Assembly (NCBI GenBank): GCA_035530615.1
Contig: DATKUL010000002.1
Location: 248,001-312,000, forward strand
Direction of reading: 5' to 3'
DNA: 64,000 bases
Origin: Candidatus Paceibacterota bacterium
Lineage (GTDB): Bacteria; Actinomycetota; Actinomycetes; Nanopelagicales; Nanopelagicaceae
Part shown: positions 1 through 64,000 of the stretch, piece after piece
Position numbering within the stretch: the stretch's first letter is position 1
Layout of the letters: every line of letters starts with the position of its first letter
The notes under the pieces: generated by a model
What the model saw: the letters and a program-made list of their open reading frames with translations, nothing else
What the model was told of the DNA's origin: nothing
Databases searched by the model: none
Translations under genes and position numbers: made by a program

Positions 1-2
1 CA

Positions 3-683
3 CCCATGCTCTTTCTGCAAGGTGCGTCCGGTGACTTATCCCCGCGCGATGGGTTCAGCGGTGACACACATCTGGCTGATAAGAATGGAACTAATCTGGG
101 TCATTCGGTTTTAGCAACGCTGGCATCGATGCAGTCACCGGCTAGAGAATTGAGATGGCAAGGAATTGTCGAATCCGGAGCCCTACTAGGGGTTTGGCGT
201 GAATTTCCGACTCGTGGACCTTCAACTCTGAAAGAGACTCGCCTTGACGTTGCGGTGCGAGTGAAGGAAATGAAGAGCATTGACGAACTTCGTGAGGAGT
301 GGGCTGGAATCGATTCAGACGCTTTAGAAGAGCGCATCCAACGTGCCACCCGGCTTCGCCTCGGTTATGAATCAGGACAATTGGTCACCCATCCTGTTTG
401 GGTCTGGCAATGGGGCGAAGCAATTTTTGTCGCTCAGCCTGGCGAGGCTTATTCATATCTTCAGATCGAACTTCGCAAACGTAACCCCGATCGAATTATC
501 TTCGTGATGAATTTGACTAACTATCCAGGCCTTTTCTATCTGCCGATCAGATCAGCCTACGTCGCACCTGCCTATCAAGCATGGCAGACGCTATTAGCTC
601 CGGGATGCATAGAGGAAGTTGTTGGTCACGTTGATAGATACATCAAGGAATCCATCGGGAAGAAAAAAGGGGAGAAGAAATAG
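3..683 (+). CDS. Neutral-ceramidase-like hydrolase, paralogue 1 (5' part outside window)
   Basis: Only the last 226 or so residues are present; the reading frame is open to the window edge, so the ATG at base 6 is not the true start. It aligns with the C-terminal half of the next gene. The visible part starts inside the segment that in neutral ceramidases carries the nucleophilic serine (here GASGDLSP, serine kept). It also has the GEAYS motif, whose Glu matches the family zinc ligand, and the FYLP segment matching the family tyrosine. The stop is 2 bases before the next ATG, so the two are probably co-transcribed. Function is inferred from the family (neutral/alkaline non-lysosomal ceramidase N-terminal domain); the substrate is unknown. 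Confidence 0.75.
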   Translation, partial: PMLFLQGASGDLSPRDGFSGDTHLADKNGTNLGHSVLATLASMQSPARELRWQGIVESGALLGVWREFPTRGPSTLKETRLDVAVRVKEMKSIDELREEWAGIDSDALEERIQRATRLRLGYESGQLVTHPVWVWQWGEAIFVAQPGEAYSYLQIELRKRNPDRIIFVMNLTNYPGLFYLPIRSAYVAPAYQAWQTLLAPGCIEEVVGHVDRYIKESIGKKKGEKK

Positions 684-685
684 AC

Positions 686-2080
686 ATGAGTAGCAAAGCC
701 GACCTGCGCCCTGAAAATATCCTGTGGGAACCACCAACGACGCGGATGCGTGCCGGAGTGGCTCAACGGGAGATAAACCCACCAATTGGAATACGCACGG
801 CGAGTTGGGGTGCGGCTAAGCGTCACGTTGCCACTGGCATTCACAACGCAATTACTACGACGGCTATGGCGGTGATCCCTGAAGCAGGACCGGTGAATTA
901 CTTGGTCACGGTCGACTGGGGTTGGTGGCAGGGCAAAGCCGATGATTTGGCAGTTCGAGGAGAAGTAATCAAGGCACTCAGCATCGAAGAGAATCAACTG
1001 ATGCTCCATCTCACTCATACTCATGCTGGACCAACTACGGCTTCAGATGTCGCTCATGAAGAAGGTGGCGAATTTGTCGCTGCCTATCATGCAAAGGCAA
1101 TCTCACAGATTGTCGCAGCATGTGAAGAAGCCCGCGATCACGCCGTCGTAGCGAATATCACCTGGGCGTATGGAAAGTGTGATTTGGCAGTAAATCGCGA
1201 CCTTCCGTGTGGAGTCGAAGATGTTCTGGCGTACAACCCTGATGTTCCAGCCGACGACACTCTGACCGTTGGTCGAGTGTGCGACGAATCCGGGAAAGTT
1301 CTAGGTGTTGTTGTGAATTACGCGTGCCATCCGACGACTCTTGCATGGGCAAACAGCAAAGTTTCACCAGACTTTGTGGGAGAAGCACGTCTTCTCATTC
1401 AAGATCGAGTGAAAGCGCCGATGCTTTTCCTGCAAGGAGCTTCTGGCGATCTCTCTCCACGTGATGGCTTTAGCGGGGACACCGATTTAGCGGACAAGAA
1501 TGGTCGCATATTGGGCTTCGCGACTCTCGCCGTGCTTGAGAAAATGCTCCCATCTGCAACGCGAATTCGTTTTACCAACACCGTCGAATCGGGTGCCCTA
1601 TTAGGTGAATGGACTCAAGAGCCTTTCAATCCTCAGAGTACAAGCAAAACTGTCCGCATAGATGTTGACGTGCCTCTTCAGAAATTGCCATCAATTGAAG
1701 AGCTGGAAGAGCGCTGGAAGGATATCGACGCTGGTGCAAGAGAGACGAGAATTCGGCGCGCAATGAAGTTACGTGCGGGATACATTGTTGATGGCGCCGC
1801 AACACACCCAGTGTGGATCTGGATGTGGGGAGACGCCGTCATTGTGGGTCAACCGGGAGAGGCTTACTCTCAATTCCAAACTGAACTACGTCGCCGAAAT
1901 CCTGATCGGGTTATCTCGGTTCTCAATTGCACAAACGGGCCGGGATATATGTACATCCCAACACCAGAGGCCTTTGAGCGCGTGCGTTATCAAGCGTGGC
2001 AAACGCTACTTGCCACAGGAGCCCTCGAATTAATTATCGACGCAACCGACAAGGCGATCAAGTCACTCCCCAAAAATTAG
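686..2080 (+). CDS. Neutral-ceramidase-like hydrolase, paralogue 2
   Basis: A 464-residue protein made only of the ceramidase N-terminal-type domain, without the C-terminal Ig-like domain of true neutral ceramidases. It opens with an AGVAQREINPP segment (residues 23-33) typical of the family. Likely zinc ligands are the HTH at 111-113, H215 in NYACHPT, E392 in PGEAYS and Y423 in YMYIPT. S257 in GASGDLSP matches the ceramidase nucleophile. There is no signal peptide, so it is probably cytosolic and acts on an imported substrate. It lies in a tandem of three paralogues with very short gaps. Hydrolysis of an amide (or ester/lactone) is inferred; ceramide itself is unlikely as substrate. Confidence 0.82.
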   Translation: MSSKADLRPENILWEPPTTRMRAGVAQREINPPIGIRTASWGAAKRHVATGIHNAITTTAMAVIPEAGPVNYLVTVDWGWWQGKADDLAVRGEVIKALSIEENQLMLHLTHTHAGPTTASDVAHEEGGEFVAAYHAKAISQIVAACEEARDHAVVANITWAYGKCDLAVNRDLPCGVEDVLAYNPDVPADDTLTVGRVCDESGKVLGVVVNYACHPTTLAWANSKVSPDFVGEARLLIQDRVKAPMLFLQGASGDLSPRDGFSGDTDLADKNGRILGFATLAVLEKMLPSATRIRFTNTVESGALLGEWTQEPFNPQSTSKTVRIDVDVPLQKLPSIEELEERWKDIDAGARETRIRRAMKLRAGYIVDGAATHPVWIWMWGDAVIVGQPGEAYSQFQTELRRRNPDRVISVLNCTNGPGYMYIPTPEAFERVRYQAWQTLLATGALELIIDATDKAIKSLPKN

Positions 2081-2088
2081 AGGATGAG

Positions 2089-3516
2089 ATGTCTATAGCC
2101 ATGTCTTCAGTTGAATTGATCAAACTGGCTGAAATCGATCGAGTAGTTCCCTCGTTGAGTCGAGTCTTGTGTGGTGTCGCACAGCGAGACATCACGCCCC
2201 CAGTTGGGATCCAATCCAATCCATGGGGTAAAAGTGAAAGTGCTCGATCAACAGGAGTTCATCATCCTTTGATGGCCAATGTCATGGTGCTTAAAGGGCT
2301 CCATAATGATGGAGGAGAACTCTTCTTAGTTACTCTAGATATTGGCTGGATCGGTTGCTATGAATGCGATGTCATTAACTTTAGAACTCGAGTGGTAAAT
2401 GAACTGGGGATCGAAATAGATGATCTTCTCGTTAATCTGAGTCAGACGCATAAGGGTCCACCATTTTGCATTCACGAGGCGACGCGCGAGGGAGCCGAGT
2501 TGGTCCCGGCGTTTATTGAGAACGTTATTACTTCTGTTATCGCCATTTGCCAAGAGGCGCGGACCAAAGTTGAAGAGGTAGATATTACATGGGCGTACGG
2601 GAAATGCGATCTCGCTAACGTGCGAGATCTACCATTAGGGGAGACCGACTTCGTCGGTTACAACCCAAACCTTGTTGCCGATGACACATTAACTGTTGCT
2701 TGTGTAACGACAATCGCAGGGAAATCAGTGGCAACACTGGCAAACTATGGATGCCACCCCACGACGCTTGGATGGGAATGTGATCTCATTTCGCCAGATT
2801 TTGTCGGGCAAGCACGGAAGGTAGTCGAGGCAAAGACTGGAGCCCCATTCTTCTATCTCCAAGGCGCTTGCGGAAACTTAGGTCCGCGAGAGCAGTACGT
2901 GGGCGATTCCGCCGTCGCCGATCGCAATGGAGAAATTCTTGGCTATGCAACTCTAGCGACTCTCGCCAAAATGTTTCCGCCGGCATCGGAATATCGTCTC
3001 ACGGAACTAGTACGTTCAGGCGCTGATTTAGCAAAGTGGACGTTTGTAGCCGCAAAACCATCGACGATTGTAAAGAGGGAACGAGTTAATGTGCGGATGA
3101 AGCACAAGAAACTTTTAACTGAAGAGCAAATGCGGGTGAATTGGCATGACGTGAATCCGCGAATCGTCAATATGAGAGTTCAAAAGCAATTGGGAATTCG
3201 TCTCAATTACGTGGATGACGATCATGTCAATCATCCTGTATGGCTCTGGCAAATTGGCGATGCAGTAATGGTCGCGCATTGCGGAGAAGCATATTTTGAG
3301 ATGCAGCAAGAATTGCGTCGTCGCCACCCAGAACGTGTCATTATGTTCATGGATATGACCAATGGTCCCGGATATGTCTATATCCCGACTCGTAGCGCTT
3401 ATGCCCGAAACGCCTACCAATCCTGGCAGACGATTTTGGCTCCAGGGTCTTTCGAAGAAATGGTTGAGTTCCTGGATAAATCCATTTCGACTTTTTTGAA
3501 AACTAACGAGAGTTAA
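2089..3516 (+). CDS. Neutral-ceramidase-like hydrolase, paralogue 3 (nucleophile Ser replaced)
   Basis: A 475-residue paralogue of the preceding gene. The start at 2089 is preferred because AGGATGAG lies just upstream; an ATG at 2101 is an alternative, and the frame stays open further upstream into the previous gene. Metal-site residues appear kept: H121 (QTH; the first His of the usual HTH is Gln), H223 in NYGCHPT, the Glu of CGEAYF and the Tyr of VYIPT. The segment that is GDLSP in paralogues 1 and 2 reads GNLGP here, so the expected nucleophilic serine is Gly265. It is either mechanistically different or specialised. It ends 4 bases from the convergent deacylase gene, with no visible terminator between. 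Confidence 0.8.
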   Translation: MSIAMSSVELIKLAEIDRVVPSLSRVLCGVAQRDITPPVGIQSNPWGKSESARSTGVHHPLMANVMVLKGLHNDGGELFLVTLDIGWIGCYECDVINFRTRVVNELGIEIDDLLVNLSQTHKGPPFCIHEATREGAELVPAFIENVITSVIAICQEARTKVEEVDITWAYGKCDLANVRDLPLGETDFVGYNPNLVADDTLTVACVTTIAGKSVATLANYGCHPTTLGWECDLISPDFVGQARKVVEAKTGAPFFYLQGACGNLGPREQYVGDSAVADRNGEILGYATLATLAKMFPPASEYRLTELVRSGADLAKWTFVAAKPSTIVKRERVNVRMKHKKLLTEEQMRVNWHDVNPRIVNMRVQKQLGIRLNYVDDDHVNHPVWLWQIGDAVMVAHCGEAYFEMQQELRRRHPERVIMFMDMTNGPGYVYIPTRSAYARNAYQSWQTILAPGSFEEMVEFLDKSISTFLKTNES

Positions 3517-3520
3517 CCTC

Positions 3521-4555
3521 TCACTCTGGTAACTCGTCGATGGATCCGTATGCCTTTCCGATGACTGCTACTAAATCACCAATAACAACGCGTGGGAAAC
3601 CTCGCATCACTCCGACTACACCGGATTGCGGTGCGAGGACCTCGATGGCAGGAGCAGATGGGTGATCCATATTGTGAATGAGTCCAACCGGTGAGCCTTC
3701 TTCAACGGCTTCGCCGAGGGGAATGAGATTCTCATAGACCCCGGAATCCATTGCGTGGACATATGATCGTGAACCACGCATATCCAGAAACACGGGAGCA
3801 GAGAGTCCAAGTTCTTCACGAGTTTTTGAAGGGGCTAATAGAACTCCGGAGTGTGCCAGGGCATTTCTGAGTCCGTCCTTGGCAATCTTCGTTGTTTCGA
3901 ATGTTGCAACACCGGCGCCACCAAGTTCGGTTGTATAAATATTCTTTCCTTGCCGTTCGGCATCGCCTGGAAGTAGTGAAGCCGGATTTGTCCCTGGCTG
4001 CTCAGGGAAAATCAAGTGATGACTGGTGTTCCACGCGATCATGCTTGAAATCATTTTTGCGCGCTGCGCCTTGTTGCTGGACCAGACCATGTGTGAGCAT
4101 GGAATGAAATACATTCCTCGCCCACCGCTATGCATGTCCATGACGGAGTCTGACATCGGAAAGAGTTCGGTTGAAATGAAGTGAGCGAGTTTGTCACTTA
4201 CTGCGCCATTTTCATCTCCTGGAAATGAGCGATTGAAATTCACACCTGAAGGCCAATGGCGAGTTCCGGCCTTTGATGCAGCCTGCGATAGACAGGGGAT
4301 GATGATCACTCGGCCCCGAATCTGTTCTGGCATTAATTCACGAGCGAGTTCGGCAGCGGCAAACTGCCCTTCATACTCATCGCCGTGATTTCCCGCGAGT
4401 ACGAGAACCGTTGGACCTTCCCCATTCTTAATTTTGATGATCGGAACATGGAAATTCGCCCAACCGCTCGCGTTGGTCGAGTCCCCAATGACGAGATACC
4501 CCTTATTTTTGCCATCCGCGTTGAGATCAAAGGATGGGGCGACAGTTCCGCTCAT
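3521..4555 (-). CDS. AstE/AspA-family zinc deacylase, paralogue B
   Basis: A 344-residue member of the succinylglutamate desuccinylase/aspartoacylase family (M14-like zinc carboxypeptidase fold). Zinc ligands are visible as H57 and E60 in GNHGDEYEG and H142 in DMHSGG; the NFNRSFPG segment (about 107-114) supplies the usual substrate-binding Asn-Arg. The motifs resemble DoeB-type N-acetyl-diaminobutyrate deacetylases of ectoine breakdown, but no other ectoine gene is nearby, so only removal of an acyl group from an amino-acid-like compound can be inferred. It follows its paralogue by 2 bases and is surely in the same transcript. Confidence 0.82.
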   Translation of the reverse strand: MSGTVAPSFDLNADGKNKGYLVIGDSTNASGWANFHVPIIKIKNGEGPTVLVLAGNHGDEYEGQFAAAELARELMPEQIRGRVIIIPCLSQAASKAGTRHWPSGVNFNRSFPGDENGAVSDKLAHFISTELFPMSDSVMDMHSGGRGMYFIPCSHMVWSSNKAQRAKMISSMIAWNTSHHLIFPEQPGTNPASLLPGDAERQGKNIYTTELGGAGVATFETTKIAKDGLRNALAHSGVLLAPSKTREELGLSAPVFLDMRGSRSYVHAMDSGVYENLIPLGEAVEEGSPVGLIHNMDHPSAPAIEVLAPQSGVVGVMRGFPRVVIGDLVAVIGKAYGSIDELPE

Positions 4556-4557
4556 TT

Positions 4558-5601
4558 TTAGCCCGCCACCCTTTCCATTTCCTCCAGCGAGGAGAATTTT
4601 GGTGTCACGACGCAGACGACATCTCCGGTTGTCACCGGTGGGAAACCGCGGATGAGATTTATAACACCAGATATGTTGGCATACAACTCCACAGGATCGA
4701 CATCCGGGTGATCAAAATCGTGAATCTTCCCGACAATCTCTCCCGCTTGGATATCTGATCTCAAAGGGACACAGTTTTCATAGATTCCAGCCTTGCTTGC
4801 AAGCACAAATCCCTTTGGGCTGCGCCCGTCAAGGATTAATGCAGGAGCAAGTCCCAAATCCTCGCGAGTGACAGGCTTGCCTTCGAGTACTCCGAAAGTA
4901 CGTAGGAAATTTGTAAGCCCTGTCTTGATGTTTTTCACTGTGGCGGGAGTTGTGTAACCACTGCCTCCAAACTCGCCTGTCGAGACTGATATGCCCTGTC
5001 GTACCGCCTCACCCGGCAGCAGCGAATAAGGGTTTGTCCCAGGTTGCTCGGCGCCGATCATATGAACCTCGGTATTCCAAGCGAGCATATTTTTGATCAT
5101 TTCTTTGCGAAGTTCGAGATTGCTTACCCAGACCATGTTTGAGCTTGGGATGAAGTACATGCTTCGACCGCCACTGTGCATATCAAGAACGCCATCGCAT
5201 ATCGGGAAAAGTTCGGTGCTGATGTAGTGGGCCAATTTCTCATTGAGTGCGCCATCTTCTTTCCCAGGGAAAGACCGGTTGAAGTTGTCTCCGTTTGGCC
5301 AAAGTCTATTTCCGGCACGCGATGCCTCTTGGGAGAGACAAGGAATGATGATGATTCGCCCGCGAACCTGACTCACGTTAAGCGCGCGCGAAAGAGAAGA
5401 TGCCGTAATTTGACCCTCGTACTCATCGCCGTGATTGCCACCAAGTACAAGCATCGTCGGTCCCACTCCATTTGCGATCTTAATAATGGGAACTTGGTGA
5501 GTTGCCCAACCACTGCTATTGGTCGAGTTGCCGATGAGGAGATAGCCAGCATCTTTTCCTGGCGAATCTAGATCAAATGAACAAGAGACGGTGCCACTCA
5601 T
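4558..5601 (-). CDS. AstE/AspA-family zinc deacylase, paralogue A
   Basis: A 347-residue tandem paralogue of the downstream gene, sharing the MSGTV start, H57/E60 in GNHGDEYEG, H142 in DMHSGG and the NFNRSFPG segment. It is the first gene of a two-gene minus-strand operon. The start codon is preceded by TAAACT (5608-5613) with a 6-base gap, so the mRNA is probably leaderless. It is transcribed divergently from the fourth ceramidase-like gene across a 230-base region with a GGAACAA/TTGTTCC operator-like repeat. The likely role is deacylation of an intermediate in the same pathway as the ceramidase-like enzymes; the substrate is unknown. Confidence 0.82.
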   Translation of the reverse strand: MSGTVSCSFDLDSPGKDAGYLLIGNSTNSSGWATHQVPIIKIANGVGPTMLVLGGNHGDEYEGQITASSLSRALNVSQVRGRIIIIPCLSQEASRAGNRLWPNGDNFNRSFPGKEDGALNEKLAHYISTELFPICDGVLDMHSGGRSMYFIPSSNMVWVSNLELRKEMIKNMLAWNTEVHMIGAEQPGTNPYSLLPGEAVRQGISVSTGEFGGSGYTTPATVKNIKTGLTNFLRTFGVLEGKPVTREDLGLAPALILDGRSPKGFVLASKAGIYENCVPLRSDIQAGEIVGKIHDFDHPDVDPVELYANISGVINLIRGFPPVTTGDVVCVVTPKFSSLEEMERVAG

Positions 5602-5607
5602 GCAGGC

Positions 5608-5613
5608 AGTTTA
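5608..5613 (-). promoter_or_regulatory. Leaderless -10 element of the deacylase operon
   Basis: TAAACT on the minus strand, 6 bases before the ATG at 5601. A weak -35 candidate (TTCCGT) lies 17 bases further upstream. The spacing puts the transcription start at or next to the start codon. Confidence 0.5.
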
Positions 5614-5666
5614 GATGTGAGTCCTTCAAAACGGAAGGATAACTTTTCTTAATATTTTGGCGCGCG

Positions 5667-5684
5667 GGAACAACTATTTGTTCC
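5667..5684. promoter_or_regulatory. Operator-like inverted repeat GGAACAA-N4-TTGTTCC
   Basis: Perfect 7-base arms around CTAT, in the 230-base divergent region between the deacylase operon and the fourth ceramidase-like gene. The spacing resembles sites of IclR- or GntR-type regulators, and an IclR gene lies 3 kb away. Nothing else distinctive was seen in this intergenic stretch. Confidence 0.5.
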
Positions 5685-5836
5685 AGCATCGGATTCCAGT
5701 ACAAGATACTCAAGCAGATGTTGTTTCGTTTCATAGATCAATCAATTCCAGGAAGTAAGATTCCCTCCGTAAGAATTTCATTTTTCTAATTACGCGCCAT
5801 AGATTTACACAATCGGAAATGTGAATCATTTTGAAG

Positions 5837-7252
5837 ATGAAAGGGTTCAGGTCACTACATATGTTGTCACCAGAAGTTATCCCATTTGAAGGCCAGGCAT
5901 TGATTGGAATTTCACGACGCGATATCACTCCACCAGTGGGAATATATGGGCGCATGTGGGGGGCATCAAATCACGACAAATCTGAGGGCACCCATAAGCC
6001 GCTTTATGTCACCGTGATGTCGATCCAAGCCGATCCTGCTGATTCACCTGCAATTCTCATGACCGTGGACGCAGCGTCACTTGGAGATCTTGACGGTAGG
6101 GAAGCGCTCTGGTTGCGCAAAGAAATAATACGTGCTTTAGAGATTGAAGATTCTCATCTGATGCTGGCGTGTTCGCACACACACGCCTCGCCGTGGTTCG
6201 CACGCAGCCGATCGCACTTGCCGGGAGGCGATCTCATTGAGAGTTATTTGCAGGAGATGGCCCACACAATGGTTGAGGTGTGCAAGGAAGCCTTAGCAAA
6301 ACGTGATAGCGCGATCATAACTTTTACTGACGGGAACTGCACCCTTGCTAGCAACCGAGATTTTCCGGATCCTCATGACCCATCACGCTTTCTCACCGGA
6401 TTTAATCCGGATGTAACAGCCGAAGAAAGAGTATTGGTGGGACGCGTGACTCGCATTCTCGACGGAAAAGTCATTGGAACTATTGTCAATTACGCATGTC
6501 ATCCAACATCTCTGGGGTGGGATAACAAACTGGTTTCTCCTGATTACGTTGGAGCCATGCGAGAGGTCGTGGAGGCTGAATATGACGGCGCCCCCTGTCT
6601 GTTTTTGCAGGGAGCCTCTGGTGATTTGGCGCCAGCTTTTCAGTACGTCGCCGATACCAATGTCGCCGATAGTCATGGCGCTCAATTAGGCTTCGCGGCA
6701 CTCAGTGCGCTCTTTAGCATGAACTCAGCAGGAAATAAGTTCGCTTTCGACCGTGCAGTTGAATCTGGGGCTCCGCTGGCGTACTGGGAGCCGAAGCCGT
6801 ACACCGTGTCAGAGGACATCGTGATAACTGCTGATCCGGTGGGGCTTCCCACTAAGAAGTGGCCTAGCGTTGAGGAATTGGATACCGAGTTGAGCAAGAC
6901 TACTGATTCTTTTGCTCGCGAAAGAATTTTTAGGAAGAAGTCCATCGCAAAATTAGTAAAGGACGGTGGTGAAATTGAACTAAGAATTTATGGATGGCGG
7001 GTTGGCAAAATTCTCTTTGTCGGCGTCCAGTGCGAGGTCTATTCCATCTGGCAGCAGAAGATTCGGGAAATGTTCCCTGACTATGCGGTCGTCGCAATCA
7101 CATGCGTTGATTACGAAGCGATTGGTTACGTGGTGCCGGATCCGTTGCACGATCTCAATCTTTACACCGCTTGGCAACCTCCCTTCGGCAAAGGTGTCAT
7201 GGACGCACTTTTTGACGCGAGCGTAAGTCAACTACGAAAGACGCTCTCTTGA
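5837..7252 (+). CDS. Neutral-ceramidase-like hydrolase, paralogue 4 (nucleophile Ser replaced by Ala)
   Basis: The most divergent of the four paralogues, about 471 residues. The start is uncertain: a TTG at 5831, ATG at 5837 and ATG at 5861 are in frame and none has a strong ribosome site. Counting from 5831, it keeps SHTH (H116, H118), H224 in NYACHPT, the Glu of QCEVYS and the Tyr of GYVVP, all expected metal-site residues. The nucleophile segment is GASGDLAP, so the expected serine is Ala267. No signal peptide is seen. It sits upstream of an MFS transporter gene that begins within about 40 bases, suggesting joint expression. Confidence 0.78.
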   Translation: MKGFRSLHMLSPEVIPFEGQALIGISRRDITPPVGIYGRMWGASNHDKSEGTHKPLYVTVMSIQADPADSPAILMTVDAASLGDLDGREALWLRKEIIRALEIEDSHLMLACSHTHASPWFARSRSHLPGGDLIESYLQEMAHTMVEVCKEALAKRDSAIITFTDGNCTLASNRDFPDPHDPSRFLTGFNPDVTAEERVLVGRVTRILDGKVIGTIVNYACHPTSLGWDNKLVSPDYVGAMREVVEAEYDGAPCLFLQGASGDLAPAFQYVADTNVADSHGAQLGFAALSALFSMNSAGNKFAFDRAVESGAPLAYWEPKPYTVSEDIVITADPVGLPTKKWPSVEELDTELSKTTDSFARERIFRKKSIAKLVKDGGEIELRIYGWRVGKILFVGVQCEVYSIWQQKIREMFPDYAVVAITCVDYEAIGYVVPDPLHDLNLYTAWQPPFGKGVMDALFDASVSQLRKTLS

Positions 7253-7288
7253 TTGGTAAATGCGGGGCAAGCAGTAAAAAAGGTGGGT

Positions 7289-8503
7289 ATGTTCACCTCG
7301 TTTAAGTTCTTCAATTACCGTTTGGTTTTCACTTACAGCACACTTATGAGTATTGCTGGTTGGGCAAACCAAGTAACTATGGATTGGTTGGTTCTTGACC
7401 TCACGGGCAGTGCGGCGGCGCTGGGTGGAATGCTGGCATTTCAACTTGGACCGTTTATATTGGTTTCAGTTATTGGCGGCTCAATTGCCGATAGATTCAA
7501 TAAGCGAAATTTTTTGATGCTGGTTACGGCGCTCGATGCAATCTTTTCATTTGCGCTCTTCGTGCTTTATCACAAAGGCGCACTTACATATTCCTTCCTC
7601 TGTTTCACTGCTCTGATACTCGCCACGGTCAACGCCATGGAAGGTCCAGTACGAACTGCAATCTCTCTGGAAGTCGTGAGGGCTGAGAATCTTTCAAATG
7701 TGATGAGCCTAAATTCTGTCACTTACAATATAGGTCGGTTGCTTGGGACTTTAATGGCCGGACTTCTTATTACCCATTTCGATAATGGCGCTCCTTGGTT
7801 TGCGCTTGGATTAGTTTACTTTCTACTTTTTTGTATTCTTCCATTCCTGCGCATTCATGAAATCGAGATGGAGAATTTTGGAGCATCCAAACCAGGTAAA
7901 TTGATCGATGCCATCAGGTATCTCCGTACGACTCCGTTGCTCGTGCTCTCGATGGCTATGGCGGCCATTTTTGTAGGACTTGGTATGCAATTCGCCCTCA
8001 CTTCGTCCTTGATGGTCAAAAACATATTTAAACTCAATGCTTCTTACCTGGGCTATATAGGTGTTGCCGTCTCTCTCGGCTGCATCGTCGGTGCCGCCAT
8101 TGCTGCTAGGTGGTCGGTACCGGGCCACTCTCCTCGACTGTCAACCATGCTCAACAGTGGAGTGGCCGTCTCGATCTTCTGGATGGTCTCTGCTTTTATG
8201 CCTTCGTTCTGGTTGTACGCGTTTTTTGCTGGCATAGCAAGCATTTTTCACCTCACGTTCATGGTGACGTCAAATTCATTAGTTACCTCAAGTTCGCCCG
8301 AGGATTTTCGCGGTCGAATTTATGGGATCTATCTCTTTATTTTCTACATTGGGGCTGCTACCGGTGGTCCACTCGTTGGTTGGTTTGCGCAAGCTTCGAG
8401 TGTTCGTACAGCCATCTTTTGTGGGGGAGCGCTCACCTTTGTGATAAGTGCATTAATCTACTTACGTACGCGTAAGTTTGAAAGGCAGGCGGCTGCGGAT
8501 TAA
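7289..8503 (+). CDS. Major facilitator superfamily transporter
   Basis: About 404 residues with roughly 12 hydrophobic segments and an MFS loop 2-3 motif (GGSIADRFNKRN). It resembles the MFS_3/enterobactin-exporter-like group, which often exports small molecules. The ATG at 7289 is preferred because AAGGTGGG lies just upstream; a GTG at 7283 or a TTG at 7253 directly after the previous stop would lengthen it. Its position after the ceramidase-like gene suggests movement of a substrate or product of that enzyme; direction of transport cannot be read from sequence. Confidence 0.82.
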   Translation: MFTSFKFFNYRLVFTYSTLMSIAGWANQVTMDWLVLDLTGSAAALGGMLAFQLGPFILVSVIGGSIADRFNKRNFLMLVTALDAIFSFALFVLYHKGALTYSFLCFTALILATVNAMEGPVRTAISLEVVRAENLSNVMSLNSVTYNIGRLLGTLMAGLLITHFDNGAPWFALGLVYFLLFCILPFLRIHEIEMENFGASKPGKLIDAIRYLRTTPLLVLSMAMAAIFVGLGMQFALTSSLMVKNIFKLNASYLGYIGVAVSLGCIVGAAIAARWSVPGHSPRLSTMLNSGVAVSIFWMVSAFMPSFWLYAFFAGIASIFHLTFMVTSNSLVTSSSPEDFRGRIYGIYLFIFYIGAATGGPLVGWFAQASSVRTAIFCGGALTFVISALIYLRTRKFERQAAAD

Positions 8504-8591
8504 ATACACCCCGTAATTGCCGAAGACTGTTCGGAAGGGCTACCATCACGAAGTTTCTAAATCGAAAGATTGAAGTGCAGGGGGCGCAGCA

Positions 8592-9377
8592 TTGAGCAAT
8601 TCCTCGGATCGCGTAGCAGGCGTGGCGCGTGCGCTCAACCTCATTGAAGTAATCACACTTGGACCCGCGGAAGGTTATTCGCTTACCGAATTATCAAAAA
8701 CGATCGGAATATCAAAAAGTTCAACATTGGCACTTCTTCGAACCCTTGTTGATGCAGGCTATGCCCGTATGCGCGATCCAGGACCACGTTATTTGCCTGG
8801 AATGGCGCTAGTTCGGTTGGGAGATCAATCTCGCGCAACGCAACCGATAGATGAAATTGCACAGGGTTTTATCCATCAATTGGCACTAGAGACAGGAATG
8901 ACGATCCGTGTCGCGATAAACGATGGAGGGCGTCCCGTCTTCGTCTCCCGCGTGGATGCGCCAGGTTCAATTAGATTTCACACCATGCTTGGCGTACGCG
9001 AAGTTCCACACGTCTCCTCCGCCGGTAAGGCGATATTGGCGCAACTCAGTGATGATGAGATCAGCGCGGTGATTGAGGAAACAGGATTGGGTGCTCGCAC
9101 GCGGCACTCGCATACGACAATGGCATCCTTGATGCGAGATATAAATCAGATTCGCGAACGCAAATATGCCATTGATGATGAAGAGGATGTTGAAGGGGTT
9201 TTCTGCATTGGGGCGGCGTTCTTCGATCACGCCGGCAACTGCGTGGGGGCTATAAGTGCTACAGGAATCAAGACCCCCGCGCGTCAGAAGCGCGTAGCCT
9301 TCTATGGAGGATTGGTAGTCAAGCAGGCAGAAGCGCTTACTAGAGAACTTCGTGGCAACCCGCTACTTCGTCGATAG
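8592..9377 (+). CDS. IclR-family transcriptional regulator
   Basis: A 261-residue protein with an N-terminal winged helix (about residues 7-68, with the recognition region LSKTIGISKSSTLALLRTL) and a C-terminal IclR ligand-binding domain (about 80-250). The TTG start follows a purine-rich AGGGGGCG. It sits between the hydrolase/MFS genes and the Dpp importer, so it most likely controls the island in response to a pathway metabolite. The inverted repeat at 5667-5684 is a candidate binding site. A second short repeat, CCGAA-N5-TTCGG, lies in front of this gene at about 8520-8534 and could serve autoregulation. Confidence 0.87.
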   Translation: MSNSSDRVAGVARALNLIEVITLGPAEGYSLTELSKTIGISKSSTLALLRTLVDAGYARMRDPGPRYLPGMALVRLGDQSRATQPIDEIAQGFIHQLALETGMTIRVAINDGGRPVFVSRVDAPGSIRFHTMLGVREVPHVSSAGKAILAQLSDDEISAVIEETGLGARTRHSHTTMASLMRDINQIRERKYAIDDEEDVEGVFCIGAAFFDHAGNCVGAISATGIKTPARQKRVAFYGGLVVKQAEALTRELRGNPLLRR

Positions 9378-9467
9378 TATTTCGGAAATCTTCCTACCAG
9401 CGTTCGGCAGAGCCTAACTTTCCTATTGACAACGTTTTTCCTATGGCTTTCACTGAGCCACCACCCC

Positions 9468-9496
9468 GAGGTGATACTCGCTTTGAGTTTCAACTC
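9468..9496 (+). promoter_or_regulatory. Two small hairpins in the leader of the Dpp operon
   Basis: CGAG-N6-CTCG (about 9468-9481) and GAGTT-N2-AACTC (9485-9496) precede the strong ribosome site (GGAGGG) of the substrate-binding protein gene. A TTGACA at 9426-9431 is a good -35, but no matching -10 was clear. The hairpins may be operators or mRNA-stability elements. Confidence 0.3.
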
Positions 9497-9526
9497 GCCA
9501 CTTTGCATAGTTCTGGAGGGATATAG

Positions 9527-11056
9527 ATGCTTCAGTCACAAACCAGTGTGAAGAAGAAGTTGCTTACTGCTGCTATGGCAGCAGGCATGATTCTTTCTGT
9601 CACTTCTACTGTCGGACCTGCTGCGGCAGCGAAGACGACTCTTGTCGTGGGCTCCACGCAAGGACTTCCTCAGCTCAACCCGATTATCCGTACCTTCGCA
9701 TTCGAAGAGTCACTCTTCCCGCTCCTGTGGTCAGGTCTATCTCAATGGAAGCCAAATGGCACCGTTGGTCCAGACCTTGCATCTTCATGGAAGGCAAATA
9801 CCAAGGCAACCCAATGGACATTTACCATCCGCAAGGGGGTTAAGTTCTCGGACGGAAGCGCCCTTGACGCTAAGGCCGTAAAGGCCGTATTTGATTACGC
9901 AAAGAAACCAACAACAGTCACCCAAGAAGCAAACAAGATCAAGATGATCACGAAGGTAACTGCTAAAGGGCAGAATGTTATTTTTGATCTCAGTTCTCCG
10001 AACGCTCTGTTCCCAGAAGCAATTGCATGGATCAAAATGATCAAGGTTAGCCAGGTTGCTAAATTCAATGTTAATCCGGCTACCTCTGGTCCATACAAGG
10101 TCAAGTCATTTAGCCCTAACGTTTCACTTGTTATCGTTCGTAACCCCAACTACTACGGTAATGCTGCGAAAATGGCTTCGGTCAAGTTTGTAAAGGCATC
10201 TGACCCAACCGCAGCGGTCACTTCACTTCGCTCTGGCGACATCGATGTGTTGTATCAACTTCCACTAGCAGACGCAGCCCCACTCCAGAAGGACAAGAAC
10301 CTTCAATTGGTTAAGGCCAAGGTTTCAAGCGTTTCTGTCACATGGGAATATGACATGAAGTCAGCTCCATTTAACGACATCCGCGTACGTCAAGCTATTG
10401 CTTATGCAACTGATCGCGCAGCGATCTTGAAGTCTGCTTACTACGGCTTCGGTGCAGTTTCTAAATTCAACACGATTGTCCCAGACAAGAGTGCATGGAA
10501 CTGTGGCACTGCAGGTGGCTTGATTTCCTACAATTACGATCTTGCCAAGGCGAAGCAACTCTTTGCTGATGCAGGTGTCTCATCATTCACGTGGTGGGGA
10601 GTTGCGGGAGCGCTACCGGAATTCGATGCAATGGGTCAAGTTCTTCAGGCATCACTCAAATCAATCGGTATCGACATGAAGATTGAGAACAATGAGGTAG
10701 GAACTTGGGCAGCCAAATTCTATCCAGCCGGAAAGACCTATCCCGGCCTGTTGCTTCCCAACTACCAGTCAGTTCCTGGCGAACCAGCATTCTCTATGAA
10801 CTTCCTCTTAACAGGACGTGCAGAAGATAACTGGGAGAGCACGAAGTATGACGCTCTCTACACCAAGGCAATCGGAACGCTTGATGCGGGTAAGCGCAAG
10901 GCGGCATGGTGTGCTGCTTTGAAGCTTGAGAACGCCGAACTTCCACTCATCACCCCATTCGTTTTCGACGTACTGCACGCAGCACGCGCGAGCGTTAAGG
11001 GTGCCTGGGTTGAGTCCGGTGGACAGATTCACCTGGAAGGCGTTTCAATCAAGTAG
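9527..11056 (+). CDS. Dpp/Opp-type ABC transporter substrate-binding protein (SBP_bac_5)
   Basis: A 509-residue extracytoplasmic binding protein of the family-5 (dipeptide/oligopeptide/nickel) type. A Sec signal peptide covers about residues 1-34 (KKK, hydrophobic core, then PAAAA). There is no lipobox cysteine at the cleavage region, unusual for a binding protein of a monoderm bacterium. The body has the family segment FTIRKGVKFSDGSALDAKAV. GGAGGGATATAG gives a strong ribosome site. It heads a complete five-gene importer whose ligand, judging from the context of amide hydrolases and an aldolase, may be an N-acyl compound or a sugar-acid conjugate rather than a peptide. Confidence 0.9.
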   Translation: MLQSQTSVKKKLLTAAMAAGMILSVTSTVGPAAAAKTTLVVGSTQGLPQLNPIIRTFAFEESLFPLLWSGLSQWKPNGTVGPDLASSWKANTKATQWTFTIRKGVKFSDGSALDAKAVKAVFDYAKKPTTVTQEANKIKMITKVTAKGQNVIFDLSSPNALFPEAIAWIKMIKVSQVAKFNVNPATSGPYKVKSFSPNVSLVIVRNPNYYGNAAKMASVKFVKASDPTAAVTSLRSGDIDVLYQLPLADAAPLQKDKNLQLVKAKVSSVSVTWEYDMKSAPFNDIRVRQAIAYATDRAAILKSAYYGFGAVSKFNTIVPDKSAWNCGTAGGLISYNYDLAKAKQLFADAGVSSFTWWGVAGALPEFDAMGQVLQASLKSIGIDMKIENNEVGTWAAKFYPAGKTYPGLLLPNYQSVPGEPAFSMNFLLTGRAEDNWESTKYDALYTKAIGTLDAGKRKAAWCAALKLENAELPLITPFVFDVLHAARASVKGAWVESGGQIHLEGVSIK

Positions 11057-11125
11057 CGAAATACCACTTCAGTCGATTTCAAAAAAATCTACTGGAATAT
11101 TATAAAGAGAGGATGAAGGAGTTAT

Positions 11126-12097
11126 ATGGGCAAGTTTTTGATTCGACGTGCAACATCGAGCCTCATTGTTTTGGCGATGAGTGTGGTGATGGTCTTCATG
11201 TCGATTCGAATACTCCCTGGCGATCCCGTGCTCGCAAAGCTTGGTGCCGCCACACAAGTAACTCCTGCGGCCCTTAAGGCGCTGCGCGAGGAGGCGGGCC
11301 TCAACCGCCCACTCCTCGTGCAGCTGTTCTCTTGGATTAACCATGCATTGCATGGCGACTTAGGTGTCTCTTACTTCTCGCAATTTCCGGTGACTCGACT
11401 AGTTGCAGAAAGAATCCCAGTTACACTCGAACTTACCTTCTTCATAATCGTAATCGCGGTGGTTCTTTCTCTAATTTTGGCACCGCTTTCGACATTGAAG
11501 CCAGGCTCCATTATTGATCGTGTTATTGGATATTTTACGTCACTTGGCTTGTCGGTTCCCGGCTTTGTCATCGGAATTATTTTCATTTTAATCTTCTCAC
11601 TTCAACTTCAATGGCTTCCGTCACGAGGGTATGTACCCATGTCAGAAGGTGTTGTAGAAAATTTAAAGTTGATGATTCTCCCCTCTATCACTGGGGGATT
11701 AACTGCGACGCCGTACTTGGTGCGCTACTTACGAGCATCCATGTTGGAGATAAAGCAGTCGCCGTTTGTGCGAACTGCAGAGGGTAAAGGGCTCTCAAAC
11801 GCTCGCATTCTCTTCCGCCATATTCTTCCAAACTCTTTGGTTCCTACTCTGACCATGCTCGGCCTGATTGTTGGGTACACCCTTAGTGGAGTAGTAGTTA
11901 TCGAATATATGTTTGGACTGCCTGGCATTGGATCGCTGGCCATTGAGAGTTCATTTAAGCGAGATTACGTGGTGATCCAAGGTGTGGCTTTGACAATTAT
12001 TTCGTTCTTCATCTTGACCACTTTCCTCTTCGATGTTCTCTGCGGAATTGTGGATCCACGACTACGTTTGGCCAAGGAGCAGAAGAGTGAAGTTTAA
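11126..12097 (+). CDS. Dpp-type ABC transporter permease (DppB-like)
   Basis: A 323-residue inner-membrane permease with six predicted membrane spans and the long loop after the first span typical of DppB/OppB (RILPGDPV at about 30-37). The EAA loop reads RTAEGKGLSNARILFRHILP. A GGAG lies 4 bases before the ATG. It is the second gene of the importer operon and overlaps the next permease by 11 bases, indicating translational coupling. Confidence 0.9.
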   Translation: MGKFLIRRATSSLIVLAMSVVMVFMSIRILPGDPVLAKLGAATQVTPAALKALREEAGLNRPLLVQLFSWINHALHGDLGVSYFSQFPVTRLVAERIPVTLELTFFIIVIAVVLSLILAPLSTLKPGSIIDRVIGYFTSLGLSVPGFVIGIIFILIFSLQLQWLPSRGYVPMSEGVVENLKLMILPSITGGLTATPYLVRYLRASMLEIKQSPFVRTAEGKGLSNARILFRHILPNSLVPTLTMLGLIVGYTLSGVVVIEYMFGLPGIGSLAIESSFKRDYVVIQGVALTIISFFILTTFLFDVLCGIVDPRLRLAKEQKSEV

Positions 12098-12899
12098 GAA
12101 CCGATTCTCCTTCTCCGGATTTCTTATTCTTCTCATTTTGGGGATTTGTCTGGCTGCACCCATTCTTTCTCCTTATGATCCAAATGCGATTGGTGTTGCC
12201 GATCCTTTTTCGGGCCCTACGGGGAAGCATTGGTTTGGTGCTGATGACCTAGGCCGCGACCTCCTTTCACGAATTCTCTACGGCGGACGTATCACAATCC
12301 TGATCGCCATGATGGCAACGTTCATTGCGCTGATAATCGGCACACTGTGGGGACTGACCGCAGGAGTTCGTCGTGGATGGGTGGACGAATTCTTAATGAG
12401 AACTGCCGATGCCACAATGGCAATACCGCAGATTCTCTTTGCTCTTGTGTGTATCTCAGCTGTTGGGGCGAGCGTCATTTCGCTCCCTATAGTTGTTGGT
12501 ATTTTGCTTTCTCCAACTACGGCAAGAATGGCGAGAAGCGCAGTAGTTACCGAGCTTTCATCAGACTACGTTGTAGCTGCAATCGCGAGTGGGACGAAGC
12601 GATCTCGATTGATCGTCTCTGAAGTAATGCCAAATATTGCCCCGCAACTTCTCGTTCAACTAAGTATTAATGCCGCGGCAGCGGTTATGTTGGAAGCAAC
12701 ACTGAGTTTTATCGGTTTAGGTATTCAGCCGCCCAATGCTTCGTGGGGGACGCTCATGCTTCAGGGGTACGCCAAGATCTGGAACACCTATTGGTTCGTA
12801 TTCTTTCCCGCAATGGCAGTCACAATTACAATTTTGGCCTTTAACGCGTATGGAGAACGGATCAGAGTGACGATGGATTCTAGGCGGTCCTCCATATGA
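12087..12899 (+). CDS. Dpp-type ABC transporter permease (DppC-like)
   Basis: A 270-residue permease of the DppC/OppC type. The GTG at 12087 is chosen because AAGGAG lies 7 bases upstream and the protein then starts just before its first membrane span. The N-terminal segment ends in HWFGADDLGRDLLSR, the hallmark of DppC proteins, and the EAA loop (AIASGTKRSRLIVSEVMPN) contacts the ATPases. The stop overlaps the next start by 4 bases (ATGA). Confidence 0.9.
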   Translation: MKFKNRFSFSGFLILLILGICLAAPILSPYDPNAIGVADPFSGPTGKHWFGADDLGRDLLSRILYGGRITILIAMMATFIALIIGTLWGLTAGVRRGWVDEFLMRTADATMAIPQILFALVCISAVGASVISLPIVVGILLSPTTARMARSAVVTELSSDYVVAAIASGTKRSRLIVSEVMPNIAPQLLVQLSINAAAAVMLEATLSFIGLGIQPPNASWGTLMLQGYAKIWNTYWFVFFPAMAVTITILAFNAYGERIRVTMDSRRSSI

Positions 12900-13885
12900 A
12901 GAATGCACTGATCGTAAAGAATCTTTCGCTCTCGGTCCCTTCTTCCAAGGGCCGCGTCACGGTCGTAGACGATGTCTCATTTGATATTCCTGCCGGTACT
13001 AAAGTTGGTCTTGTAGGTGAGTCAGGCAGCGGAAAATCTCTGACGGCATATTCCTTGATGCGGTTGATAAAGGATCCAGTTCGCGTTGATAAGGGCGAAA
13101 TCTATCTAGGAGATAAAGAAATTCTTGGAATGAGTATGAAGGAATTTCGCCATATGCGAGGCAATGACATCTCAATGATCTATCAGGACCCGATGTCGGC
13201 GCTCAATCCGATCATGCGTATTGGCGCTCAGATCATCGAGAGTATTCGACTTCACTCGGACGTGAATCGCGCACAGGCGCGTAAATTGGCGATCGAACAC
13301 TTAGCCAGTGTGGGTATCCCAGAGCCAGATCGCAGGATTGATTCGTATCCATTTGAAATGTCAGGTGGAATGCTGCAACGTGTCGTTATTGCTATTGCTC
13401 TCAGCGGCGAGCCCAAAGTGCTCATTGCAGATGAAGCGACTACTGCCCTTGATGTAACCACACAAGATCGGGTTCTTACTCTGATTGATAAGTTGGCTGC
13501 CGAGCGTGGTTTGTCCGTGCTTCTGATTACTCATGATTTAGGGGTAGCCGCTCAATTTAGTGATGAAATCATGGTCATGTATGCAGGCAAATTAGTGGAG
13601 AGAGGGTCAGTAAATCAGATCTTCTCCAACCCCGTGCATCCTTACACAAAGGCACTTCTTGACTCTCGATGTGATTACACAATTGATGTGACCAAGCCAA
13701 TTAATTCGATCGCTGGTCAACCGCCTCGACCGGATAACCGACCGGAAGGATGTGTATTTTCGCCCCGCTGCGAGCACATTCAACCTCAATGTCGAGAGGG
13801 AGTGCCACCTCTTATTTCAGTGCAGGACAGGCTTGCGGCTTGTTTCAGGGCCGACGAATTATTCCACGTTGGAATGGTGCATTAG
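12896..13885 (+). CDS. Dpp-type ABC transporter ATPase (DppD-like)
   Basis: A 329-residue ATP-binding subunit with Walker A GESGSGKS (about 42-49), signature SGGMLQR, Walker B VLIADEATTALD and the switch His in LLITHDLG. The C-terminal oligopeptide-transporter extension holds a cysteine cluster (CVFSPRCEHIQPQC and a later Cys) seen in DppD/OppD proteins. It pairs with the next gene as a heterodimeric motor. The ATG overlaps the permease stop. Confidence 0.92.
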   Translation: MKNALIVKNLSLSVPSSKGRVTVVDDVSFDIPAGTKVGLVGESGSGKSLTAYSLMRLIKDPVRVDKGEIYLGDKEILGMSMKEFRHMRGNDISMIYQDPMSALNPIMRIGAQIIESIRLHSDVNRAQARKLAIEHLASVGIPEPDRRIDSYPFEMSGGMLQRVVIAIALSGEPKVLIADEATTALDVTTQDRVLTLIDKLAAERGLSVLLITHDLGVAAQFSDEIMVMYAGKLVERGSVNQIFSNPVHPYTKALLDSRCDYTIDVTKPINSIAGQPPRPDNRPEGCVFSPRCEHIQPQCREGVPPLISVQDRLAACFRADELFHVGMVH

Positions 13886-14854
13886 ATGAGCTCGCTTATG
13901 ACTTCTGTCGCCACGGTTACCAATGTGAGTCGTACCTTTAAAGGAAAGACTGGTGTCGTTCACGCCCTTGATAATGTCTCCTTCGACTTGAATGAGGGTC
14001 ACACACTCGCATTGGTGGGGGAATCGGGTAGTGGCAAGACGACCGCCGCGCGCATACTTCTAGGACTCGACACTCCAAACTCTGGTTCCATTGAAATCTT
14101 GGGCAAGACACTTGGCTCTCTTAAACATGAAGAATTACGACTCCTTCGTCGAGAGATTCAAGTTGTTCAGCAGGATCCTTTCAGCCAACTGAATCGCCGG
14201 CACTCGGTTGAACGAATTATTTCTGCCCCACTTATTGCCTTTGGAATTGGCGATAAAGAGTCTAGGAGGGGGCAGGTAATCGAACTTCTACAATCCGTTG
14301 GATTGGAGAAGGAGCACTTACGCCGTAGACCTCACGAGCTTTCCGGTGGCCAATGCCAACGTGTTGCCATTGCTCGAGCACTCGCACTGGATCCGAAAGT
14401 TGTGGTTCTAGATGAAGCTGTATCTGCGCTAGATGTATCTGTGCGCGCACAGGTACTGAATTTGCTTCGTCGAATTCAAGAAGAGCGTGGATTGACTTAT
14501 TTGTTTATTACGCATGATCTTGGTGTCGCACACTATATGGCCGATGAGATTGCCGTCATGTTCCGCGGTCGCATTGTCGAACGCGGAAATCGAGATGATG
14601 TCTTTAGCAAATCTCGGCACCATTACACGGTCGGTCTACTTTCTTCTGTCCCATTGGCGACTCCTTCGGCGACCAAGCGAAGTCGCGAACAAGTGCAGTC
14701 ATTGCCAAGTCCCGGTGTGAACGATGCTTGTCTGTACAGATCTCGCTGCTCGGTTGGTCTAGGGCGCGAAGATTGTAAGTCCGTACCATTGCAGATCACT
14801 CAAGGTTCAGAGACTCACTCATGGCTCTGCCATTCACCAGTAGAACATCGATAG
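13886..14854 (+). CDS. Dpp-type ABC transporter ATPase (DppF-like)
   Basis: A 322-residue second ATPase with Walker A GESGSGKTT, signature LSGGQCQRVAIARAL, Walker B VVVLDEAVSALD and switch LFITHDLG. A shorter C-terminal extension keeps CLYRSRC. The ATG follows the DppD stop without a gap. It completes the importer, so the system needs no outside ATPase, unlike the sugar transporter at 34-37 kb. Confidence 0.92.
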   Translation: MSSLMTSVATVTNVSRTFKGKTGVVHALDNVSFDLNEGHTLALVGESGSGKTTAARILLGLDTPNSGSIEILGKTLGSLKHEELRLLRREIQVVQQDPFSQLNRRHSVERIISAPLIAFGIGDKESRRGQVIELLQSVGLEKEHLRRRPHELSGGQCQRVAIARALALDPKVVVLDEAVSALDVSVRAQVLNLLRRIQEERGLTYLFITHDLGVAHYMADEIAVMFRGRIVERGNRDDVFSKSRHHYTVGLLSSVPLATPSATKRSREQVQSLPSPGVNDACLYRSRCSVGLGREDCKSVPLQITQGSETHSWLCHSPVEHR

Positions 14855-14871
14855 GGAAGGGGAGTTGCATC

Positions 14872-15702
14872 ATGGCTGATGTAGCAGTCGTCACCGGAGC
14901 GGCATCCGGAATAGGACGTGCAATAGCACATCGACTTGCCCAGGACTACACAGTAATTCTTGTTGATTTGAACGAGAAGACGCTTCCGAGAGTTGAACAG
15001 GAAATCGCTGAAGCAGGGCATACGACATATTCGGTTCTTGGCGATGTCGGTAAGCGCTCGACCCATGAAGCTGCAAGGAAGATGGCGGAGACCAAAGGTA
15101 ATCTAATTGCTTGGGTGAACTGCGCGGGTTGGACCCGGGGCGCCCCAATGCACGCATTTCCAAATGATCCCGCGGTCTTGGACGAACTCATTAACGCAAA
15201 CCAAGTGGGTTCGTTCTGGGGTTGCGCTGAAGCTGTTGCTTCATTTACGACTAGAAAAGTTGCTGGCGCGATAGTGAATATTTCTTCAGTACATGGGCGA
15301 CGCGCATGGCCAGATCATGCCGTATACGAAATGACAAAAGGTGCGATTGATGCACTAACTCGGAACGTCGCTGTTGCCTATGGCCCATTTGGCATTCGGG
15401 CAAATGCGGTCGCTCCCGGTGCAATCATGACGCCGGCTTTAGAACAGAGTTTTGTTGATGCACCTGACCCAGTTGCTCGTCGTCAGTCACTTGAAGTGTT
15501 GACGCCTTTGAAGCGGATTGGTCAACCAAGTGAGATTGCCGAGGTGGTTGCATTCTTGCTCTCGTCCCGCGCATCTTATGTATCTGGGCAAAGTATCGCG
15601 GTTGAGGGTGGCTGGACTTCTGCGTTAGGCGTTCCTGCGATTGATAGCGAATTGGCGAAGCGCTATAACCTCGATCCTAAAACCGGCTTGCCGAATAGTT
15701 AA
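14872..15702 (+). CDS. Short-chain dehydrogenase/reductase (SDR)
   Basis: A 276-residue classical SDR. The nucleotide-binding motif TGAASGIG is at 8-15, an NCAG variant of NNAG at about 83-86, and the catalytic Ser-Tyr-Lys are S138/S139, Y152 and K156 (YEMTK). The ATG at 14872 follows a purine-rich GGGAAGGGGAG; upstream in-frame starts lie inside dppF. The acidic residue after the second strand (VDLNE) suggests preference for NAD(H). With the epimerase-like and aldolase genes that follow, it probably oxidises a polyol or sugar-like intermediate. Confidence 0.88.
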   Translation: MADVAVVTGAASGIGRAIAHRLAQDYTVILVDLNEKTLPRVEQEIAEAGHTTYSVLGDVGKRSTHEAARKMAETKGNLIAWVNCAGWTRGAPMHAFPNDPAVLDELINANQVGSFWGCAEAVASFTTRKVAGAIVNISSVHGRRAWPDHAVYEMTKGAIDALTRNVAVAYGPFGIRANAVAPGAIMTPALEQSFVDAPDPVARRQSLEVLTPLKRIGQPSEIAEVVAFLLSSRASYVSGQSIAVEGGWTSALGVPAIDSELAKRYNLDPKTGLPNS

Positions 15703-15723
15703 CCGGCGATTGAAGAAAATTTC

Positions 15724-16770
15724 ATGACATTTCAGGGGCCACGAGACCCATTCACCCGACGCGCTAGGGGGCATTATGGCCGTCTGGCTCTCTGGGAGGG
15801 TCACGAAATTGTGGAGATGTCATCTCCCGAGATTCATTTGAAAGTAAGTCTTACTCGAGGTGCTGAGATTCTTGAATTGCGTTCAAAGAAATTGGATTTA
15901 GACCTTCTTTGGCATGGTCATGAAGACATTGTTCGCTTCCGTCCGGCGGTGCAGTCAATTGACGCGTCCATCGGGAATTTTCTGGATCACTTCAGTGGTG
16001 GGTGGCAAGAGGTACTTCCCGTGGCGCAATATCCCGTTTCCTATAAAGGGGCTCCGATCGGCGCTCACGGGGAAGTAGCACTTCTTTCATGGGATTATCG
16101 CATTTTAATCGACACTCCAGAATCTATCTCGGTGGAATTCTCGGTCAATCTGCGACGTTTCCCTATGCGACTGATCCGCGTTATGACGCTTATCGGAGGC
16201 GAACTTCGTCTTGACGAATCAGCGGAAAATTTGAGCGGCGAATCACTTGAATTCCAATGGGGCCAACACCTTGTACTGGGTGGCCCCTTCATTGATCCAG
16301 GTATGGAAATTGTCGTGAATCCAGGGGAAAGAGTTGAAGTGCCGAATTACCCTGGACCCACATATCGATTTAAACCCGAGACAGAATCGAAATGGCCATC
16401 CGCGTTTAATAGTGCCGGGGAAGAAGTGGACGTAAGTATCTTTGGTGCAGACGACGGCACTGATGGTCACCTGATTCTCGGACCGATGAAGGACGCATCC
16501 GTGCTTTTTAGAAACCCTTTCCTTTCGACCGACATAAAAGTTGGTTGGGACGTAAAGACTTTCCCCTACTGCTGGGTGTGGATGGTACTTGGGGGGATAA
16601 AAGAGTGGCCGTTGTGGGGAAAAGAACGACTCATAACTATTGAACCATTTTCATCCCCCGTCATTTCTTTGACTGACGCAATCGCGAATGGCACAGCGCT
16701 TCAACTTGGTCCATATGAAAGCAGGCAAACTTGGGTTTCCTTCACACTACAAACAAGTCCATCGCAATGA
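15724..16770 (+). CDS. Aldose-1-epimerase-like protein (DUF4432-type)
   Basis: A 348-residue beta-rich protein of the galactose-mutarotase superfamily, probably the DUF4432 group often found in sugar-catabolic operons. Recognisable segments are SLTRGAEILELR, FLDHFSGGWQEVLP and FPYCWVWMVLGG. It lies 21 bases after the SDR gene and 16 before the aldolase, so the three are one transcript. Its presence argues that at least one intermediate of the island is a cyclic sugar or sugar acid. Exact chemistry is unknown. Confidence 0.7.
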   Translation: MTFQGPRDPFTRRARGHYGRLALWEGHEIVEMSSPEIHLKVSLTRGAEILELRSKKLDLDLLWHGHEDIVRFRPAVQSIDASIGNFLDHFSGGWQEVLPVAQYPVSYKGAPIGAHGEVALLSWDYRILIDTPESISVEFSVNLRRFPMRLIRVMTLIGGELRLDESAENLSGESLEFQWGQHLVLGGPFIDPGMEIVVNPGERVEVPNYPGPTYRFKPETESKWPSAFNSAGEEVDVSIFGADDGTDGHLILGPMKDASVLFRNPFLSTDIKVGWDVKTFPYCWVWMVLGGIKEWPLWGKERLITIEPFSSPVISLTDAIANGTALQLGPYESRQTWVSFTLQTSPSQ

Positions 16771-16786
16771 GAGATAGGTAGACGAG

Positions 16787-17704
16787 ATGAGCTCCTTCAA
16801 AGAGGTACACGGTGTACTTCCTGTTCTTCAAACCCCATTTAACGCGCAGGACGAAATTGATAAGAAGACGCTGCAGCGTGAAGTAAAATGGGTACTTGAG
16901 CAAGGTGCTGATGGAGTCACCACGGGAATGGTGACTGAAATTCTTCGCCTTTCACCGAATGAGAGAATGTCTCTCCACGAAATGGTCAGCGAAGTAACGA
17001 ACGCACATCACGCCTTAACAGTTCTAAGTGCGGGAAGCGAGTCTCTGAAGCAATCCATTCACTACTCAAAACACGCGGAAACTTGCAATGCCGATGCCGT
17101 CATGGTCAATCCGCCTTTGACTACCTTATTAGGCGATGAGGACCTTTATGCATATTACGGATCCATTCTTGATGCGACAGAAATTCCGATGATCGTCCAG
17201 GATGCCTCGGGCTATATCGGCCGACCTCTCTCTCTTGAATTACAAGTAAAACTCCTAGAAGACTACGGAACTCGGGTTTATTTCAAGCCAGAAGCCGTGC
17301 CAATCGGGCCACGACTTACGGTCTTTATGGAAGCGACACAGGGACGAGCTCGAGTCTTCGAGGGTTCTGGCGGAGGAGCGTTGATTGATACCTTCCCGCG
17401 GGGATTAGTCGGGACCATGCCTGGTGCAGATCTAACGTGGGCACTTGTCGCTCTATGGAAAGCCCTCAAGGAGGGGGATTGGAATCAAATCGACCTTATT
17501 AGCGGTCCGTTAGCAAATCTCATCAGCCTTGAGCATTCACTGGATGCATATCTGGCCATTGAAAAGTATCTCCTGGTAAAACAAGGGATCTTCACAAGTG
17601 CACAAGTTCGTGAGCCTGTTGGATATCGGATGGACGATCAAACGACGGCAAATGTTGACCGGCTCTTTGCGGTTTTGCGGTCACGCGTTTTCTCGAACGC
17701 TTGA
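16787..17704 (+). CDS. DapA/NAL-superfamily aldolase, not lysine biosynthesis
   Basis: A 305-residue TIM-barrel class I aldolase or dehydratase of the dihydrodipicolinate synthase/N-acetylneuraminate lyase superfamily. The Schiff-base lysine is K167 (VYFKPEA). The usual GTTGE substrate loop is replaced by TGMVTE, and the usual YNxP tyrosine region reads VQDASGY, so it is not a lysine-pathway enzyme; the true dapA lies at 20459. Members like this split or dehydrate 2-keto-3-deoxy sugar acids. As last gene of the importer-SDR-epimerase run it probably forms pyruvate or another central metabolite. Confidence 0.82.
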   Translation: MSSFKEVHGVLPVLQTPFNAQDEIDKKTLQREVKWVLEQGADGVTTGMVTEILRLSPNERMSLHEMVSEVTNAHHALTVLSAGSESLKQSIHYSKHAETCNADAVMVNPPLTTLLGDEDLYAYYGSILDATEIPMIVQDASGYIGRPLSLELQVKLLEDYGTRVYFKPEAVPIGPRLTVFMEATQGRARVFEGSGGGALIDTFPRGLVGTMPGADLTWALVALWKALKEGDWNQIDLISGPLANLISLEHSLDAYLAIEKYLLVKQGIFTSAQVREPVGYRMDDQTTANVDRLFAVLRSRVFSNA

Positions 17705-17719
17705 CCGACCCTTCAAATT

Positions 17720-18406
17720 CTAGATTATTCCGTTCTTAGTGGCATACGCGGCTGCTTCGATGCGATCCGAGACTCCGAGAGCTTCAAAAATTCGCATGGT
17801 CTCATGTCGAATTGTGCTCACGCTGTAGCCCAACTCTTTCGCGATCATGTTGTTGGTTTTCTTCCGGGTGATACCGGTAAGCACCTCGTGCTGCCGAGGA
17901 GTCAATTCTGAATGCCCGTTCTGATGTGCACGCGAGGACGGCCCACTTTCAAGGCCATCAAGAAAGCGCAGTGCGATATAGAGAGAAATTGCTGCCGAAA
18001 TATTTTCAATATCTGCATCAATCGCCACGGTATCGTCGACTGGTTTTGAGAAGCGAATAGTGATAAATCCGATGAGTAGATTCTGAGCATAAAGATTGAT
18101 GACTGCCAACTGATTCATGTCTGACCACGTGGCCGATTTCTTCAATGGTGGTTGATCGGCGAGTCGATCCGCTTTATGCATCGTGCGCCATTCATGCCCA
18201 GGTGAGGACTTTCCAACGAGCGACTCATTTCCCCCAAATTCGGCCAAGCACGTTAAGACATCGCCTTTATCGAGATGCCAAATGGTTGATTGAGTTGCTT
18301 GATAGGTAGAGAAATAGTCGAGAACTAGTGCCCGAGCAACGGTTTCAAGGTTGGGCGTAAAAGAGAGCCACGACAACATACGCAACACGCCTTCTTGCCG
18401 TTGCAT
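17720..18406 (-). CDS. LuxR-type regulator with GAF-like sensory domain
   Basis: A 228-residue protein. The C-terminal 60 residues form a LuxR/GerE helix-turn-helix (LTPRQHEVL, then NNMIAKELGYSVSTIRHETMRIFEALGV). The first 150 or so look like a GAF-type sensor; no receiver aspartate is seen, so this is not a standard response regulator. It converges on the aldolase gene with a 15-base gap and may control the island or the neighbouring azlCD genes. The start could also be a few codons downstream. Confidence 0.75.
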   Translation of the reverse strand: MQRQEGVLRMLSWLSFTPNLETVARALVLDYFSTYQATQSTIWHLDKGDVLTCLAEFGGNESLVGKSSPGHEWRTMHKADRLADQPPLKKSATWSDMNQLAVINLYAQNLLIGFITIRFSKPVDDTVAIDADIENISAAISLYIALRFLDGLESGPSSRAHQNGHSELTPRQHEVLTGITRKKTNNMIAKELGYSVSTIRHETMRIFEALGVSDRIEAAAYATKNGII

Positions 18407-18602
18407 GTACCGTCCGATCGTGAGAATCGATGAGAAGAAGCCCCGTCAAGGTATCCCTCTTTCCCAGAAAGCTTCCACATATACGGGCAAGTGACTGGTC
18501 ATTTGTCACATTTTTGCATCATTTCAGAGAAGATTTCCCGGTTTTCTGAGATCACACCCAATCTGGGCGAAGTATCGGCGCCAATTAAACGCTATAGGAG
18601 CA
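18407..18602. other. Intergenic stretch between luxR-type gene and azlD
   Basis: About 200 bases without a gene. It holds GTGAC-N9-GTCAC (in the segment near 18491-18510) and TCAGA-N16-TCTGA (near 18530-18552), both possible operators for the luxR-type gene, but neither matches a site I can name. No terminator with a T-run was seen. Confidence 0.3.
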
Positions 18603-18911
18603 CTATATAAAATGGAATAAAAGTGCGGATGTGAGAGCTGATGAAATGACGACAATCGGAAATGGCGCGCGCAACAGGAGTGCAATTACGGCCACCCCTA
18701 CTCCGGCAGAACGATGATCGATCAGTAGCCGATATTCCTCGGTGAATGTCTGAATTGCAACCAGGGCGCTCAAGAGTGCTACTGGAATGAGGAGATTGAC
18801 CCTTTGAACCGTGGGATGAGCCAAATATTTCTCAGGAACGGAATGTCCCAGATATTTAAGTATCAAGGCGATGGCGCTCGTGCCCAGCACCCCCCACCAT
18901 GTCGCGCTCAT
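18603..18911 (-). CDS. azlD: AzlD-family branched-chain amino acid exporter, small subunit
   Basis: A 102-residue membrane protein with three to four hydrophobic segments, typical size for AzlD. The ATG at 18911 overlaps the azlC stop by 4 bases; a longer frame exists but runs through azlC in another frame. AzlC and AzlD together form a two-subunit exporter of branched-chain amino acids or analogues. Confidence 0.85.
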   Translation of the reverse strand: MSATWWGVLGTSAIALILKYLGHSVPEKYLAHPTVQRVNLLIPVALLSALVAIQTFTEEYRLLIDHRSAGVGVAVIALLLRAPFPIVVISSALTSALLFHFI

Positions 18912-19582
18912 TTTTGGGTCAATCCAAAGGCGAGGGCGAGAAAGGCGGTGGCAATGATGGGAAGACCAGCCGGTAGCAATGGTGTTAGGGAAATGGCGAG
19001 CGCTATCGCGCAAAGCGCAAGGAGGCGGGTTCTGTGGGAGTCGAGTCGTGGCCAGACCAACCCCAAGAACGCGGCCGGGACGGCTGCATCCAACCCCCAA
19101 GCTGCTGGATTCCCCATGGCTTGTGCTCCTAGTGCTCCGGCCAGGGTGAAGAGATTCCAAAAGAGAAACACGCCCCAACCGGTGGCCCAGAATCCCAAGC
19201 GCATCGCATCTTCTCCGCGTGATTCCTGCATCAGTGCGACGCCCGTCGACTCATCTATGGTGACGTGGGCGGCAAGCAGACGTTTTATACCTATTACTTT
19301 GAGGATCGGAGCCATTCGAGCTCCGTACAGTCCGTTTCGAAAGCCAAGGAGAGAGGCGGTCGCAATCCCGCTCAGAGCACTTCCGCCCGAACCGATGACT
19401 CCGATGACTGCAAATTGAGAAGCGCCAGAGAATGTAAGCAGGGAGAGGAGGCAACTTTGCAGAACCGAAAATCCAGCCGCCACACTGGCCGCGCCGAAGG
19501 CTATGCCATACATGCCTACGGTTAGGGAAACACTGAAAGAATCGCGGAGCGTGGATTTGGTAGTGGCAGACACGACTGGCAT
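18908..19582 (-). CDS. azlC: AzlC-family branched-chain amino acid exporter, large subunit
   Basis: A 224-residue integral membrane protein. The N-terminal GMYGIAFGAA and FSGASQFAVIG segments and the later VTIDESTGV are characteristic of AzlC/YgaZ proteins. It forms the exporter with AzlD, to which it is translationally coupled. It is divergent from thyX, with 51 bases between the start codons. Confidence 0.9.
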   Translation of the reverse strand: MPVVSATTKSTLRDSFSVSLTVGMYGIAFGAASVAAGFSVLQSCLLSLLTFSGASQFAVIGVIGSGGSALSGIATASLLGFRNGLYGARMAPILKVIGIKRLLAAHVTIDESTGVALMQESRGEDAMRLGFWATGWGVFLFWNLFTLAGALGAQAMGNPAAWGLDAAVPAAFLGLVWPRLDSHRTRLLALCAIALAISLTPLLPAGLPIIATAFLALAFGLTQK

Positions 19583-19633
19583 TCTGCCGTATCAATCCGA
19601 TGTTGTGTACCAAAGGCTGGATAGGGTCGCAAC

Positions 19634-20380
19634 ATGTCCGAAGACCCTGCGAACCCGATCGAATCACACACGCCTACCTTCAGAAGTGACATGTCTGTGG
19701 AGTTGGTGAAGTCAAGTGCCAGCGATGCCGATGTCATTTGGGCGGCGCGAGTTTCTACCGCCGGCGAACAATCGCTAGAGGAGGTAAGTAAGGATCCTTC
19801 TCGCTCGGCAGGTTTGATCAACTACCTCGCCCGCGAGCGACACGGCTCGCCTTTTGAGCACACCTCTATGACCTTTTTTATATCTGCTCCAATTTTCGTT
19901 TTTCGTGAATTTATGCGCCATCGTATTGCTTCCTACAATGAGGAGAGTGGGCGTTACCGCGAACTTCGCCCTGTTTTCTACGTGCCAGCTCCAGAAAGAA
20001 AACTCATCCAGATAGGCAAAACGGGCTCATACTCTTTTGTTGATGGGACGGCCGAGCAATACAAAATAACGCTAGAGGCAATGAAAGAAAGCTACGTTTA
20101 CTCGTATGAGCGATACCAGAGAATGTTGGAGGCCGGTGTCGCACGTGAAGTGGCTCGCGCGGTTCTCCCGGTTGGCCTTTACTCCTCGATGTATGTCACC
20201 ATGAATGCAAGGGCCTTGATGAATTTCTTGTCACTGCGCACTTCTAGAGAAGGTTCTCACTTTCCGAGCTATCCGCAGCGAGAAATCGAGATGGTAGCGG
20301 AGAAAATGGAAGATATTTTTGCCGAACTAATGCCTCTAACTCACGGAGCATTTGAAAAATCGGGCCGCATCGCTCCTTAA
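19634..20380 (+). CDS. thyX: Flavin-dependent thymidylate synthase ThyX
   Basis: A 248-residue FAD-dependent thymidylate synthase that makes dTMP from dUMP using methylene-tetrahydrofolate and NADPH. The ThyX signature RHRIASYNEESGRY is present at about 95-108. The ATG at 19634 is preceded by TAGGGT (19622-19627) and a 6-base gap, so translation is probably leaderless; an ATG at 19691 is possible but less likely. It heads the conserved actinobacterial order thyX-dapA-rnj-ftsK. Confidence 0.95.
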   Translation: MSEDPANPIESHTPTFRSDMSVELVKSSASDADVIWAARVSTAGEQSLEEVSKDPSRSAGLINYLARERHGSPFEHTSMTFFISAPIFVFREFMRHRIASYNEESGRYRELRPVFYVPAPERKLIQIGKTGSYSFVDGTAEQYKITLEAMKESYVYSYERYQRMLEAGVAREVARAVLPVGLYSSMYVTMNARALMNFLSLRTSREGSHFPSYPQREIEMVAEKMEDIFAELMPLTHGAFEKSGRIAP

Positions 20381-20458
20381 CTAGCCGCTTTCTTGGATCT
20401 TTCATTTGAATCCAAAAATTGTAGGGGAGCGACCTCTAACCCGTAGTAGCCTAAGCAC

Positions 20459-21352
20459 ATGACAATCTTGGCGCCATTTGGGCGACTGGCAACGGCCATG
20501 GTGACCCCCTTCAAGAAGGATTTGTCGATCGATTGGGATGGCGTCTCGACGCTGGCCACTCATTTAGCAGCCACCGGCCACGATGCCATTGTTGTCAACG
20601 GGACAACCGGAGAAGCCCCTACTACCAGCGACGATGAGAAAGACCAGATCATCCGAGTTGTGCTTGAAGCGGTTGGTTCGAAGGTAAAGGTGATTGCCGG
20701 TGCGGGCAATAACGAGACAACACACTCGGTTGAGCAGGCATTACGGGCACAGCAGGCTGGGGCGCACGCGCTGTTGGTTGTCACCCCTTATTACAACAAG
20801 CCCCCGCAAGCGGGCATCGAAGCGCATTTTCGGGCAATTGCAGATTCGACTGACTTGCCCGTCATGCTCTACGACATTCCAGGACGGACCGGAATGGCGA
20901 TCGAATCGGACACCATCGTGCGCCTTGCCGAACATCCAAAGATCGTCGCTCTTAAAGATGCAAAGGGTGATGTTGCATCTACGTCGTGGGTTATCAAAAG
21001 AAGTGGAATTCCCGTCTATTCTGGCGATGATATTTTGAACCTTCCACTTCTTTCCGTCGGAGCCGTGGGGTTCGTATCTGTTTGCGGACACACGGTCGGA
21101 GCGCAACTCCGAGAAATGCTCGATGCCTGGTTTGCCGGCAATTCTGCACGCGCTCTGGAGATTCACCAGAAGATTTTGCCAGTCTTCACCGGAACATTTC
21201 GAACCCAAGGCGCCATCTTGACCAAGGCAGCGTTAAATTTGATGGGGATGCCCGGCGGTCACACTCGGCTGCCACTAGTAGATGCCACGCCTGCGCAGAT
21301 TTCACAGTTGCGTGATGATCTTCTCGCGGGCGGAGTAACTCTTACTCAATGA
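20459..21352 (+). CDS. dapA: 4-hydroxy-tetrahydrodipicolinate synthase
   Basis: A 297-residue class I aldolase of lysine/diaminopimelate biosynthesis, condensing pyruvate with aspartate semialdehyde. It has the GTTGE loop (48-52), Y138 in YDIPGRT and the Schiff-base lysine K166 (ALKDAKG), features missing from the paralogue at 16787. The start follows TAGCCT (20447-20452) by 6 bases, indicating a leaderless mRNA. Its stop overlaps the rnj start by 4 bases. Confidence 0.95.
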   Translation: MTILAPFGRLATAMVTPFKKDLSIDWDGVSTLATHLAATGHDAIVVNGTTGEAPTTSDDEKDQIIRVVLEAVGSKVKVIAGAGNNETTHSVEQALRAQQAGAHALLVVTPYYNKPPQAGIEAHFRAIADSTDLPVMLYDIPGRTGMAIESDTIVRLAEHPKIVALKDAKGDVASTSWVIKRSGIPVYSGDDILNLPLLSVGAVGFVSVCGHTVGAQLREMLDAWFAGNSARALEIHQKILPVFTGTFRTQGAILTKAALNLMGMPGGHTRLPLVDATPAQISQLRDDLLAGGVTLTQ

Positions 21353-23031
21353 CACATCCTCATCCCGGCTTAGGCCTTCCCGCCACATTGGCGGCAGGTG
21401 GATTGCGCATTGTGGCTCTCGGCGGACTCGGTGAAATTGGCCGGAACATGACTGTTTTTGAAACCGCTGGCAAGTTGCTCATAGTTGACGTCGGCGTGTT
21501 GTTCCCAGAGGAAACGCAACCAGGAATTGATTTGATCCTTCCTGACTTTTCGTATATCCGCGATCGACTCAGCGACGTCATCGGCATAGTTCTCACGCAC
21601 GGACATGAGGACCACATTGGCGCAGTCCCATATCTATTGCGTGAACGCGCTGACATCGCTATTTATGGCTCGGCGCTGACGCTAGCTTTTGTGAGTGCTA
21701 AATTGAAAGAGCACCGGATTACGCCGTTAACGCGCGAAGTTTCGGCGGGCATGAGTGAAGATATCGGGCCGTTCACGGTTGAGTTTGTTGCAGTTAATCA
21801 CTCGATTCCAGATGCGCTCGCAGTTGCCATTCACACGCCTGCCGGATCTGTTCTCCACACCGGTGATTTTAAGATGGACCAACTCCCACTTGATGGACGT
21901 ATTACCGATCTTCGAGCTTTTGCCGCTCTAGGCGAGAGGGGAGTGGATCTCTTTCTCGTTGACTCAACAAATGCAGATGTTCCTGGGTTTACACCCTCCG
22001 AAAGAGAGATTATGCCCGCTCTAGATCGGGTATTTAGGGCTACCAGGCGGAGAGTAATCGTTGCTTCGTTTGCATCTCACGTGCATCGCGTTCAGCAGAT
22101 TATTGATACCGCGCTTGCTCACGAGCGAAAGGTGGCGTTCGTCGGCAGATCTATGGTGCGTAATATGAAGATATCTAAAGATATGGGATACCTGACGATC
22201 CCAGATAATTTAGTTATCGATGCTAGAGATATTGATAGTTATGGCGATAATGTTGTGCTTATTTGTACTGGTTCTCAAGGCGAACCATTGGCAGCACTGT
22301 CGCGGATGGCAAACGGGGATCACTCAATTCGCGTTGGCGAGGGCGACACAGTTGTTCTTGCATCATCTCTCATTCCGGGCAATGAGAATCCCGTTTATCG
22401 GGTAATAAACGAACTCACGCGCTTTGGTGCAAAAGTCGTACATAAAGGTAATGCTCTTGTCCACGTATCGGGACATGCTGCTGCTGGCGAACTTCTTTAT
22501 TGCTACAACGTAGTCAAACCCAAATACGTTATGCCAGTTCATGGCGAGTGGCGACATCTCACCGCCAATGCTGAATTGGCGATTCAATCTGGCGTGCCAC
22601 GTGATAACACAATCATTGTTGAAAATGGCATAGTCGTTGACCTTATTGACCACGAAGTATCAATTGCTGGAAGCGTACCGGTCGGGTTTGTATACGTAGA
22701 TGGCCAGAGTATTGGTGACATTACAGAATCGTCGCTTAAAGATCGACGGATACTAGGGGAGGAAGGATTCATTTCTGTAGTCGTAGTAGTTGACTCCCAG
22801 AGCGGAAAAATTGTGGCAGGTCCAGATATTCACGCACGCGGATTTGCCGAAGATCAAGCGTTGCTAAACGAAGTGAAATTACGAATTGAAAAGGCTCTGG
22901 CTCTGGCAGTGGCAGATGGCATTAACGGAACCCATCAACTTTCGCAAGTTGTGCGAAAAACAGTTGGTGCTTGGGTTGGCGGCGAACATCGCCGCCGTCC
23001 CATGATTCTTCCGTTGGTTATTGAGGTATAG
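21349..23031 (+). CDS. rnj: Ribonuclease J
   Basis: A 560-residue beta-lactamase-fold/beta-CASP RNase with 5'-3' exonuclease and endonuclease activity in mRNA decay and rRNA maturation. The metal-binding motif HGHEDH is at 84-89; LHTGDFKMD and the beta-CASP segment HVSGHAAAGEL follow, with a C-terminal domain for dimer formation. The ATG overlaps the dapA stop (ATGA). dapA-rnj adjacency is conserved in Actinomycetota. Confidence 0.95.
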   Translation: MTHPHPGLGLPATLAAGGLRIVALGGLGEIGRNMTVFETAGKLLIVDVGVLFPEETQPGIDLILPDFSYIRDRLSDVIGIVLTHGHEDHIGAVPYLLRERADIAIYGSALTLAFVSAKLKEHRITPLTREVSAGMSEDIGPFTVEFVAVNHSIPDALAVAIHTPAGSVLHTGDFKMDQLPLDGRITDLRAFAALGERGVDLFLVDSTNADVPGFTPSEREIMPALDRVFRATRRRVIVASFASHVHRVQQIIDTALAHERKVAFVGRSMVRNMKISKDMGYLTIPDNLVIDARDIDSYGDNVVLICTGSQGEPLAALSRMANGDHSIRVGEGDTVVLASSLIPGNENPVYRVINELTRFGAKVVHKGNALVHVSGHAAAGELLYCYNVVKPKYVMPVHGEWRHLTANAELAIQSGVPRDNTIIVENGIVVDLIDHEVSIAGSVPVGFVYVDGQSIGDITESSLKDRRILGEEGFISVVVVVDSQSGKIVAGPDIHARGFAEDQALLNEVKLRIEKALALAVADGINGTHQLSQVVRKTVGAWVGGEHRRRPMILPLVIEV

Positions 23032-23083
23032 CGCTCAATTACGGCGCGCCTAAGAGCATTGATTTTCTTTAGGAAATACGCTC

Positions 23084-25426
23084 ATGCCTGTGGCGGCAAA
23101 GAAAAAAAACGTTAAAAAGAATTCGAGCAAGGGCTCAACCATCGGGCGGGGACTTGCTGGTTTTTGGCGTCTCCTCGCTAAGAGTGTTGGAAGTGCGGTG
23201 CGATATCTCGCACGTGGCGCCCGTGATTTGGATCCAGTCCATCAGAGAGATGGTGTTGCATTTCTCTTTCTGATTTTCGCACTGATTGCGGCGACCGGTA
23301 CTTGGTTTCATTCGGACAATCTTGTAGGTCGCGCTCTTTTCTCGTTTTTTTATGGGGCGCTTGGACGGATTGGATTTTTCGCTCCCTTTGTACTTACTTA
23401 CTTTGCTCTTCGACTCTTCCGCGTTCCTGAAGAGAAGGCGGCTACCGGACGGATTATTGTTGGGACTTTCGCACTCCTTCTAAGTACTACCGGCATCGCC
23501 CACATGATAAACGGGTCGACTGGCACAAGCGCAGCGGCTCTCCACGGTGGGGGAGGCTGGATCGGCTACGGCGTTTCTCGTCCGCTAATTCTCCTAGTCA
23601 CTTCACTTCTCGCGTATCCCATTTTGGCCTGTCTTTTCATTTTTGGTGTTCTAGTTATCACCGCAACACCTGTATCTCAACTTTCGAGCAAGACTAAGTC
23701 TTCCCTTGTATGGGTCATTTCTAAATTGAATGGCAGGGTAAGAAAGGCAGTAGACGATTTCGAAATATCTGAATCGCCGCCATTTGAGACTCCCTTGGTC
23801 GCCGATTGGAAGCATCAAATTCCTGAGGAGATTGAGGATGAACTCGATGAAGAGAGTTTCGATGAAGAGTTCACTGTCCCTTTGCCGGCAGAAGTTGCGC
23901 ATGTGCAGGAGCAAGAGCCTGTCAATGGGAAGCGGCCTGTTCAACTTCTCCTGACCAATGATGCTAAGTACGAATTGCCTTCTCCGGACGCACTTCGCGC
24001 TGGACCGCCTGCTAAAGCAAAGAGTAAGGCGAACGATGCGGTTGTAGCTGCACTTACTGAAGTGTTTTTTCAATTTGAGATCGATGCCACGGTTACTGGA
24101 TTTATGCGAGGACCAACTGTTACTCGCTATGAGGTAGAGCTTGGAAACGCAGTTAAAGTCGAGCGAATTACCGCGCTGGCAAAGAACATTTCGTATGCTA
24201 TAGCCAGCAGCGAGGTGCGAATTCTTTCGCCTATTCCGGGCAAATCTGCAGTTGGAATCGAAATTCCAAATTCCGATCGGGAGATTGTTTCTTTAGGTGA
24301 TGTTCTGAGATCCCCAGTAGCGGGACAGGATCATCACCCAATGCTAGTCGCACTTGGCAAAGACGTTGAGGGCAATTTTGTTTGTGCAAATTTAGCAAAG
24401 ATGCCTCATCTTTTGGTGGCTGGCGCTACTGGCGCTGGGAAGTCTTCAATGATCAATGCCATGATCGTTTCGATTCTGATGCGCTCGACGCCAGATGATG
24501 TGCGCTTGATTCTGATTGATCCTAAACGAGTCGAACTAACTGCCTATGATGGAATTCCACACTTGATTACTCCAATCATTACTCACCCGAAGAAAGCGGC
24601 CGACGCATTGCAGTGGGTAGTTCGCGAAATGGATTTAAGGTACGAAGATCTATCGACTTTCGGGTATCGCCATATTGATGATTTCAATAAGGCTGTTCGA
24701 GCGGGAAAGGCTGTCGCCCCACCGGGAAGTGACCGAGTGCTGGAACCATATCCATACTTGCTGATTGTGATTGACGAACTTGCAGATCTTATGATGATTG
24801 CAGCTAAAGAGGTCGAAGAGTGCGTTGTCCGTATTACTCAACTGGCTCGTTCAGCGGGAATTCATTTGGTTCTCGCAACGCAACGTCCCAGCGTCGATGT
24901 GGTGACAGGCCTCATCAAGGCAAATGTTCCTTCGAGACTTTCGTTTGCAACGAGCAGTTTGGCTGATAGTCGAGTTATTTTGGATAGCGCTGGAGCGGAA
25001 AAACTTATTGGTCAGGGTGATGCGCTTTTCATTCCTATGGGTGCGAGTCGCGCGGTCCGCATTCAAGGTGCTTATGTTTCCGAACGAGAGATCGAAGTGG
25101 TTGTGAATCATGTTAAGAGTCAACTCACTCCACGTTACCGCAGCGATGTGACTGCGTCTCAGGTTAGGCATGTTGTAAACGAAACTGAAATTGGAGATGA
25201 TCTTGAGTTGCTTCTTCAAGCGGTTCACTTGGTCGTAACGACCCAATTTGGTTCCACGTCAATGCTCCAACGTAAACTGAGAGTTGGATTTGCAAAGGCG
25301 GGCCGACTGATGGACCTCATGGAATCCCGTGGCATCGTGGGCCCATCGGAGGGCTCAAAGGCACGGGTAGTCCTGGTTAAAGTCGAAGATCTGGATGATG
25401 TGCTGGGGACCCTGCAGGATTATTGA
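23084..25426 (+). CDS. ftsK: DNA translocase FtsK/SpoIIIE
   Basis: A 780-residue septal DNA pump that clears chromosomes from the closing septum. An N-terminal membrane domain with about four spans covers residues 55-200, followed by an acidic linker, the translocase alpha/beta domains with Walker A GATGAGKSS (about 447-455) and Walker B LLIVIDELADL, and a C-terminal winged-helix gamma domain (about 700-765) that reads KOPS-type sites. TTTAGGAAA lies 8-9 bases before the ATG. Confidence 0.95.
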   Translation: MPVAAKKKNVKKNSSKGSTIGRGLAGFWRLLAKSVGSAVRYLARGARDLDPVHQRDGVAFLFLIFALIAATGTWFHSDNLVGRALFSFFYGALGRIGFFAPFVLTYFALRLFRVPEEKAATGRIIVGTFALLLSTTGIAHMINGSTGTSAAALHGGGGWIGYGVSRPLILLVTSLLAYPILACLFIFGVLVITATPVSQLSSKTKSSLVWVISKLNGRVRKAVDDFEISESPPFETPLVADWKHQIPEEIEDELDEESFDEEFTVPLPAEVAHVQEQEPVNGKRPVQLLLTNDAKYELPSPDALRAGPPAKAKSKANDAVVAALTEVFFQFEIDATVTGFMRGPTVTRYEVELGNAVKVERITALAKNISYAIASSEVRILSPIPGKSAVGIEIPNSDREIVSLGDVLRSPVAGQDHHPMLVALGKDVEGNFVCANLAKMPHLLVAGATGAGKSSMINAMIVSILMRSTPDDVRLILIDPKRVELTAYDGIPHLITPIITHPKKAADALQWVVREMDLRYEDLSTFGYRHIDDFNKAVRAGKAVAPPGSDRVLEPYPYLLIVIDELADLMMIAAKEVEECVVRITQLARSAGIHLVLATQRPSVDVVTGLIKANVPSRLSFATSSLADSRVILDSAGAEKLIGQGDALFIPMGASRAVRIQGAYVSEREIEVVVNHVKSQLTPRYRSDVTASQVRHVVNETEIGDDLELLLQAVHLVVTTQFGSTSMLQRKLRVGFAKAGRLMDLMESRGIVGPSEGSKARVVLVKVEDLDDVLGTLQDY

Positions 25427-25524
25427 GCGTGCGCAATGGGTTGCTAATAATAAGACTATGAGGATTGGACCGTGCGCGTTACGCTTACCTCTTGGATCCC
25501 CTCCAACAGACGGATAAAGGTTTT

Positions 25525-26316
25525 ATGTCATTAGGTTCGATCTTAAAGGAAGCGCGTAGAAGTGCCGGGGTGAGCATTGACTCACTCGCCGAACGCACGA
25601 GTATCCGTGCGACTTTGTTGCGAGATTTCGAATCGGATGATTTCTCCAAGTGCGGTGGGAATACCTACGCACGTGGGCACGTGCGGAACCTTGCACATGC
25701 ACTCGGAGTAGAACCCGCAGTCTTTCTTGAAAGATTTGACGTAGAGCAATCAACGGTAATTCGACCAATGCATGAACTATTGGCGGAGAGCAGTGTGACT
25801 CCACCACGGCAACAAAAATCTCGCGTTTCTCTCAAGGCACTTTCGATGGTTTCAGCAAGTGCTGTGGTTCTTGTCGTTGGAGGTCAGGTCGTCTATACCA
25901 ATGTCCAACCTGCGCGAGGAAATGCAACCAATACCGTGATCGCTGCTACTACGCCGACACCAACTTTATCTCCATCGACTTCAACCGTACCAACAGTTCC
26001 TGCAGATTCTCCTTCTGGTACGCCAACGGCCGTTGCCCCTCCAGTTCCCACATTGGGGTCGGGCGATATCGCAGTCCAAGTGAGCGCTAGCCGGGGATCT
26101 TCCTGGTTATCTGTCACCGATCAGTTTGGTCAGAGAATTTATGTGGGTCGGTTGGATCAAGGGACTGTAAGCACCTTTGCGGGTAATGGCGTGGTCAATA
26201 TCCGATTCGGAAATGCCGGGGCAGTTGACGTCCTTGTGAATGGAACGAGTGTTCCAACCCCGGGTGCGATCGGCGAAGTGATCGATCGAAGTTACGGATC
26301 GAATTCTTCCAATTAA
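25525..26316 (+). CDS. RodZ-like helix-turn-helix membrane protein
   Basis: About 263 residues. An N-terminal Cro-like helix-turn-helix (residues 1-70, LGSILKEARRSAGVSIDSLA) is followed by one membrane span (about 105-125), a Thr/Ser/Pro-rich linker (about 130-170) and a C-terminal DUF4115-like domain. This is the layout of RodZ, which links the cytoskeleton to cell-shape control; here its role is inferred. The ATG at 25525 follows AAAGG; a TTG 60 bases upstream would add 20 residues. Confidence 0.85.
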   Translation: MSLGSILKEARRSAGVSIDSLAERTSIRATLLRDFESDDFSKCGGNTYARGHVRNLAHALGVEPAVFLERFDVEQSTVIRPMHELLAESSVTPPRQQKSRVSLKALSMVSASAVVLVVGGQVVYTNVQPARGNATNTVIAATTPTPTLSPSTSTVPTVPADSPSGTPTAVAPPVPTLGSGDIAVQVSASRGSSWLSVTDQFGQRIYVGRLDQGTVSTFAGNGVVNIRFGNAGAVDVLVNGTSVPTPGAIGEVIDRSYGSNSSN

Positions 26317-26334
26317 CTCTGTATCATCGCTTCA

Positions 26335-27708
26335 ATGAGTCGAACCGTCGCAGTAGTTACTTTGGGTTGCGCCCGAAACGAGGTTGACTCCGAGGAGTTG
26401 GCAGGCCGACTGGCAGCAGATGGTTGGACTCTGGTTGATGATGTCAAATCCGCGGAAGTCGCGCTTGTAAATACCTGTGGGTTCATTGAATCCGCTAAGA
26501 AAGATTCTATTGATGCACTCTTAGAGGCGAATTCACTCAAGGGCCACGGTCTAACGCGAACTGTAGTGGCTGTCGGTTGCATGGCAGAACGCTACGGTGA
26601 AGAACTAGCACGTGCGCTCCCGGAAGCCGATGCCATATTGGGATTCGATGATTACCGCGACATTAGTGCCAGGCTCCAGTCAATAGTTGCAGGCGAGAAG
26701 CATGTGCCACACATTCCCAGAGACCGCCGATCGCTTCTTCCCATCACTCCTGTCGAGCGAATTGGAGTCAAGGAAGCCGCCTCGGTGGGTGCCGGCGGAT
26801 CTCCGCTGCGTAAGCGTCTTGGCGCGGCACCCTGGGCACCACTCAAGATCGCCGCAGGGTGCGATAGACGCTGTTCCTTCTGCGCCATTCCTTATTTCCG
26901 CGGTTCTTTTGTATCGCGTCGGCCTACCGAGATCATTGATGAGGCTCACTGGTTGGCCAATGAAGGTGTGAGCGAACTATTTTTGGTGAGCGAGAACACC
27001 ACCTCATATGGAAAGGATTTAGGCGACCTTCGTTTGATGGAGAAGATTCTCCCCGAAATGTCGCAGATTGATGCCATTAAGCGCATCCGTCTGTCTTACC
27101 TTCAACCTGCTGAGATGCGGCCAACTTTGTTACAGGCGATGGTTTCAACGCCCAAGGTTGTGCCTTATTTTGACCTTTCTTTTCAACATGCCAGTGGTGG
27201 GGTCCTGCGGCGCATGCGTCGATTTGGGGATAGCGAGAAATTTCTACACCTCATTGCACAAATTCGTGCCCTTGCTCCGGAAGCCGGAATTCGCTCCAAC
27301 TTCATTGTCGGTTTTCCGGGCGAGACCGAGGAGGATTACCAAGAATTGGTCAGTTTTATCTCACGAGCAAGACTCGATGCAGTCGGAATCTTTGGGTACT
27401 CGGATGAGGACAATACCGAAGCGCTAGATCTTGCGGAGAAGATTGATGGCGACATGATTCATGATCGCGTTGAGAATCTTTCCACGCTTGCCGATAATTT
27501 AGTGAGCGAACGAGCAAGTGAAAGAATCGGTGAAGAGGTACTGGTTTTGATCGAAGATGCCGAGTTACAGGAGGGTCGCGCAGCACATCAAGGACCGGAG
27601 GTCGATGGAACCACTTCCTTTATCGGTACAAGTTTCGCAATCGGTGAATATATCTCCGGACGGGTAGTTGATTCCGTAGGTGCTGATTTGATTGCTGTGC
27701 CGGAATGA
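26335..27708 (+). CDS. rimO: Ribosomal protein S12 methylthiotransferase RimO
   Basis: A 457-residue radical SAM methylthiotransferase that modifies an Asp of ribosomal protein S12. The N-terminal cluster cysteines are C12, C48 and C82 (GCARNE, NTCGF, GCMAE); the radical SAM CxxxCxxC is C176/C180/C183 (CDRRCSFC); a TRAM domain ends the protein. TATCAT at 26322-26327, 7 bases before the ATG, suggests a leaderless start. The stop overlaps the pgsA start. Confidence 0.95.
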
Positions 27709-28247
27709 TCCGCCGCTCGGAGATGAACCTTCCAAACTCAATCACGATTACGCGCATCTTGATGTTGCCCTTATGCGCTTATACATTATTTAAAAACGGT
27801 GGAGATGACACGACCTGGCGAATAATTTCTTTCCTTCTCTTTTTTTTCGTGGGCATGACAGATCTTCTGGACGGCCAGTTGGCTAGAAGCAGAAATACTG
27901 TGACAGAGTTTGGAAAATTGCTTGACCCCATTGCTGATAAGGCACTCATTGGAACAGCCTTGGTGGGACTTTCCATTCTTGAAATCCTTCCTTGGTGGGT
28001 CACTATTGTGATTTTGGCCCGAGAAATTGGAATTACGATTTTCCGCTTCGCAGTGATTAAGAGGGGGGTCATACCTGCCAACCGAGGGGGAAAGGTAAAG
28101 ACTACGGTTCAGAATCTCGCTGCTGGTTTTTACATTCTGCCTCTTGGGCCATCTCTCTATTGGTTTCGGGAGACTTTTATGGGATTGGCACTCATTCTGA
28201 CTCTGGTCACGGGGATTTGGTACGTCGTTGAATCCCGGAGAAAATAG
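27705..28247 (+). CDS. pgsA: CDP-diacylglycerol-glycerol-3-phosphate 3-phosphatidyltransferase
   Basis: A 180-residue membrane enzyme of the CDP-alcohol phosphotransferase family, making phosphatidylglycerol phosphate. The catalytic pattern DG-x2-AR-x8-G-x3-D-x3-D is present ([18 protein letters not shown] and following D, D). The ATG at 27705 overlaps the rimO stop (ATGA); the ATG at 27723 is an alternative. Neighbours rimO and cinA match the actinobacterial order. Confidence 0.92.
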
Positions 28248-28256
28248 AGTATTTCT

Positions 28257-28739
28257 ATGACGACCTTCCAAAGTGCGAGAGCAGTTGTTGAACTCCTGAA
28301 GGCGAAGAAGCAGTCCGTTGCGGTCGCCGAGTCACTCACCGGTGGTGGAGTCGGAGCCGCCCTCACTGCTGTTGGTGGAGCTTCTGATGTTTTTCTCGGT
28401 GGCGTCATTGCCTATAGTCCAGCCGTGAAAGAATCACTTCTCAGGATCAAAAAGGAAACGATTGCTACCTTCGGAGTTGTGAGCGAAGAGGTCGCTGTGG
28501 CTATGGCAGATGGAATTCGAGAACTGCTCGGAAGCACATGGGGGATATCAACTACAGGAGTGGCGGGTCCAGGAGATGCCGACGGTGTCGCTGCTGGCAC
28601 GGTATGGATTGCCATTAGTGGTCCCATTAATCAGACCACTCAACTCGAAGTGGAAGGTGAGCGTGAAGTGGTGCGAAACGCGAGTGTATCCAGCGCGATA
28701 TCGACTTTTGAGCGTATCCTAGGGACCCTGAAGCAATAA
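28257..28739 (+). CDS. CinA C-terminal domain protein (nicotinamide-nucleotide amidase type)
   Basis: A 160-residue stand-alone CinA C-terminal domain, related to PncC, which deamidates NMN in NAD recycling. Recognisable are AESLTGGGVGAALT and STTGVAGPGDADG. The N-terminal molybdopterin-binding-like domain of full CinA is absent, as is common in Actinomycetota. TAGAGT (28245-28250) lies 6 bases before the ATG, so a leaderless transcript may start here although pgsA ends only 9 bases upstream. Confidence 0.9.
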   Translation: MTTFQSARAVVELLKAKKQSVAVAESLTGGGVGAALTAVGGASDVFLGGVIAYSPAVKESLLRIKKETIATFGVVSEEVAVAMADGIRELLGSTWGISTTGVAGPGDADGVAAGTVWIAISGPINQTTQLEVEGEREVVRNASVSSAISTFERILGTLKQ

Positions 28740-28760
28740 CGGATCGAAAGGGGATGAACG

Positions 28761-29027
28761 ATGGAACTACTACGCACACACATCGGAACATCCTTGCGTG
28801 CTGCTCGCACTTCTCAGAATCGAACGTTGCGAGATGTCGCACGTCAGGCACGTGTATCTCTTGGGTATCTCTCGGAAGTCGAGCGGGGTCAGAAGGAAGC
28901 TTCATCTGAACTGCTCAACGCAATCTGCCAGGCACTGGGTCTTTCGCTCGCTTCTGTGATTACAGATGTAGCGCACGAAATAAGGACCACTGAGAGCGTT
29001 AAGCTCGTGGTTGTTGACGCTGCATAA
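28761..29027 (+). CDS. clgR: ClgR-type helix-turn-helix regulator
   Basis: An 88-residue Cro/C1-type helix-turn-helix protein (about 8-65: [19 protein letters not shown], then [10 protein letters not shown]). Size and place directly after pgsA-cinA match ClgR, which in related bacteria activates clp protease and stress genes. A strong ribosome site AAAGGGGATG precedes the ATG. A TetR gene begins 5 bases after the stop. Confidence 0.85.
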
Positions 29028-29032
29028 ATAGC

Positions 29033-29575
29033 GTGACCATCTCGGAGAATCCCTCACTTCTTACAGACGAGCCATACCAGCGACAGATGACGTCCTATCG
29101 ACGTACTCGAAGCGCAATTCTTGAGGGTGCTAAATCGCTCATTGCTTCACGTGGATTGCACCGTGCGAGCATGGTCGAAATTGCAGACACTGCAGAGGTG
29201 TCTCGCGCAACGTTGTACAACCATTTTCGAGACAAAACCAGTGTGATGCGGGCCGTTCTCGAAAGTGAAGTTGAGCGCCTCCTTCAAATTATTGATATTG
29301 ATCTTTCTCAGGGGAAGGCGCTTGCTCAGATATCAGTCGAAATCTCGGCTGACCCAGCTTTCGCGACTATGCGAAAGACAGACAGTGGTGTTCTTGCGCT
29401 GTTGCTTACCCAAGTCGAAGACCCTCTTTGGGAACAGATTCGTGCCGGATTGCTTCAGTTCCTGGGAGATGAAATTCAGGCGGAAGTAGCACAGCGATGG
29501 TTGGTTGCGCAGGTGCTGCAGCCACTTACCGAAACTCAGAGTGTCGAACAGGCTCGGAGAATCACCAGTTTGTAA
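29033..29575 (+). CDS. TetR-family transcriptional regulator
   Basis: A 180-residue protein with an N-terminal TetR helix-turn-helix (about 22-68: MVEIADTAEVSRATLYNHF) and a helical ligand domain with no assignable effector. The GTG start lies 5 bases after clgR, so the two are probably co-transcribed. The target is unknown; the downstream hsp20 gene has its own promoter. Confidence 0.85.
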   Translation: MTISENPSLLTDEPYQRQMTSYRRTRSAILEGAKSLIASRGLHRASMVEIADTAEVSRATLYNHFRDKTSVMRAVLESEVERLLQIIDIDLSQGKALAQISVEISADPAFATMRKTDSGVLALLLTQVEDPLWEQIRAGLLQFLGDEIQAEVAQRWLVAQVLQPLTETQSVEQARRITSL

Positions 29576-29642
29576 TGAGTTGTAACTCTCATTTGTCATT
29601 TCTGGTGCAAAATTTTTCACACGAGAATGATCGCTTCCTATC

Positions 29643-29671
29643 TTGAAACGGCATATCCGCAGAGTTAATGT
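29643..29671 (+). promoter_or_regulatory. Probable hsp20 promoter
   Basis: TTGAAA (29643-29648), a 17-base spacer and TAATGT (29666-29671). The predicted transcript has a leader of about 45 bases containing a hairpin. Confidence 0.5.
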
Positions 29672-29676
29672 TAAGG

Positions 29677-29704
29677 GCGACAGATCTCCTGTTGGAGGTG
29701 TCGC
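29677..29704 (+). promoter_or_regulatory. 5'-leader hairpin of hsp20
   Basis: Outer stem GCGACA/TGTCGC and inner stem CTCC/GGAG around a TGTT loop. It pairs a GGAG about 27 bases upstream of the start codon, while the AAGGA ribosome site (29709-29713) stays outside. A heat-responsive or mRNA-stability role is possible. Confidence 0.4.
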
Positions 29705-29723
29705 GACTAAGGAAAAAAAGATC

Positions 29724-30185
29724 ATGGCTACAAAAGAGTTAACTATTCACAAACCATCATCCGTTCGAACTTTTTTGGATTTTCCAAGGCTGGAATTCCC
29801 ACGAATGATGGATTGGTTTGATGATTTTCTCCCAATATCCCAAATGAAATGCAATGGGGAAGCGCATCTCATTCGAATCGAAGAGAGCGTCAACGAGAAC
29901 GAGATCGTCGTGAGGGCTGAAATGCCAGGTGTTGATCCCGATAAAGATATTGAGATCAGTTTTGACGATGGTCTACTTACGATCATGGGTGAGAAGCGAG
30001 TAGAGAAGAAAGAAGCGGATCGATCAGAATTCCACTATGGAAGCTTCTCACGCTCGATCACGCTGCCTCACGGCGTTAAGGAAGGGGATGTTCACGCCAC
30101 GTATAAGGATGGGATCCTCGAGGTGAAAGTGCTTGTTCCCAAGGCCGTTACGAAATCTAAGAAAGTATCAATTTCACGCGCCTAG
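29724..30185 (+). CDS. Hsp20/alpha-crystallin small heat-shock protein
   Basis: A 153-residue small heat-shock chaperone that holds unfolding proteins. The alpha-crystallin domain covers about residues 50-145, with ITLPHGVKEGDVHATYKDGILEV-type strands ending in the family GILEV motif, and a short C-terminal tail. The ATG at 29724 follows AAGGA with a 10-base gap; an in-frame TTG at 29643 falls in the promoter and is rejected. A strong terminator follows. Confidence 0.9.
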   Translation: MATKELTIHKPSSVRTFLDFPRLEFPRMMDWFDDFLPISQMKCNGEAHLIRIEESVNENEIVVRAEMPGVDPDKDIEISFDDGLLTIMGEKRVEKKEADRSEFHYGSFSRSITLPHGVKEGDVHATYKDGILEVKVLVPKAVTKSKKVSISRA

Positions 30186-30186
30186 G

Positions 30187-30231
30187 AAATGAAGCGACGC
30201 CGGGCCAGTGGGGCATGGCGTCGCTTCATTT
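30187..30231. terminator. Terminator between hsp20 and the sugar operon
   Basis: A perfect 15-base-pair stem (AAATGAAGCGACGCC and its complement) around a 15-base loop, T-rich on the hsp20 side. It lies between two converging transcription units and may serve both. Confidence 0.8.
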
Positions 30232-30249
30232 GTTAATTTCTTGAGATAT

Positions 30250-32475
30250 TTAAAGTGCGTGCACCTGCTCGGGTGCATCTGCCCTAATGAAAACAGGGAT
30301 GCGATCGATAGGTGTTGCTATGTCGATCCACTGTTTTCCAGTCCACTTTTTACGGTCCCAAAAATCAACCCATTCGCCCTCGGGTAAGTAGACACGAATG
30401 CTTGTCGCAGCTTCCTCAATTACTGGAGCAACCAGCAGATATCGACCGAGCATGTACTGATACGGCGCTGCCCAGATGGAATCGTCTTGGGTGTAATCAA
30501 AGAAGAGTCCAGCCATCAGTGGTCGGCCGGTTTTGATCGCGATCTCGCCTTCCACTGATAAGTAGGGGAGAAGCCGCTTTCTCACCGCCGCAAAGTCGCG
30601 GAATATAGTGAGAACTTCTGGCTTACCGGTCTGCTCGGCGATATTCCAGGGAGAGCGATCATTTGATGGCATGCGATGATGGTTGTATTCAGAATGGAAT
30701 TGCATGATGGGACAGAAAGTCGCCATCGCCGCGCCGCGCAGGTAGAGCTCAGCACTGGGAAGTTCTCCGCTAAACCCGCCGATATCCCAACCCCAGAAGA
30801 AAATTCCACTTGCCGATGCTGATATTCCGGCCCGTATAGAAGCGCGGTAGGCATTCCAGGTTGAATCTTCATCACCTGCCCAGAAGGTCGGGTATGAACT
30901 ACTTCCCGCAAAGCCTGCCCGCGAGAATGTCACACCCTCTTTCTTCGCATCGGCAAAAAGTTCATGAAAAGTCTGCGCATACGCAACCGGTAGTAGATTG
31001 TTTTTCTCAAGGCCGGAGCGCCCATCTAAGTAACGCAAATCAGTTCCCCACGCATGTTCACCACCATCGGTTTTAAAGCCATCTACTCCCATGTCGGTGA
31101 CGAGATACTTGTGCAGATCAGCCCACCACGCACGGACACGCTTGTTGGTTAGATCTGGAAGTAGGCCATATCGAAGCCAGAAACCGCGAACGCGGTAGGG
31201 GTCACCTTCTCCATCTTTCACAACCAAGTCATTATTGATCGCGTACTTCCAAATCGCTTCTTCCTGCGCATCAGGTTCGCCACGCATATCCTTGATTACT
31301 GGATTCTGCCAGAGGATTACTTTTGCTCCTTGCGCATGAATGTCATCTATCATTTTCTTAGGATCGGGCCAAGCGCCGTCGTGGGGGTACTCAATCTCGA
31401 TTGCACGTAACCCGCGTGATCCATCGGTTGGCTTGTACTGGGCGTCTCTGAATACCATAAAAGTGGTCTCGTCGGCCCATGCTTCGATCACCACAACGCC
31501 CAGGTCGATTTTCGCATCTGCGCTTTTGGCGAGTTCTGCTTCAACTCGTTTCTGAGTGTTCCACTCGTTACTACTGCCCCAAAGTTTGTATATCCATTCC
31601 GGGGGATTCTTTGGCAGAGGGAACTCCAACATGTACTGATTCAAGATGGATGAAGGAGTTCCCGCGTATGCCTTGATTTCACAGTTGTTTTGCGAAGGGT
31701 CCATATCTATCTCAAAGGCAATCCGGTCCTTATCGGTCACTCCCACATCGAAGCGGCTGGGATTACCGGTATTGAGATAGAAACCATAATTACTGCCAAT
31801 CACCATTCCAAACGGCGCAGGTAGATAAGTCCGATGGCCTTGTCCTTTATATTCCTCGTAGACGACCGCATCGACTAGTTCGCCGCGTTGATCAACGGAG
31901 TGAAACCTTTCTCCGAAGCCGACAACATGATCTTCGAGTGCGAGGGGGAGCCCAGCTCTCACACCATAAACCCGTTGCTGAGAGTCCTTCAGAACTTCAG
32001 GATCCATAATTGAAATTCCGGACGGGAATTGTCCGCTCTGTTTTAAGAATCCGTCGTCAGAGCACCACACAAGTGCACAGAATGAGAAAGTCTCCGTTCT
32101 CTCACCTGTGTCACTCTCGAGCCAGTAGGAGACCTCTTGGAACTCTTTGAGTACTGGCAAAACAACTTCCCAAGCGAGTTCATCTGGGTATTCACCCGAG
32201 CGTGCAGCCGCATCTGCCAGGTGCGTATTCGTCCCCGTGAATTTTGCGGTCTTTCCATAAGGACCATAATCACGTGAATGAGCCGGGCCCACGCAGGTGA
32301 GTTCAAAAGCCTGCACTTCATTTTCATCTGCAAGATACAACATAACTTTCTTTGTTGACTCATCGGTTCGAGCGCGAACTGACCATACATCTCCCGATTT
32401 CGGACGTACCGGAACTCTTTGATCCGGTTCATGCCGGTACGGATGACCAAGGCCCAACGGAGAGTGGACTAACAC
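30250..32475 (-). CDS. Glycoside hydrolase family 31 (alpha-xylosidase/alpha-glucosidase type)
   Basis: A 741-residue GH31 enzyme: N-terminal beta domain with the GFGERF segment, then the catalytic barrel and C-terminal beta domains. The nucleophile is about D470 in GVDGFKTDGGE, closest to the KTDFGE motif of YicI-type alpha-xylosidases; the probable acid/base Asp is in WAGDEDSTW. No signal peptide, so it acts inside the cell on imported oligosaccharides. It is the last gene of a six-gene minus-strand operon, 4 bases after the GH15-like gene. Confidence 0.9.
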   Translation of the reverse strand: MLVHSPLGLGHPYRHEPDQRVPVRPKSGDVWSVRARTDESTKKVMLYLADENEVQAFELTCVGPAHSRDYGPYGKTAKFTGTNTHLADAAARSGEYPDELAWEVVLPVLKEFQEVSYWLESDTGERTETFSFCALVWCSDDGFLKQSGQFPSGISIMDPEVLKDSQQRVYGVRAGLPLALEDHVVGFGERFHSVDQRGELVDAVVYEEYKGQGHRTYLPAPFGMVIGSNYGFYLNTGNPSRFDVGVTDKDRIAFEIDMDPSQNNCEIKAYAGTPSSILNQYMLEFPLPKNPPEWIYKLWGSSNEWNTQKRVEAELAKSADAKIDLGVVVIEAWADETTFMVFRDAQYKPTDGSRGLRAIEIEYPHDGAWPDPKKMIDDIHAQGAKVILWQNPVIKDMRGEPDAQEEAIWKYAINNDLVVKDGEGDPYRVRGFWLRYGLLPDLTNKRVRAWWADLHKYLVTDMGVDGFKTDGGEHAWGTDLRYLDGRSGLEKNNLLPVAYAQTFHELFADAKKEGVTFSRAGFAGSSSYPTFWAGDEDSTWNAYRASIRAGISASASGIFFWGWDIGGFSGELPSAELYLRGAAMATFCPIMQFHSEYNHHRMPSNDRSPWNIAEQTGKPEVLTIFRDFAAVRKRLLPYLSVEGEIAIKTGRPLMAGLFFDYTQDDSIWAAPYQYMLGRYLLVAPVIEEAATSIRVYLPEGEWVDFWDRKKWTGKQWIDIATPIDRIPVFIRADAPEQVHAL

Positions 32476-32479
32476 CGGC

Positions 32480-33595
32480 CTATTCCTTTCCTAAGGACGT
32501 ATTAAGTGCGCTGTATAAGGATAAATACATGGCATGGCTCCAGAGGAGCGGTATGGCAGGTTCGCCCCAACTCGCAATCCATTCCGCTCTCATCTCTGGG
32601 AAGAGAAGTGGGCTTTCCAACTGTTCGGGAAGTTCGAGATCATCATTGGTGAGAGTCTCAACCCAGTCCAATATTTCTGCTGCCTTCGCCGTATCGCCAG
32701 CTTCGATCAATGATAAGCCCAGGAAACATGAAAGTAGCGGCCAGCGACCTCCACCAAAATATCCATCTTCCTTGTGGCGATACGTTCCGAAAGTTCCCAG
32801 CTCTTCTGAAGCTGCCTTAATAGTTGATTGAACGATCGAACTACTTCCTTCAATAAGTCCGAAAGGCGCGATGAGTGAGAGGAGGCTCGCATCTAGACCT
32901 TGACCACCGATCCACTTTGCCAGGCGTCCTTCTACTAATCCCTTTTCATATATTAGGTCCAGGATTGCATTGGCGCAGTTGCCGGCGACATTTCTGGATT
33001 CTGTCGACAATTCCTCCCAAGTGCTACATGCCTTCAGTCCCGCGGCGATACTTCCAAGATTAGCAACGTGTTGGTGACCGAAGCTTTCTTCCCACCAGTC
33101 ATAGGACTCAATCTCCCAAAAGGACGAAAGGTAACCGACCAGTGTTTCAACGGCGCGATATGTTGCAATAGGAAGGGCATTTCCGCGTGAACGAAATTTG
33201 TCAAGGGACCATATCCAGGTTCCAAATCCATCAAGTTGCAGATTCGTCCAATATTCTTCCGACTCTTTCCCGTCTATTTGATAACGACAATGGAGATGCT
33301 CCTCTGCCGCAATTTCTTTGCCCTGCCGTTTCCTTCGAATAAGTGAAGCCACCTTCTCCTCGCGGTCGATGATCACGCGAGTAGCCCACTTGTGGAAGTT
33401 AAGGGCGCTTTCTGACTCTCCAGACACACTCATTGCCTCGGCAATGAAGGCGCCGTCACGGAACCAGCTGTAGTTGTAAACCCGAAAATTTGGGGAAGCG
33501 ATGTATGCACCAGAGTCAGCTTGATTCGCCTTGATAATACGAATACTTGCGTCTCTTAACTTGGAGTGCGTTTCAATTATAATTCTCTCTACCAT
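32480..33595 (-). CDS. GH15-like glucoamylase-type enzyme
   Basis: A 371-residue (alpha/alpha)6-barrel protein resembling bacterial GH15 enzymes but lacking their N-terminal beta domain. The substrate-binding YSWFRDGAF (about 42-50) and the acid-region WWEESFGHQH are visible. It has no signal peptide. With the GH31 enzyme it probably shortens imported alpha-glucans or isomalto-type sugars. A strong hairpin separates it from the upstream binding-protein gene. Confidence 0.8.
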   Translation of the reverse strand: MVERIIIETHSKLRDASIRIIKANQADSGAYIASPNFRVYNYSWFRDGAFIAEAMSVSGESESALNFHKWATRVIIDREEKVASLIRRKRQGKEIAAEEHLHCRYQIDGKESEEYWTNLQLDGFGTWIWSLDKFRSRGNALPIATYRAVETLVGYLSSFWEIESYDWWEESFGHQHVANLGSIAAGLKACSTWEELSTESRNVAGNCANAILDLIYEKGLVEGRLAKWIGGQGLDASLLSLIAPFGLIEGSSSIVQSTIKAASEELGTFGTYRHKEDGYFGGGRWPLLSCFLGLSLIEAGDTAKAAEILDWVETLTNDDLELPEQLESPLLFPEMRAEWIASWGEPAIPLLWSHAMYLSLYSALNTSLGKE

Positions 33596-33645
33596 CGATT
33601 CTATTAGCGTTTCCGTGACCTTCTAAATGTACGAAATTTAAAAAT

Positions 33646-33685
33646 GTAATGGCGTTGCGACGGGATGTTGTCGCAACGCCATTAC
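33646..33685 (-). terminator. Intra-operon hairpin after the sugar-binding protein gene
   Basis: A perfect 16-base-pair stem (GTAATGGCGTTGCGAC with its complement) around an 8-base loop, followed on the minus strand by ATTTTTAAATTT. It probably acts as a partial terminator or 3' stabiliser, giving more binding protein than glycosidases. Confidence 0.75.
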
Positions 33686-33694
33686 CGTCCCGAA

Positions 33695-34966
33695 CTATTC
33701 TTTTGCGAGTATTGCGTTTACTGCACTTGCGGCCGAGTTCAAGGCTTCAGTGACTGAAACCGTCCCATTAAGAGCTTTTTCAAGCCACGCATTCACCGTG
33801 TCTTGCATCTCATTCTGTTGACGGATTACTGGAGGAGTGATCGGATTTTTCAGAGCATCAAAGACCGCTGCGCGGTTGGCAGGTACGGGCTTTGAGAGGT
33901 AGATGGAGAGTGCCTTCTTGTTCGAGATTGCAGGAATTTCCCATGCAGCAGCGAGACGGATCTTTACGGCAGCAGGATCACTGGTCATGAATCGTGCCCA
34001 TTTCCAAGCTGCTTCTGGGTTTTTGGTCTTTGCGGAGGCAACAACAGCGTTAGCAAAGAAGTGGTTTCCGGGCGTGACTCCGCCTGGCTCAACAACAATG
34101 TCCCAACCAAATGGAACATCTTTATACGCATCGAACATCCAGATGCCGGTGTGGTACATAGCGATCTTGCCCGCCTTGAACATTGCACCGTCATCAAGTG
34201 TTCCCATTTGTGCTCTAGTTGGCGTGTATCCATTCGCAGTTTTGCTGACCAACCAGCTAAGTGCATTGATGCCGGGTTGCTTATTGAAAAGTGCCTTTTT
34301 CTTATCTGGGCTGAGGAACTTGCCACCAGCTTGTCCGAGGACTTTGTAGAACTCCCAGAACTGTGTTGGCTGAAAATCGGCATAGGTCCCTTCTGACAGT
34401 TTGGCCTTGAGCGCTGCAGCTGCAGCTGCTTCATCGCTCCAGTCCCAACTTGAATTCGGGGTTGCAACGCCTGCGGCCTTGAAGAGATCCTTGTTGTAGT
34501 AGAGCACAACCGTGGAGAATGAAGAAGGAACGCCGTATTGCTTTCCGTTGGCGGAAAATACGTCGTATGCCTTGCCATAGTAGGAACTCTTCTTAAAGGT
34601 CTTATCTTTGGCGGATATCTTATTGAAGTTAAGCAGGGTCCCAGCTGATGCGTATGTTACGAAGTTCTCGTAATTAAGCTCAAAAGTATCTGGTGCTTGG
34701 TTTCCAGCTACACGAGTCTTTAGTTTTGTAAAGTAATCGGCATAGCTGGCGGATTGGACATTTATGTGGATTGCTGGATTCTTCTTTTCAAAAGCGGCGA
34801 CCATGGCTTGAAGATCCTTAACATGGTCAGGTACCGATGTGAACGTGAAGAAGTTGATTGTGACCTTTTTTGGAGCAGCAATAGCTGGATTACTGACTAG
34901 CCCAACACTCGCGACCAAAATGCCGGCGATACCAGCAGCCCAGATCTTTCGTTTATTGCTTTTCAT
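33695..34966 (-). CDS. Sugar ABC transporter substrate-binding protein (family 1)
   Basis: A 423-residue extracellular solute-binding protein of the maltose/oligosaccharide type. The signal peptide (about 1-30) ends in PAIAA and has no lipobox cysteine, so the protein would be released by signal peptidase I. Two in-frame ATGs, 34966 and 34987, each follow an AGGGG-AAAGAA ribosome site because of a local 21-base tandem duplication; the inner one gives the standard signal peptide. The permeases lie upstream in the same operon; no ATPase is present. Confidence 0.88.
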   Translation of the reverse strand: MKSNKRKIWAAGIAGILVASVGLVSNPAIAAPKKVTINFFTFTSVPDHVKDLQAMVAAFEKKNPAIHINVQSASYADYFTKLKTRVAGNQAPDTFELNYENFVTYASAGTLLNFNKISAKDKTFKKSSYYGKAYDVFSANGKQYGVPSSFSTVVLYYNKDLFKAAGVATPNSSWDWSDEAAAAAALKAKLSEGTYADFQPTQFWEFYKVLGQAGGKFLSPDKKKALFNKQPGINALSWLVSKTANGYTPTRAQMGTLDDGAMFKAGKIAMYHTGIWMFDAYKDVPFGWDIVVEPGGVTPGNHFFANAVVASAKTKNPEAAWKWARFMTSDPAAVKIRLAAAWEIPAISNKKALSIYLSKPVPANRAAVFDALKNPITPPVIRQQNEMQDTVNAWLEKALNGTVSVTEALNSAASAVNAILAKE

Positions 34967-35004
34967 TTCTTTCCCCCTAGTAATCATTTCTTTCCCCTAG
35001 TAAG
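34964..35004. repeat. Tandem duplication of a ribosome site plus start codon
   Basis: Two adjacent copies of CATTTCTTTCCCC(C)TAGTAA (21 and 20 bases, one C different). On the minus strand each copy supplies a purine-rich ribosome site and an ATG in the same frame for the binding-protein gene. Confidence 0.85.
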
Positions 35005-35063
35005 TGGTGTAGCTAGCCTGTGAAGGCCCTTCTCGCGGCTGGGAAGAACTTCAGAGAATGACT

Positions 35064-35879
35064 TCATCCTTTGAGTCCCGCCGTAAGAAAACTTTGTGCG
35101 ATCTGTCGTTGTAGTATCAAGTAGATAAAGGCGATTGGAAGAACTGTCAGAGTTGTAGCGGCCATAACCATGGGCCAATCGGTGAGATTTTCACCGTGAA
35201 GATTTGCTAACGCAAGAGGCAGCGTCATCTTCTCTGGGCTGAAAATAATCAATAACGGCCAAAGATAAGAATTCCATACTGACATGGACGAGAGAATTGT
35301 CAGTGCGGCAATGGTGGGAATACAGAGAGGAAGTGCAACTGAGCGAAATAATCTGAAATGGCTTGCTCCGTCTAAGATCGCAGCTTCCTCAAGTTCACGG
35401 GGAATAGCAAGCATTGCTTGGCGCATGAGAAATACGCCAAATGCTGAAGCAATCATGGGTAGGCCTAGTCCAAGATAACTGTCGACCAACCCGAGTTGAC
35501 GCATCTCGATAAACAATGGAACGATGATGACTTGGAACGGGATCATCATGGTAGCGAGATAGATCAAGAAGATTGGGTTCTTTCCGCGGAACTGCAATCG
35601 AGCGAAGGCATATCCAGCGAGCGCGGAGGTCAAGATCTGAATGAAGACGACAATCACCGAGACAGCAATGCTATTAAGAAATAGTCTTGGCATATCAAGT
35701 AACTCAAAGACCTTTCTGTAATTCTCCAGCGTTGGTGACTTTGGGAAAAGGGTTGGAGGCGTTGCAAAGGCTTCAACGCTATTCTTGAGGGACGAACTAA
35801 TCATCCAGAAAAATGGGAAGAGCATGAGGAGACCAAAGAAAGTGGTGAAGAATTTTGGTCGCATACTAGTTCTATTCAT
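35064..35879 (-). CDS. Sugar ABC transporter permease (MalG-like)
   Basis: A 271-residue permease with six predicted spans and the EAA motif ELEEAAILDGASHFRLFRSV typical of MalG-type carbohydrate permeases. It overlaps the MalF-like gene by 8 bases. About 100 bases separate it from the binding-protein gene; this gap holds the duplicated ribosome-site repeat and nothing else recognisable. Confidence 0.9.
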   Translation of the reverse strand: MNRTSMRPKFFTTFFGLLMLFPFFWMISSSLKNSVEAFATPPTLFPKSPTLENYRKVFELLDMPRLFLNSIAVSVIVVFIQILTSALAGYAFARLQFRGKNPIFLIYLATMMIPFQVIIVPLFIEMRQLGLVDSYLGLGLPMIASAFGVFLMRQAMLAIPRELEEAAILDGASHFRLFRSVALPLCIPTIAALTILSSMSVWNSYLWPLLIIFSPEKMTLPLALANLHGENLTDWPMVMAATTLTVLPIAFIYLILQRQIAQSFLTAGLKG

Positions 35880-36744
35880 AATTCACCCATCGTTTCTGTA
35901 GGCGAATCTGTATTCCTGTAATAAGTAAAATAATCAAGAAGAGCACCATGCTCATAGCTGAGGCATACCCCATCCGACCATAATCAAATGAGTTCCTCAC
36001 GATTTGTTGCACGATGACGGATGTCGATCCTTCTGGTCCACCTCGCGTCATTACCCAAATCTGATCAAAGACTTGAAAATTATTGATCAGACTAATAACC
36101 AATACAAAGAAGGAGGCTGGTGTCAGTAAGGGGAGAGTAATTCGGAAGAGGATCTGACGCTTACTCGCTCCATCGATTGCGGCAGCTTCTTTATACTCCG
36201 GTGGGATTGATTGCAGGCCCGCAAGGAGAATGAGCATTACAAAGCCAAGATCTTTCCAGGCTGAAGGAATGATGACGGAGATCATCGACCAGGATGTGCT
36301 GGTCCACCAGCCAGGTCCGGTTATTCCAATAGTGGCCAGTGCGGAGTTAACTAACCCGCCCTGGGGGTTGAGGATCCATTGCCATAGCAGCGCCACAATT
36401 ACCCAGCTTGTAATTACGGGGAGAAAATATGCAGCTCTCAGGGCAGAGGAGCCTTTGAATTTGCGATCAAGGGCTAAAGCCGCGCTCAACCCAAGGAGAT
36501 AGACCAGAGGCAAATAGCCCGCAATGAAAACGAGTGTGTTCTTTAGAGCATTATAGAAATCCTTGTTGTGGCTCAATTCTTGAAAGTTTGCGAACCCGAT
36601 CCAGCGTGGTGGCGAAAGTAGATCCCAACTGGAAAAGCTAAGAACGGCTGCGGCGAACATCGGAAGAATAATAAAAAGCACCAAAGGTATGAAGCTGGGT
36701 GCTATAAAAAGCGCGGCAGTGCGGCCGTGTTTAGCCTTGATCAA
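35872..36744 (-). CDS. Sugar ABC transporter permease (MalF-like)
   Basis: A 290-residue permease with six predicted spans and the EAA loop EYKEAAAIDGASKRQILFRI. It pairs with the MalG-like protein. The start overlaps the ROK gene stop by 4 bases. The absence of an ATPase in the operon implies use of a shared MsiK-type ATPase encoded elsewhere, as known for several actinobacterial sugar importers. Confidence 0.9.
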   Translation of the reverse strand: MIKAKHGRTAALFIAPSFIPLVLFIILPMFAAAVLSFSSWDLLSPPRWIGFANFQELSHNKDFYNALKNTLVFIAGYLPLVYLLGLSAALALDRKFKGSSALRAAYFLPVITSWVIVALLWQWILNPQGGLVNSALATIGITGPGWWTSTSWSMISVIIPSAWKDLGFVMLILLAGLQSIPPEYKEAAAIDGASKRQILFRITLPLLTPASFFVLVISLINNFQVFDQIWVMTRGGPEGSTSVIVQQIVRNSFDYGRMGYASAMSMVLFLIILLITGIQIRLQKRWVNYE

Positions 36745-37928
36745 GAGACACGCCCAAATTTGGACGCTACAGAAAGTCGGTGTTTCACTTCAGTCAAACT
36801 CGCATTTGTGCGTTGGTTTCTGCTCAAGGATGCTTGAAGCACGATTGCGGTAGCACCGAGCGCCCATTTAGCATCATCCCAGGGGTCCACTTCGATATCG
36901 AATTTATTCATGGTTGAAACCACATGCTCGTCGAGTGCCGCTTTGAATGGTTTTTCCCAGAGATCCCAACCTTCTACGCCTTCACCACTGATGAGAATGA
37001 GTTCGGGGCCAAAGACATTTAGAACATTTGCGAGCGCAGTTCCTAGTAACTCTGCTGGTCTCTTGAAAAGTTGGTTTGCAATCTTTTGGTCGTTCCGTGC
37101 TACTTCCCAAACTTTTGACATAGGTGCGGAGGCTGCGACAAATCCCGCCTTAACGGCCGCTTTGTGAATTGCAGGACCGGAGGCGATAGTTTCAAGACAA
37201 CCGCGCTTGCCACACTCACACAATTCGCCACCGTTGACGGCATTTACGTGACCGAATTCGCCGGCGCCATAAGAACCTGCATACAGCTCACCATTGATGA
37301 CGAGCCCCATTCCGATACCGCGACCGAGCGTGATCGTGATGAAGTTGCTGACATCGCGACCATGGCCGTAAAGGCTCTCCGCGACTGCAAGAGTATTGAC
37401 ATCGTTCTCAAGAAGAACGGGAGTATTGAGTGCATCCGAAATTTGCTTGCCAACGTTCTCTTGGCTCCAACCCAACATGGCAGAATCAGCGGTACCTGAA
37501 TCCAGGGGAGATACAACACCTGGTATTCCGATACCGATACCTAGCAACTGGCCTTTGATTTTTCGAGTGTGCTTCTTTAATAGCGTGACCAGTTCCTTCA
37601 CCGCTTCGTCGCCGCGCGAACTAAAGGGCTCTTCAAAACCCCACAAGACTTCGGATTGGAGGTTGACGCAGACGCCGACCGCGTGGTTATCGGCCAACTT
37701 GACCCCAAGGACCTGTCCGGCGTTGGCAACCAATCCCAACAGGGTGGCCGGCCGACCACCCGTGGAAGGGGATTGCTTTACTTCAGTGATGAGTCCCTTG
37801 TCGAAGAGGTACTTAGTGGCCTGCGTCAGAGTCGGCCCGCTCAGGCCAAGATCCCGAGCGAGTTGAGCCCGAGATACAGGCCCATATGTAGCGATCGCGC
37901 GGAGGACTTCATTCGTACTATCTCTCAT
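36741..37928 (-). CDS. ROK-family repressor of the sugar operon
   Basis: A 395-residue ROK protein: N-terminal winged helix (about 1-65, VSRAQLARDLGLSGPTLTQ) followed by the sugar-kinase-like ROK domain with the zinc-binding CECGKRGCLETIAS motif (about 235-250). It probably senses an intracellular sugar and represses its own operon, of which it is the first gene. AGGATGAGG precedes the ATG. An inverted repeat 21-49 bases upstream is its likely operator. Confidence 0.9.
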   Translation of the reverse strand: MRDSTNEVLRAIATYGPVSRAQLARDLGLSGPTLTQATKYLFDKGLITEVKQSPSTGGRPATLLGLVANAGQVLGVKLADNHAVGVCVNLQSEVLWGFEEPFSSRGDEAVKELVTLLKKHTRKIKGQLLGIGIGIPGVVSPLDSGTADSAMLGWSQENVGKQISDALNTPVLLENDVNTLAVAESLYGHGRDVSNFITITLGRGIGMGLVINGELYAGSYGAGEFGHVNAVNGGELCECGKRGCLETIASGPAIHKAAVKAGFVAASAPMSKVWEVARNDQKIANQLFKRPAELLGTALANVLNVFGPELILISGEGVEGWDLWEKPFKAALDEHVVSTMNKFDIEVDPWDDAKWALGATAIVLQASLSRNQRTNASLTEVKHRLSVASKFGRVS

Positions 37929-37948
37929 GTCCTCATCCTCTGGTTGCC

Positions 37949-37977
37949 ACTTACTTTCTTAACTAACTTTAGTAAGT
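37949..37977. promoter_or_regulatory. Likely ROK operator/promoter
   Basis: Inverted repeat ACTTACT-N15-AGTAAGT in front of the ROK gene. A TAAAGT -10 candidate (37966-37971, minus strand) lies inside it, so binding would block transcription. Confidence 0.55.
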
Positions 37978-38101
37978 CGATGAGTGGAGAGTAGATCGTT
38001 CTGCGAATCAAATGCAAGGGTTTTCTCAAAGTATTTATGGCGTGTCGATATTGGGCTAAGTCACGCTCAAATCCGCCCCCACTCTGGGCGTGTCGCACCT
38101 T

Positions 38102-38124
38102 TCGAACAGGTGTTCGGATACGCT
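38102..38124 (+). promoter_or_regulatory. LexA (SOS) box and recA -10 element
   Basis: TCGAACAGGTGTTCGG (38102-38117) matches the actinobacterial SOS box TCGAAC-N4-GTTCGA with one mismatch. TACGCT at 38119-38124 follows directly and fits the -10 consensus TANNNT, so LexA would cover the promoter. Confidence 0.8.
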
Positions 38125-38260
38125 TCTTCTACCCAACCAGAGCGGTTTCCACGGCGCAGGCACGAAGCCTGTTCCCACGTCAGTGGCCTTCCGTACCTTC
38201 TGGACCGTACCTTCGTCAGGCATGGACACATGCAATGACGTTTAGTTGAAAGGAAAAAGA
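38125..38260 (+). other. recA leader region
   Basis: About 130 bases between the SOS promoter and the recA start, with a small hairpin CAGGC-N5-GCCTG (38157-38171). Short open frames here cross the promoter and show no ribosome site, so they are not taken as genes. Confidence 0.4.
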
Positions 38261-39322
38261 GTGGCTACAGAGAAGCAGAACAATGATCGTTCTAAAGCCC
38301 TAGATACAGCCCTTGCCCAGATTGAACGTCAATTCGGAAAAGGCGCGGTCATGAAGATGGGAGAGCGGGGAACAATTGCGGTTGAAGTAATTCCTACCGG
38401 CTCTATCAGTTTGGATATTGCCCTTGGAATTGGCGGCCTCCCACGCGGTCGAATCGTTGAAATCTATGGTCCTGAGTCATCAGGTAAAACAACCCTCGCA
38501 CTTCACGCCATCGCCAATGCGCAAAAGGCGGGCGGAATCGCAGCCTTTATCGATGCAGAACATGCCTTTGATGCAGAGTACGCAAAGAAACTCGGCGTTG
38601 ATATTGACGCACTTCTTGTCTCGCAGCCTGATACAGGCGAGCAAGCACTAGAAATTATGGATATGTTGATCCGTTCCGGCGCCCTCGATATTGTCGTCGT
38701 TGACTCGGTTGCAGCCCTTGTTCCGCGTGCGGAAATTGAAGGCGAAATGGGCGATTCTCACATGGGGTTGCAGGCACGATTGATGTCGCAAGCACTTCGC
38801 AAGATCACGGGAGCACTTCACCAGTCAAAGACAACTGCAATTTTCATCAACCAATTACGTGAGAAAATTGGTGTCTTCTTTGGTTCTCCAGAGACAACTA
38901 CTGGTGGAAAGGCGCTTAAGTTTTACGCATCAATCCGCCTGGATATCAGGCGGATCGAGACCCTTAAAGATGGACAAGAAGCTGTCGGCAACCGAACTCG
39001 TGTGAAGGTTGTCAAAAACAAGATGGCTCCGCCATTTAAGCAAGCAGAGTTCGACATTCTCTATGGTGTTGGAATATCACGGGAAGGCTCACTTCTCGAT
39101 ATCGGTGTTGATATTGGACTGGTCAAAAAGTCTGGTTCTTGGTACACCTATGAAGGCGACCAACTAGGTCAAGGAAAGGAAAATTCGCGTAATTTCCTTC
39201 TTGATAATCCAGATCTCGCCAACGATATTGAGAGCAAGATCCGCATCCATTTTGCACCAACGCCCGTAGACCCTGATTTGGTTGCCGCAGTAAATGAAGC
39301 CACCGCAGAGGTTGATTTCTAA
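38261..39322 (+). CDS. recA: Recombinase RecA
   Basis: A 353-residue RecA: strand exchange in recombinational repair and co-protease for LexA cleavage. Walker A is GPESSGKTT (about 62-70); other signatures are [10 protein letters not shown] and [21 protein letters not shown]-type loop regions. The GTG at 38261 is chosen because GAAAGGAAA lies just upstream; a TTG 15 bases earlier would overlap this site. No intein is present. It is SOS-controlled through the upstream LexA box. Confidence 0.97.
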
Positions 39323-39351
39323 TTTCACTCATTTCGCAGAGAGTGGAAGTG

Positions 39352-39819
39352 ATGCAAGACTCGGACCCTTACTCATTGGCCCAGACGATTGCCCTAGTGG
39401 CACTCGCCCCGCGAGCCAAGAGTAGGGGCGAGCTCTTCGCCCATCTTAAAAAGCGCGGCATAGCCGAAGATGTTGCCAACGCGGTCCTTTATAGACTGCA
39501 AGAGCAAGGCTTCGTCAACGATGAGGAATTTGCGCGAGCCTGGGTCGAATCACGACAGAGAACTAAGAAACTCTCTAAGCGCGTCATCGCCAGCGAGTTG
39601 CGGGGTAAAGGCGTTGAGGATGAAATCATTATCACCGTCACATCCGAAATCGATGATCGTCTTGAATACTCCATTGCTTTGGACCTGGCTCTGCGCAAAT
39701 TCAGACCAATTTCTCATTTAGATTCAGAGCTTATTCGGCGTCGAATTCATGGCGCTCTAGCCCGCAGAGGGTTCTCTATGAGCCTTATCAACGAGGTTAT
39801 GCGCGAAATCGGCATATAA
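39352..39819 (+). CDS. recX: RecA regulator RecX
   Basis: A 155-residue helical protein of three-helix repeats ([22 protein letters not shown] at the N-terminus is typical). RecX binds and limits RecA filaments. It lies about 30 bases after recA, as usual in actinobacteria. The ATG at 39352 has AGAGAG 8 bases upstream; a GTG at 39343 is an alternative. Confidence 0.9.
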
Positions 39820-39841
39820 AGAGCACCACTACGATTGGCAC

Positions 39842-41269
39842 ATGACCCGCACATACAGCGTTGAGACATACGGCTGCCAGATGAATGTGCATGATTCAGA
39901 GCGAATTTCGGGACTTCTGGATGAAGCCGGATTTATCCCAGTCAGCCCGGGTGAGCAGGCAGATGTCGTGGTATTTAACACCTGTGCGGTTCGCGAAAAT
40001 GCCGACAACAAACTTTATGGGAATCTTAGTTTTCTCGCACCCATCAAGAAAGCCAATCCTGCCATGCAAATTGCCGTGGGCGGATGTCTGGCTCAGAAAG
40101 ACCAAGCAACAATTCTAAAGAAGGCACCGTATGTTGACGTCGTTTTTGGGACGCATAACGTTGGTTCCCTGCCAGTCTTGCTGGAGCGCGCGCGGATTGA
40201 AGAAGAGTCGCAGATTGAAATTTTGGAGGCTCTAGAGCATTTCCCATCGACGCTGCCGGCGCGCAGATTTTCGGCATTTTCCGCCTGGGTTTCAGTATCT
40301 GTGGGCTGTAATAACACCTGCACATTTTGCATAGTCCCGACTCTGCGAGGAATTGAGAAAGATCGCGAACCAGGCGACATCATGAAAGAAGTGCGCGCTC
40401 TCGTCGAAGCGGGAGTGATGGAAATTACCCTTCTAGGGCAGAACGTCAACGCATATGGCGTTGATTTCGGTGACCGAGAAGCATTTGCCAAGTTGATCCG
40501 TGAGTGTGGGCGAGTAGATGGGCTGGAGCGGGTTCGATTTATGTCTCCGCATCCGCGCGACTTTACCGACGATGTCATTGAGGCCATGGCGGAAACTCCC
40601 AATGCCATGCCTCACCTTCATATGCCCCTGCAATCTGGATCTAATCGAGTACTTGCACAGATGCGCCGTTCGTACCGGACTGACCGATATTTGGGAATTA
40701 TCGAACGGGTGCGAAAGGCGATTCCGCACTCACAAATAACGACAGACATCATCGTCGGATTTCCTGGAGAGAGCGAAGCGGATTTTCAGGCAACATTGGA
40801 TTTGTGTACGCAGGCTCGGTTTAGCGCCGCTTACACCTATCAATACTCAAAGCGACCAGGCACTCCCGCTGCCAGCATGCCGGATCAAGTGGCACCCGAG
40901 GTAGTAGGGGAGCGTTACACGCGCTTGCACGCTCACCAAGAAGCGATCTCACTTTCGGTCAATAGGGAAGCCATCGGGATGACGATGCACGTTTTGGTAA
41001 CCGAGCACGAAGGACGACGAGACGCGGAGAGAGCACGAATGTCAGGCCGAACAGAGGACTTCCGTCTAGCTCATTTTAGTTTTGACGCGGCGAATATTGC
41101 TCGCCCCGGTGATGTCGTCACGGTGAAAATAAGTGATGCGGCACCACATTTCCTCTCTGGCCAGGGTGGAGACGTCCGACGTACGCGCGGAGGCGATGCG
41201 CACCAACTACGCACGGAAGAACGCACACGGGATCCTCTTCTATTAGGAATGCCGCAATTGCGATCATGA
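39842..41269 (+). CDS. miaB: tRNA-2-methylthio-N6-dimethylallyladenosine synthase MiaB
   Basis: A 475-residue radical SAM methylthiotransferase acting on A37 of tRNAs after MiaA. N-terminal cluster cysteines are C12, C48 and C82; the radical SAM cysteines are C156/C160/C163 (CNNTCTFC); a TRAM domain follows. TACGAT (39830-39835) 6 bases before the ATG indicates a leaderless start. Its stop overlaps miaA by 4 bases, linking two successive steps of one pathway. Confidence 0.95.
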
Positions 41270-42168
41270 GCCTGGTCGTAATATGTGGTACAACCGCAAC
41301 TGGAAAGAGTGATTTAGCAATCTCCCTGGCGCAGGAGATAAATGCGGAAATTATTAATGCAGACTCGATGCAGTTGTATCGAGGCATGGATATTGGCACT
41401 GCCAAACTCACACTGGAAGAGCGTAAGAACATCCCGCACCACTTGCTTGACGTTCTTGATGTGAGGGAGGATGCGAGCGTTGCCTGGTACCAATCGAGAG
41501 CACGCGAACTCATTGAAGAAATTGATTCGCGAGGAAAGAACGTAGTTGTAGTCGGTGGCACTGGGCTGTATATCAAGGCGATTCTCGATGAATTGAATTT
41601 TCCCGATACGGATCCTGACGTGCGCGCATCGCTCAACAAAATGGCGGAGCAGATAGGTGAGCGGGCGATGCATGAGCGACTGCAAAAACTCGATCCGGCG
41701 GCCGCTCTTGCGATCGATTCACGGAATCTACGAAGGGTGATTAGGGCTCTAGAAGTTATCGAAATCACGGGCAAGCCGTTTACAGCAAACCTTCCCCGGA
41801 AAGAGAGCACTCGCTATCCCAATGCTTTGCAGTTCGGATTGGTCATGGATCGAGAAAAACTAGACGAACGAATCAGCCAGCGGGTCGATCTGATGTGGGA
41901 AAGGGGCTTAGTCGAGGAGACTGACCGCCTGGTGGAGCGCGGGATGCGAAAAGGACGCACCGCTCAGTTAGCTCTGGGATACGCCCAGATTCTCAAGTTT
42001 CGCGATGGCCTCATGTCCGAGACGGAAGCGAAAGAAGATACGAAGCGGGCAACCCGCCAATACGCGCGCAGGCAGGAGACCTGGTTTTCAAGAGATGAGC
42101 GAATTCAATGGATTTCGCCCGCAGAGCCACGTTTGGAGCGAATTGCGAAGCAATTGAGAGGAAATTGA
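41266..42168 (+). CDS. miaA: tRNA dimethylallyltransferase MiaA
   Basis: A 300-residue enzyme that transfers a dimethylallyl group to A37 of tRNAs reading UNN codons. The P-loop GTTATGKS (8-15) and the [15 protein letters not shown] segment (about 34-48) are diagnostic. It is translationally coupled to miaB. Confidence 0.95.
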
Positions 42169-42211
42169 GAGCGCACGAGTCCAACCCAAACGGTTAAACT
42201 TCTCGGTAGAG

Positions 42212-43051
42212 ATGAGTACACCAATGAAAGTTTTAGCCACTTACGGCCACGGTACCGAGAATGATTTCGTCATAATTTTTGATCCTGATGAGAAGATCGT
42301 CATAACTTCTGAAGTCACAGCCGCTCTCTGCAATCGAGAGAGTGGCATTGGTGCCGATGGATTGATCCGCATTGCTAAACGCGATGGAAAATGGTTTATG
42401 GATTATCGAAATGCGGACGGCTCGATAGCGGAGATGTGCGGCAACGGTATTCGTGTGATGGCACGCTATTTAGTAGAAAATGGCCGCCAGAAAGAGGGAA
42501 TTTTCCCGATTGACACTCGAGATGGGCGCAAGCATCTTCGTGTACCGATGAGCGGAGATATCACTGTCAATATGGGCCAACTCATCCATGAAGATGAAGA
42601 TGTTACCGTCACAATCGGCAATCATTCCTGGGATGGTTACAACATCAGTATCGGAAACCCTCACGCCGTTGTCTTTGTTGACTCCGTAGCAGGCGTCGGT
42701 GATTTGAAAATAGCGCCAGTCGTTTCCCCTCCCGACGCATATCCAGAGGGCGTTAACGTTGAATTTGTTGAATTTGGCAGTGATCATGAACTTAAGATGC
42801 GAGTCTTTGAACGTGGTGTTGGTGAAACAAAGTCGTGCGGTACCGGCACGTGTGCCGTAGCCCTGGCGGCAAGTCTTAAGCGAGGCGAGAGGCTGCCCGC
42901 CAAGTGGGTTATCTACCCACCGGGAGGTCGACTTGAAGTAGAAATTGACGGCCATTCAAATGCGACATTGACAGGTCCAGCAGTGCTCATCAGCGAGCAC
43001 GACATCTCTAAGTACTTTGTCGATAATTCTTTGAAGGTGAGCAATGAGTAA
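42212..43051 (+). CDS. dapF: Diaminopimelate epimerase
   Basis: A 279-residue cofactor-independent racemase converting LL- to meso-diaminopimelate for lysine and peptidoglycan. The two catalytic cysteines are C76 (EMCGNGIR) and C209 (SCGTGTC). TAAACT at 42195-42200 may be the -10, giving a very short leader. Its last codons overlap hflX by 8 bases. Confidence 0.95.
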   Translation: MSTPMKVLATYGHGTENDFVIIFDPDEKIVITSEVTAALCNRESGIGADGLIRIAKRDGKWFMDYRNADGSIAEMCGNGIRVMARYLVENGRQKEGIFPIDTRDGRKHLRVPMSGDITVNMGQLIHEDEDVTVTIGNHSWDGYNISIGNPHAVVFVDSVAGVGDLKIAPVVSPPDAYPEGVNVEFVEFGSDHELKMRVFERGVGETKSCGTGTCAVALAASLKRGERLPAKWVIYPPGGRLEVEIDGHSNATLTGPAVLISEHDISKYFVDNSLKVSNE

Positions 43052-44492
43052 ACGCAAATTGGATTCGCAAGACGAGTTTGAGGCACTTCTTCGAGAGAGT
43101 GCTCGTACCGCAGCTGAATATGACTCGGCCGAAGAGGCGTCACAACCCGAACTCGAGCAACGTCAGGCGCTGCGTCGTGTAGCCGGTTTCTCGACTGAAC
43201 TGCAAGACATTTCTGAGGCCGAGTATCGCCAACTTCAATTGGAGCGAGTTGTACTCGTGGGAGTATGGACCGAAGGAAGCGCACAGATGGCTGAGAATTC
43301 GCTTGCCGAATTGAAGGCACTAGCCGAAACGGCAGGTTCAGAAGTACTTGAAGGATTAATTCAAAGACGTGATAAACCAGATCCTGCAACATATATTGGC
43401 TCTGGAAAAGTGACTGAACTTCGTCAAGTAGTGGTAGCAACAGGCGCAGATACTGTCATCTGCGACGGAGAACTCTCGCCTTCTCAGTTGAGGCAGTTGG
43501 AAGAGAAGTTAAAGGTCAAGGTCGTAGACAGAACTGCGCTTATCCTCGATATTTTCGCGCAGCATGCGAAGAGCAAAGAGGGCAAGGCTCAAGTGGAGCT
43601 GGCTCAAATGTCCTACCTGCTCCCACGCCTGCGAGGTTGGGGAGGTTCCCTTTCCCGACAGGTGGGCGGTCGTGCCGCTGGTGGTGCAGGTATCGGCGGT
43701 CGAGGTCCGGGTGAGACAAAGATTGAGACAGACCGTCGACGCATCCGCGATAAGATGTCGAAATTGCGTGGAGAACTCAAGGAGATGAAGGTCTCACGCG
43801 ACACTAAACGTCAAGAACGAAGGCGTCACCGCGTTCCATCCGTTGCAATCGCTGGTTATACCAACGCGGGAAAATCATCTCTGCTTAATGTGCTCACTAA
43901 TGCGGGAGTACTTGTGGAGAATGCACTTTTCGCGACATTGGATCCAACAGTTCGCCAATCGAAGACAAGTGACGGAAGAATTTACACACTGACTGACACA
44001 GTGGGATTTGTTCGCCATCTTCCTCATCAACTTGTCGATGCCTTCAAATCCACACTTGAAGAAGTGGCAGATGCCGATCTCATTGTGCATGTCGTGGATG
44101 GATCTCACCCAGATCCGTTTGAGCAGATTCGTGCAGTGCGTGAAGTCATCTCAGAAATCGGCGCATCCGACATCCCTGAGATCATCGCGATTAATAAGGT
44201 TGATGCAGCTGACCCATCCGTTGTTATGCATATTCTCCGCACTGAGCCCAATAGTTATGCCTTCTCTGCACGTACTGGATTTGGTCTGCCTGGCTTGCTC
44301 CTTGCGATTGAGAAGTCGCTGCCAATCCTTAGCGTGGAGATCAATGCCGTGGTCCCGTATGGACGGGGTGACTTGATTAGCGCGGTCCATCAGCGAGGTG
44401 AGATTTTGAGTGAGGAATATCTGCCGGAGGGGACGGCGATCCATGCTCGGGTGGACGCGGGCTTAGCCAAGGAAATCAACGAAGCTTTATAG
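43044..44492 (+). CDS. hflX: Ribosome-associated GTPase HflX
   Basis: A 482-residue GTPase that splits stalled ribosomes. An N-terminal HflX domain with a glycine-rich linker (GGRAAGGAGIGGRGPGE) precedes the G domain: G1 GYTNAGKSS (about 271-279), G3 DTVGF, G4 NKVD. It overlaps dapF, the usual actinobacterial arrangement. Confidence 0.95.
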   Translation: MSKRKLDSQDEFEALLRESARTAAEYDSAEEASQPELEQRQALRRVAGFSTELQDISEAEYRQLQLERVVLVGVWTEGSAQMAENSLAELKALAETAGSEVLEGLIQRRDKPDPATYIGSGKVTELRQVVVATGADTVICDGELSPSQLRQLEEKLKVKVVDRTALILDIFAQHAKSKEGKAQVELAQMSYLLPRLRGWGGSLSRQVGGRAAGGAGIGGRGPGETKIETDRRRIRDKMSKLRGELKEMKVSRDTKRQERRRHRVPSVAIAGYTNAGKSSLLNVLTNAGVLVENALFATLDPTVRQSKTSDGRIYTLTDTVGFVRHLPHQLVDAFKSTLEEVADADLIVHVVDGSHPDPFEQIRAVREVISEIGASDIPEIIAINKVDAADPSVVMHILRTEPNSYAFSARTGFGLPGLLLAIEKSLPILSVEINAVVPYGRGDLISAVHQRGEILSEEYLPEGTAIHARVDAGLAKEINEAL

Positions 44493-44721
44493 CCATTTAG
44501 TGAATTCGCAGGAAAATGACAGGTTTTTAAGCCTCTCCGGACCGTTCATAACTTGGCGTTGCGGCGATTTCACCCTATCTTTACCCCCCTGAGACCAATC
44601 TCCTAGGGAATAACCACGACACGCCGATGGTTGTACCAGCAGATTGGTGTTAAATGCGCGAATATGCGCGCGCTGGTAATTGCCAGACCGAAGAACTTCT
44701 ACAAGGAAGCGAGGGAAAGTA
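44493..44721 (+). other. Intergenic region with promoter of the DUF4193 gene
   Basis: TTGGCG (44553-44558), a 17-base spacer and TATCTT (44576-44581) form a good promoter, leaving a leader of about 130 bases. It includes GCGCG-N6-CGCGC (44656-44671). No RNA gene was recognised. Confidence 0.4.
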
Positions 44722-45018
44722 GTGGCAACTGACTATGACACCCCCAGAAAAACTGATGAAGAACTTCACGAAGAATCCCTCGAGGAGCTCAAGGCTCGCC
44801 GGGTCGACGCTCAATCGGGACAGGTCGATGTCGATGAGGCAGAAGCCGCCGAAACTCTTGAACTGCCGGGGGCAGATCTATCCGGTGAAGAGTTGTCGGT
44901 GCGCGTCGTGCCTAGGCAGGTAGATGAGTTTGCCTGTACGCGGTGTTTCTTGGTCCACCACATCACTCAATTGGCTAAGGGCGACGGCTCCACTGCGGTT
45001 TGCAAAGAGTGCGCTTAA
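44722..45018 (+). CDS. DUF4193 family zinc-ribbon-like protein
   Basis: A 98-residue conserved actinobacterial protein of unknown function. The N-terminus (ATDYDTPRKTDEEL, SLEELKARR) is the DUF4193 hallmark; the C-terminus has two CxxC knuckles (CTRC and CKEC) that probably bind zinc. The GTG at 44722 follows GAGGGAAAG. Its stop overlaps, tail to tail, the stop of the next gene by 4 bases. Confidence 0.88.
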   Translation: MATDYDTPRKTDEELHEESLEELKARRVDAQSGQVDVDEAEAAETLELPGADLSGEELSVRVVPRQVDEFACTRCFLVHHITQLAKGDGSTAVCKECA

Positions 45019-45473
45019 CGCTTATTTAGTACCTCTACTAAACCTTTAGCATTTCTGGCGCTAATCAACCAGTATGGCGTTGGGTCTCTAGGGTCCGCCA
45101 CGGTGATTTTGACGCCGTGCGGCTGCCAGAAGCGAATGGCTAGAAATGCAGCCGGATCCGCGTCTCGTCCTCGAGTCAGTCGCATCTGATCTACTGAGAG
45201 TTCTGTGGCATCTGCCAAATATGAGCGATCTATATGTGCCGACCCGATCCTCAATTCGCTCGAGGTCAGGTCAATTCTCATAATGAGTGCATTCCTAATA
45301 ATAAAGAGGAGCACGACTCCCATACCTAGTGTGATTACGCCTGCCGGATTATCGAAGGCGGCCCAGACCGAGAGGGCAACTGAGGCCAGTAGGAAGAAGA
45401 TAAAGGCGAGGAGCCATAGCGGGGGTTTAATAATTTGCGTGTAGTGGTCATTCTCTAGATTTCTCGCGTTCAC
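45015..45473 (-). CDS. DUF3093 family membrane protein
   Basis: A 152-residue conserved actinobacterial protein of unknown function with two N-terminal membrane spans (about 18-36 and 45-62) and a cytosolic domain ending in DPRDPTPYWLISARN, typical of DUF3093. TACCGT (45481-45486, minus strand) 7 bases before the GTG suggests a leaderless mRNA. Confidence 0.88.
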   Translation of the reverse strand: MNARNLENDHYTQIIKPPLWLLAFIFFLLASVALSVWAAFDNPAGVITLGMGVVLLFIIRNALIMRIDLTSSELRIGSAHIDRSYLADATELSVDQMRLTRGRDADPAAFLAIRFWQPHGVKITVADPRDPTPYWLISARNAKGLVEVLNKR

Positions 45474-45477
45474 GGGT

Positions 45478-45512
45478 CTGACGGTAGCGGATTTTCAAGT
45501 AACCTTGAGTGT
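45478..45512. promoter_or_regulatory. Divergent overlapping leaderless promoters (DUF3093 / thioesterase)
   Basis: TACCGT on the minus strand (45481-45486) and TAACCT on the plus strand (45500-45505), each 7 bases from its start codon. Only 39 bases separate the two start codons; the expected -35 of the plus promoter falls on the minus -10. Confidence 0.55.
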
Positions 45513-46097
45513 ATGAGCCGAGTTGCCAGCACTACTCCACCAGAAGGGGCGCAAGTTCCTTCGCGCCACGCTCAAGCGCCAGCAATTGGATCACAAATCC
45601 CCTCTCATTTTGGACATTGCTTCGGCTGCGGCGAACTTCATCCCACCGGACTTCATCTGGTTGCCCATGCGGGTCAAGGCGCAGATCTCACTGCCCAATT
45701 TACGGTGACCGAGGATCACCAAGGGGCTCCGGGTCTTGCTCACGGGGGAATACTTTCTCTCGCATTTGATGAAGCACTTGGAAAGTTGATGTGGCTCATC
45801 CGCTCTCCTGCAGTCACAGCTCGACTGGAAACAGATTTTCTACTTCCCGTGCCAATTGGTTCCACCCTCTACATCCGGGCCGAAATTACTGGTCAGATTA
45901 ATCGCAAGGTTTACACGAGCGCCGAGGGAAGACTGGGTTCACACGACGGCCCGATCGCGGTTAAAGCATCTGCCCTGTACGTAGTCGTGGGTATGAGCCA
46001 CTTTATGACGAATGCTCCAAAGGAGTATTTGGAATACATTTCAAAGCATCCAGAATTGATGGCATTTGTTGACCCCAATTTTGAGATCAATCCTTGA
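45513..46097 (+). CDS. PaaI-type hotdog thioesterase
   Basis: A 194-residue hotdog-fold protein with the CFGCG-x5-GL signature (HCFGCGELHPTGLHL), and the helix region APGLAHGGILSLAFDEALG. Such proteins hydrolyse acyl-CoA thioesters; the substrate is unknown. The leaderless -10 TAACCT lies 7 bases upstream. dut starts 7 bases after the stop. Confidence 0.85.
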   Translation: MSRVASTTPPEGAQVPSRHAQAPAIGSQIPSHFGHCFGCGELHPTGLHLVAHAGQGADLTAQFTVTEDHQGAPGLAHGGILSLAFDEALGKLMWLIRSPAVTARLETDFLLPVPIGSTLYIRAEITGQINRKVYTSAEGRLGSHDGPIAVKASALYVVVGMSHFMTNAPKEYLEYISKHPELMAFVDPNFEINP

Positions 46098-46104
46098 TGC
46101 TTTT

Positions 46105-46545
46105 ATGAGTGTCCAGGTACTTATAACCCGTTTGGATAAGGGAGTCCCGCTTCCGTCGTACTCAAAAGGTGGCGATGCTGGTGCGGATTTAGTCACGTGT
46201 GTTGATGTCAGGCTCGCTCCCGGAGAGCGCAAACTTGTGCCCACGGGAATATCGATTGCTCTTCCCGATGGATATGCGGCCTTTGTTCATCCGCGTTCGG
46301 GTTTGGCAATAAAGCATGGGGTCACGATGGTCAACGCTCCTGGTACGGTCGATGCGGGTTTTCGAGGCGAACTTCAAATAATTCTCATTAACCACGATCC
46401 AGAGTCAACGGTGATATTTTCTCGTGGGGACAGAATTGCCCAACTAGTCATTCAAAAAGTGGAGCGCGCAGAATTTATTGAAGTTGAAGAATTGCCCGGG
46501 TCCGGTCGCGGTGCAAATGGTTTTGGATCAACGGGGAGAAAATAA
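46105..46545 (+). CDS. dut: Deoxyuridine 5'-triphosphate nucleotidohydrolase
   Basis: A 146-residue trimeric dUTPase with the five motifs: AGADL, PRSGLAIKHG, GTVDAGFRGE, RIAQLVI and the C-terminal RGANGFGSTG. It removes dUTP and supplies dUMP, the substrate of ThyX at 19.6 kb. The ATG at 46105 is the first codon after the thioesterase gene that gives a standard N-terminus. Confidence 0.95.
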   Translation: MSVQVLITRLDKGVPLPSYSKGGDAGADLVTCVDVRLAPGERKLVPTGISIALPDGYAAFVHPRSGLAIKHGVTMVNAPGTVDAGFRGELQIILINHDPESTVIFSRGDRIAQLVIQKVERAEFIEVEELPGSGRGANGFGSTGRK

Positions 46546-47162
46546 TGGATAACGACAAAACAAAGATCATCAACGCACTTGGCGGTAAGCGGGGAATTCT
46601 TGATTCGGGTCTGCCATCCTTAGTCTTCCTCATAGCGTTCAACGTACTTCACGATCTTCGTGGCGCCCTCTATGCAGCGGTTATAACCTCGGCTCTTCTC
46701 ACTTTGATTCGACTGATGCGGCGCGACACTTTGCAACATGTACTATCCGGATTCGTCGGCGTTGCTTTCTGCGCCCTGCTTGCGCGAAAAACCGGCCAAG
46801 CAGTGGACTTCTACCTCCCTGGGCTGATTATCAATGTCATTTACGGAACCATCTACGCCGTCTTCAACCTGGTTGGTTTACCCGTGCTCGGACTGCTTCT
46901 TGGTCCCATTCTCGGTGAAAATCTAGCGTGGCGGAAAGTTCCGGAGAGAAAGCGAGCCTACATTCGCGCGGGTTGGCTCTGGGTGGCGCTCTTTGTTTCA
47001 CGTCTGATCGTTCAGTATCCGCTCTACAAGAGTGGAAATATCAATGCCCTGGGGACCGCACGTTTAGTAATGGGTTACCCATTCTTTCTCTTGGCTGCAT
47101 GGGGATCATGGATGCTGCTACGTGCCGTACCGAGCGCCAAGGCAGAAGTGAAGGCAGAGTAG
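46545..47162 (+). CDS. DUF3159 family membrane protein
   Basis: A 205-residue conserved actinobacterial membrane protein of unknown function with about five to six hydrophobic segments; HDLRGALYAAV and a central LGPILGEN segment mark DUF3159. The ATG shares its first base with the dut stop, and GGGGAGAAAA is a strong ribosome site. Its 3' end lies in a 17-base tandem duplication. Confidence 0.85.
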   Translation: MDNDKTKIINALGGKRGILDSGLPSLVFLIAFNVLHDLRGALYAAVITSALLTLIRLMRRDTLQHVLSGFVGVAFCALLARKTGQAVDFYLPGLIINVIYGTIYAVFNLVGLPVLGLLLGPILGENLAWRKVPERKRAYIRAGWLWVALFVSRLIVQYPLYKSGNINALGTARLVMGYPFFLLAAWGSWMLLRAVPSAKAEVKAE

Positions 47163-47186
47163 AAGTGAAGGCAGAGTAGAAGTGAA
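47144..47186. repeat. 17-base tandem duplication at a stop/start junction
   Basis: AGAAGTGAAGGCAGAGT occurs at 47144-47160 and 47161-47177, then a partial third copy (AGAAGTGAA) at 47178-47186. It spans the DUF3159 stop and the start of the next gene. Confidence 0.9.
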
Positions 47187-47931
47187 ATTCCCTCCACAGC
47201 ATGGAGCATGGGCTTTCCTCATCGTTCCAACCGTTATGGCGCTTTTCCTCGGGGCTGGAAATTGGCTCGGTTGGGTTTTCCTGCTCACATGGATTGGCGC
47301 ATACCCGTTTACCTATTTTGCAAGCAGAGCGATAGTCGCTCGATCACGTAGAGGCTCTTGGACTTCTAGAGCCACGAGGGAATTGCGAAATGCGATGGAA
47401 TGGAGTTTTATCGCCGTTGTTGGCTCAGCAATTTTGATTACACATCGCCCGTGGATAGTTTTTTCGGGTGCAGTCATAATTCTCATGTGGGGGTTGAGTA
47501 CCTATCTATCATGGGCCGGTCACGAACGTGGTATTTCCAATGACATACTGTTAATCGCACTTGCCTCGGCTGCGCCAGTTCTCATGTATCAAGTTGCAAA
47601 TGATGAGAAGTCTTTCAGTGACGTTCCACATGCAATTTGGATCGCGTCACTTCTGTCATTACTTTATTTTTTTGGCTCGGTCCTCCATGTAAAGGCACTC
47701 ATTCGTGAAGCGAAAAATCCCCTCTGGCATTGGGGGAGTGTTCTATTCCATGCGCTCGTCGTAGCGGGTCTTGCCTCTTCTTCACAACCTGCTTGGCTGG
47801 TCTTGCCCTTCGCGCTAGGGCTTATCCGAACCACGGTGATGAAACCAGGATTAAGGCCTGGGCGGATTGGAATTATCGAAGGAGTCGTGGCTCTAGTGCT
47901 GGTGATTTCTGTCGTCTTCGTGGAAAGGTGA
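47182..47931 (+). CDS. YwiC-like family membrane protein
   Basis: A 249-residue membrane protein with about seven spans; the N-terminal PPQHGAWAFLIVP is the YwiC-like signature. Function unknown. The GTG start lies in the partial third copy of a 17-base repeat, with GGCAGAG just before it as a weak ribosome site. It converges on the TrkA gene pair with an 8-base gap. Confidence 0.82.
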   Translation: MKFPPQHGAWAFLIVPTVMALFLGAGNWLGWVFLLTWIGAYPFTYFASRAIVARSRRGSWTSRATRELRNAMEWSFIAVVGSAILITHRPWIVFSGAVIILMWGLSTYLSWAGHERGISNDILLIALASAAPVLMYQVANDEKSFSDVPHAIWIASLLSLLYFFGSVLHVKALIREAKNPLWHWGSVLFHALVVAGLASSSQPAWLVLPFALGLIRTTVMKPGLRPGRIGIIEGVVALVLVISVVFVER

Positions 47932-47939
47932 ATCACCGA

Positions 47940-48614
47940 CTACTTCGGATTGACGAAGGGAGTAATGAAGCAGCTCTTAATCTCAGATTCGGCTTTAGCG
48001 GAGGCGATAAAAAGAAGTTCGTCGCCCGCGCTAAATACATCATGAGGCTTTGCCGCGATCACGCGTCCATCACGGACAATGGCAGATAAGACTGAGTGCT
48101 CTGGAAGCGGCACTTCTTCTACTGTCTTGCCGACGCACGATGAATCGTCGGGCAGTGTGAGTTCGACTAAGTTTGCTTGACCATTTTGGAAAGAGAAGAG
48201 GCGTACGACGTCGCCCACACTGACAGCTTCTTCAACCAATGCTGAGATGATTCGCGGTGTGGACACGGCAACGTCGACTCCCCAAGCCGCATCAAAGAGC
48301 CATTCGTTCTTTGGGTGATTGACCCGCGCCACAACTCGAGGGACTCCATACTCGGTCTTGCCGAGAAGTGAAGCGACGAGGTTCACTTTGTCATCCCCTG
48401 TGGCAGCGATGAGAACTTGGCATGAATTCAACTTCGCGTTGTCAAGGGAAGAAATCTCGCAAGCATCCGCCATTAACCACTCTGCTTCAGGGACGCTTTC
48501 CAACTTAAGTGCTTTTGGATCTTTATCAATGAGGAGGACTTGGTGTCCATTATCTAGAAGTTCGCGTGCGATAGCCCGTCCAACATTGCCCGCTCCGGCG
48601 ATGGCAACTCTCAT
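47940..48614 (-). CDS. TrkA-type potassium transport regulatory protein (second of pair)
   Basis: A 224-residue protein with an N-terminal RCK/TrkA-N domain (GAGNVGRAIA at 6-15, then LLIDKD, fitting NAD(H) binding) and a C-terminal TrkA-C domain (about 140-215). It gates a potassium channel or transporter. Its start overlaps the preceding trkA gene by 4 bases; actinobacteria often carry such pairs (CeoB/CeoC). No Trk membrane subunit is in the window. Confidence 0.88.
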   Translation of the reverse strand: MRVAIAGAGNVGRAIARELLDNGHQVLLIDKDPKALKLESVPEAEWLMADACEISSLDNAKLNSCQVLIAATGDDKVNLVASLLGKTEYGVPRVVARVNHPKNEWLFDAAWGVDVAVSTPRIISALVEEAVSVGDVVRLFSFQNGQANLVELTLPDDSSCVGKTVEEVPLPEHSVLSAIVRDGRVIAAKPHDVFSAGDELLFIASAKAESEIKSCFITPFVNPK

Positions 48615-49276
48615 GATGCTACCTCAGGGGAGTGTGCGAGGGCGGCTTCGACAATTGCAACATCTTTTTCGTAGACCATCACATGGACCAGATCTCCATC
48701 TTGTAAAACTGTGTGCTCGTCAGGAATCAAACCTTCGCCGAGGCGCGTAATGAATGCGACGCGTGCAGGAGTGATATTTTCAATGCGAGAAACCGGATTT
48801 CCATACCAGGTCGCATCAACATGCATTTCGCACAGTTGAATGGTTCCGCTGGCATCGCGCCACTCCGACCGCGATCCCTCTGGAAGCAACCGGCGAAGGA
48901 TCTGATCAGATGTCCAAAGGACGGTGGCAACTGTAGGGATGCCAAGCCGTTGATAAATCTCAGCGCGGCCAGGATCATAAATACGTGCGACTACATTTTC
49001 GACCCCGTAAGTCTCGCGTGCGACACGAGCCGCCAAGATATTTGAATTATCGCCATTGCTGACCGCGGCGAAAGCATCTGCTTTTTCGATGCCGGCTTCT
49101 AGAAGGGTGTCGCGGTCGAAGCCGATTCCGGTAATCGTGAGCCCGTTGAAATTGGCGCCGAGGCGCCGGAAGGCTTCACGGGACTGATCGACGATTGCGA
49201 CGGAATGACCCATTGCCTCGAGTTCGGTCGCAAGTGATGAACCGACGCGACCGCATCCCATGATTACGACGTGCAC
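48611..49276 (-). CDS. TrkA-type potassium transport regulatory protein (first of pair)
   Basis: A 221-residue TrkA-N/TrkA-C protein with GCGRVGSSLA (about 7-16) and an Asp-ending second strand (VAIVDQ). It probably forms a hetero-octameric ring with its neighbour. The GTG start follows TAGGTT (49283-49288, minus strand) by 6 bases, a leaderless arrangement divergent from the methyltransferase gene. Confidence 0.88.
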   Translation of the reverse strand: MHVVIMGCGRVGSSLATELEAMGHSVAIVDQSREAFRRLGANFNGLTITGIGFDRDTLLEAGIEKADAFAAVSNGDNSNILAARVARETYGVENVVARIYDPGRAEIYQRLGIPTVATVLWTSDQILRRLLPEGSRSEWRDASGTIQLCEMHVDATWYGNPVSRIENITPARVAFITRLGEGLIPDEHTVLQDGDLVHVMVYEKDVAIVEAALAHSPEVAS

Positions 49277-49318
49277 GGGGAAAACCTACACCTACGAAGG
49301 GCAATAGGCTTGCCACCT
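49277..49318. promoter_or_regulatory. Divergent leaderless promoters (trkA / RNA methyltransferase)
   Basis: TAGGTT on the minus strand (49283-49288), 6 bases from its GTG, and TAGGCT on the plus strand (49305-49310), 8 bases from its ATG. The start codons are 42 bases apart. Confidence 0.5.
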
Positions 49319-50521
49319 ATGAAGAGTCCACGTCCCCAATTCCACGTCGGCGAACATCTGACTGTATCTATTGAAAAAGTCGCCCACGGAGGGCATTTTA
49401 TTGCCCGACATGAGGGTCAAGTCTTTTTCGTCCGGCATTCAATCCCTGGCGAACGAGTCGAGATTGAAGTCACTAGTACTGGGTCTAGTTTTCTTCGCGC
49501 CGATGTTCTTGAAGTGATCGAGCCTTCGCCTGATCGGGTCTCACCACCTTGCCGCTATTCGCATGCGGGTGGTTGCGGAGGCTGCGATTTTCAACATATT
49601 TCGATTATTCGCCAGCGCCAACTGAAAGCCGATGTGATTCGCGAGCAATTTAGTCGAATCGCAAAAATGGAAATCGACATTGAAGTAGAAGACGTGGGTG
49701 ATCCTCTCCATTGGAGAACTAGAATCTCCGCGGCGACAAATAACATAGGTGAGATCGGCTTCTACGCCTCTCGTTCTCACTCTGTAGTCCCAGTGAAAGA
49801 TTGCCTGATCGCTGCAGAATCGATCAAGTTTCCCGAACTTGCCCAGAGAACATGGCCGAAAGGGTCAAGGATTGAGATTTCAGCAAGTTCAGAAGGCATT
49901 CGTTCTATTGCAATTGCGCCAGCTGGGCGAGGATCCAAATCGCGTTTAACGGAAGGTCCCCAAATCCTGACCGAAGTGATCGACGGTCATAGCGTTGAAG
50001 TAAGTCAGAGAAGTTTCTGGCAGAGTCACGACGTAGCCCCGCAAATACTGACGGAAGCGGTGAGGGAAGACGTACAAGAAGGTGACCACCTCCTTGATTT
50101 GTACGGAGGAGTTGGACTCTTTACAGCTGCCCTGCTTGATCGCGTGGGTGCTAATGGACATATTGACCTTGTCGAATCGAGCCAATCGGCCACCGCGGAT
50201 GCAAAGCGCAACTTTGCAAGTTTTCCGAATGTTTCGGTTATTACAGGTGATGTACTCAAGGAGCTTGGCAGAACTAGTCGGGCAGACGTTGTCCTGCTTG
50301 ATCCGCCACGAGAGGGCGCGGGCAAAGAGACGATTGCCGCCATCGTGGAGTTAGGTCCACGCTCGATTCTTTATGTGGCCTGCGATCCCGCCGCGTTGGC
50401 TCGTGACACCGCCTATCTGGCCGAGAATGGCTATGAGATGGTTGGTTTGCGCGCCTTCGATCTATTCCCTATGACCCATCATGTTGAGTGTGTCGCACGG
50501 TTTACACCTTTCCAAAAGTGA
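49319..50521 (+). CDS. TrmA/RlmD-type RNA (uracil-5-)-methyltransferase
   Basis: A 400-residue SAM-dependent methyltransferase with an N-terminal TRAM domain (about 1-60), iron-sulfur cysteines (C-x7-C-x2-C in CRYSHAGGCGGC plus a later Cys in VKDCLIA) and a C-terminal Rossmann domain with LDLYGGVGLFT, DPPREGAG and the catalytic Cys in VACDPAAL. It probably methylates a uridine of rRNA or tRNA. The ATG at 49319 fits the leaderless -10; a GTG at 49271 is an alternative. Confidence 0.85.
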   Translation: MKSPRPQFHVGEHLTVSIEKVAHGGHFIARHEGQVFFVRHSIPGERVEIEVTSTGSSFLRADVLEVIEPSPDRVSPPCRYSHAGGCGGCDFQHISIIRQRQLKADVIREQFSRIAKMEIDIEVEDVGDPLHWRTRISAATNNIGEIGFYASRSHSVVPVKDCLIAAESIKFPELAQRTWPKGSRIEISASSEGIRSIAIAPAGRGSKSRLTEGPQILTEVIDGHSVEVSQRSFWQSHDVAPQILTEAVREDVQEGDHLLDLYGGVGLFTAALLDRVGANGHIDLVESSQSATADAKRNFASFPNVSVITGDVLKELGRTSRADVVLLDPPREGAGKETIAAIVELGPRSILYVACDPAALARDTAYLAENGYEMVGLRAFDLFPMTHHVECVARFTPFQK

Positions 50522-50531
50522 GCAAGTAAGG

Positions 50532-50549
50532 TATCTTGATATCAAGATA
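50532..50549. promoter_or_regulatory. Perfect 18-base palindrome upstream of aconitase
   Basis: TATCTTGATATCAAGATA, fully self-complementary, 17 bases before the aconitase start. A TAAGGT -10 candidate (50527-50532) touches its left edge. It is a strong operator candidate for a dimeric regulator of the TCA-cycle gene. Confidence 0.65.
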
Positions 50550-50566
50550 AATGAGCGAGGTGGGAT

Positions 50567-53227
50567 ATGAGCAAGAATTCATTTAATTCCAAGGGCCAAC
50601 TCGAGGTATCGGGTCAGAGTTACGAAATCTTCAATATTTCCAAGATAGATGGCGCGGCCAGCCTGCCCTTTAGTTTAAAGATCCTTCTGGAAAACCTGCT
50701 TCGCACCGAAGATGGGGTCAACATCACCGCGGCGCAGATCAAGGCGCTCGCCAACTGGGATCCATCTGTCGAGCCGGATACTGAAATCCAATTCACTCCT
50801 GCCCGCGTCGTTATGCAGGACTTCACCGGAGTCCCATGCATCGTCGATCTTGCGACTATGCGTGAAGCTCTCGTTGACCTGGGTGGAGACCCCGCAAAAG
50901 TAAATCCTTTGGCGCCGGCAGAATTGGTTATCGACCACTCCGTTATTGCGGATGTTTTTGGCACCAAAGATTCTTTCGAGAAGAACACGGATATTGAATA
51001 CGAACGAAACCGCGAGCGCTATCGCTTCCTGCGCTGGGGACAAGGTGCATTTGATGAATTCAAAGTTGTTCCACCCGGGACGGGAATTGTCCACCAAGTA
51101 AATATTGAATACCTTGCACGAGTCGTCATGACACGAAATGTGGGCGGCAACTTGCAGGCTTATCCAGATACTGTCGTCGGCACAGATTCGCACACCACCA
51201 TGGTGAATGGCCTGGGCGTACTCGGATGGGGCGTTGGCGGAATCGAAGCCGAAGCGGCGCTTCTCGGTCAGCCTGTTTCGATGCTGATTCCTCGCGTCGT
51301 CGGATTCAAGCTGAATGGGCAGTTGCCTATCGGCACCACGGCGACCGACTTGGCCCTCACTATTACTGAGATGCTGCGCAAGCACGGAGTAGTCGGAAAG
51401 TTTGTTGAGTTCTACGGCCCCGGGGTCGTCTCCGTACCAATGGCTAACCGAGCCACCATCGGAAATATGAGTCCTGAGTATGGGTCCACGTGCGCAATTT
51501 TCCCGATTGACGAGGAGACTCTTCGCTATCTCACACTCACCGGTCGTTCGACCGAACAAGTAGCACTGGTTGAGCAGTATGCAAAGCAGCAGGGTCTCTG
51601 GCACGATCCGTCGCTTTCTCCTCGCTTCTCAGAACACATCGAGTTGGATCTTTCGACGGTGGTGCCTTCCATCGCTGGCCCTAAGCGACCACAAGATCGC
51701 ATTTCGCTTTCGGGGTCCAAGGATGCATTTGAAAATATTCTTCCTTCCTATCTCTCTGAAAAAACTGAGAAGAAGGCAGTGGACGTTCATGTCAATGGCA
51801 AGGCGACTACCATCAAGAACGGTTATGTTGCCATTGCGTCCATTACTTCCTGCACAAATACCTCCAATCCTTCGGTGATGATTGGCGCTGCGCTCCTTGC
51901 GAAAAAGGCGGTCGAAAAGGGACTTACATCCAAGCCATGGGTGAAAACGACTCTGGCACCTGGATCCAAGGTTGTTACGGACTATTACGACAGAGCAGAT
52001 CTGACCCAGTACATGGAGAAACTCGGTTTTAACCTCGTCGGATACGGATGTGTGACGTGTATCGGCAACTCCGGTCCGCTTCCTGTCGAGATTAGCAAGG
52101 CCATCAATGAGCACGATTTGGCTGTCACAGCGGTGCTCTCCGGAAATAGAAACTTCGAAGGACGCATTAGCCCAGATGTAAAAATGAATTACCTCGCTTC
52201 GCCACCCCTAGTTGTTGCTTATGCCATCGCCGGCACGATGGACCACGACTTTGAAACTGATTCTCTTGGTGATGATAAAGATGGCAATCCCGTCTTCCTC
52301 AAGGACATTTGGCCAACCTCAGAGGAGATTGCCACTGTTATCGGAGATTCGATTTCATCTGCAATGTTCACCAAAGATTATGCCAGCGTCTTTGATGGTG
52401 ACTTCCGCTGGAAATCACTTGATACCCCAATGGGAAAGACTTTCGAATGGGATGCCGATTCGACATACGTTCGAAAACCCCCGTATTTCGACGGCATGCC
52501 TGCACAGCCACGACCCGTAGTGGATATTTCACATGCCCGCGTCCTTGCGGTGCTTGGAGATTCAGTTACTACTGACCACATTTCTCCTGCGGGCAACATT
52601 CGCGTGGATTCTCCAGCAGGTAAATATCTCATCGAGCATGGCGTCGACCGAAAGGATTTTAACTCTTACGGCTCGCGTCGCGGAAATCATGAGGTAATGA
52701 TTCGCGGAACATTCGCCAATATCCGATTGAAGAATCTACTTCTTGAGGGAGTCGAAGGTGGGTTTACCCGCAACTTCCTTGACAACGGTGATCAGAGCAC
52801 CATCTACGATGCCTCTGTTGCATATCAGGCAGCGGGAATCCCACTCGTAATCCTGGCCGGTAAAGAATATGGTTCTGGATCATCAAGAGACTGGGCAGCA
52901 AAGGGAACAGCACTCTTGGGAGTCCGTGCCGTGATTGCCGAGTCATTTGAGCGAATTCACCGATCTAACTTGATCGGAATGGGCGTTCTTCCCCTCCAAT
53001 TCAAAGAGGGAGAGACGGCTAAGTCACTTGGTCTTGATGGAACAGAGATCTTCGCTATCGCGGGTATCGCAGCCCTCAATACTGGGGGAGTTCCAAAGGA
53101 AGTAACCGTCACCGCCAACGGAAAGAGTTTTGGCACCAAGGTTCGAATTGATACGCCTGGTGAGGCTGACTACTACCGTCACGGTGGAATCATGCAATAC
53201 GTCTTGCGTTCGCTCATTACGGATTGA
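50567..53227 (+). CDS. acnA: Aconitate hydratase A
   Basis: An 886-residue aconitase interconverting citrate and isocitrate. Cluster cysteines are in SCTNTSN (about 429) and [10 protein letters not shown] (about 495-498); the C-terminal swivel domain has [26 protein letters not shown] is the ribosome site. The 18-base palindrome upstream suggests regulation by iron, redox state or carbon supply. Confidence 0.96.
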
Positions 53228-53251
53228 GAATCTCGCTCGCCGACCTAGACT
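53224..53251 (+). promoter_or_regulatory. dxs leaderless promoter
   Basis: TTGAGA (53224-53229), a 16-base spacer and TAGACT (53246-53251), then 6 bases to the GTG. The -35 overlaps the aconitase stop codon. Confidence 0.55.
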
Positions 53252-53257
53252 AGGGCG

Positions 53258-55048
53258 GTGATAGACTCCCTTAATTCTCCGCAAGACCTGGCATCCTTCT
53301 CTACCGAGGAAATGTCGGCTCTTGCAGGAGAGATCCGCGCATTTCTCATCGAGAAAGTGACTAAAAGCGGGGGACATTTAGGTCCCAACCTCGGAGTAGT
53401 CGAACTCACTCTGGCAATTCATCGGGTTTTTCAATCGCCTAAAGATGTCATTCTTTTCGATACTGGCCACCAGAGTTATGTCCACAAGATTCTGACGGGC
53501 CGTGCGGCGGGTTTTGATCTGCTGCGACAAAGGGGTGGCCTGGCCGGCTACCCATCTCGCGCGGAGAGCGCACATGATGTGATTGAAAATTCTCATGCCT
53601 CCACTTCGCTCTCATGGGGCGACGGAATATCACGCGGTTTTGCGTTGCAAGGCAGAAACGACCGAAGCGTAGTCGTTGTCGTGGGCGATGGGGCTCTTAC
53701 CGGCGGAATGGCCTGGGAGGCGCTAAATAACATAGCGACATCCAAAGATCAGAGACTTGTAATTGTAGTTAATGACAACGAACGTTCTTACTCACCGACG
53801 ATTGGCGGACTTGCATCGCAGGGAATGTTTGAGGATCTCGGTCTGAAATACATAGGCCCGATTGACGGTCATGACATTGCAGCTATGGAGAGCGCGCTGG
53901 AGAAAGCGAAACACTTTGGCGCACCGGTGATAGTGCATGCACTCACCAAAAAGGGACAAGGATATTCACCCGCCATTGCCGATGAAGCCGAGAAGTTTCA
54001 CGCCATTGGCATCCTTGATCCAGAGACCGGCCAACCACTTGCCAAGAGCAGTATTAGTTGGACAAATGTATTCTCGAAAGAATTGGCCGAAATCGGGCAA
54101 GAGCGAAAAGAGATTGTTGCGATCACTGCAGCGATGCTCGGTCCTACTGGGCTTGATGAATTTCAACGCCGCTTCCCTGAGCGAACTGTCGATGTTGGAA
54201 TCGCCGAACAACATGCGCTTACCAGCGCAGCGGGCCTGGCCTTCACCGGTATGCACCCGGTCGTTGCTCTTTATTCCACATTCCTAAACCGGGCTTTTGA
54301 TCAACTTCTCCTTGATGTCTCCTTACATCACGCCGGCGTTACTCTCGTACTTGATCGAGCCGGCATTACTGGAGATGACGGACCTTCCCACCATGGAATG
54401 TGGGATCTTGCACTGACTGGGATAATTCCCACCCTGCAGGTAGCTGCACCTCGCGATGGAACTCGCTTAAAGGAAAGCCTTAGAGAGGCTCTCAACGTCA
54501 ACGATGCCCCAACCCTTATTCGCTTTCCCAAAGGCGCTCTTCCGCAGGATATTGGGACCATCGAACGTGTTGACGGGATTGATTTCCTGTATCGCTCCGA
54601 GAGTGATGATGTCCTTCTGGTAAGTGTGGGTGCATTTGCGCATTTATCGCTGGAGGTGGCAGCGCAGGCGCAGCGTGAAGGAGTAGGAGTCACAGTTATC
54701 GACCCACGTTGGGTGAAGCCACTCCCACTTTCCTTGTTGGACATTGCGCAGAAGTATTCGCGAGTTGTGGTCATTGAAGATGGAATTCGGCACGGGGGAA
54801 TTGCAAGTTCTCTTTCAGAGATGTTCCGCGATGCACAGAGCGCAATTCCAATTCACTCAATCGGCGTGCCTCTTGAATTTATTGAACATTCAAAACGCGC
54901 GGAAATATTGCATGATCTGGGTATTACTGTGCAGGATATTTCACGTTCGATTCTGGAGTGGCACAGTTATCCTTCAGGGAACAATTTCTTTAAGGCAGAG
55001 ATGCAATCCCAGGAGCATGAAAGCGAGATCCGCAAACCGATTCGCTGA
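53258..55048 (+). CDS. dxs: 1-deoxy-D-xylulose-5-phosphate synthase
   Basis: A 596-residue thiamine-diphosphate enzyme, first step of the MEP isoprenoid pathway. Features: [15 protein letters not shown] at the N-terminus, the thiamine-binding [16 protein letters not shown], and [15 protein letters not shown] in the transketolase domain. The GTG start fits a leaderless promoter. Its last 59 bases overlap the 3' end of the fadB-like gene on the other strand. Confidence 0.95.
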
Positions 55049-57095
55049 CTCCGACGCGGTCCAAGTACGGCAAGATTCCACCAAGAGTGAGTGGCCATCC
55101 AGCGCCAAGGAGCATGCAGAGATCTATCTCAGCAGGGCTCGAGACGACTCCTTCATCGAGCATCATGCGAGCCTCTTCCGCGAGTGCATTGAGAGCGCGC
55201 ATCCGCACTTGCTCGGCAGAGGAGGGTTTGTCGCCTTTCTCCACCAGCGCGAGTGCAACAGGATTCGGATGATTCTTTCCATCCTCACCCTTTACGTAGA
55301 AGTTCCTCACTCCTTCTTTCACCAGGCGCCCCATTGTCGGTGAGATCCGATAGCGCGGTCCAAGATTCTTATTCAGTATCTCGGTCACATGGAGTGCAAC
55401 CCCCGGACCAACGAGTCCGAGCAACTCAAAGGGGGTCATTGGGAAGCCAATACTGCGCATTGAATTATCCGCAACCTCTACCGGTGTTCCTTCATCAATA
55501 GCATCAGTGATCTCACCCATGAAGCGAATCAGGAGTCGGTTGACGACAAATCCAGGGGAGTCCTTAGTAATGACCATTGTCTTCTTGAGTTCTTTGCCGA
55601 TGTTGACCGTTGTCGCCGTTGTGGCGTCATCAGTCTTGTTGGTTCGCGCGATCTCAAGCAGCGGCATAACCGCAACCGGATTGAAAAAATGGAATCCGAT
55701 GACTCTCTCGGGATGTTCCAACCCCTGTGTCATTGCTTCCACGCTGAGTGAAGAAGTGTTGGTAGCAAGTACGCACTCTGGCGAAACAATCTTTTCTAGC
55801 TTCTTAAAGAGTTCTTGCTTGAGGGCAAGTTCTTCGAAGATGGCTTCGATGACGAAGTCAGCGCCAGCAAAGGCACTTTGATCGACCGATCCCGATACGA
55901 GTGAGATCAATCGACGTGCTGTCTCTTCGGTGAGCCGCTTCTTCTCCACCAATTTATTGATCTCTGAATGGACCCAAGCCACGCCCTTATCCACACGGGC
56001 TTGATCCAGATCAGTCATCACCACCGGGCATTTCAGATTACGAACCATGATCAGGGCCAGTTGGGATGCCATGAGACCAGCGCCAACGACACCGACTTTG
56101 GCAACCTTTCGTGCAAGGGCGGCCTTCGGTGCACCTTCCACTTTCTTCCGTTTCTTTTGGATGAGATTAAAGGCGTAGAGAGATGCACGGAGGGCATCGC
56201 TCATCGTTAAATCAGCAAGTGCTTGATCTTCGGCGTCAAAACCTTCGCTACGTGTCGCAGTGCGAGCACCGGCGATGAGTTGAAGAGCACGTTGTGGCGC
56301 GTCAATCTCAGCGCCGCCGTACTTCTTGAACGCGGCCGCTTGTCCTGTCGCAATCGCCTTGTCCCAATTGGAATCTTGGGAGTAGTCCGTTCTTTTAATC
56401 TTCTTCTTTCCGCTCAGTACGTCTGCGACAAAGCCAACGGATCGTTCGAGATAGTCAGCAGGTTCGTACACCGCATCGACAACTCCCAGGGCAAGCGCAT
56501 CTTTGGCTTTCAACATCGTGTTGTTGTTCAGGGGATTGAGAACGATTACCTGTACTGCACGTTCTGGTCCAATCAACTTGGGAAGCAACGTTGCGCCGCC
56601 CCATCCGGGTACTAGGCCAAGAAAGACCTCAGGCAATCCAGTCATTGCTGTGGTTGCGAGAGTTCGATAATCGCAGTGAAGTCCGAGTTCGAGTCCACCG
56701 CCTAGTGCAAGACCGTTGATAAAACCAAAGGTTGGAATCCCGCACTCACCGAGCCGGCGGAAAACATCATGACCGAGTTTGCCAATTCCCAGAGACTGTG
56801 AACGCTCACTGATAGATCCAAGCCCGCGCAAATCTGCACCCGCAGCAAAGATGAATGGTTTTCCGATAACGGCTATCGCATCGGGCTTACGCGAGACGGC
56901 CTCAGAGATCGCGGCATCGAGGGCGAGAAGTGATTGCACGCCAAAAGTATTTGGTCGATTGAAGTCTTCTCCGTTGTCAATCGTAATGAGAGCGAGATCG
57001 CCTTTGAATCCAAAGGCGGACAGGTCTACATTGCGGACAAATGCCTGTGTCACGACTTCATCTGGTGCGCCAGCGGGAACGTGTAGGTCCGTCAT
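54990..57095 (-). CDS. Multifunctional fatty-acid oxidation protein (FadB-like)
   Basis: A 701-residue fusion of enoyl-CoA hydratase (N-terminal, with [11 protein letters not shown] and [13 protein letters not shown]) and 3-hydroxyacyl-CoA dehydrogenase ([11 protein letters not shown] from about residue 310, then [14 protein letters not shown]). It performs the two middle steps of beta-oxidation. The ATG at 57095 follows GGAGCC; upstream in-frame codons lie inside the thiolase gene, which ends 1 base before. Its 3' end overlaps dxs tail to tail. Confidence 0.92.
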
Positions 57096-57096
57096 T

Positions 57097-58284
57097 TTAT
57101 TTGGCTCCATTCCAGTGCGGGTTCTCCCAGATGACCGTGCCACCCATTCCCAATCCGATGCACATGGTCGTGATTCCATAGCGAACTTCTGGGTGCTCTT
57201 CGAATCCTCGCGCAAGGTTGAGCATGAGGCGCACTCCTGATGATGCAAGCGGGTGTCCCACAGCTATCGCTCCGCCATACGGATTCACCCGCGCGTCATC
57301 ATCTGCAATTCCGAAGTGGTCAAGGAACGAAAGTACTTGGATGGCGAATGCTTCATTGATTTCAAAGAGTCCGATATCTGAAATGTTCAATCCGGCTTTT
57401 GATAAGGCTTTTTTTGTCGATGGAATCGGCCCGTAACCCATGACCTCAGGTTCTACCCCCGCAAAGGCAAAAGTAACCAACCGCGCTTTGATAGTGAGAC
57501 CTAATTCGATCGCCTTCTCTTCACTGGCCAAAATTGCTGCCGTTGCTCCGTCATTGAGACCTGCAGAATTTCCCGCTGTGACTCGACCCGCTGGGCGGAA
57601 AGGAGTTTTCAAACCTGCCAGCGCCTCGAGAGTTGTGCCGGGGCGGGGAGGTTCATCCACTGTTGCAATACCCCAACCTAGTTCGGCGCTGCGAACAGCC
57701 ATCGGTATGAGATCGCGCTGGATTTTGCCTGCTTCATAAGCCTTTGCAGTTTTCAACTGTGAATTCAACGAATATCTATCTGCACGCTCGCGTGTGAGGT
57801 GAGGAAATCTGTCATGTAACCGCTCGGCGGTATTACCCATTGCGAGCGCATCACTGTCAACGATTTTCTCAGCGAGGTAGCGCGGATTGGGATCTATGCC
57901 ATCTCCAATCGGGTGATTGCCCATATGTTCAACGCCACCGGCAATTGCAATGTCGTAAGCCCCAATGCCGATGGCTCCAGAGATTGTGGTGACGGCCGTA
58001 AGTGCGCCAGCACACCAACGATCAACGGAATAACCCGGAACAGTGTTAGGCAGTCCGGCCAATAAAGAAACGCTACGACCGATATTCATTCCTTGGTCAC
58101 CCGTCTGTGTTGCGGCAGCAATGGCAACATCATCGATCTGGTCAGGGGAGACTTTCGGATTTCTCTCCAGCAGCCCACGTAGGACACGCACCATCAGATC
58201 ATCGGCACGCGTTCCAGCGTAAAGGCTCCCGGCCTTTCCAAAAGGGGTTCGAACTGCATCAACAAGGACGACTGATTTCGACAT
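57097..58284 (-). CDS. fadA: Acetyl-CoA acyltransferase (thiolase)
   Basis: A 395-residue thiolase, last step of beta-oxidation. The nucleophilic Cys is in VDRWCAGALTA (about 90), and the C-terminal GHPLASSGVR and CIGLGMGG give the catalytic His and Cys. The ATG at 58284 has AGAGGGA 6 bases upstream; an ATG at 58290 directly abuts this site. With the fadB-like gene it forms a fadAB operon controlled from the region with a TACTC/GAGTA repeat. Confidence 0.93.
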   Translation of the reverse strand: MSKSVVLVDAVRTPFGKAGSLYAGTRADDLMVRVLRGLLERNPKVSPDQIDDVAIAAATQTGDQGMNIGRSVSLLAGLPNTVPGYSVDRWCAGALTAVTTISGAIGIGAYDIAIAGGVEHMGNHPIGDGIDPNPRYLAEKIVDSDALAMGNTAERLHDRFPHLTRERADRYSLNSQLKTAKAYEAGKIQRDLIPMAVRSAELGWGIATVDEPPRPGTTLEALAGLKTPFRPAGRVTAGNSAGLNDGATAAILASEEKAIELGLTIKARLVTFAFAGVEPEVMGYGPIPSTKKALSKAGLNISDIGLFEINEAFAIQVLSFLDHFGIADDDARVNPYGGAIAVGHPLASSGVRLMLNLARGFEEHPEVRYGITTMCIGLGMGGTVIWENPHWNGAK

Positions 58285-58333
58285 ATGCATTCCCTCTACT
58301 CAGGCTGGATCGCAGATCACGGTGATAGAAGGT

Positions 58334-58345
58334 TACTCGTGAGTA
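58334..58345. promoter_or_regulatory. Operator-like repeat upstream of the fadAB genes
   Basis: TACTC-GT-GAGTA in the 124-base gap before the thiolase gene, overlapping a possible minus-strand TAACCT -10. It may bind a TetR-type fatty-acid regulator. Confidence 0.4.
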
Positions 58346-58414
58346 GGTAAAAAAGGTACCCACGACTTTTCTCACTGTATCTCCGAGACTATTGGCAGAC
58401 TATTGCCACCGCCG

Positions 58415-59257
58415 CTATCTTTTTGAACTATTCTTCGAAGCTCCCCTTGAGAGAGTCTTTGAGAACGATGGTGCCAGGTAGGTTGACAGAATGGTGACGA
58501 GGTAGACGAACCAGACACCTACCTGAAGCCAGGTGCTGGTGGTCGAGAAACCAATCGAACCCGAAAGAATACTGGCAATGAAGGAATCGGGGTTTAACCA
58601 TGAATCGATATTCCATGCCACAGAATCCAATCCAGGCAGCCATCCGGTCTCTTGCAGATCGCCAATTCCGTGGGCGAGAACACCGGCAGCAACAACAATC
58701 AATGCGATGCCAGTAATTTTGAAGAATTGGTTCAGGTCAAAGTGAACGGTCTGTCTATACATTAAATATCCAAGGCCAATCGCGGCAGCAAGTCCCAGAA
58801 CCAATCCCACGGAAGGACCAAAAGAAGATTTCACGGTCGTGAAATTGGTATAGATAAAGAGGGAGGTTTCAATTCCCTCACGGCCAACCGCGACAAATGC
58901 AGTGATTGCCATCGCGAGAGAGCCCATCGTGACTGCGCTATCGACTTTCTTTTCAAGTTCACGTTTGAGATTTCGGGCGGTGCGCTTCATCCAGAAAACC
59001 ATCCAGGTCACTAATGCCACGGCGACCACGGAGAGAATTCCCGCAAATGCTTCTTCGGCACCCGGCGTCAATTCACTGGAAGTAAAGCTCAAGATTGCGC
59101 CCAACCCCAGACTCAAGACAATGGCGACTAAGACACCAATCCAGAGGGGAGTGCGCAGGTGAGATCTGTTGGTTTTGACCACATAGGCCAGGAGGATGCC
59201 GATGATGAGGGCAGCTTCCAGGCCCTCGCGCAGTGCGATTATAAAAGTACTCAACAT
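58415..59257 (-). CDS. FTR1-family iron permease (EfeU-like)
   Basis: A 280-residue high-affinity iron permease with seven predicted spans and two REGxE motifs (ALREGLEAA at about 9-17 and GREGIETS in the fourth span) that carry iron through the membrane. The EfeO and EfeB partners are not nearby, so it stands alone. The ATG is 6 bases from TAAATT, a leaderless start, and the promoter -35 lies inside a long inverted repeat, pointing to repression by a dimeric regulator, plausibly iron-responsive. Confidence 0.9.
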   Translation of the reverse strand: MLSTFIIALREGLEAALIIGILLAYVVKTNRSHLRTPLWIGVLVAIVLSLGLGAILSFTSSELTPGAEEAFAGILSVVAVALVTWMVFWMKRTARNLKRELEKKVDSAVTMGSLAMAITAFVAVGREGIETSLFIYTNFTTVKSSFGPSVGLVLGLAAAIGLGYLMYRQTVHFDLNQFFKITGIALIVVAAGVLAHGIGDLQETGWLPGLDSVAWNIDSWLNPDSFIASILSGSIGFSTTSTWLQVGVWFVYLVTILSTYLAPSFSKTLSRGASKNSSKR

Positions 59258-59263
59258 GCGAGC

Positions 59264-59310
59264 AATTTAACGCTCAATGTCGAATTACGCAACTCAAGTG
59301 TTGCGTAATT
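59264..59310 (-). promoter_or_regulatory. FTR1 promoter with operator over the -35
   Basis: Minus-strand TTGCGT (59287-59292), a 17-base spacer and TAAATT (59264-59269), 6 bases from the ATG. The inverted repeat AATTACGCAAC-N6-GTTGCGTAATT (59283-59310) covers the -35. It does not match the DtxR/IdeR consensus. Confidence 0.65.
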
Positions 59311-59321
59311 AATCTCACTCC

Positions 59322-60644
59322 CTAGGCCTCAGAGATCTCCACGTTAGCGGGCAGTGGTTGCGGCTGGGGGATCGGTTCACGCTCCAACAGGGCGTGTGCG
59401 AGGAGCGGGGCGACGATGGAGATCTGCCAGGGACGGGCTCCACGCTCTAGCAGGGCGTCCCGGACTCGTTCTGTGTGAAGTGAGGTGGTTGAACCTTCTG
59501 GCGGCGACCAGCAGATACGGCGGACGAGATCTGGGGAGATGAGATTTTCGGCCGGAATGGAGAGCGATTCCGCCTCCTTCTCGATGCTGGCACGGGCATG
59601 GGACAGGGGCGCAAATTTATTGGGAAACTTCTCCCGCCAGATCTTTATGGGGGGCATGGAATCTGCCTCGATTCTCACGGGCGGCCACTGATTTTCCGGG
59701 GTTCCTTTACCCGCTTCTATGGCGCGCAGCCAGTTCGGGGCATGTTCAAACCAGCGCGCTCGCGCACCCATTGGTCGCAAAGCCTGCTCCATCTCCTTTC
59801 GGTTCTGGGGGATACGAACCGAAAGTTCTATCAGGGCGGCGTCGGAGAGCAACTTTCCCGGTGCAATGTCCAGGTGGCGCGCCAGCGTGTCACGTTCGTG
59901 CCAAATTGACTTAATAATTGCCAATCGTCGCCGTTCTTTGATCTTGTGAATTCCAGAAGTTCTTCGCCAGGGATCCTTCCTGGGCTCTGGCATCGGTGCA
60001 TTGAGGATGGCCTTAAATTCTTGATCAGCCCATTCCAATTTTCCTTGGATTCGTAAAGTATCGTTTACTTTCTCGCGCAGTTCGATGAGTAATTCGACAT
60101 CCAAGGCGGCGTAGTTGAGCCAATCATGCGGCAACGGTCTCGTGGACCAGTCCACAGAACTGTGTTCTTTTGCGAGTGATACTCCGAGCAGACTTTCAAC
60201 GAGAGCGCCCAGTCCAACGCGAGGTAGTCCGGCAATCCGTCCCCCCAATTCTGTGTCAAATAGTTTTGATGGGATGAGTCCAACATCGCGTAGACATGGA
60301 AGGTCCTGGGTACTCGCATGCAGAATCACTTCGTCGCTGTTGAGAAGTTCGTTAAGGGCCTCAAAAAGTGGATGCACATTTTCTGGTCCCTGTGATTGAA
60401 ACGGGATTGGATCGATCAGATGCAACCCACCGTCGGTTCGTTTTATCTGAATGAGATAAGCACGGGAGCTGTATTTGTATCCGGATGCTCGTTCAGCATC
60501 AATAGCGAATGGTCCCGAACCTGTCGCCAGGGTGGCGATAGCGCGTTCGAGTTCGGACTCGGTGGTTATTGCGGGAGGCGTTCCATCAGCGGGGACCAGT
60601 AGTGGAATTGCTCCTTCTGGCTCTTGTGAAGTTGTCTCTGTCAT
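59322..60644 (-). CDS. rnd: Ribonuclease D
   Basis: A 440-residue 3'-5' exonuclease of the DEDD group involved in tRNA 3' maturation. D49 and E51 (FAIDAERA), the HASTQDLPCL segment and YAALDVELL give the catalytic acids; an HRDC domain covers about 215-290. It follows the DUF3000 gene by 3 bases, a conserved actinobacterial pair. Confidence 0.93.
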   Translation of the reverse strand: MTETTSQEPEGAIPLLVPADGTPPAITTESELERAIATLATGSGPFAIDAERASGYKYSSRAYLIQIKRTDGGLHLIDPIPFQSQGPENVHPLFEALNELLNSDEVILHASTQDLPCLRDVGLIPSKLFDTELGGRIAGLPRVGLGALVESLLGVSLAKEHSSVDWSTRPLPHDWLNYAALDVELLIELREKVNDTLRIQGKLEWADQEFKAILNAPMPEPRKDPWRRTSGIHKIKERRRLAIIKSIWHERDTLARHLDIAPGKLLSDAALIELSVRIPQNRKEMEQALRPMGARARWFEHAPNWLRAIEAGKGTPENQWPPVRIEADSMPPIKIWREKFPNKFAPLSHARASIEKEAESLSIPAENLISPDLVRRICWSPPEGSTTSLHTERVRDALLERGARPWQISIVAPLLAHALLEREPIPQPQPLPANVEISEA

Positions 60645-60647
60645 CGA

Positions 60648-61232
60648 TTAGCGCGATCCACGGGGCGGTGGTTTGATAACTGAGATGCCCTCGGGGATTG
60701 GAGTGAGTCCTGCGACTTCAGCAAGGAGTGTGCACCAGCCATCAATGTGAGTCTCGATCCCTTCACTTTTGGCGAGCACTGGCGTCCATGATGCACGGAT
60801 CTCGATCTCGGCTTCGTCATTGCGAAGTGACAATTTTCCGAAAGATGAACTGGCCACTCGTGTCACGGTTCCACTCGCTGCCACATACTGACAACCTGCC
60901 AGGGTGAGAGATTCAAGCAACCAATTCCAGCCAACTTCCGGCAGGAGAGGATCTTCCTGCATCATCATGTCTACATCGGCGCGAATGTAGGTGACGCACC
61001 TGTAATCACCTTCCCAAGTATCTTGCCCACCTGGTTCGTGTAGGAGTACAAAACGACCGGATGCAATCTCGTCTTCTTCATCACCTGAAAGACCGTTGCT
61101 GACATCAGCAGAGAAGGCAAATGCATGCGTTGCCAATTTTTGTGGGGCTGGAACTTCTTCAAGAACTATTTCTGCGCGTGGAACGAATGAACGTAATGTC
61201 TTTACAACGGCCTCAAAATCTCGCGAATCCAC
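60648..61232 (-). CDS. DUF3000 family protein
   Basis: A 194-residue conserved actinobacterial protein of unknown function. The N-terminal PRAEIVLEEVPAPQKLA and the later FVLLHEPGGQ mark DUF3000. The GTG at 61232 is chosen because TACATT (61239-61244, minus strand) lies 6 bases upstream, matching leaderless starts elsewhere in the window; the frame stays open for another 70 codons but runs into the divergent gene. It is always close to rnd. Confidence 0.85.
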   Translation of the reverse strand: MDSRDFEAVVKTLRSFVPRAEIVLEEVPAPQKLATHAFAFSADVSNGLSGDEEDEIASGRFVLLHEPGGQDTWEGDYRCVTYIRADVDMMMQEDPLLPEVGWNWLLESLTLAGCQYVAASGTVTRVASSSFGKLSLRNDEAEIEIRASWTPVLAKSEGIETHIDGWCTLLAEVAGLTPIPEGISVIKPPPRGSR

Positions 61233-61293
61233 TACCTCAATGTAAGGAAAATTACGACAGAAAGGTGGGAGGCGGGGCGGTAACCTAGTCCAC
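61233..61293. promoter_or_regulatory. Divergent leaderless promoters (DUF3000 / DMT transporter)
   Basis: TACATT on the minus strand (61239-61244) 6 bases from its GTG, and TAACCT on the plus strand (61281-61286) 7 bases from its GTG. The start codons are 61 bases apart, so the two -35 regions coincide. Confidence 0.5.
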
Positions 61294-62133
61294 GTGGCCC
61301 TACTTCTTGCACTTTTCTCCAGCGTTCTCTGGGGCAGCGCTGATTTTGAAGGCGGCAGGATGGCCAAGAAATTTCCGGCCATTGCTGTCACGGGAGTATC
61401 GCAAGCATTTGGACTTGCGGTAGGCATGGGACTCGTTCTCATTACGGGCGAATGGCGCGCTCCTGCCTTTGGCGCCCAGGGTTACTTCTTTCCGGCGGTT
61501 ATCGCTGGAGTAACTGGCTACCTTGGGCTCGTGGCCCTCTATGCAGGGCTGGCAACCGGAAGAATGGGAGTCGTTTCGCCAATAAGCTCGCTGTGCGCAA
61601 TTATTCCAGTGACGGTCGCTCTGGTAAGTGGAGAACATCTTCCCGTGAGCACAGGTATAGGAATTGCAATTGCTCTAATTGGAGCGTTCTGCGCGAGTGG
61701 GCCGGAAATTTCACAGGGACTTCCATTTCGACCGGTTCTTCTTGCCATTGGCGCAGCTGTTGGATTTGGCACGGCACTCTCTTTTATGGCACGTGGTTCG
61801 GTTTCAAGCGCTCTCATGACTATGGTGATGATGCGTATCACAACACTTTTTATCTCGATCGGACTTGCTGCAAAGTACCGAACTACAGGGGGATTCGCTA
61901 AGAGCGATCTTCCCCGGTTGATTTACATTGGTGCGGCAGATTTCTTGGCCAATGTTCTACTTGGGGTTGCATCGACGAAAGGTTTAGTTTCCATTGTTAT
62001 GGTTTTAGGTTCTCTATTTCCGATCATGACTGCAGTTCTCGCGTATAAGATTTTGCATGAAAGATTACATCGGATTCAGTACGCCGGGATTGTTCTGGCG
62101 ATCGCTGGGGTGGCGATCATCTCAGCTTCCTGA
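61294..62133 (+). CDS. DMT-superfamily (EamA-type) transporter
   Basis: A 279-residue membrane protein with ten predicted spans in two EamA repeats; FSSVLWGSADF at the N-terminus and LFPIMTAVLAYKILHERL near the end are typical. These proteins usually export metabolites; substrate unknown. There is no ribosome site before the GTG, in line with a leaderless mRNA. Confidence 0.88.
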   Translation: MALLLALFSSVLWGSADFEGGRMAKKFPAIAVTGVSQAFGLAVGMGLVLITGEWRAPAFGAQGYFFPAVIAGVTGYLGLVALYAGLATGRMGVVSPISSLCAIIPVTVALVSGEHLPVSTGIGIAIALIGAFCASGPEISQGLPFRPVLLAIGAAVGFGTALSFMARGSVSSALMTMVMMRITTLFISIGLAAKYRTTGGFAKSDLPRLIYIGAADFLANVLLGVASTKGLVSIVMVLGSLFPIMTAVLAYKILHERLHRIQYAGIVLAIAGVAIISAS

Positions 62134-62150
62134 TGGGAGCGGACGCCACT

Positions 62151-62171
62151 AGTTAAATAGCAGTTAAATAG
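62151..62171. repeat. 11-base tandem repeat in a convergent gap
   Basis: AGTTAAATAG occurs twice with one base between (62151-62160, 62162-62171), covering the stop codon of the minus-strand gene. Confidence 0.7.
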
Positions 62172-62661
62172 GTTGGGTGCAGGAATAGAAGATCGTGGCG
62201 TCTTTTTCATGGTGCTCCACCACTTTGAAATACGAAAGAAGTTCGGTTAGGTCAGCCCGATTCTCGCCGCCCGACATCGGAGTCACGCTCAGATTTAATT
62301 GTGATATCAATCCCACCGAAAGCAACTGGCCGATCATTGAAACGCCCGCTTCAACAAAGATAGCGGGGCCGAACTCCTTCTCCGCTTTTCTCACGGCCTC
62401 GAGCGGGGAGAGATTCCACCAGTGCGCTTTGGGATTCTCTCCAATGACTGCAGGGTAAGAGTGAGAGAGGACGACAAGGGGCACAGGTGTGCGGCGATAT
62501 CTTTCGTGACGCGCTGTGTTGCCACCGATCATGATGACGTCACTCTTGCGGCGACTAACCAAGAACTGGGCGCGATCCGCCGGGGTTGTTACCCCGTCCG
62601 AATTGCCTAAGAAAGATGTCGAACCATCAGTACCCATCACTAGAGTTGCCTGGACACTCAT
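62164..62661 (-). CDS. RibD C-terminal/dihydrofolate-reductase-fold protein
   Basis: A 165-residue protein of the RibD_C/DHFR-like superfamily (VQATLVMGTDGSTSF, then SDVIMIGGNTAR and IFVEAGVSMIGQLL). Such proteins bind NADPH and reduce pterin- or flavin-like substrates; this copy lacks the deaminase domain of RibD. The ATG at 62661 is 7 bases from TACTGT (62669-62674, minus strand), fitting a leaderless start; longer forms run into the divergent gene. Confidence 0.78.
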   Translation of the reverse strand: MSVQATLVMGTDGSTSFLGNSDGVTTPADRAQFLVSRRKSDVIMIGGNTARHERYRRTPVPLVVLSHSYPAVIGENPKAHWWNLSPLEAVRKAEKEFGPAIFVEAGVSMIGQLLSVGLISQLNLSVTPMSGGENRADLTELLSYFKVVEHHEKDATIFYSCTQPI

Positions 62662-62724
62662 GGCGCCAACAGTAACTCTCTGAGTCCCTGATGAGGTGTC
62701 AGTGGTGTTTGCTACCTTTTCGGT
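62662..62724. promoter_or_regulatory. Divergent leaderless promoters (RibD-like / Cys-rich small protein)
   Basis: TACTGT on the minus strand (62669-62674) 7 bases from its ATG, and TACCTT on the plus strand (62713-62718) 6 bases from its ATG. The start codons are 63 bases apart. Confidence 0.5.
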
Positions 62725-62913
62725 ATGTTGATTAATTGCGATACCTGCATCATGCGTGATATTGCCTGCTCTGATTGCGTGGTCTCCACCCTGCTTGCCA
62801 TCCCTGGAATGGCCCCTCCTGAGGTCAGTGAGGCAACGGCGCAGGCCATCGAACTCCTTTCTTCCCGCGGAATTGTCCGTCCGATGCGTTTTCTGAGAGC
62901 GGTTCAAGGCTAA
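62725..62913 (+). CDS. Small cysteine-rich protein
   Basis: A 62-residue protein with two CxxC pairs (C5/C8 and C15/C18) in a short N-terminal knuckle, then a hydrophobic stretch and a helical tail. It has its own leaderless -10, supporting expression. Similar small proteins appear, from memory, next to NlpC/P60 genes in other actinobacteria. It may bind zinc; function unknown. Confidence 0.65.
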   Translation: MLINCDTCIMRDIACSDCVVSTLLAIPGMAPPEVSEATAQAIELLSSRGIVRPMRFLRAVQG

Positions 62914-62940
62914 TTCGCAGGTTCGGCGCCTCTTCTGAGG

Positions 62941-62969
62941 TTGAGTCGATTCCGACACCCCGTTAGCCT
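62941..62969 (+). promoter_or_regulatory. NlpC/P60 gene promoter (leaderless)
   Basis: TTGAGT (62941-62946), a 17-base spacer and TAGCCT (62964-62969), 6 bases from the GTG. This is the clearest full promoter of the leaderless set. Confidence 0.65.
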
Positions 62970-62975
62970 GACCAC

Positions 62976-63989
62976 GTGAGTTTTCTCAAGACCGCTCGGG
63001 TAGCTCTTGCTCTGACAGTTTTGCCCCTCTACCTGGGCCTCGAACCCGCCCAAGGGGCCCAATCTCTCTCATCAGTGCAGAGGCAAGTCACTTCCTTGCA
63101 GGAAGATGCGGCTGCTTCCGCCGAAGGCGCCCAGAGCGCCAAGGTTCAATTGGACCAACTCACGCGGACCTTATCTGGGATTAAGAAACAGGCAGCTCTC
63201 CAAGGTGAAACCGTCGGCCAGCTTCGCAAGAGCTTGGGGGTGATTGCGGTTGAGGAATATAAATCCGGTGGGTTGAGCCAGGGTCTCGAACTGCTCTTCT
63301 CCGCAAATCCGACGCTCTACCTTTCGGCAGCGGGGTCGCTCGATTCGATTACCAGGCGAAAATCTCTTCAACTTCATAAATTTGCCGCCGCCCAGCAACG
63401 TCTCAATGCCACAACAATTACCGTCAACGACAAATTGGCTCTTGTCCGTGCAACGCGAGCGCGTTTTGTTGCCCAGTCAGCCCTTGCCCAATCAAAATTA
63501 AAGGAAGTCGAGAAAATTCTCGCGAAATTGAAGAAGAGCGACCGGGCACGTCTGGCCAAACTTACTCAAAAGCGCAATGCTCGAGAACAGAAGTCTTCCC
63601 TGGCTTTCGCCAAAACCACCAAGCGCGTGTCGGGTCGCGCGGGGATCGCAATCAAGTTTGCTTTGAAGCAGATCGGAGATCGCTATGTCTTTGGCGCCGC
63701 CGGTCTGGTCTATTGGGATTGCTCAGGATTGACGATGCGCGCCTATCGGGCCGCCGGTGTCTCGCTTCCTCATTCTGCATCTGCGCAGACAGGTTACGGC
63801 AGGCGAGTTCCTCTCAATCAACTCCGACCCGGGGATCTCGTCTTCTTCGGCAGTCCAATTTCACATAACGGGATCTATATCGGCGGTGGAAGGATGGTTG
63901 ACGCACCCCACACTGGTGCGCGGGTGCGCGTTGAGGCTTTCGGATCCTATTTCGGCAGATTGCGTCTCGTTGCAGCGCGTCGTTTCTAA
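62976..63989 (+). CDS. Secreted NlpC/P60 peptidoglycan hydrolase (RipA-like)
   Basis: A 337-residue cell-wall endopeptidase. A signal peptide (about 1-28, ending AQGAQ) is followed by a long coiled-coil region (about 30-210) that probably blocks the active site until activation, and the C-terminal NlpC/P60 domain with the catalytic Cys (about 249, WDCSG), His (about 297, SHNG) and a third polar residue (about 312, PHTG). It cleaves stem peptides for cell separation. The window ends 11 bases after the stop. Confidence 0.92.
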   Translation: MSFLKTARVALALTVLPLYLGLEPAQGAQSLSSVQRQVTSLQEDAAASAEGAQSAKVQLDQLTRTLSGIKKQAALQGETVGQLRKSLGVIAVEEYKSGGLSQGLELLFSANPTLYLSAAGSLDSITRRKSLQLHKFAAAQQRLNATTITVNDKLALVRATRARFVAQSALAQSKLKEVEKILAKLKKSDRARLAKLTQKRNAREQKSSLAFAKTTKRVSGRAGIAIKFALKQIGDRYVFGAAGLVYWDCSGLTMRAYRAAGVSLPHSASAQTGYGRRVPLNQLRPGDLVFFGSPISHNGIYIGGGRMVDAPHTGARVRVEAFGSYFGRLRLVAARRF

Positions 63990-64000
63990 ATGAAAAAGAT

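Follow-up and report, generated by a model that had tools for sequence, protein, structure and literature searches.

In cyanobacteria, the oxidised holo form of SufR binds CAAC-N6-GTTG and represses suf, as far as the available text of two reports goes (PMC8593673, PMC13421787), and S. avermitilis SufR binds the same sequence over its -10 according to the accessible part of another (PMC11995493). Such excerpts also give C203, C216 and C244 as the ligands of M. tuberculosis SufR (PMC6034842) and a different ligand spacing for the cyanobacterial protein (PMC13421787). In these partial texts, SufR is called dedicated to the suf locus (PMC8593673), its other target genes are said not to be known (PMC11995493), and a further target named in a cyanobacterium is ftrC, which encodes a ferredoxin-thioredoxin reductase unrelated to FTR1 (PMC13421787). 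For corynebacteria, the available portion of one study proposes a network in which sufR itself is under DtxR (PMC6701010). An iron importer under SufR is not described in the accessible parts of PMC11995493, PMC8593673, PMC6034842, PMC7058544 and PMC13421787 or of the open-licence literature, nor in those of PMC9045647, PMC8586213, PMC7356878 and PMC6701010; as a SufR target, an iron importer appears new on what these sources offer. The locus described here carries a SufR-type site in front of an iron permease gene.

The inverted repeat and the FTR1 promoter

The window, that is, the whole stretch of 64,000 nucleotides that was analysed, contains the following features.

59283 to 59310, no strand: inverted repeat with arms AATTACGCAAC-N6-GTTGCGTAATT, a candidate SufR operator of FTR1, kept upstream of FTR1 in 50 of 50 genomes of the family
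59290 to 59303, no strand: core CAAC-N6-GTTG of the repeat, equal to the published SufR site
59287 to 59292, minus strand: -35-like hexamer TTGCGT within the right arm of the repeat, as read from the sequence
59264 to 59269, minus strand: -10-like hexamer TAAATT, 6 nt 5' of the FTR1 start codon, from which a leaderless transcript is predicted
58415 to 59257, minus strand: FTR1/EfeU iron permease of 280 aa (PF03239, NF041756)
59322 to 60644, minus strand: ribonuclease D-like gene (rnd), upstream of FTR1 and outside the operator's function (TIGR01388)

The permease is matched by PF03239 at 192 bits (cut-off 25.3) and by NF041756 at 321 bits (cut-off 255), and the rnd product by TIGR01388 at 130 bits, under the model's cut-off of 299. 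The original prediction of a 28-base inverted repeat over the FTR1 promoter is confirmed as an observation: the repeat is present as described, over the likely -35. On the minus strand it reads AATTACGCAAC-ACTTGA-GTTGCGTAATT, 25 nt 5' of the FTR1 start codon (59257), and the inverted-repeat search gives two arms of 11 nt (59283-59293 and 59300-59310), 100% complementary and 6 nt apart. The -35-like TTGCGT (59292-59287) is followed on this strand by 17 nt, TAAATT (59269-59264), 6 nt and the ATG (59257-59255). Perfect 11-nt arms with a spacer of 3-10 nt occur three times in the 64 kb window, versus once in ten mononucleotide shuffles together, and the repeat taken alone, relatives aside, is only mildly unusual; it goes beyond chance because it is conserved in all 50 relatives with FTR1.

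The sample comprises 100 genomes, the own genome and 99 relatives, with 61 in the own family and 39 outside it. The motif search that had been proposed across the genome and its relatives finds the whole repeat at a single place in the 2.16 Mb genome at three or fewer mismatches, and far from being absent upstream of FTR1 in close relatives, the site is present there in 50 of 50 family genomes. These 50 belong to the 74 genomes in which FTR1 was matched. Every family FTR1 site keeps the left arm, TTACGCAAC, intact; in the right arm, 35 have no change and 15 differ at one or two positions. Outside the family, none of the 20 genomes read has the site upstream of FTR1. At two or fewer mismatches anywhere in the genome, the site occurs in 58 of the 61 family genomes versus 3 of the 39 others, and a reversed control pattern at two mismatches occurs once each in six family genomes and in no genome outside the family. 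Many of the matches in named genomes are Ca. Planktophila or Ca. Nanopelagicaceae, among them the FTR1 loci L223 and L237 from complete Ca. Planktophila genomes, and the family is probably Ca. Nanopelagicaceae, the acI freshwater actinobacteria.

A sample of the class, searched at one mismatch or fewer, has the site in 28 of 28 genomes of the own family and in 11 of 268 others. Eight of these 11 belong to one genus (f20/g53), one (G193) has the site before FTR1, and the remaining two (G111 and G221) have no recognised iron gene adjoining it. The eight genomes of f20/g53 (L339-L346) carry a similar one-mismatch palindrome of another shape, with a flank common to the four read; no recognised iron gene lies beside it in these four of the eight, and in L343 a gene of the geranylgeranyl-reductase family adjoins it.

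The repeat was further claimed to cover a full leaderless promoter, which holds for the hexamers, their spacing and the conserved -10 and fails for the consensus scan. The latter returned two sites in 57000-62000, neither at the FTR1 promoter, with 3.4 expected in shuffles, and it missed the FTR1 promoter because TTGCGT matches the consensus at 3/6 positions and TAAATT at 4/6. The promoter assignment is nevertheless likely from the -10 and the spacing conserved in relatives. In 45 of the 50 family FTR1 genes, the distance from the site to the start codon is 27-28 nt, from which 17-18 nt between -35 and -10 follow; it is 29 nt in one and 49-71 nt in four. For TAnnnT, 6 nt before the start codon, conservation across the 45 aligned relatives is 96, 96 and 98% at the T, the A and the last T.

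Within 1.5 kb upstream of FTR1, no rnd was found in four relatives (L004-L007). The site is thus present without rnd as the upstream gene and therefore belongs to FTR1. In five others (L009, L011, L012, L013 and L015), the whole operator is embedded in the rnd reading frame, at its 3' end.

Sites at sufR and beside other iron importers

The view that the repeat is of no known iron-regulator type did not hold, since its core equals the SufR site of the literature, and 18 of the 38 family genomes read have the extended sequence at their sufR promoter. Such a sequence, GAATTACGCAAC-N6-GTTG, marks sufR promoters of other family genera, and a second site in many family genomes reads TTACGCAAC-N6-GTTGTGAAA. 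Among the 13 second sites read in the family, 12 are located where a frame containing CQHHCPIAHV begins (in L067 only the N-terminal part, at a contig end), and in the 11 loci other than L067 a SufB-like frame follows that gene; the SufB query from L062 scores 733 bits with TIGR01980 (cut-off 346), and SufD of L062 is also over its NCBIfam cut-off. The thirteenth (L070:3506-3529, in G035) is a weak, two-mismatch site away from sufR, between a divergent ABC ATPase frame and one that by eye encodes an O-acetylhomoserine sulfhydrylase-like protein; it is either chance or a sulfur-supply target of SufR.

A sufR gene was matched in 99 of the 100 genomes, weakly in three of them (G015, G083 and G092). 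The own genome has one SufR match, with sufB 30 nt behind sufR on the same strand (L108). Its product (G000:C2:600253-600954) has a winged HTH (HTH_24, 23.5 bits, cut-off 21.9) and matches a single SufR model, TIGR02702, at 81.6 bits (E 6.1e-23), under the cut-off of 178.8 of this model, which was built on cyanobacterial SufR. Cysteines in the arrangement CX12CX27C are present in 30 of 30 family SufR copies checked.

The sufR start was read in 38 family genomes, a 39th (G032) having no upstream DNA. GTTGTGAAA is present at all 38, and the exact CAAC-N6-GTTG at 18, mostly with the same GAATTACG flank as the FTR1 site. The left half has diverged in the other 20, including the own genome and all eight read of the own genus, so that the FTR1 and sufR sites there share one half fully and the other partly; in the own genome TTACGACAC stands where the FTR1 site has TTACGCAAC. 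The SufR identification consequently leans on the sister genera and the published core. The layout at sufR in the family is as in S. avermitilis, with the core over a -10, AACAAT, and its last G at the start point, and the left half, which differs from genus to genus, may vary because the site overlaps this -10. The sufR operator would be asymmetric and perhaps weaker than that of FTR1. It also overlaps a likely leaderless GTG start at L108 and 37 other family loci. The own-genome sufR operator fits ACACT-N5-TGTGA, which we take to be the motif of M. tuberculosis SufR. Outside the family, 3 of 13 sufR upstream regions (G078, G084 and G098) match TTACGCAAC-N6-GTTGTGAAA exactly, and the others match less or not at all.

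The pattern TTACGMMACN6GTTGYGWAA has no other places in the own genome at zero mismatches than the FTR1 and sufR sites. At three or fewer it has 6 forward and 12 reverse matches versus 9 and 8 for the reversed control; a wider SufR regulon in this genome was rejected, the extra matches being noise by these counts, and the places with one and two mismatches fall within reading frames (L178 and L179).

FTR1 was not matched in 11 of the 61 family genomes. In five of these (G027, G036, G047, G052 and G053; loci L072, L073, L076, L077 and L075), the site precedes the binding protein of an ABC importer, with an rnd-like gene as its immediate neighbour in L073, L075 and L076, an arrangement also seen in the window. 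For the L073 protein, the match to ferric-iron-binding proteins of the PDB has an E value of 6.6e-75; the NCBIfam models that this protein matches are for other substrates, with scores under their cut-offs. In G030, a one-mismatch site (L074:3301-3324) lies before an NRAMP transporter (PF01566), with the end of a frame, nucleoside-hydrolase-like by eye, on its opposite side. The single site of G059 is at its sufR, and G058 has a site away from sufR. No site was found at two or fewer mismatches in G003, G041 and G060; on direct reading, G041 and G060 have sites at sufR.

An exact-match scan of a collection of named genomes gave at least 120 loci, a part of the total. Among the 120 matches listed, 112 are beside an iron importer, namely 85 beside FTR1 and 23 beside the binding protein of a ferric ABC importer, both counted with the gene start within 300 nt of the site, and four beside others: a siderophore-type ABC ATPase (L203, Arthrobacter; score under the cut-off of its best model), a Peripla_BP_2 protein (L215, Promicromonosporaceae), a FecCD permease (L242, Demequina) and FeoB (L270, Timonella). 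Also among the matches listed, L274 has an IdeR box nearby and no gene identified, six (L202, L239, L258, L259, L272 and L303) have no recognised iron gene adjoining and look like chance, and L212, next to lexA, is truncated by a contig end; lexA-like frames also neighbour the ferric ABC loci L072 and L077. Five contigs of metagenome-assembled genomes titled Bifidobacterium breve (L222, L246, L253, L261 and L267) have the site before a ferric ABC binding protein, an arrangement shared with freshwater Nanopelagicaceae, and the label is probably wrong.

Proposed SufR control, IdeR and rival readings

The repeat is very probably a SufR operator through which holo-SufR represses FTR1, so that iron supply follows Fe-S status. 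A SufR dimer with [4Fe-4S] on TTACGCAAC-N6-GTTGCGTAA would sit over the -35 of FTR1's leaderless promoter, where it would block RNA polymerase. Upon iron shortage, or destruction of the cluster by oxidants or NO, apo-SufR would leave the operator, FTR1 and the suf operon would be switched on together, and iron import and cluster rebuilding would continue until SufR is refilled. We infer the binding of SufR, the repression, its direction and the Fe-S response from the sites and their setting. The original interpretation is thereby partly supported: an operator at FTR1 stands, and the distinct repressor for iron uptake that was suggested is most likely a known Fe-S sensor, SufR, with an apparently new target.

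The expected regulator of an actinobacterial iron importer would be IdeR, for whose box we take the consensus TWAGGTWAGSCTWACCTWA. PF02742 (DtxR/IdeR) is matched in 4 of the 61 family genomes, all of genus g5, versus 20 of 23 genomes elsewhere in the class; the search found no such protein in the other 57, the own genome included. Boxes were counted at three or fewer mismatches within 250 bp of FTR1. They are present in 14 of the 20 genomes read outside the family, where the 250 bp beyond have none in any of the 20, and in the family in 3 of 50, which are the three g5 genomes with FTR1. The own genome has none by this count, in agreement with the observation that the repeat is unlike the DtxR/IdeR box, and an IdeR/DtxR box as the identity of the repeat is ruled out by the box search and the missing PF02742 protein.

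In the three g5 genomes, the SufR box comes first and the IdeR box begins 38 nt further on, counted from start to start, giving a composite FTR1 promoter with the SufR box on the -35, the IdeR box on the -10, TAGGTT, and a 17-nt spacer. Among the 120 matches listed, an IdeR box at three or fewer mismatches follows the site in L203, L241 and L274, with 39, 40 and 35 nt between the two starts. Weaker IdeR boxes are seen by eye next to the SufR box at iron importers of L310, L270 and L242, outside the family. The idea that g5 is the earliest branch was rejected, as a SufB tree of 34 rows puts it inside the family, next to g14 (93/84); many forks of this tree are open, and the outside genome G085 is drawn among family rows, so that IdeR may have been either kept or regained in g5.

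That SufR represses the iron importers of the family, and is the main link where IdeR has been lost, is the simplest account; the signal for importer control would then be Fe-S sufficiency. It seems rather probable that in this family SufR replaced IdeR on iron import, with Fe-S state in place of free Fe2+ as the signal, via or alongside a composite SufR -35/IdeR -10 promoter. Since g5 and certain other actinomycetes have such composites, actinobacterial iron importers may in general have SufR as a second key.

The own genome encodes two FUR-family proteins, one of which could be an iron sensor and a possible further regulator, and the likeness of the palindrome to a SufR site is partial, with SufR binding predicted and the left half of the sufR operator diverged in the own genus; another DNA-binding protein, of the FUR family or an unrecognised repressor, could thus use the palindrome. 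This is improbable, as the exact core lies at sufR itself in those 18 family genomes. Family genomes have between 0 and 3 FUR-family copies, against a nearly constant site, and the Fur or Nur box has a different sequence from a SufR-type site. The core, moreover, equals the SufR site in the available text of three papers (PMC11995493, PMC8593673, PMC13421787). Binding of SufR as an activator, or for fine-tuning only, is a still less probable reading: the binding mode is deduced, and activators can also bind near a -35, but this site overlaps the -35 itself and SufR is described as a repressor in the accessible parts of PMC11995493, PMC8593673, PMC6034842 and PMC13421787.

The repeat could also be taken for a transcription terminator or mRNA 3'-end stem of rnd, whose stop codon is 11 nt from it, and its RNA fold is somewhat more favourable than those of shuffles (z -2.28; 4 of 200 shuffles equally good). 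This is the least probable of all, for the stem is not followed by a T-run on the rnd strand and the repeat is absent from the results of the terminator scan, as the original prediction had already held in setting aside a standard terminator. The changes confined to the right arm in 15 of 50 sites break the pairing, the site also stands before ferric ABC importers, and it occurs both in relatives with no rnd found upstream and inside the rnd frame. An rnd terminator or attenuator is rejected on the missing T-run, the relatives without rnd and the unpaired arm changes.

Comparison with described iron and Fe-S regulators

If SufR controls FTR1 and other importers as proposed, it would take its place among the Fe-S sensors in charge of iron supply. 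This would explain how iron is managed without IdeR in abundant freshwater bacteria, and would provide a case of regulator replacement in which the dual-site form is still living.

The family resembles the SufR/suf systems of Synechocystis, S. avermitilis and M. tuberculosis in the CAAC-N6-GTTG core and in having sufR before sufB with a site, exact in 18 of the 38 family genomes read, at its own promoter, and its CX12CX27C spacing is that of C203, C216 and C244 as given in the available text on M. tuberculosis SufR. It differs from them in where the site is best conserved, namely at an iron importer away from the suf locus. The predicted role is the same as that of IdeR/DtxR, a repressor on actinobacterial iron-importer promoters including FTR1, whereas the protein, the box and the signal are different, and the IdeR gene and box are confined in the family to g5. 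RirA and IscR are Rrf2-type Fe-S sensors controlling iron genes in proteobacteria. As with them, a sensor of Fe-S clusters would set iron uptake here, although SufR belongs to an unrelated regulator family and recognises an unrelated box.
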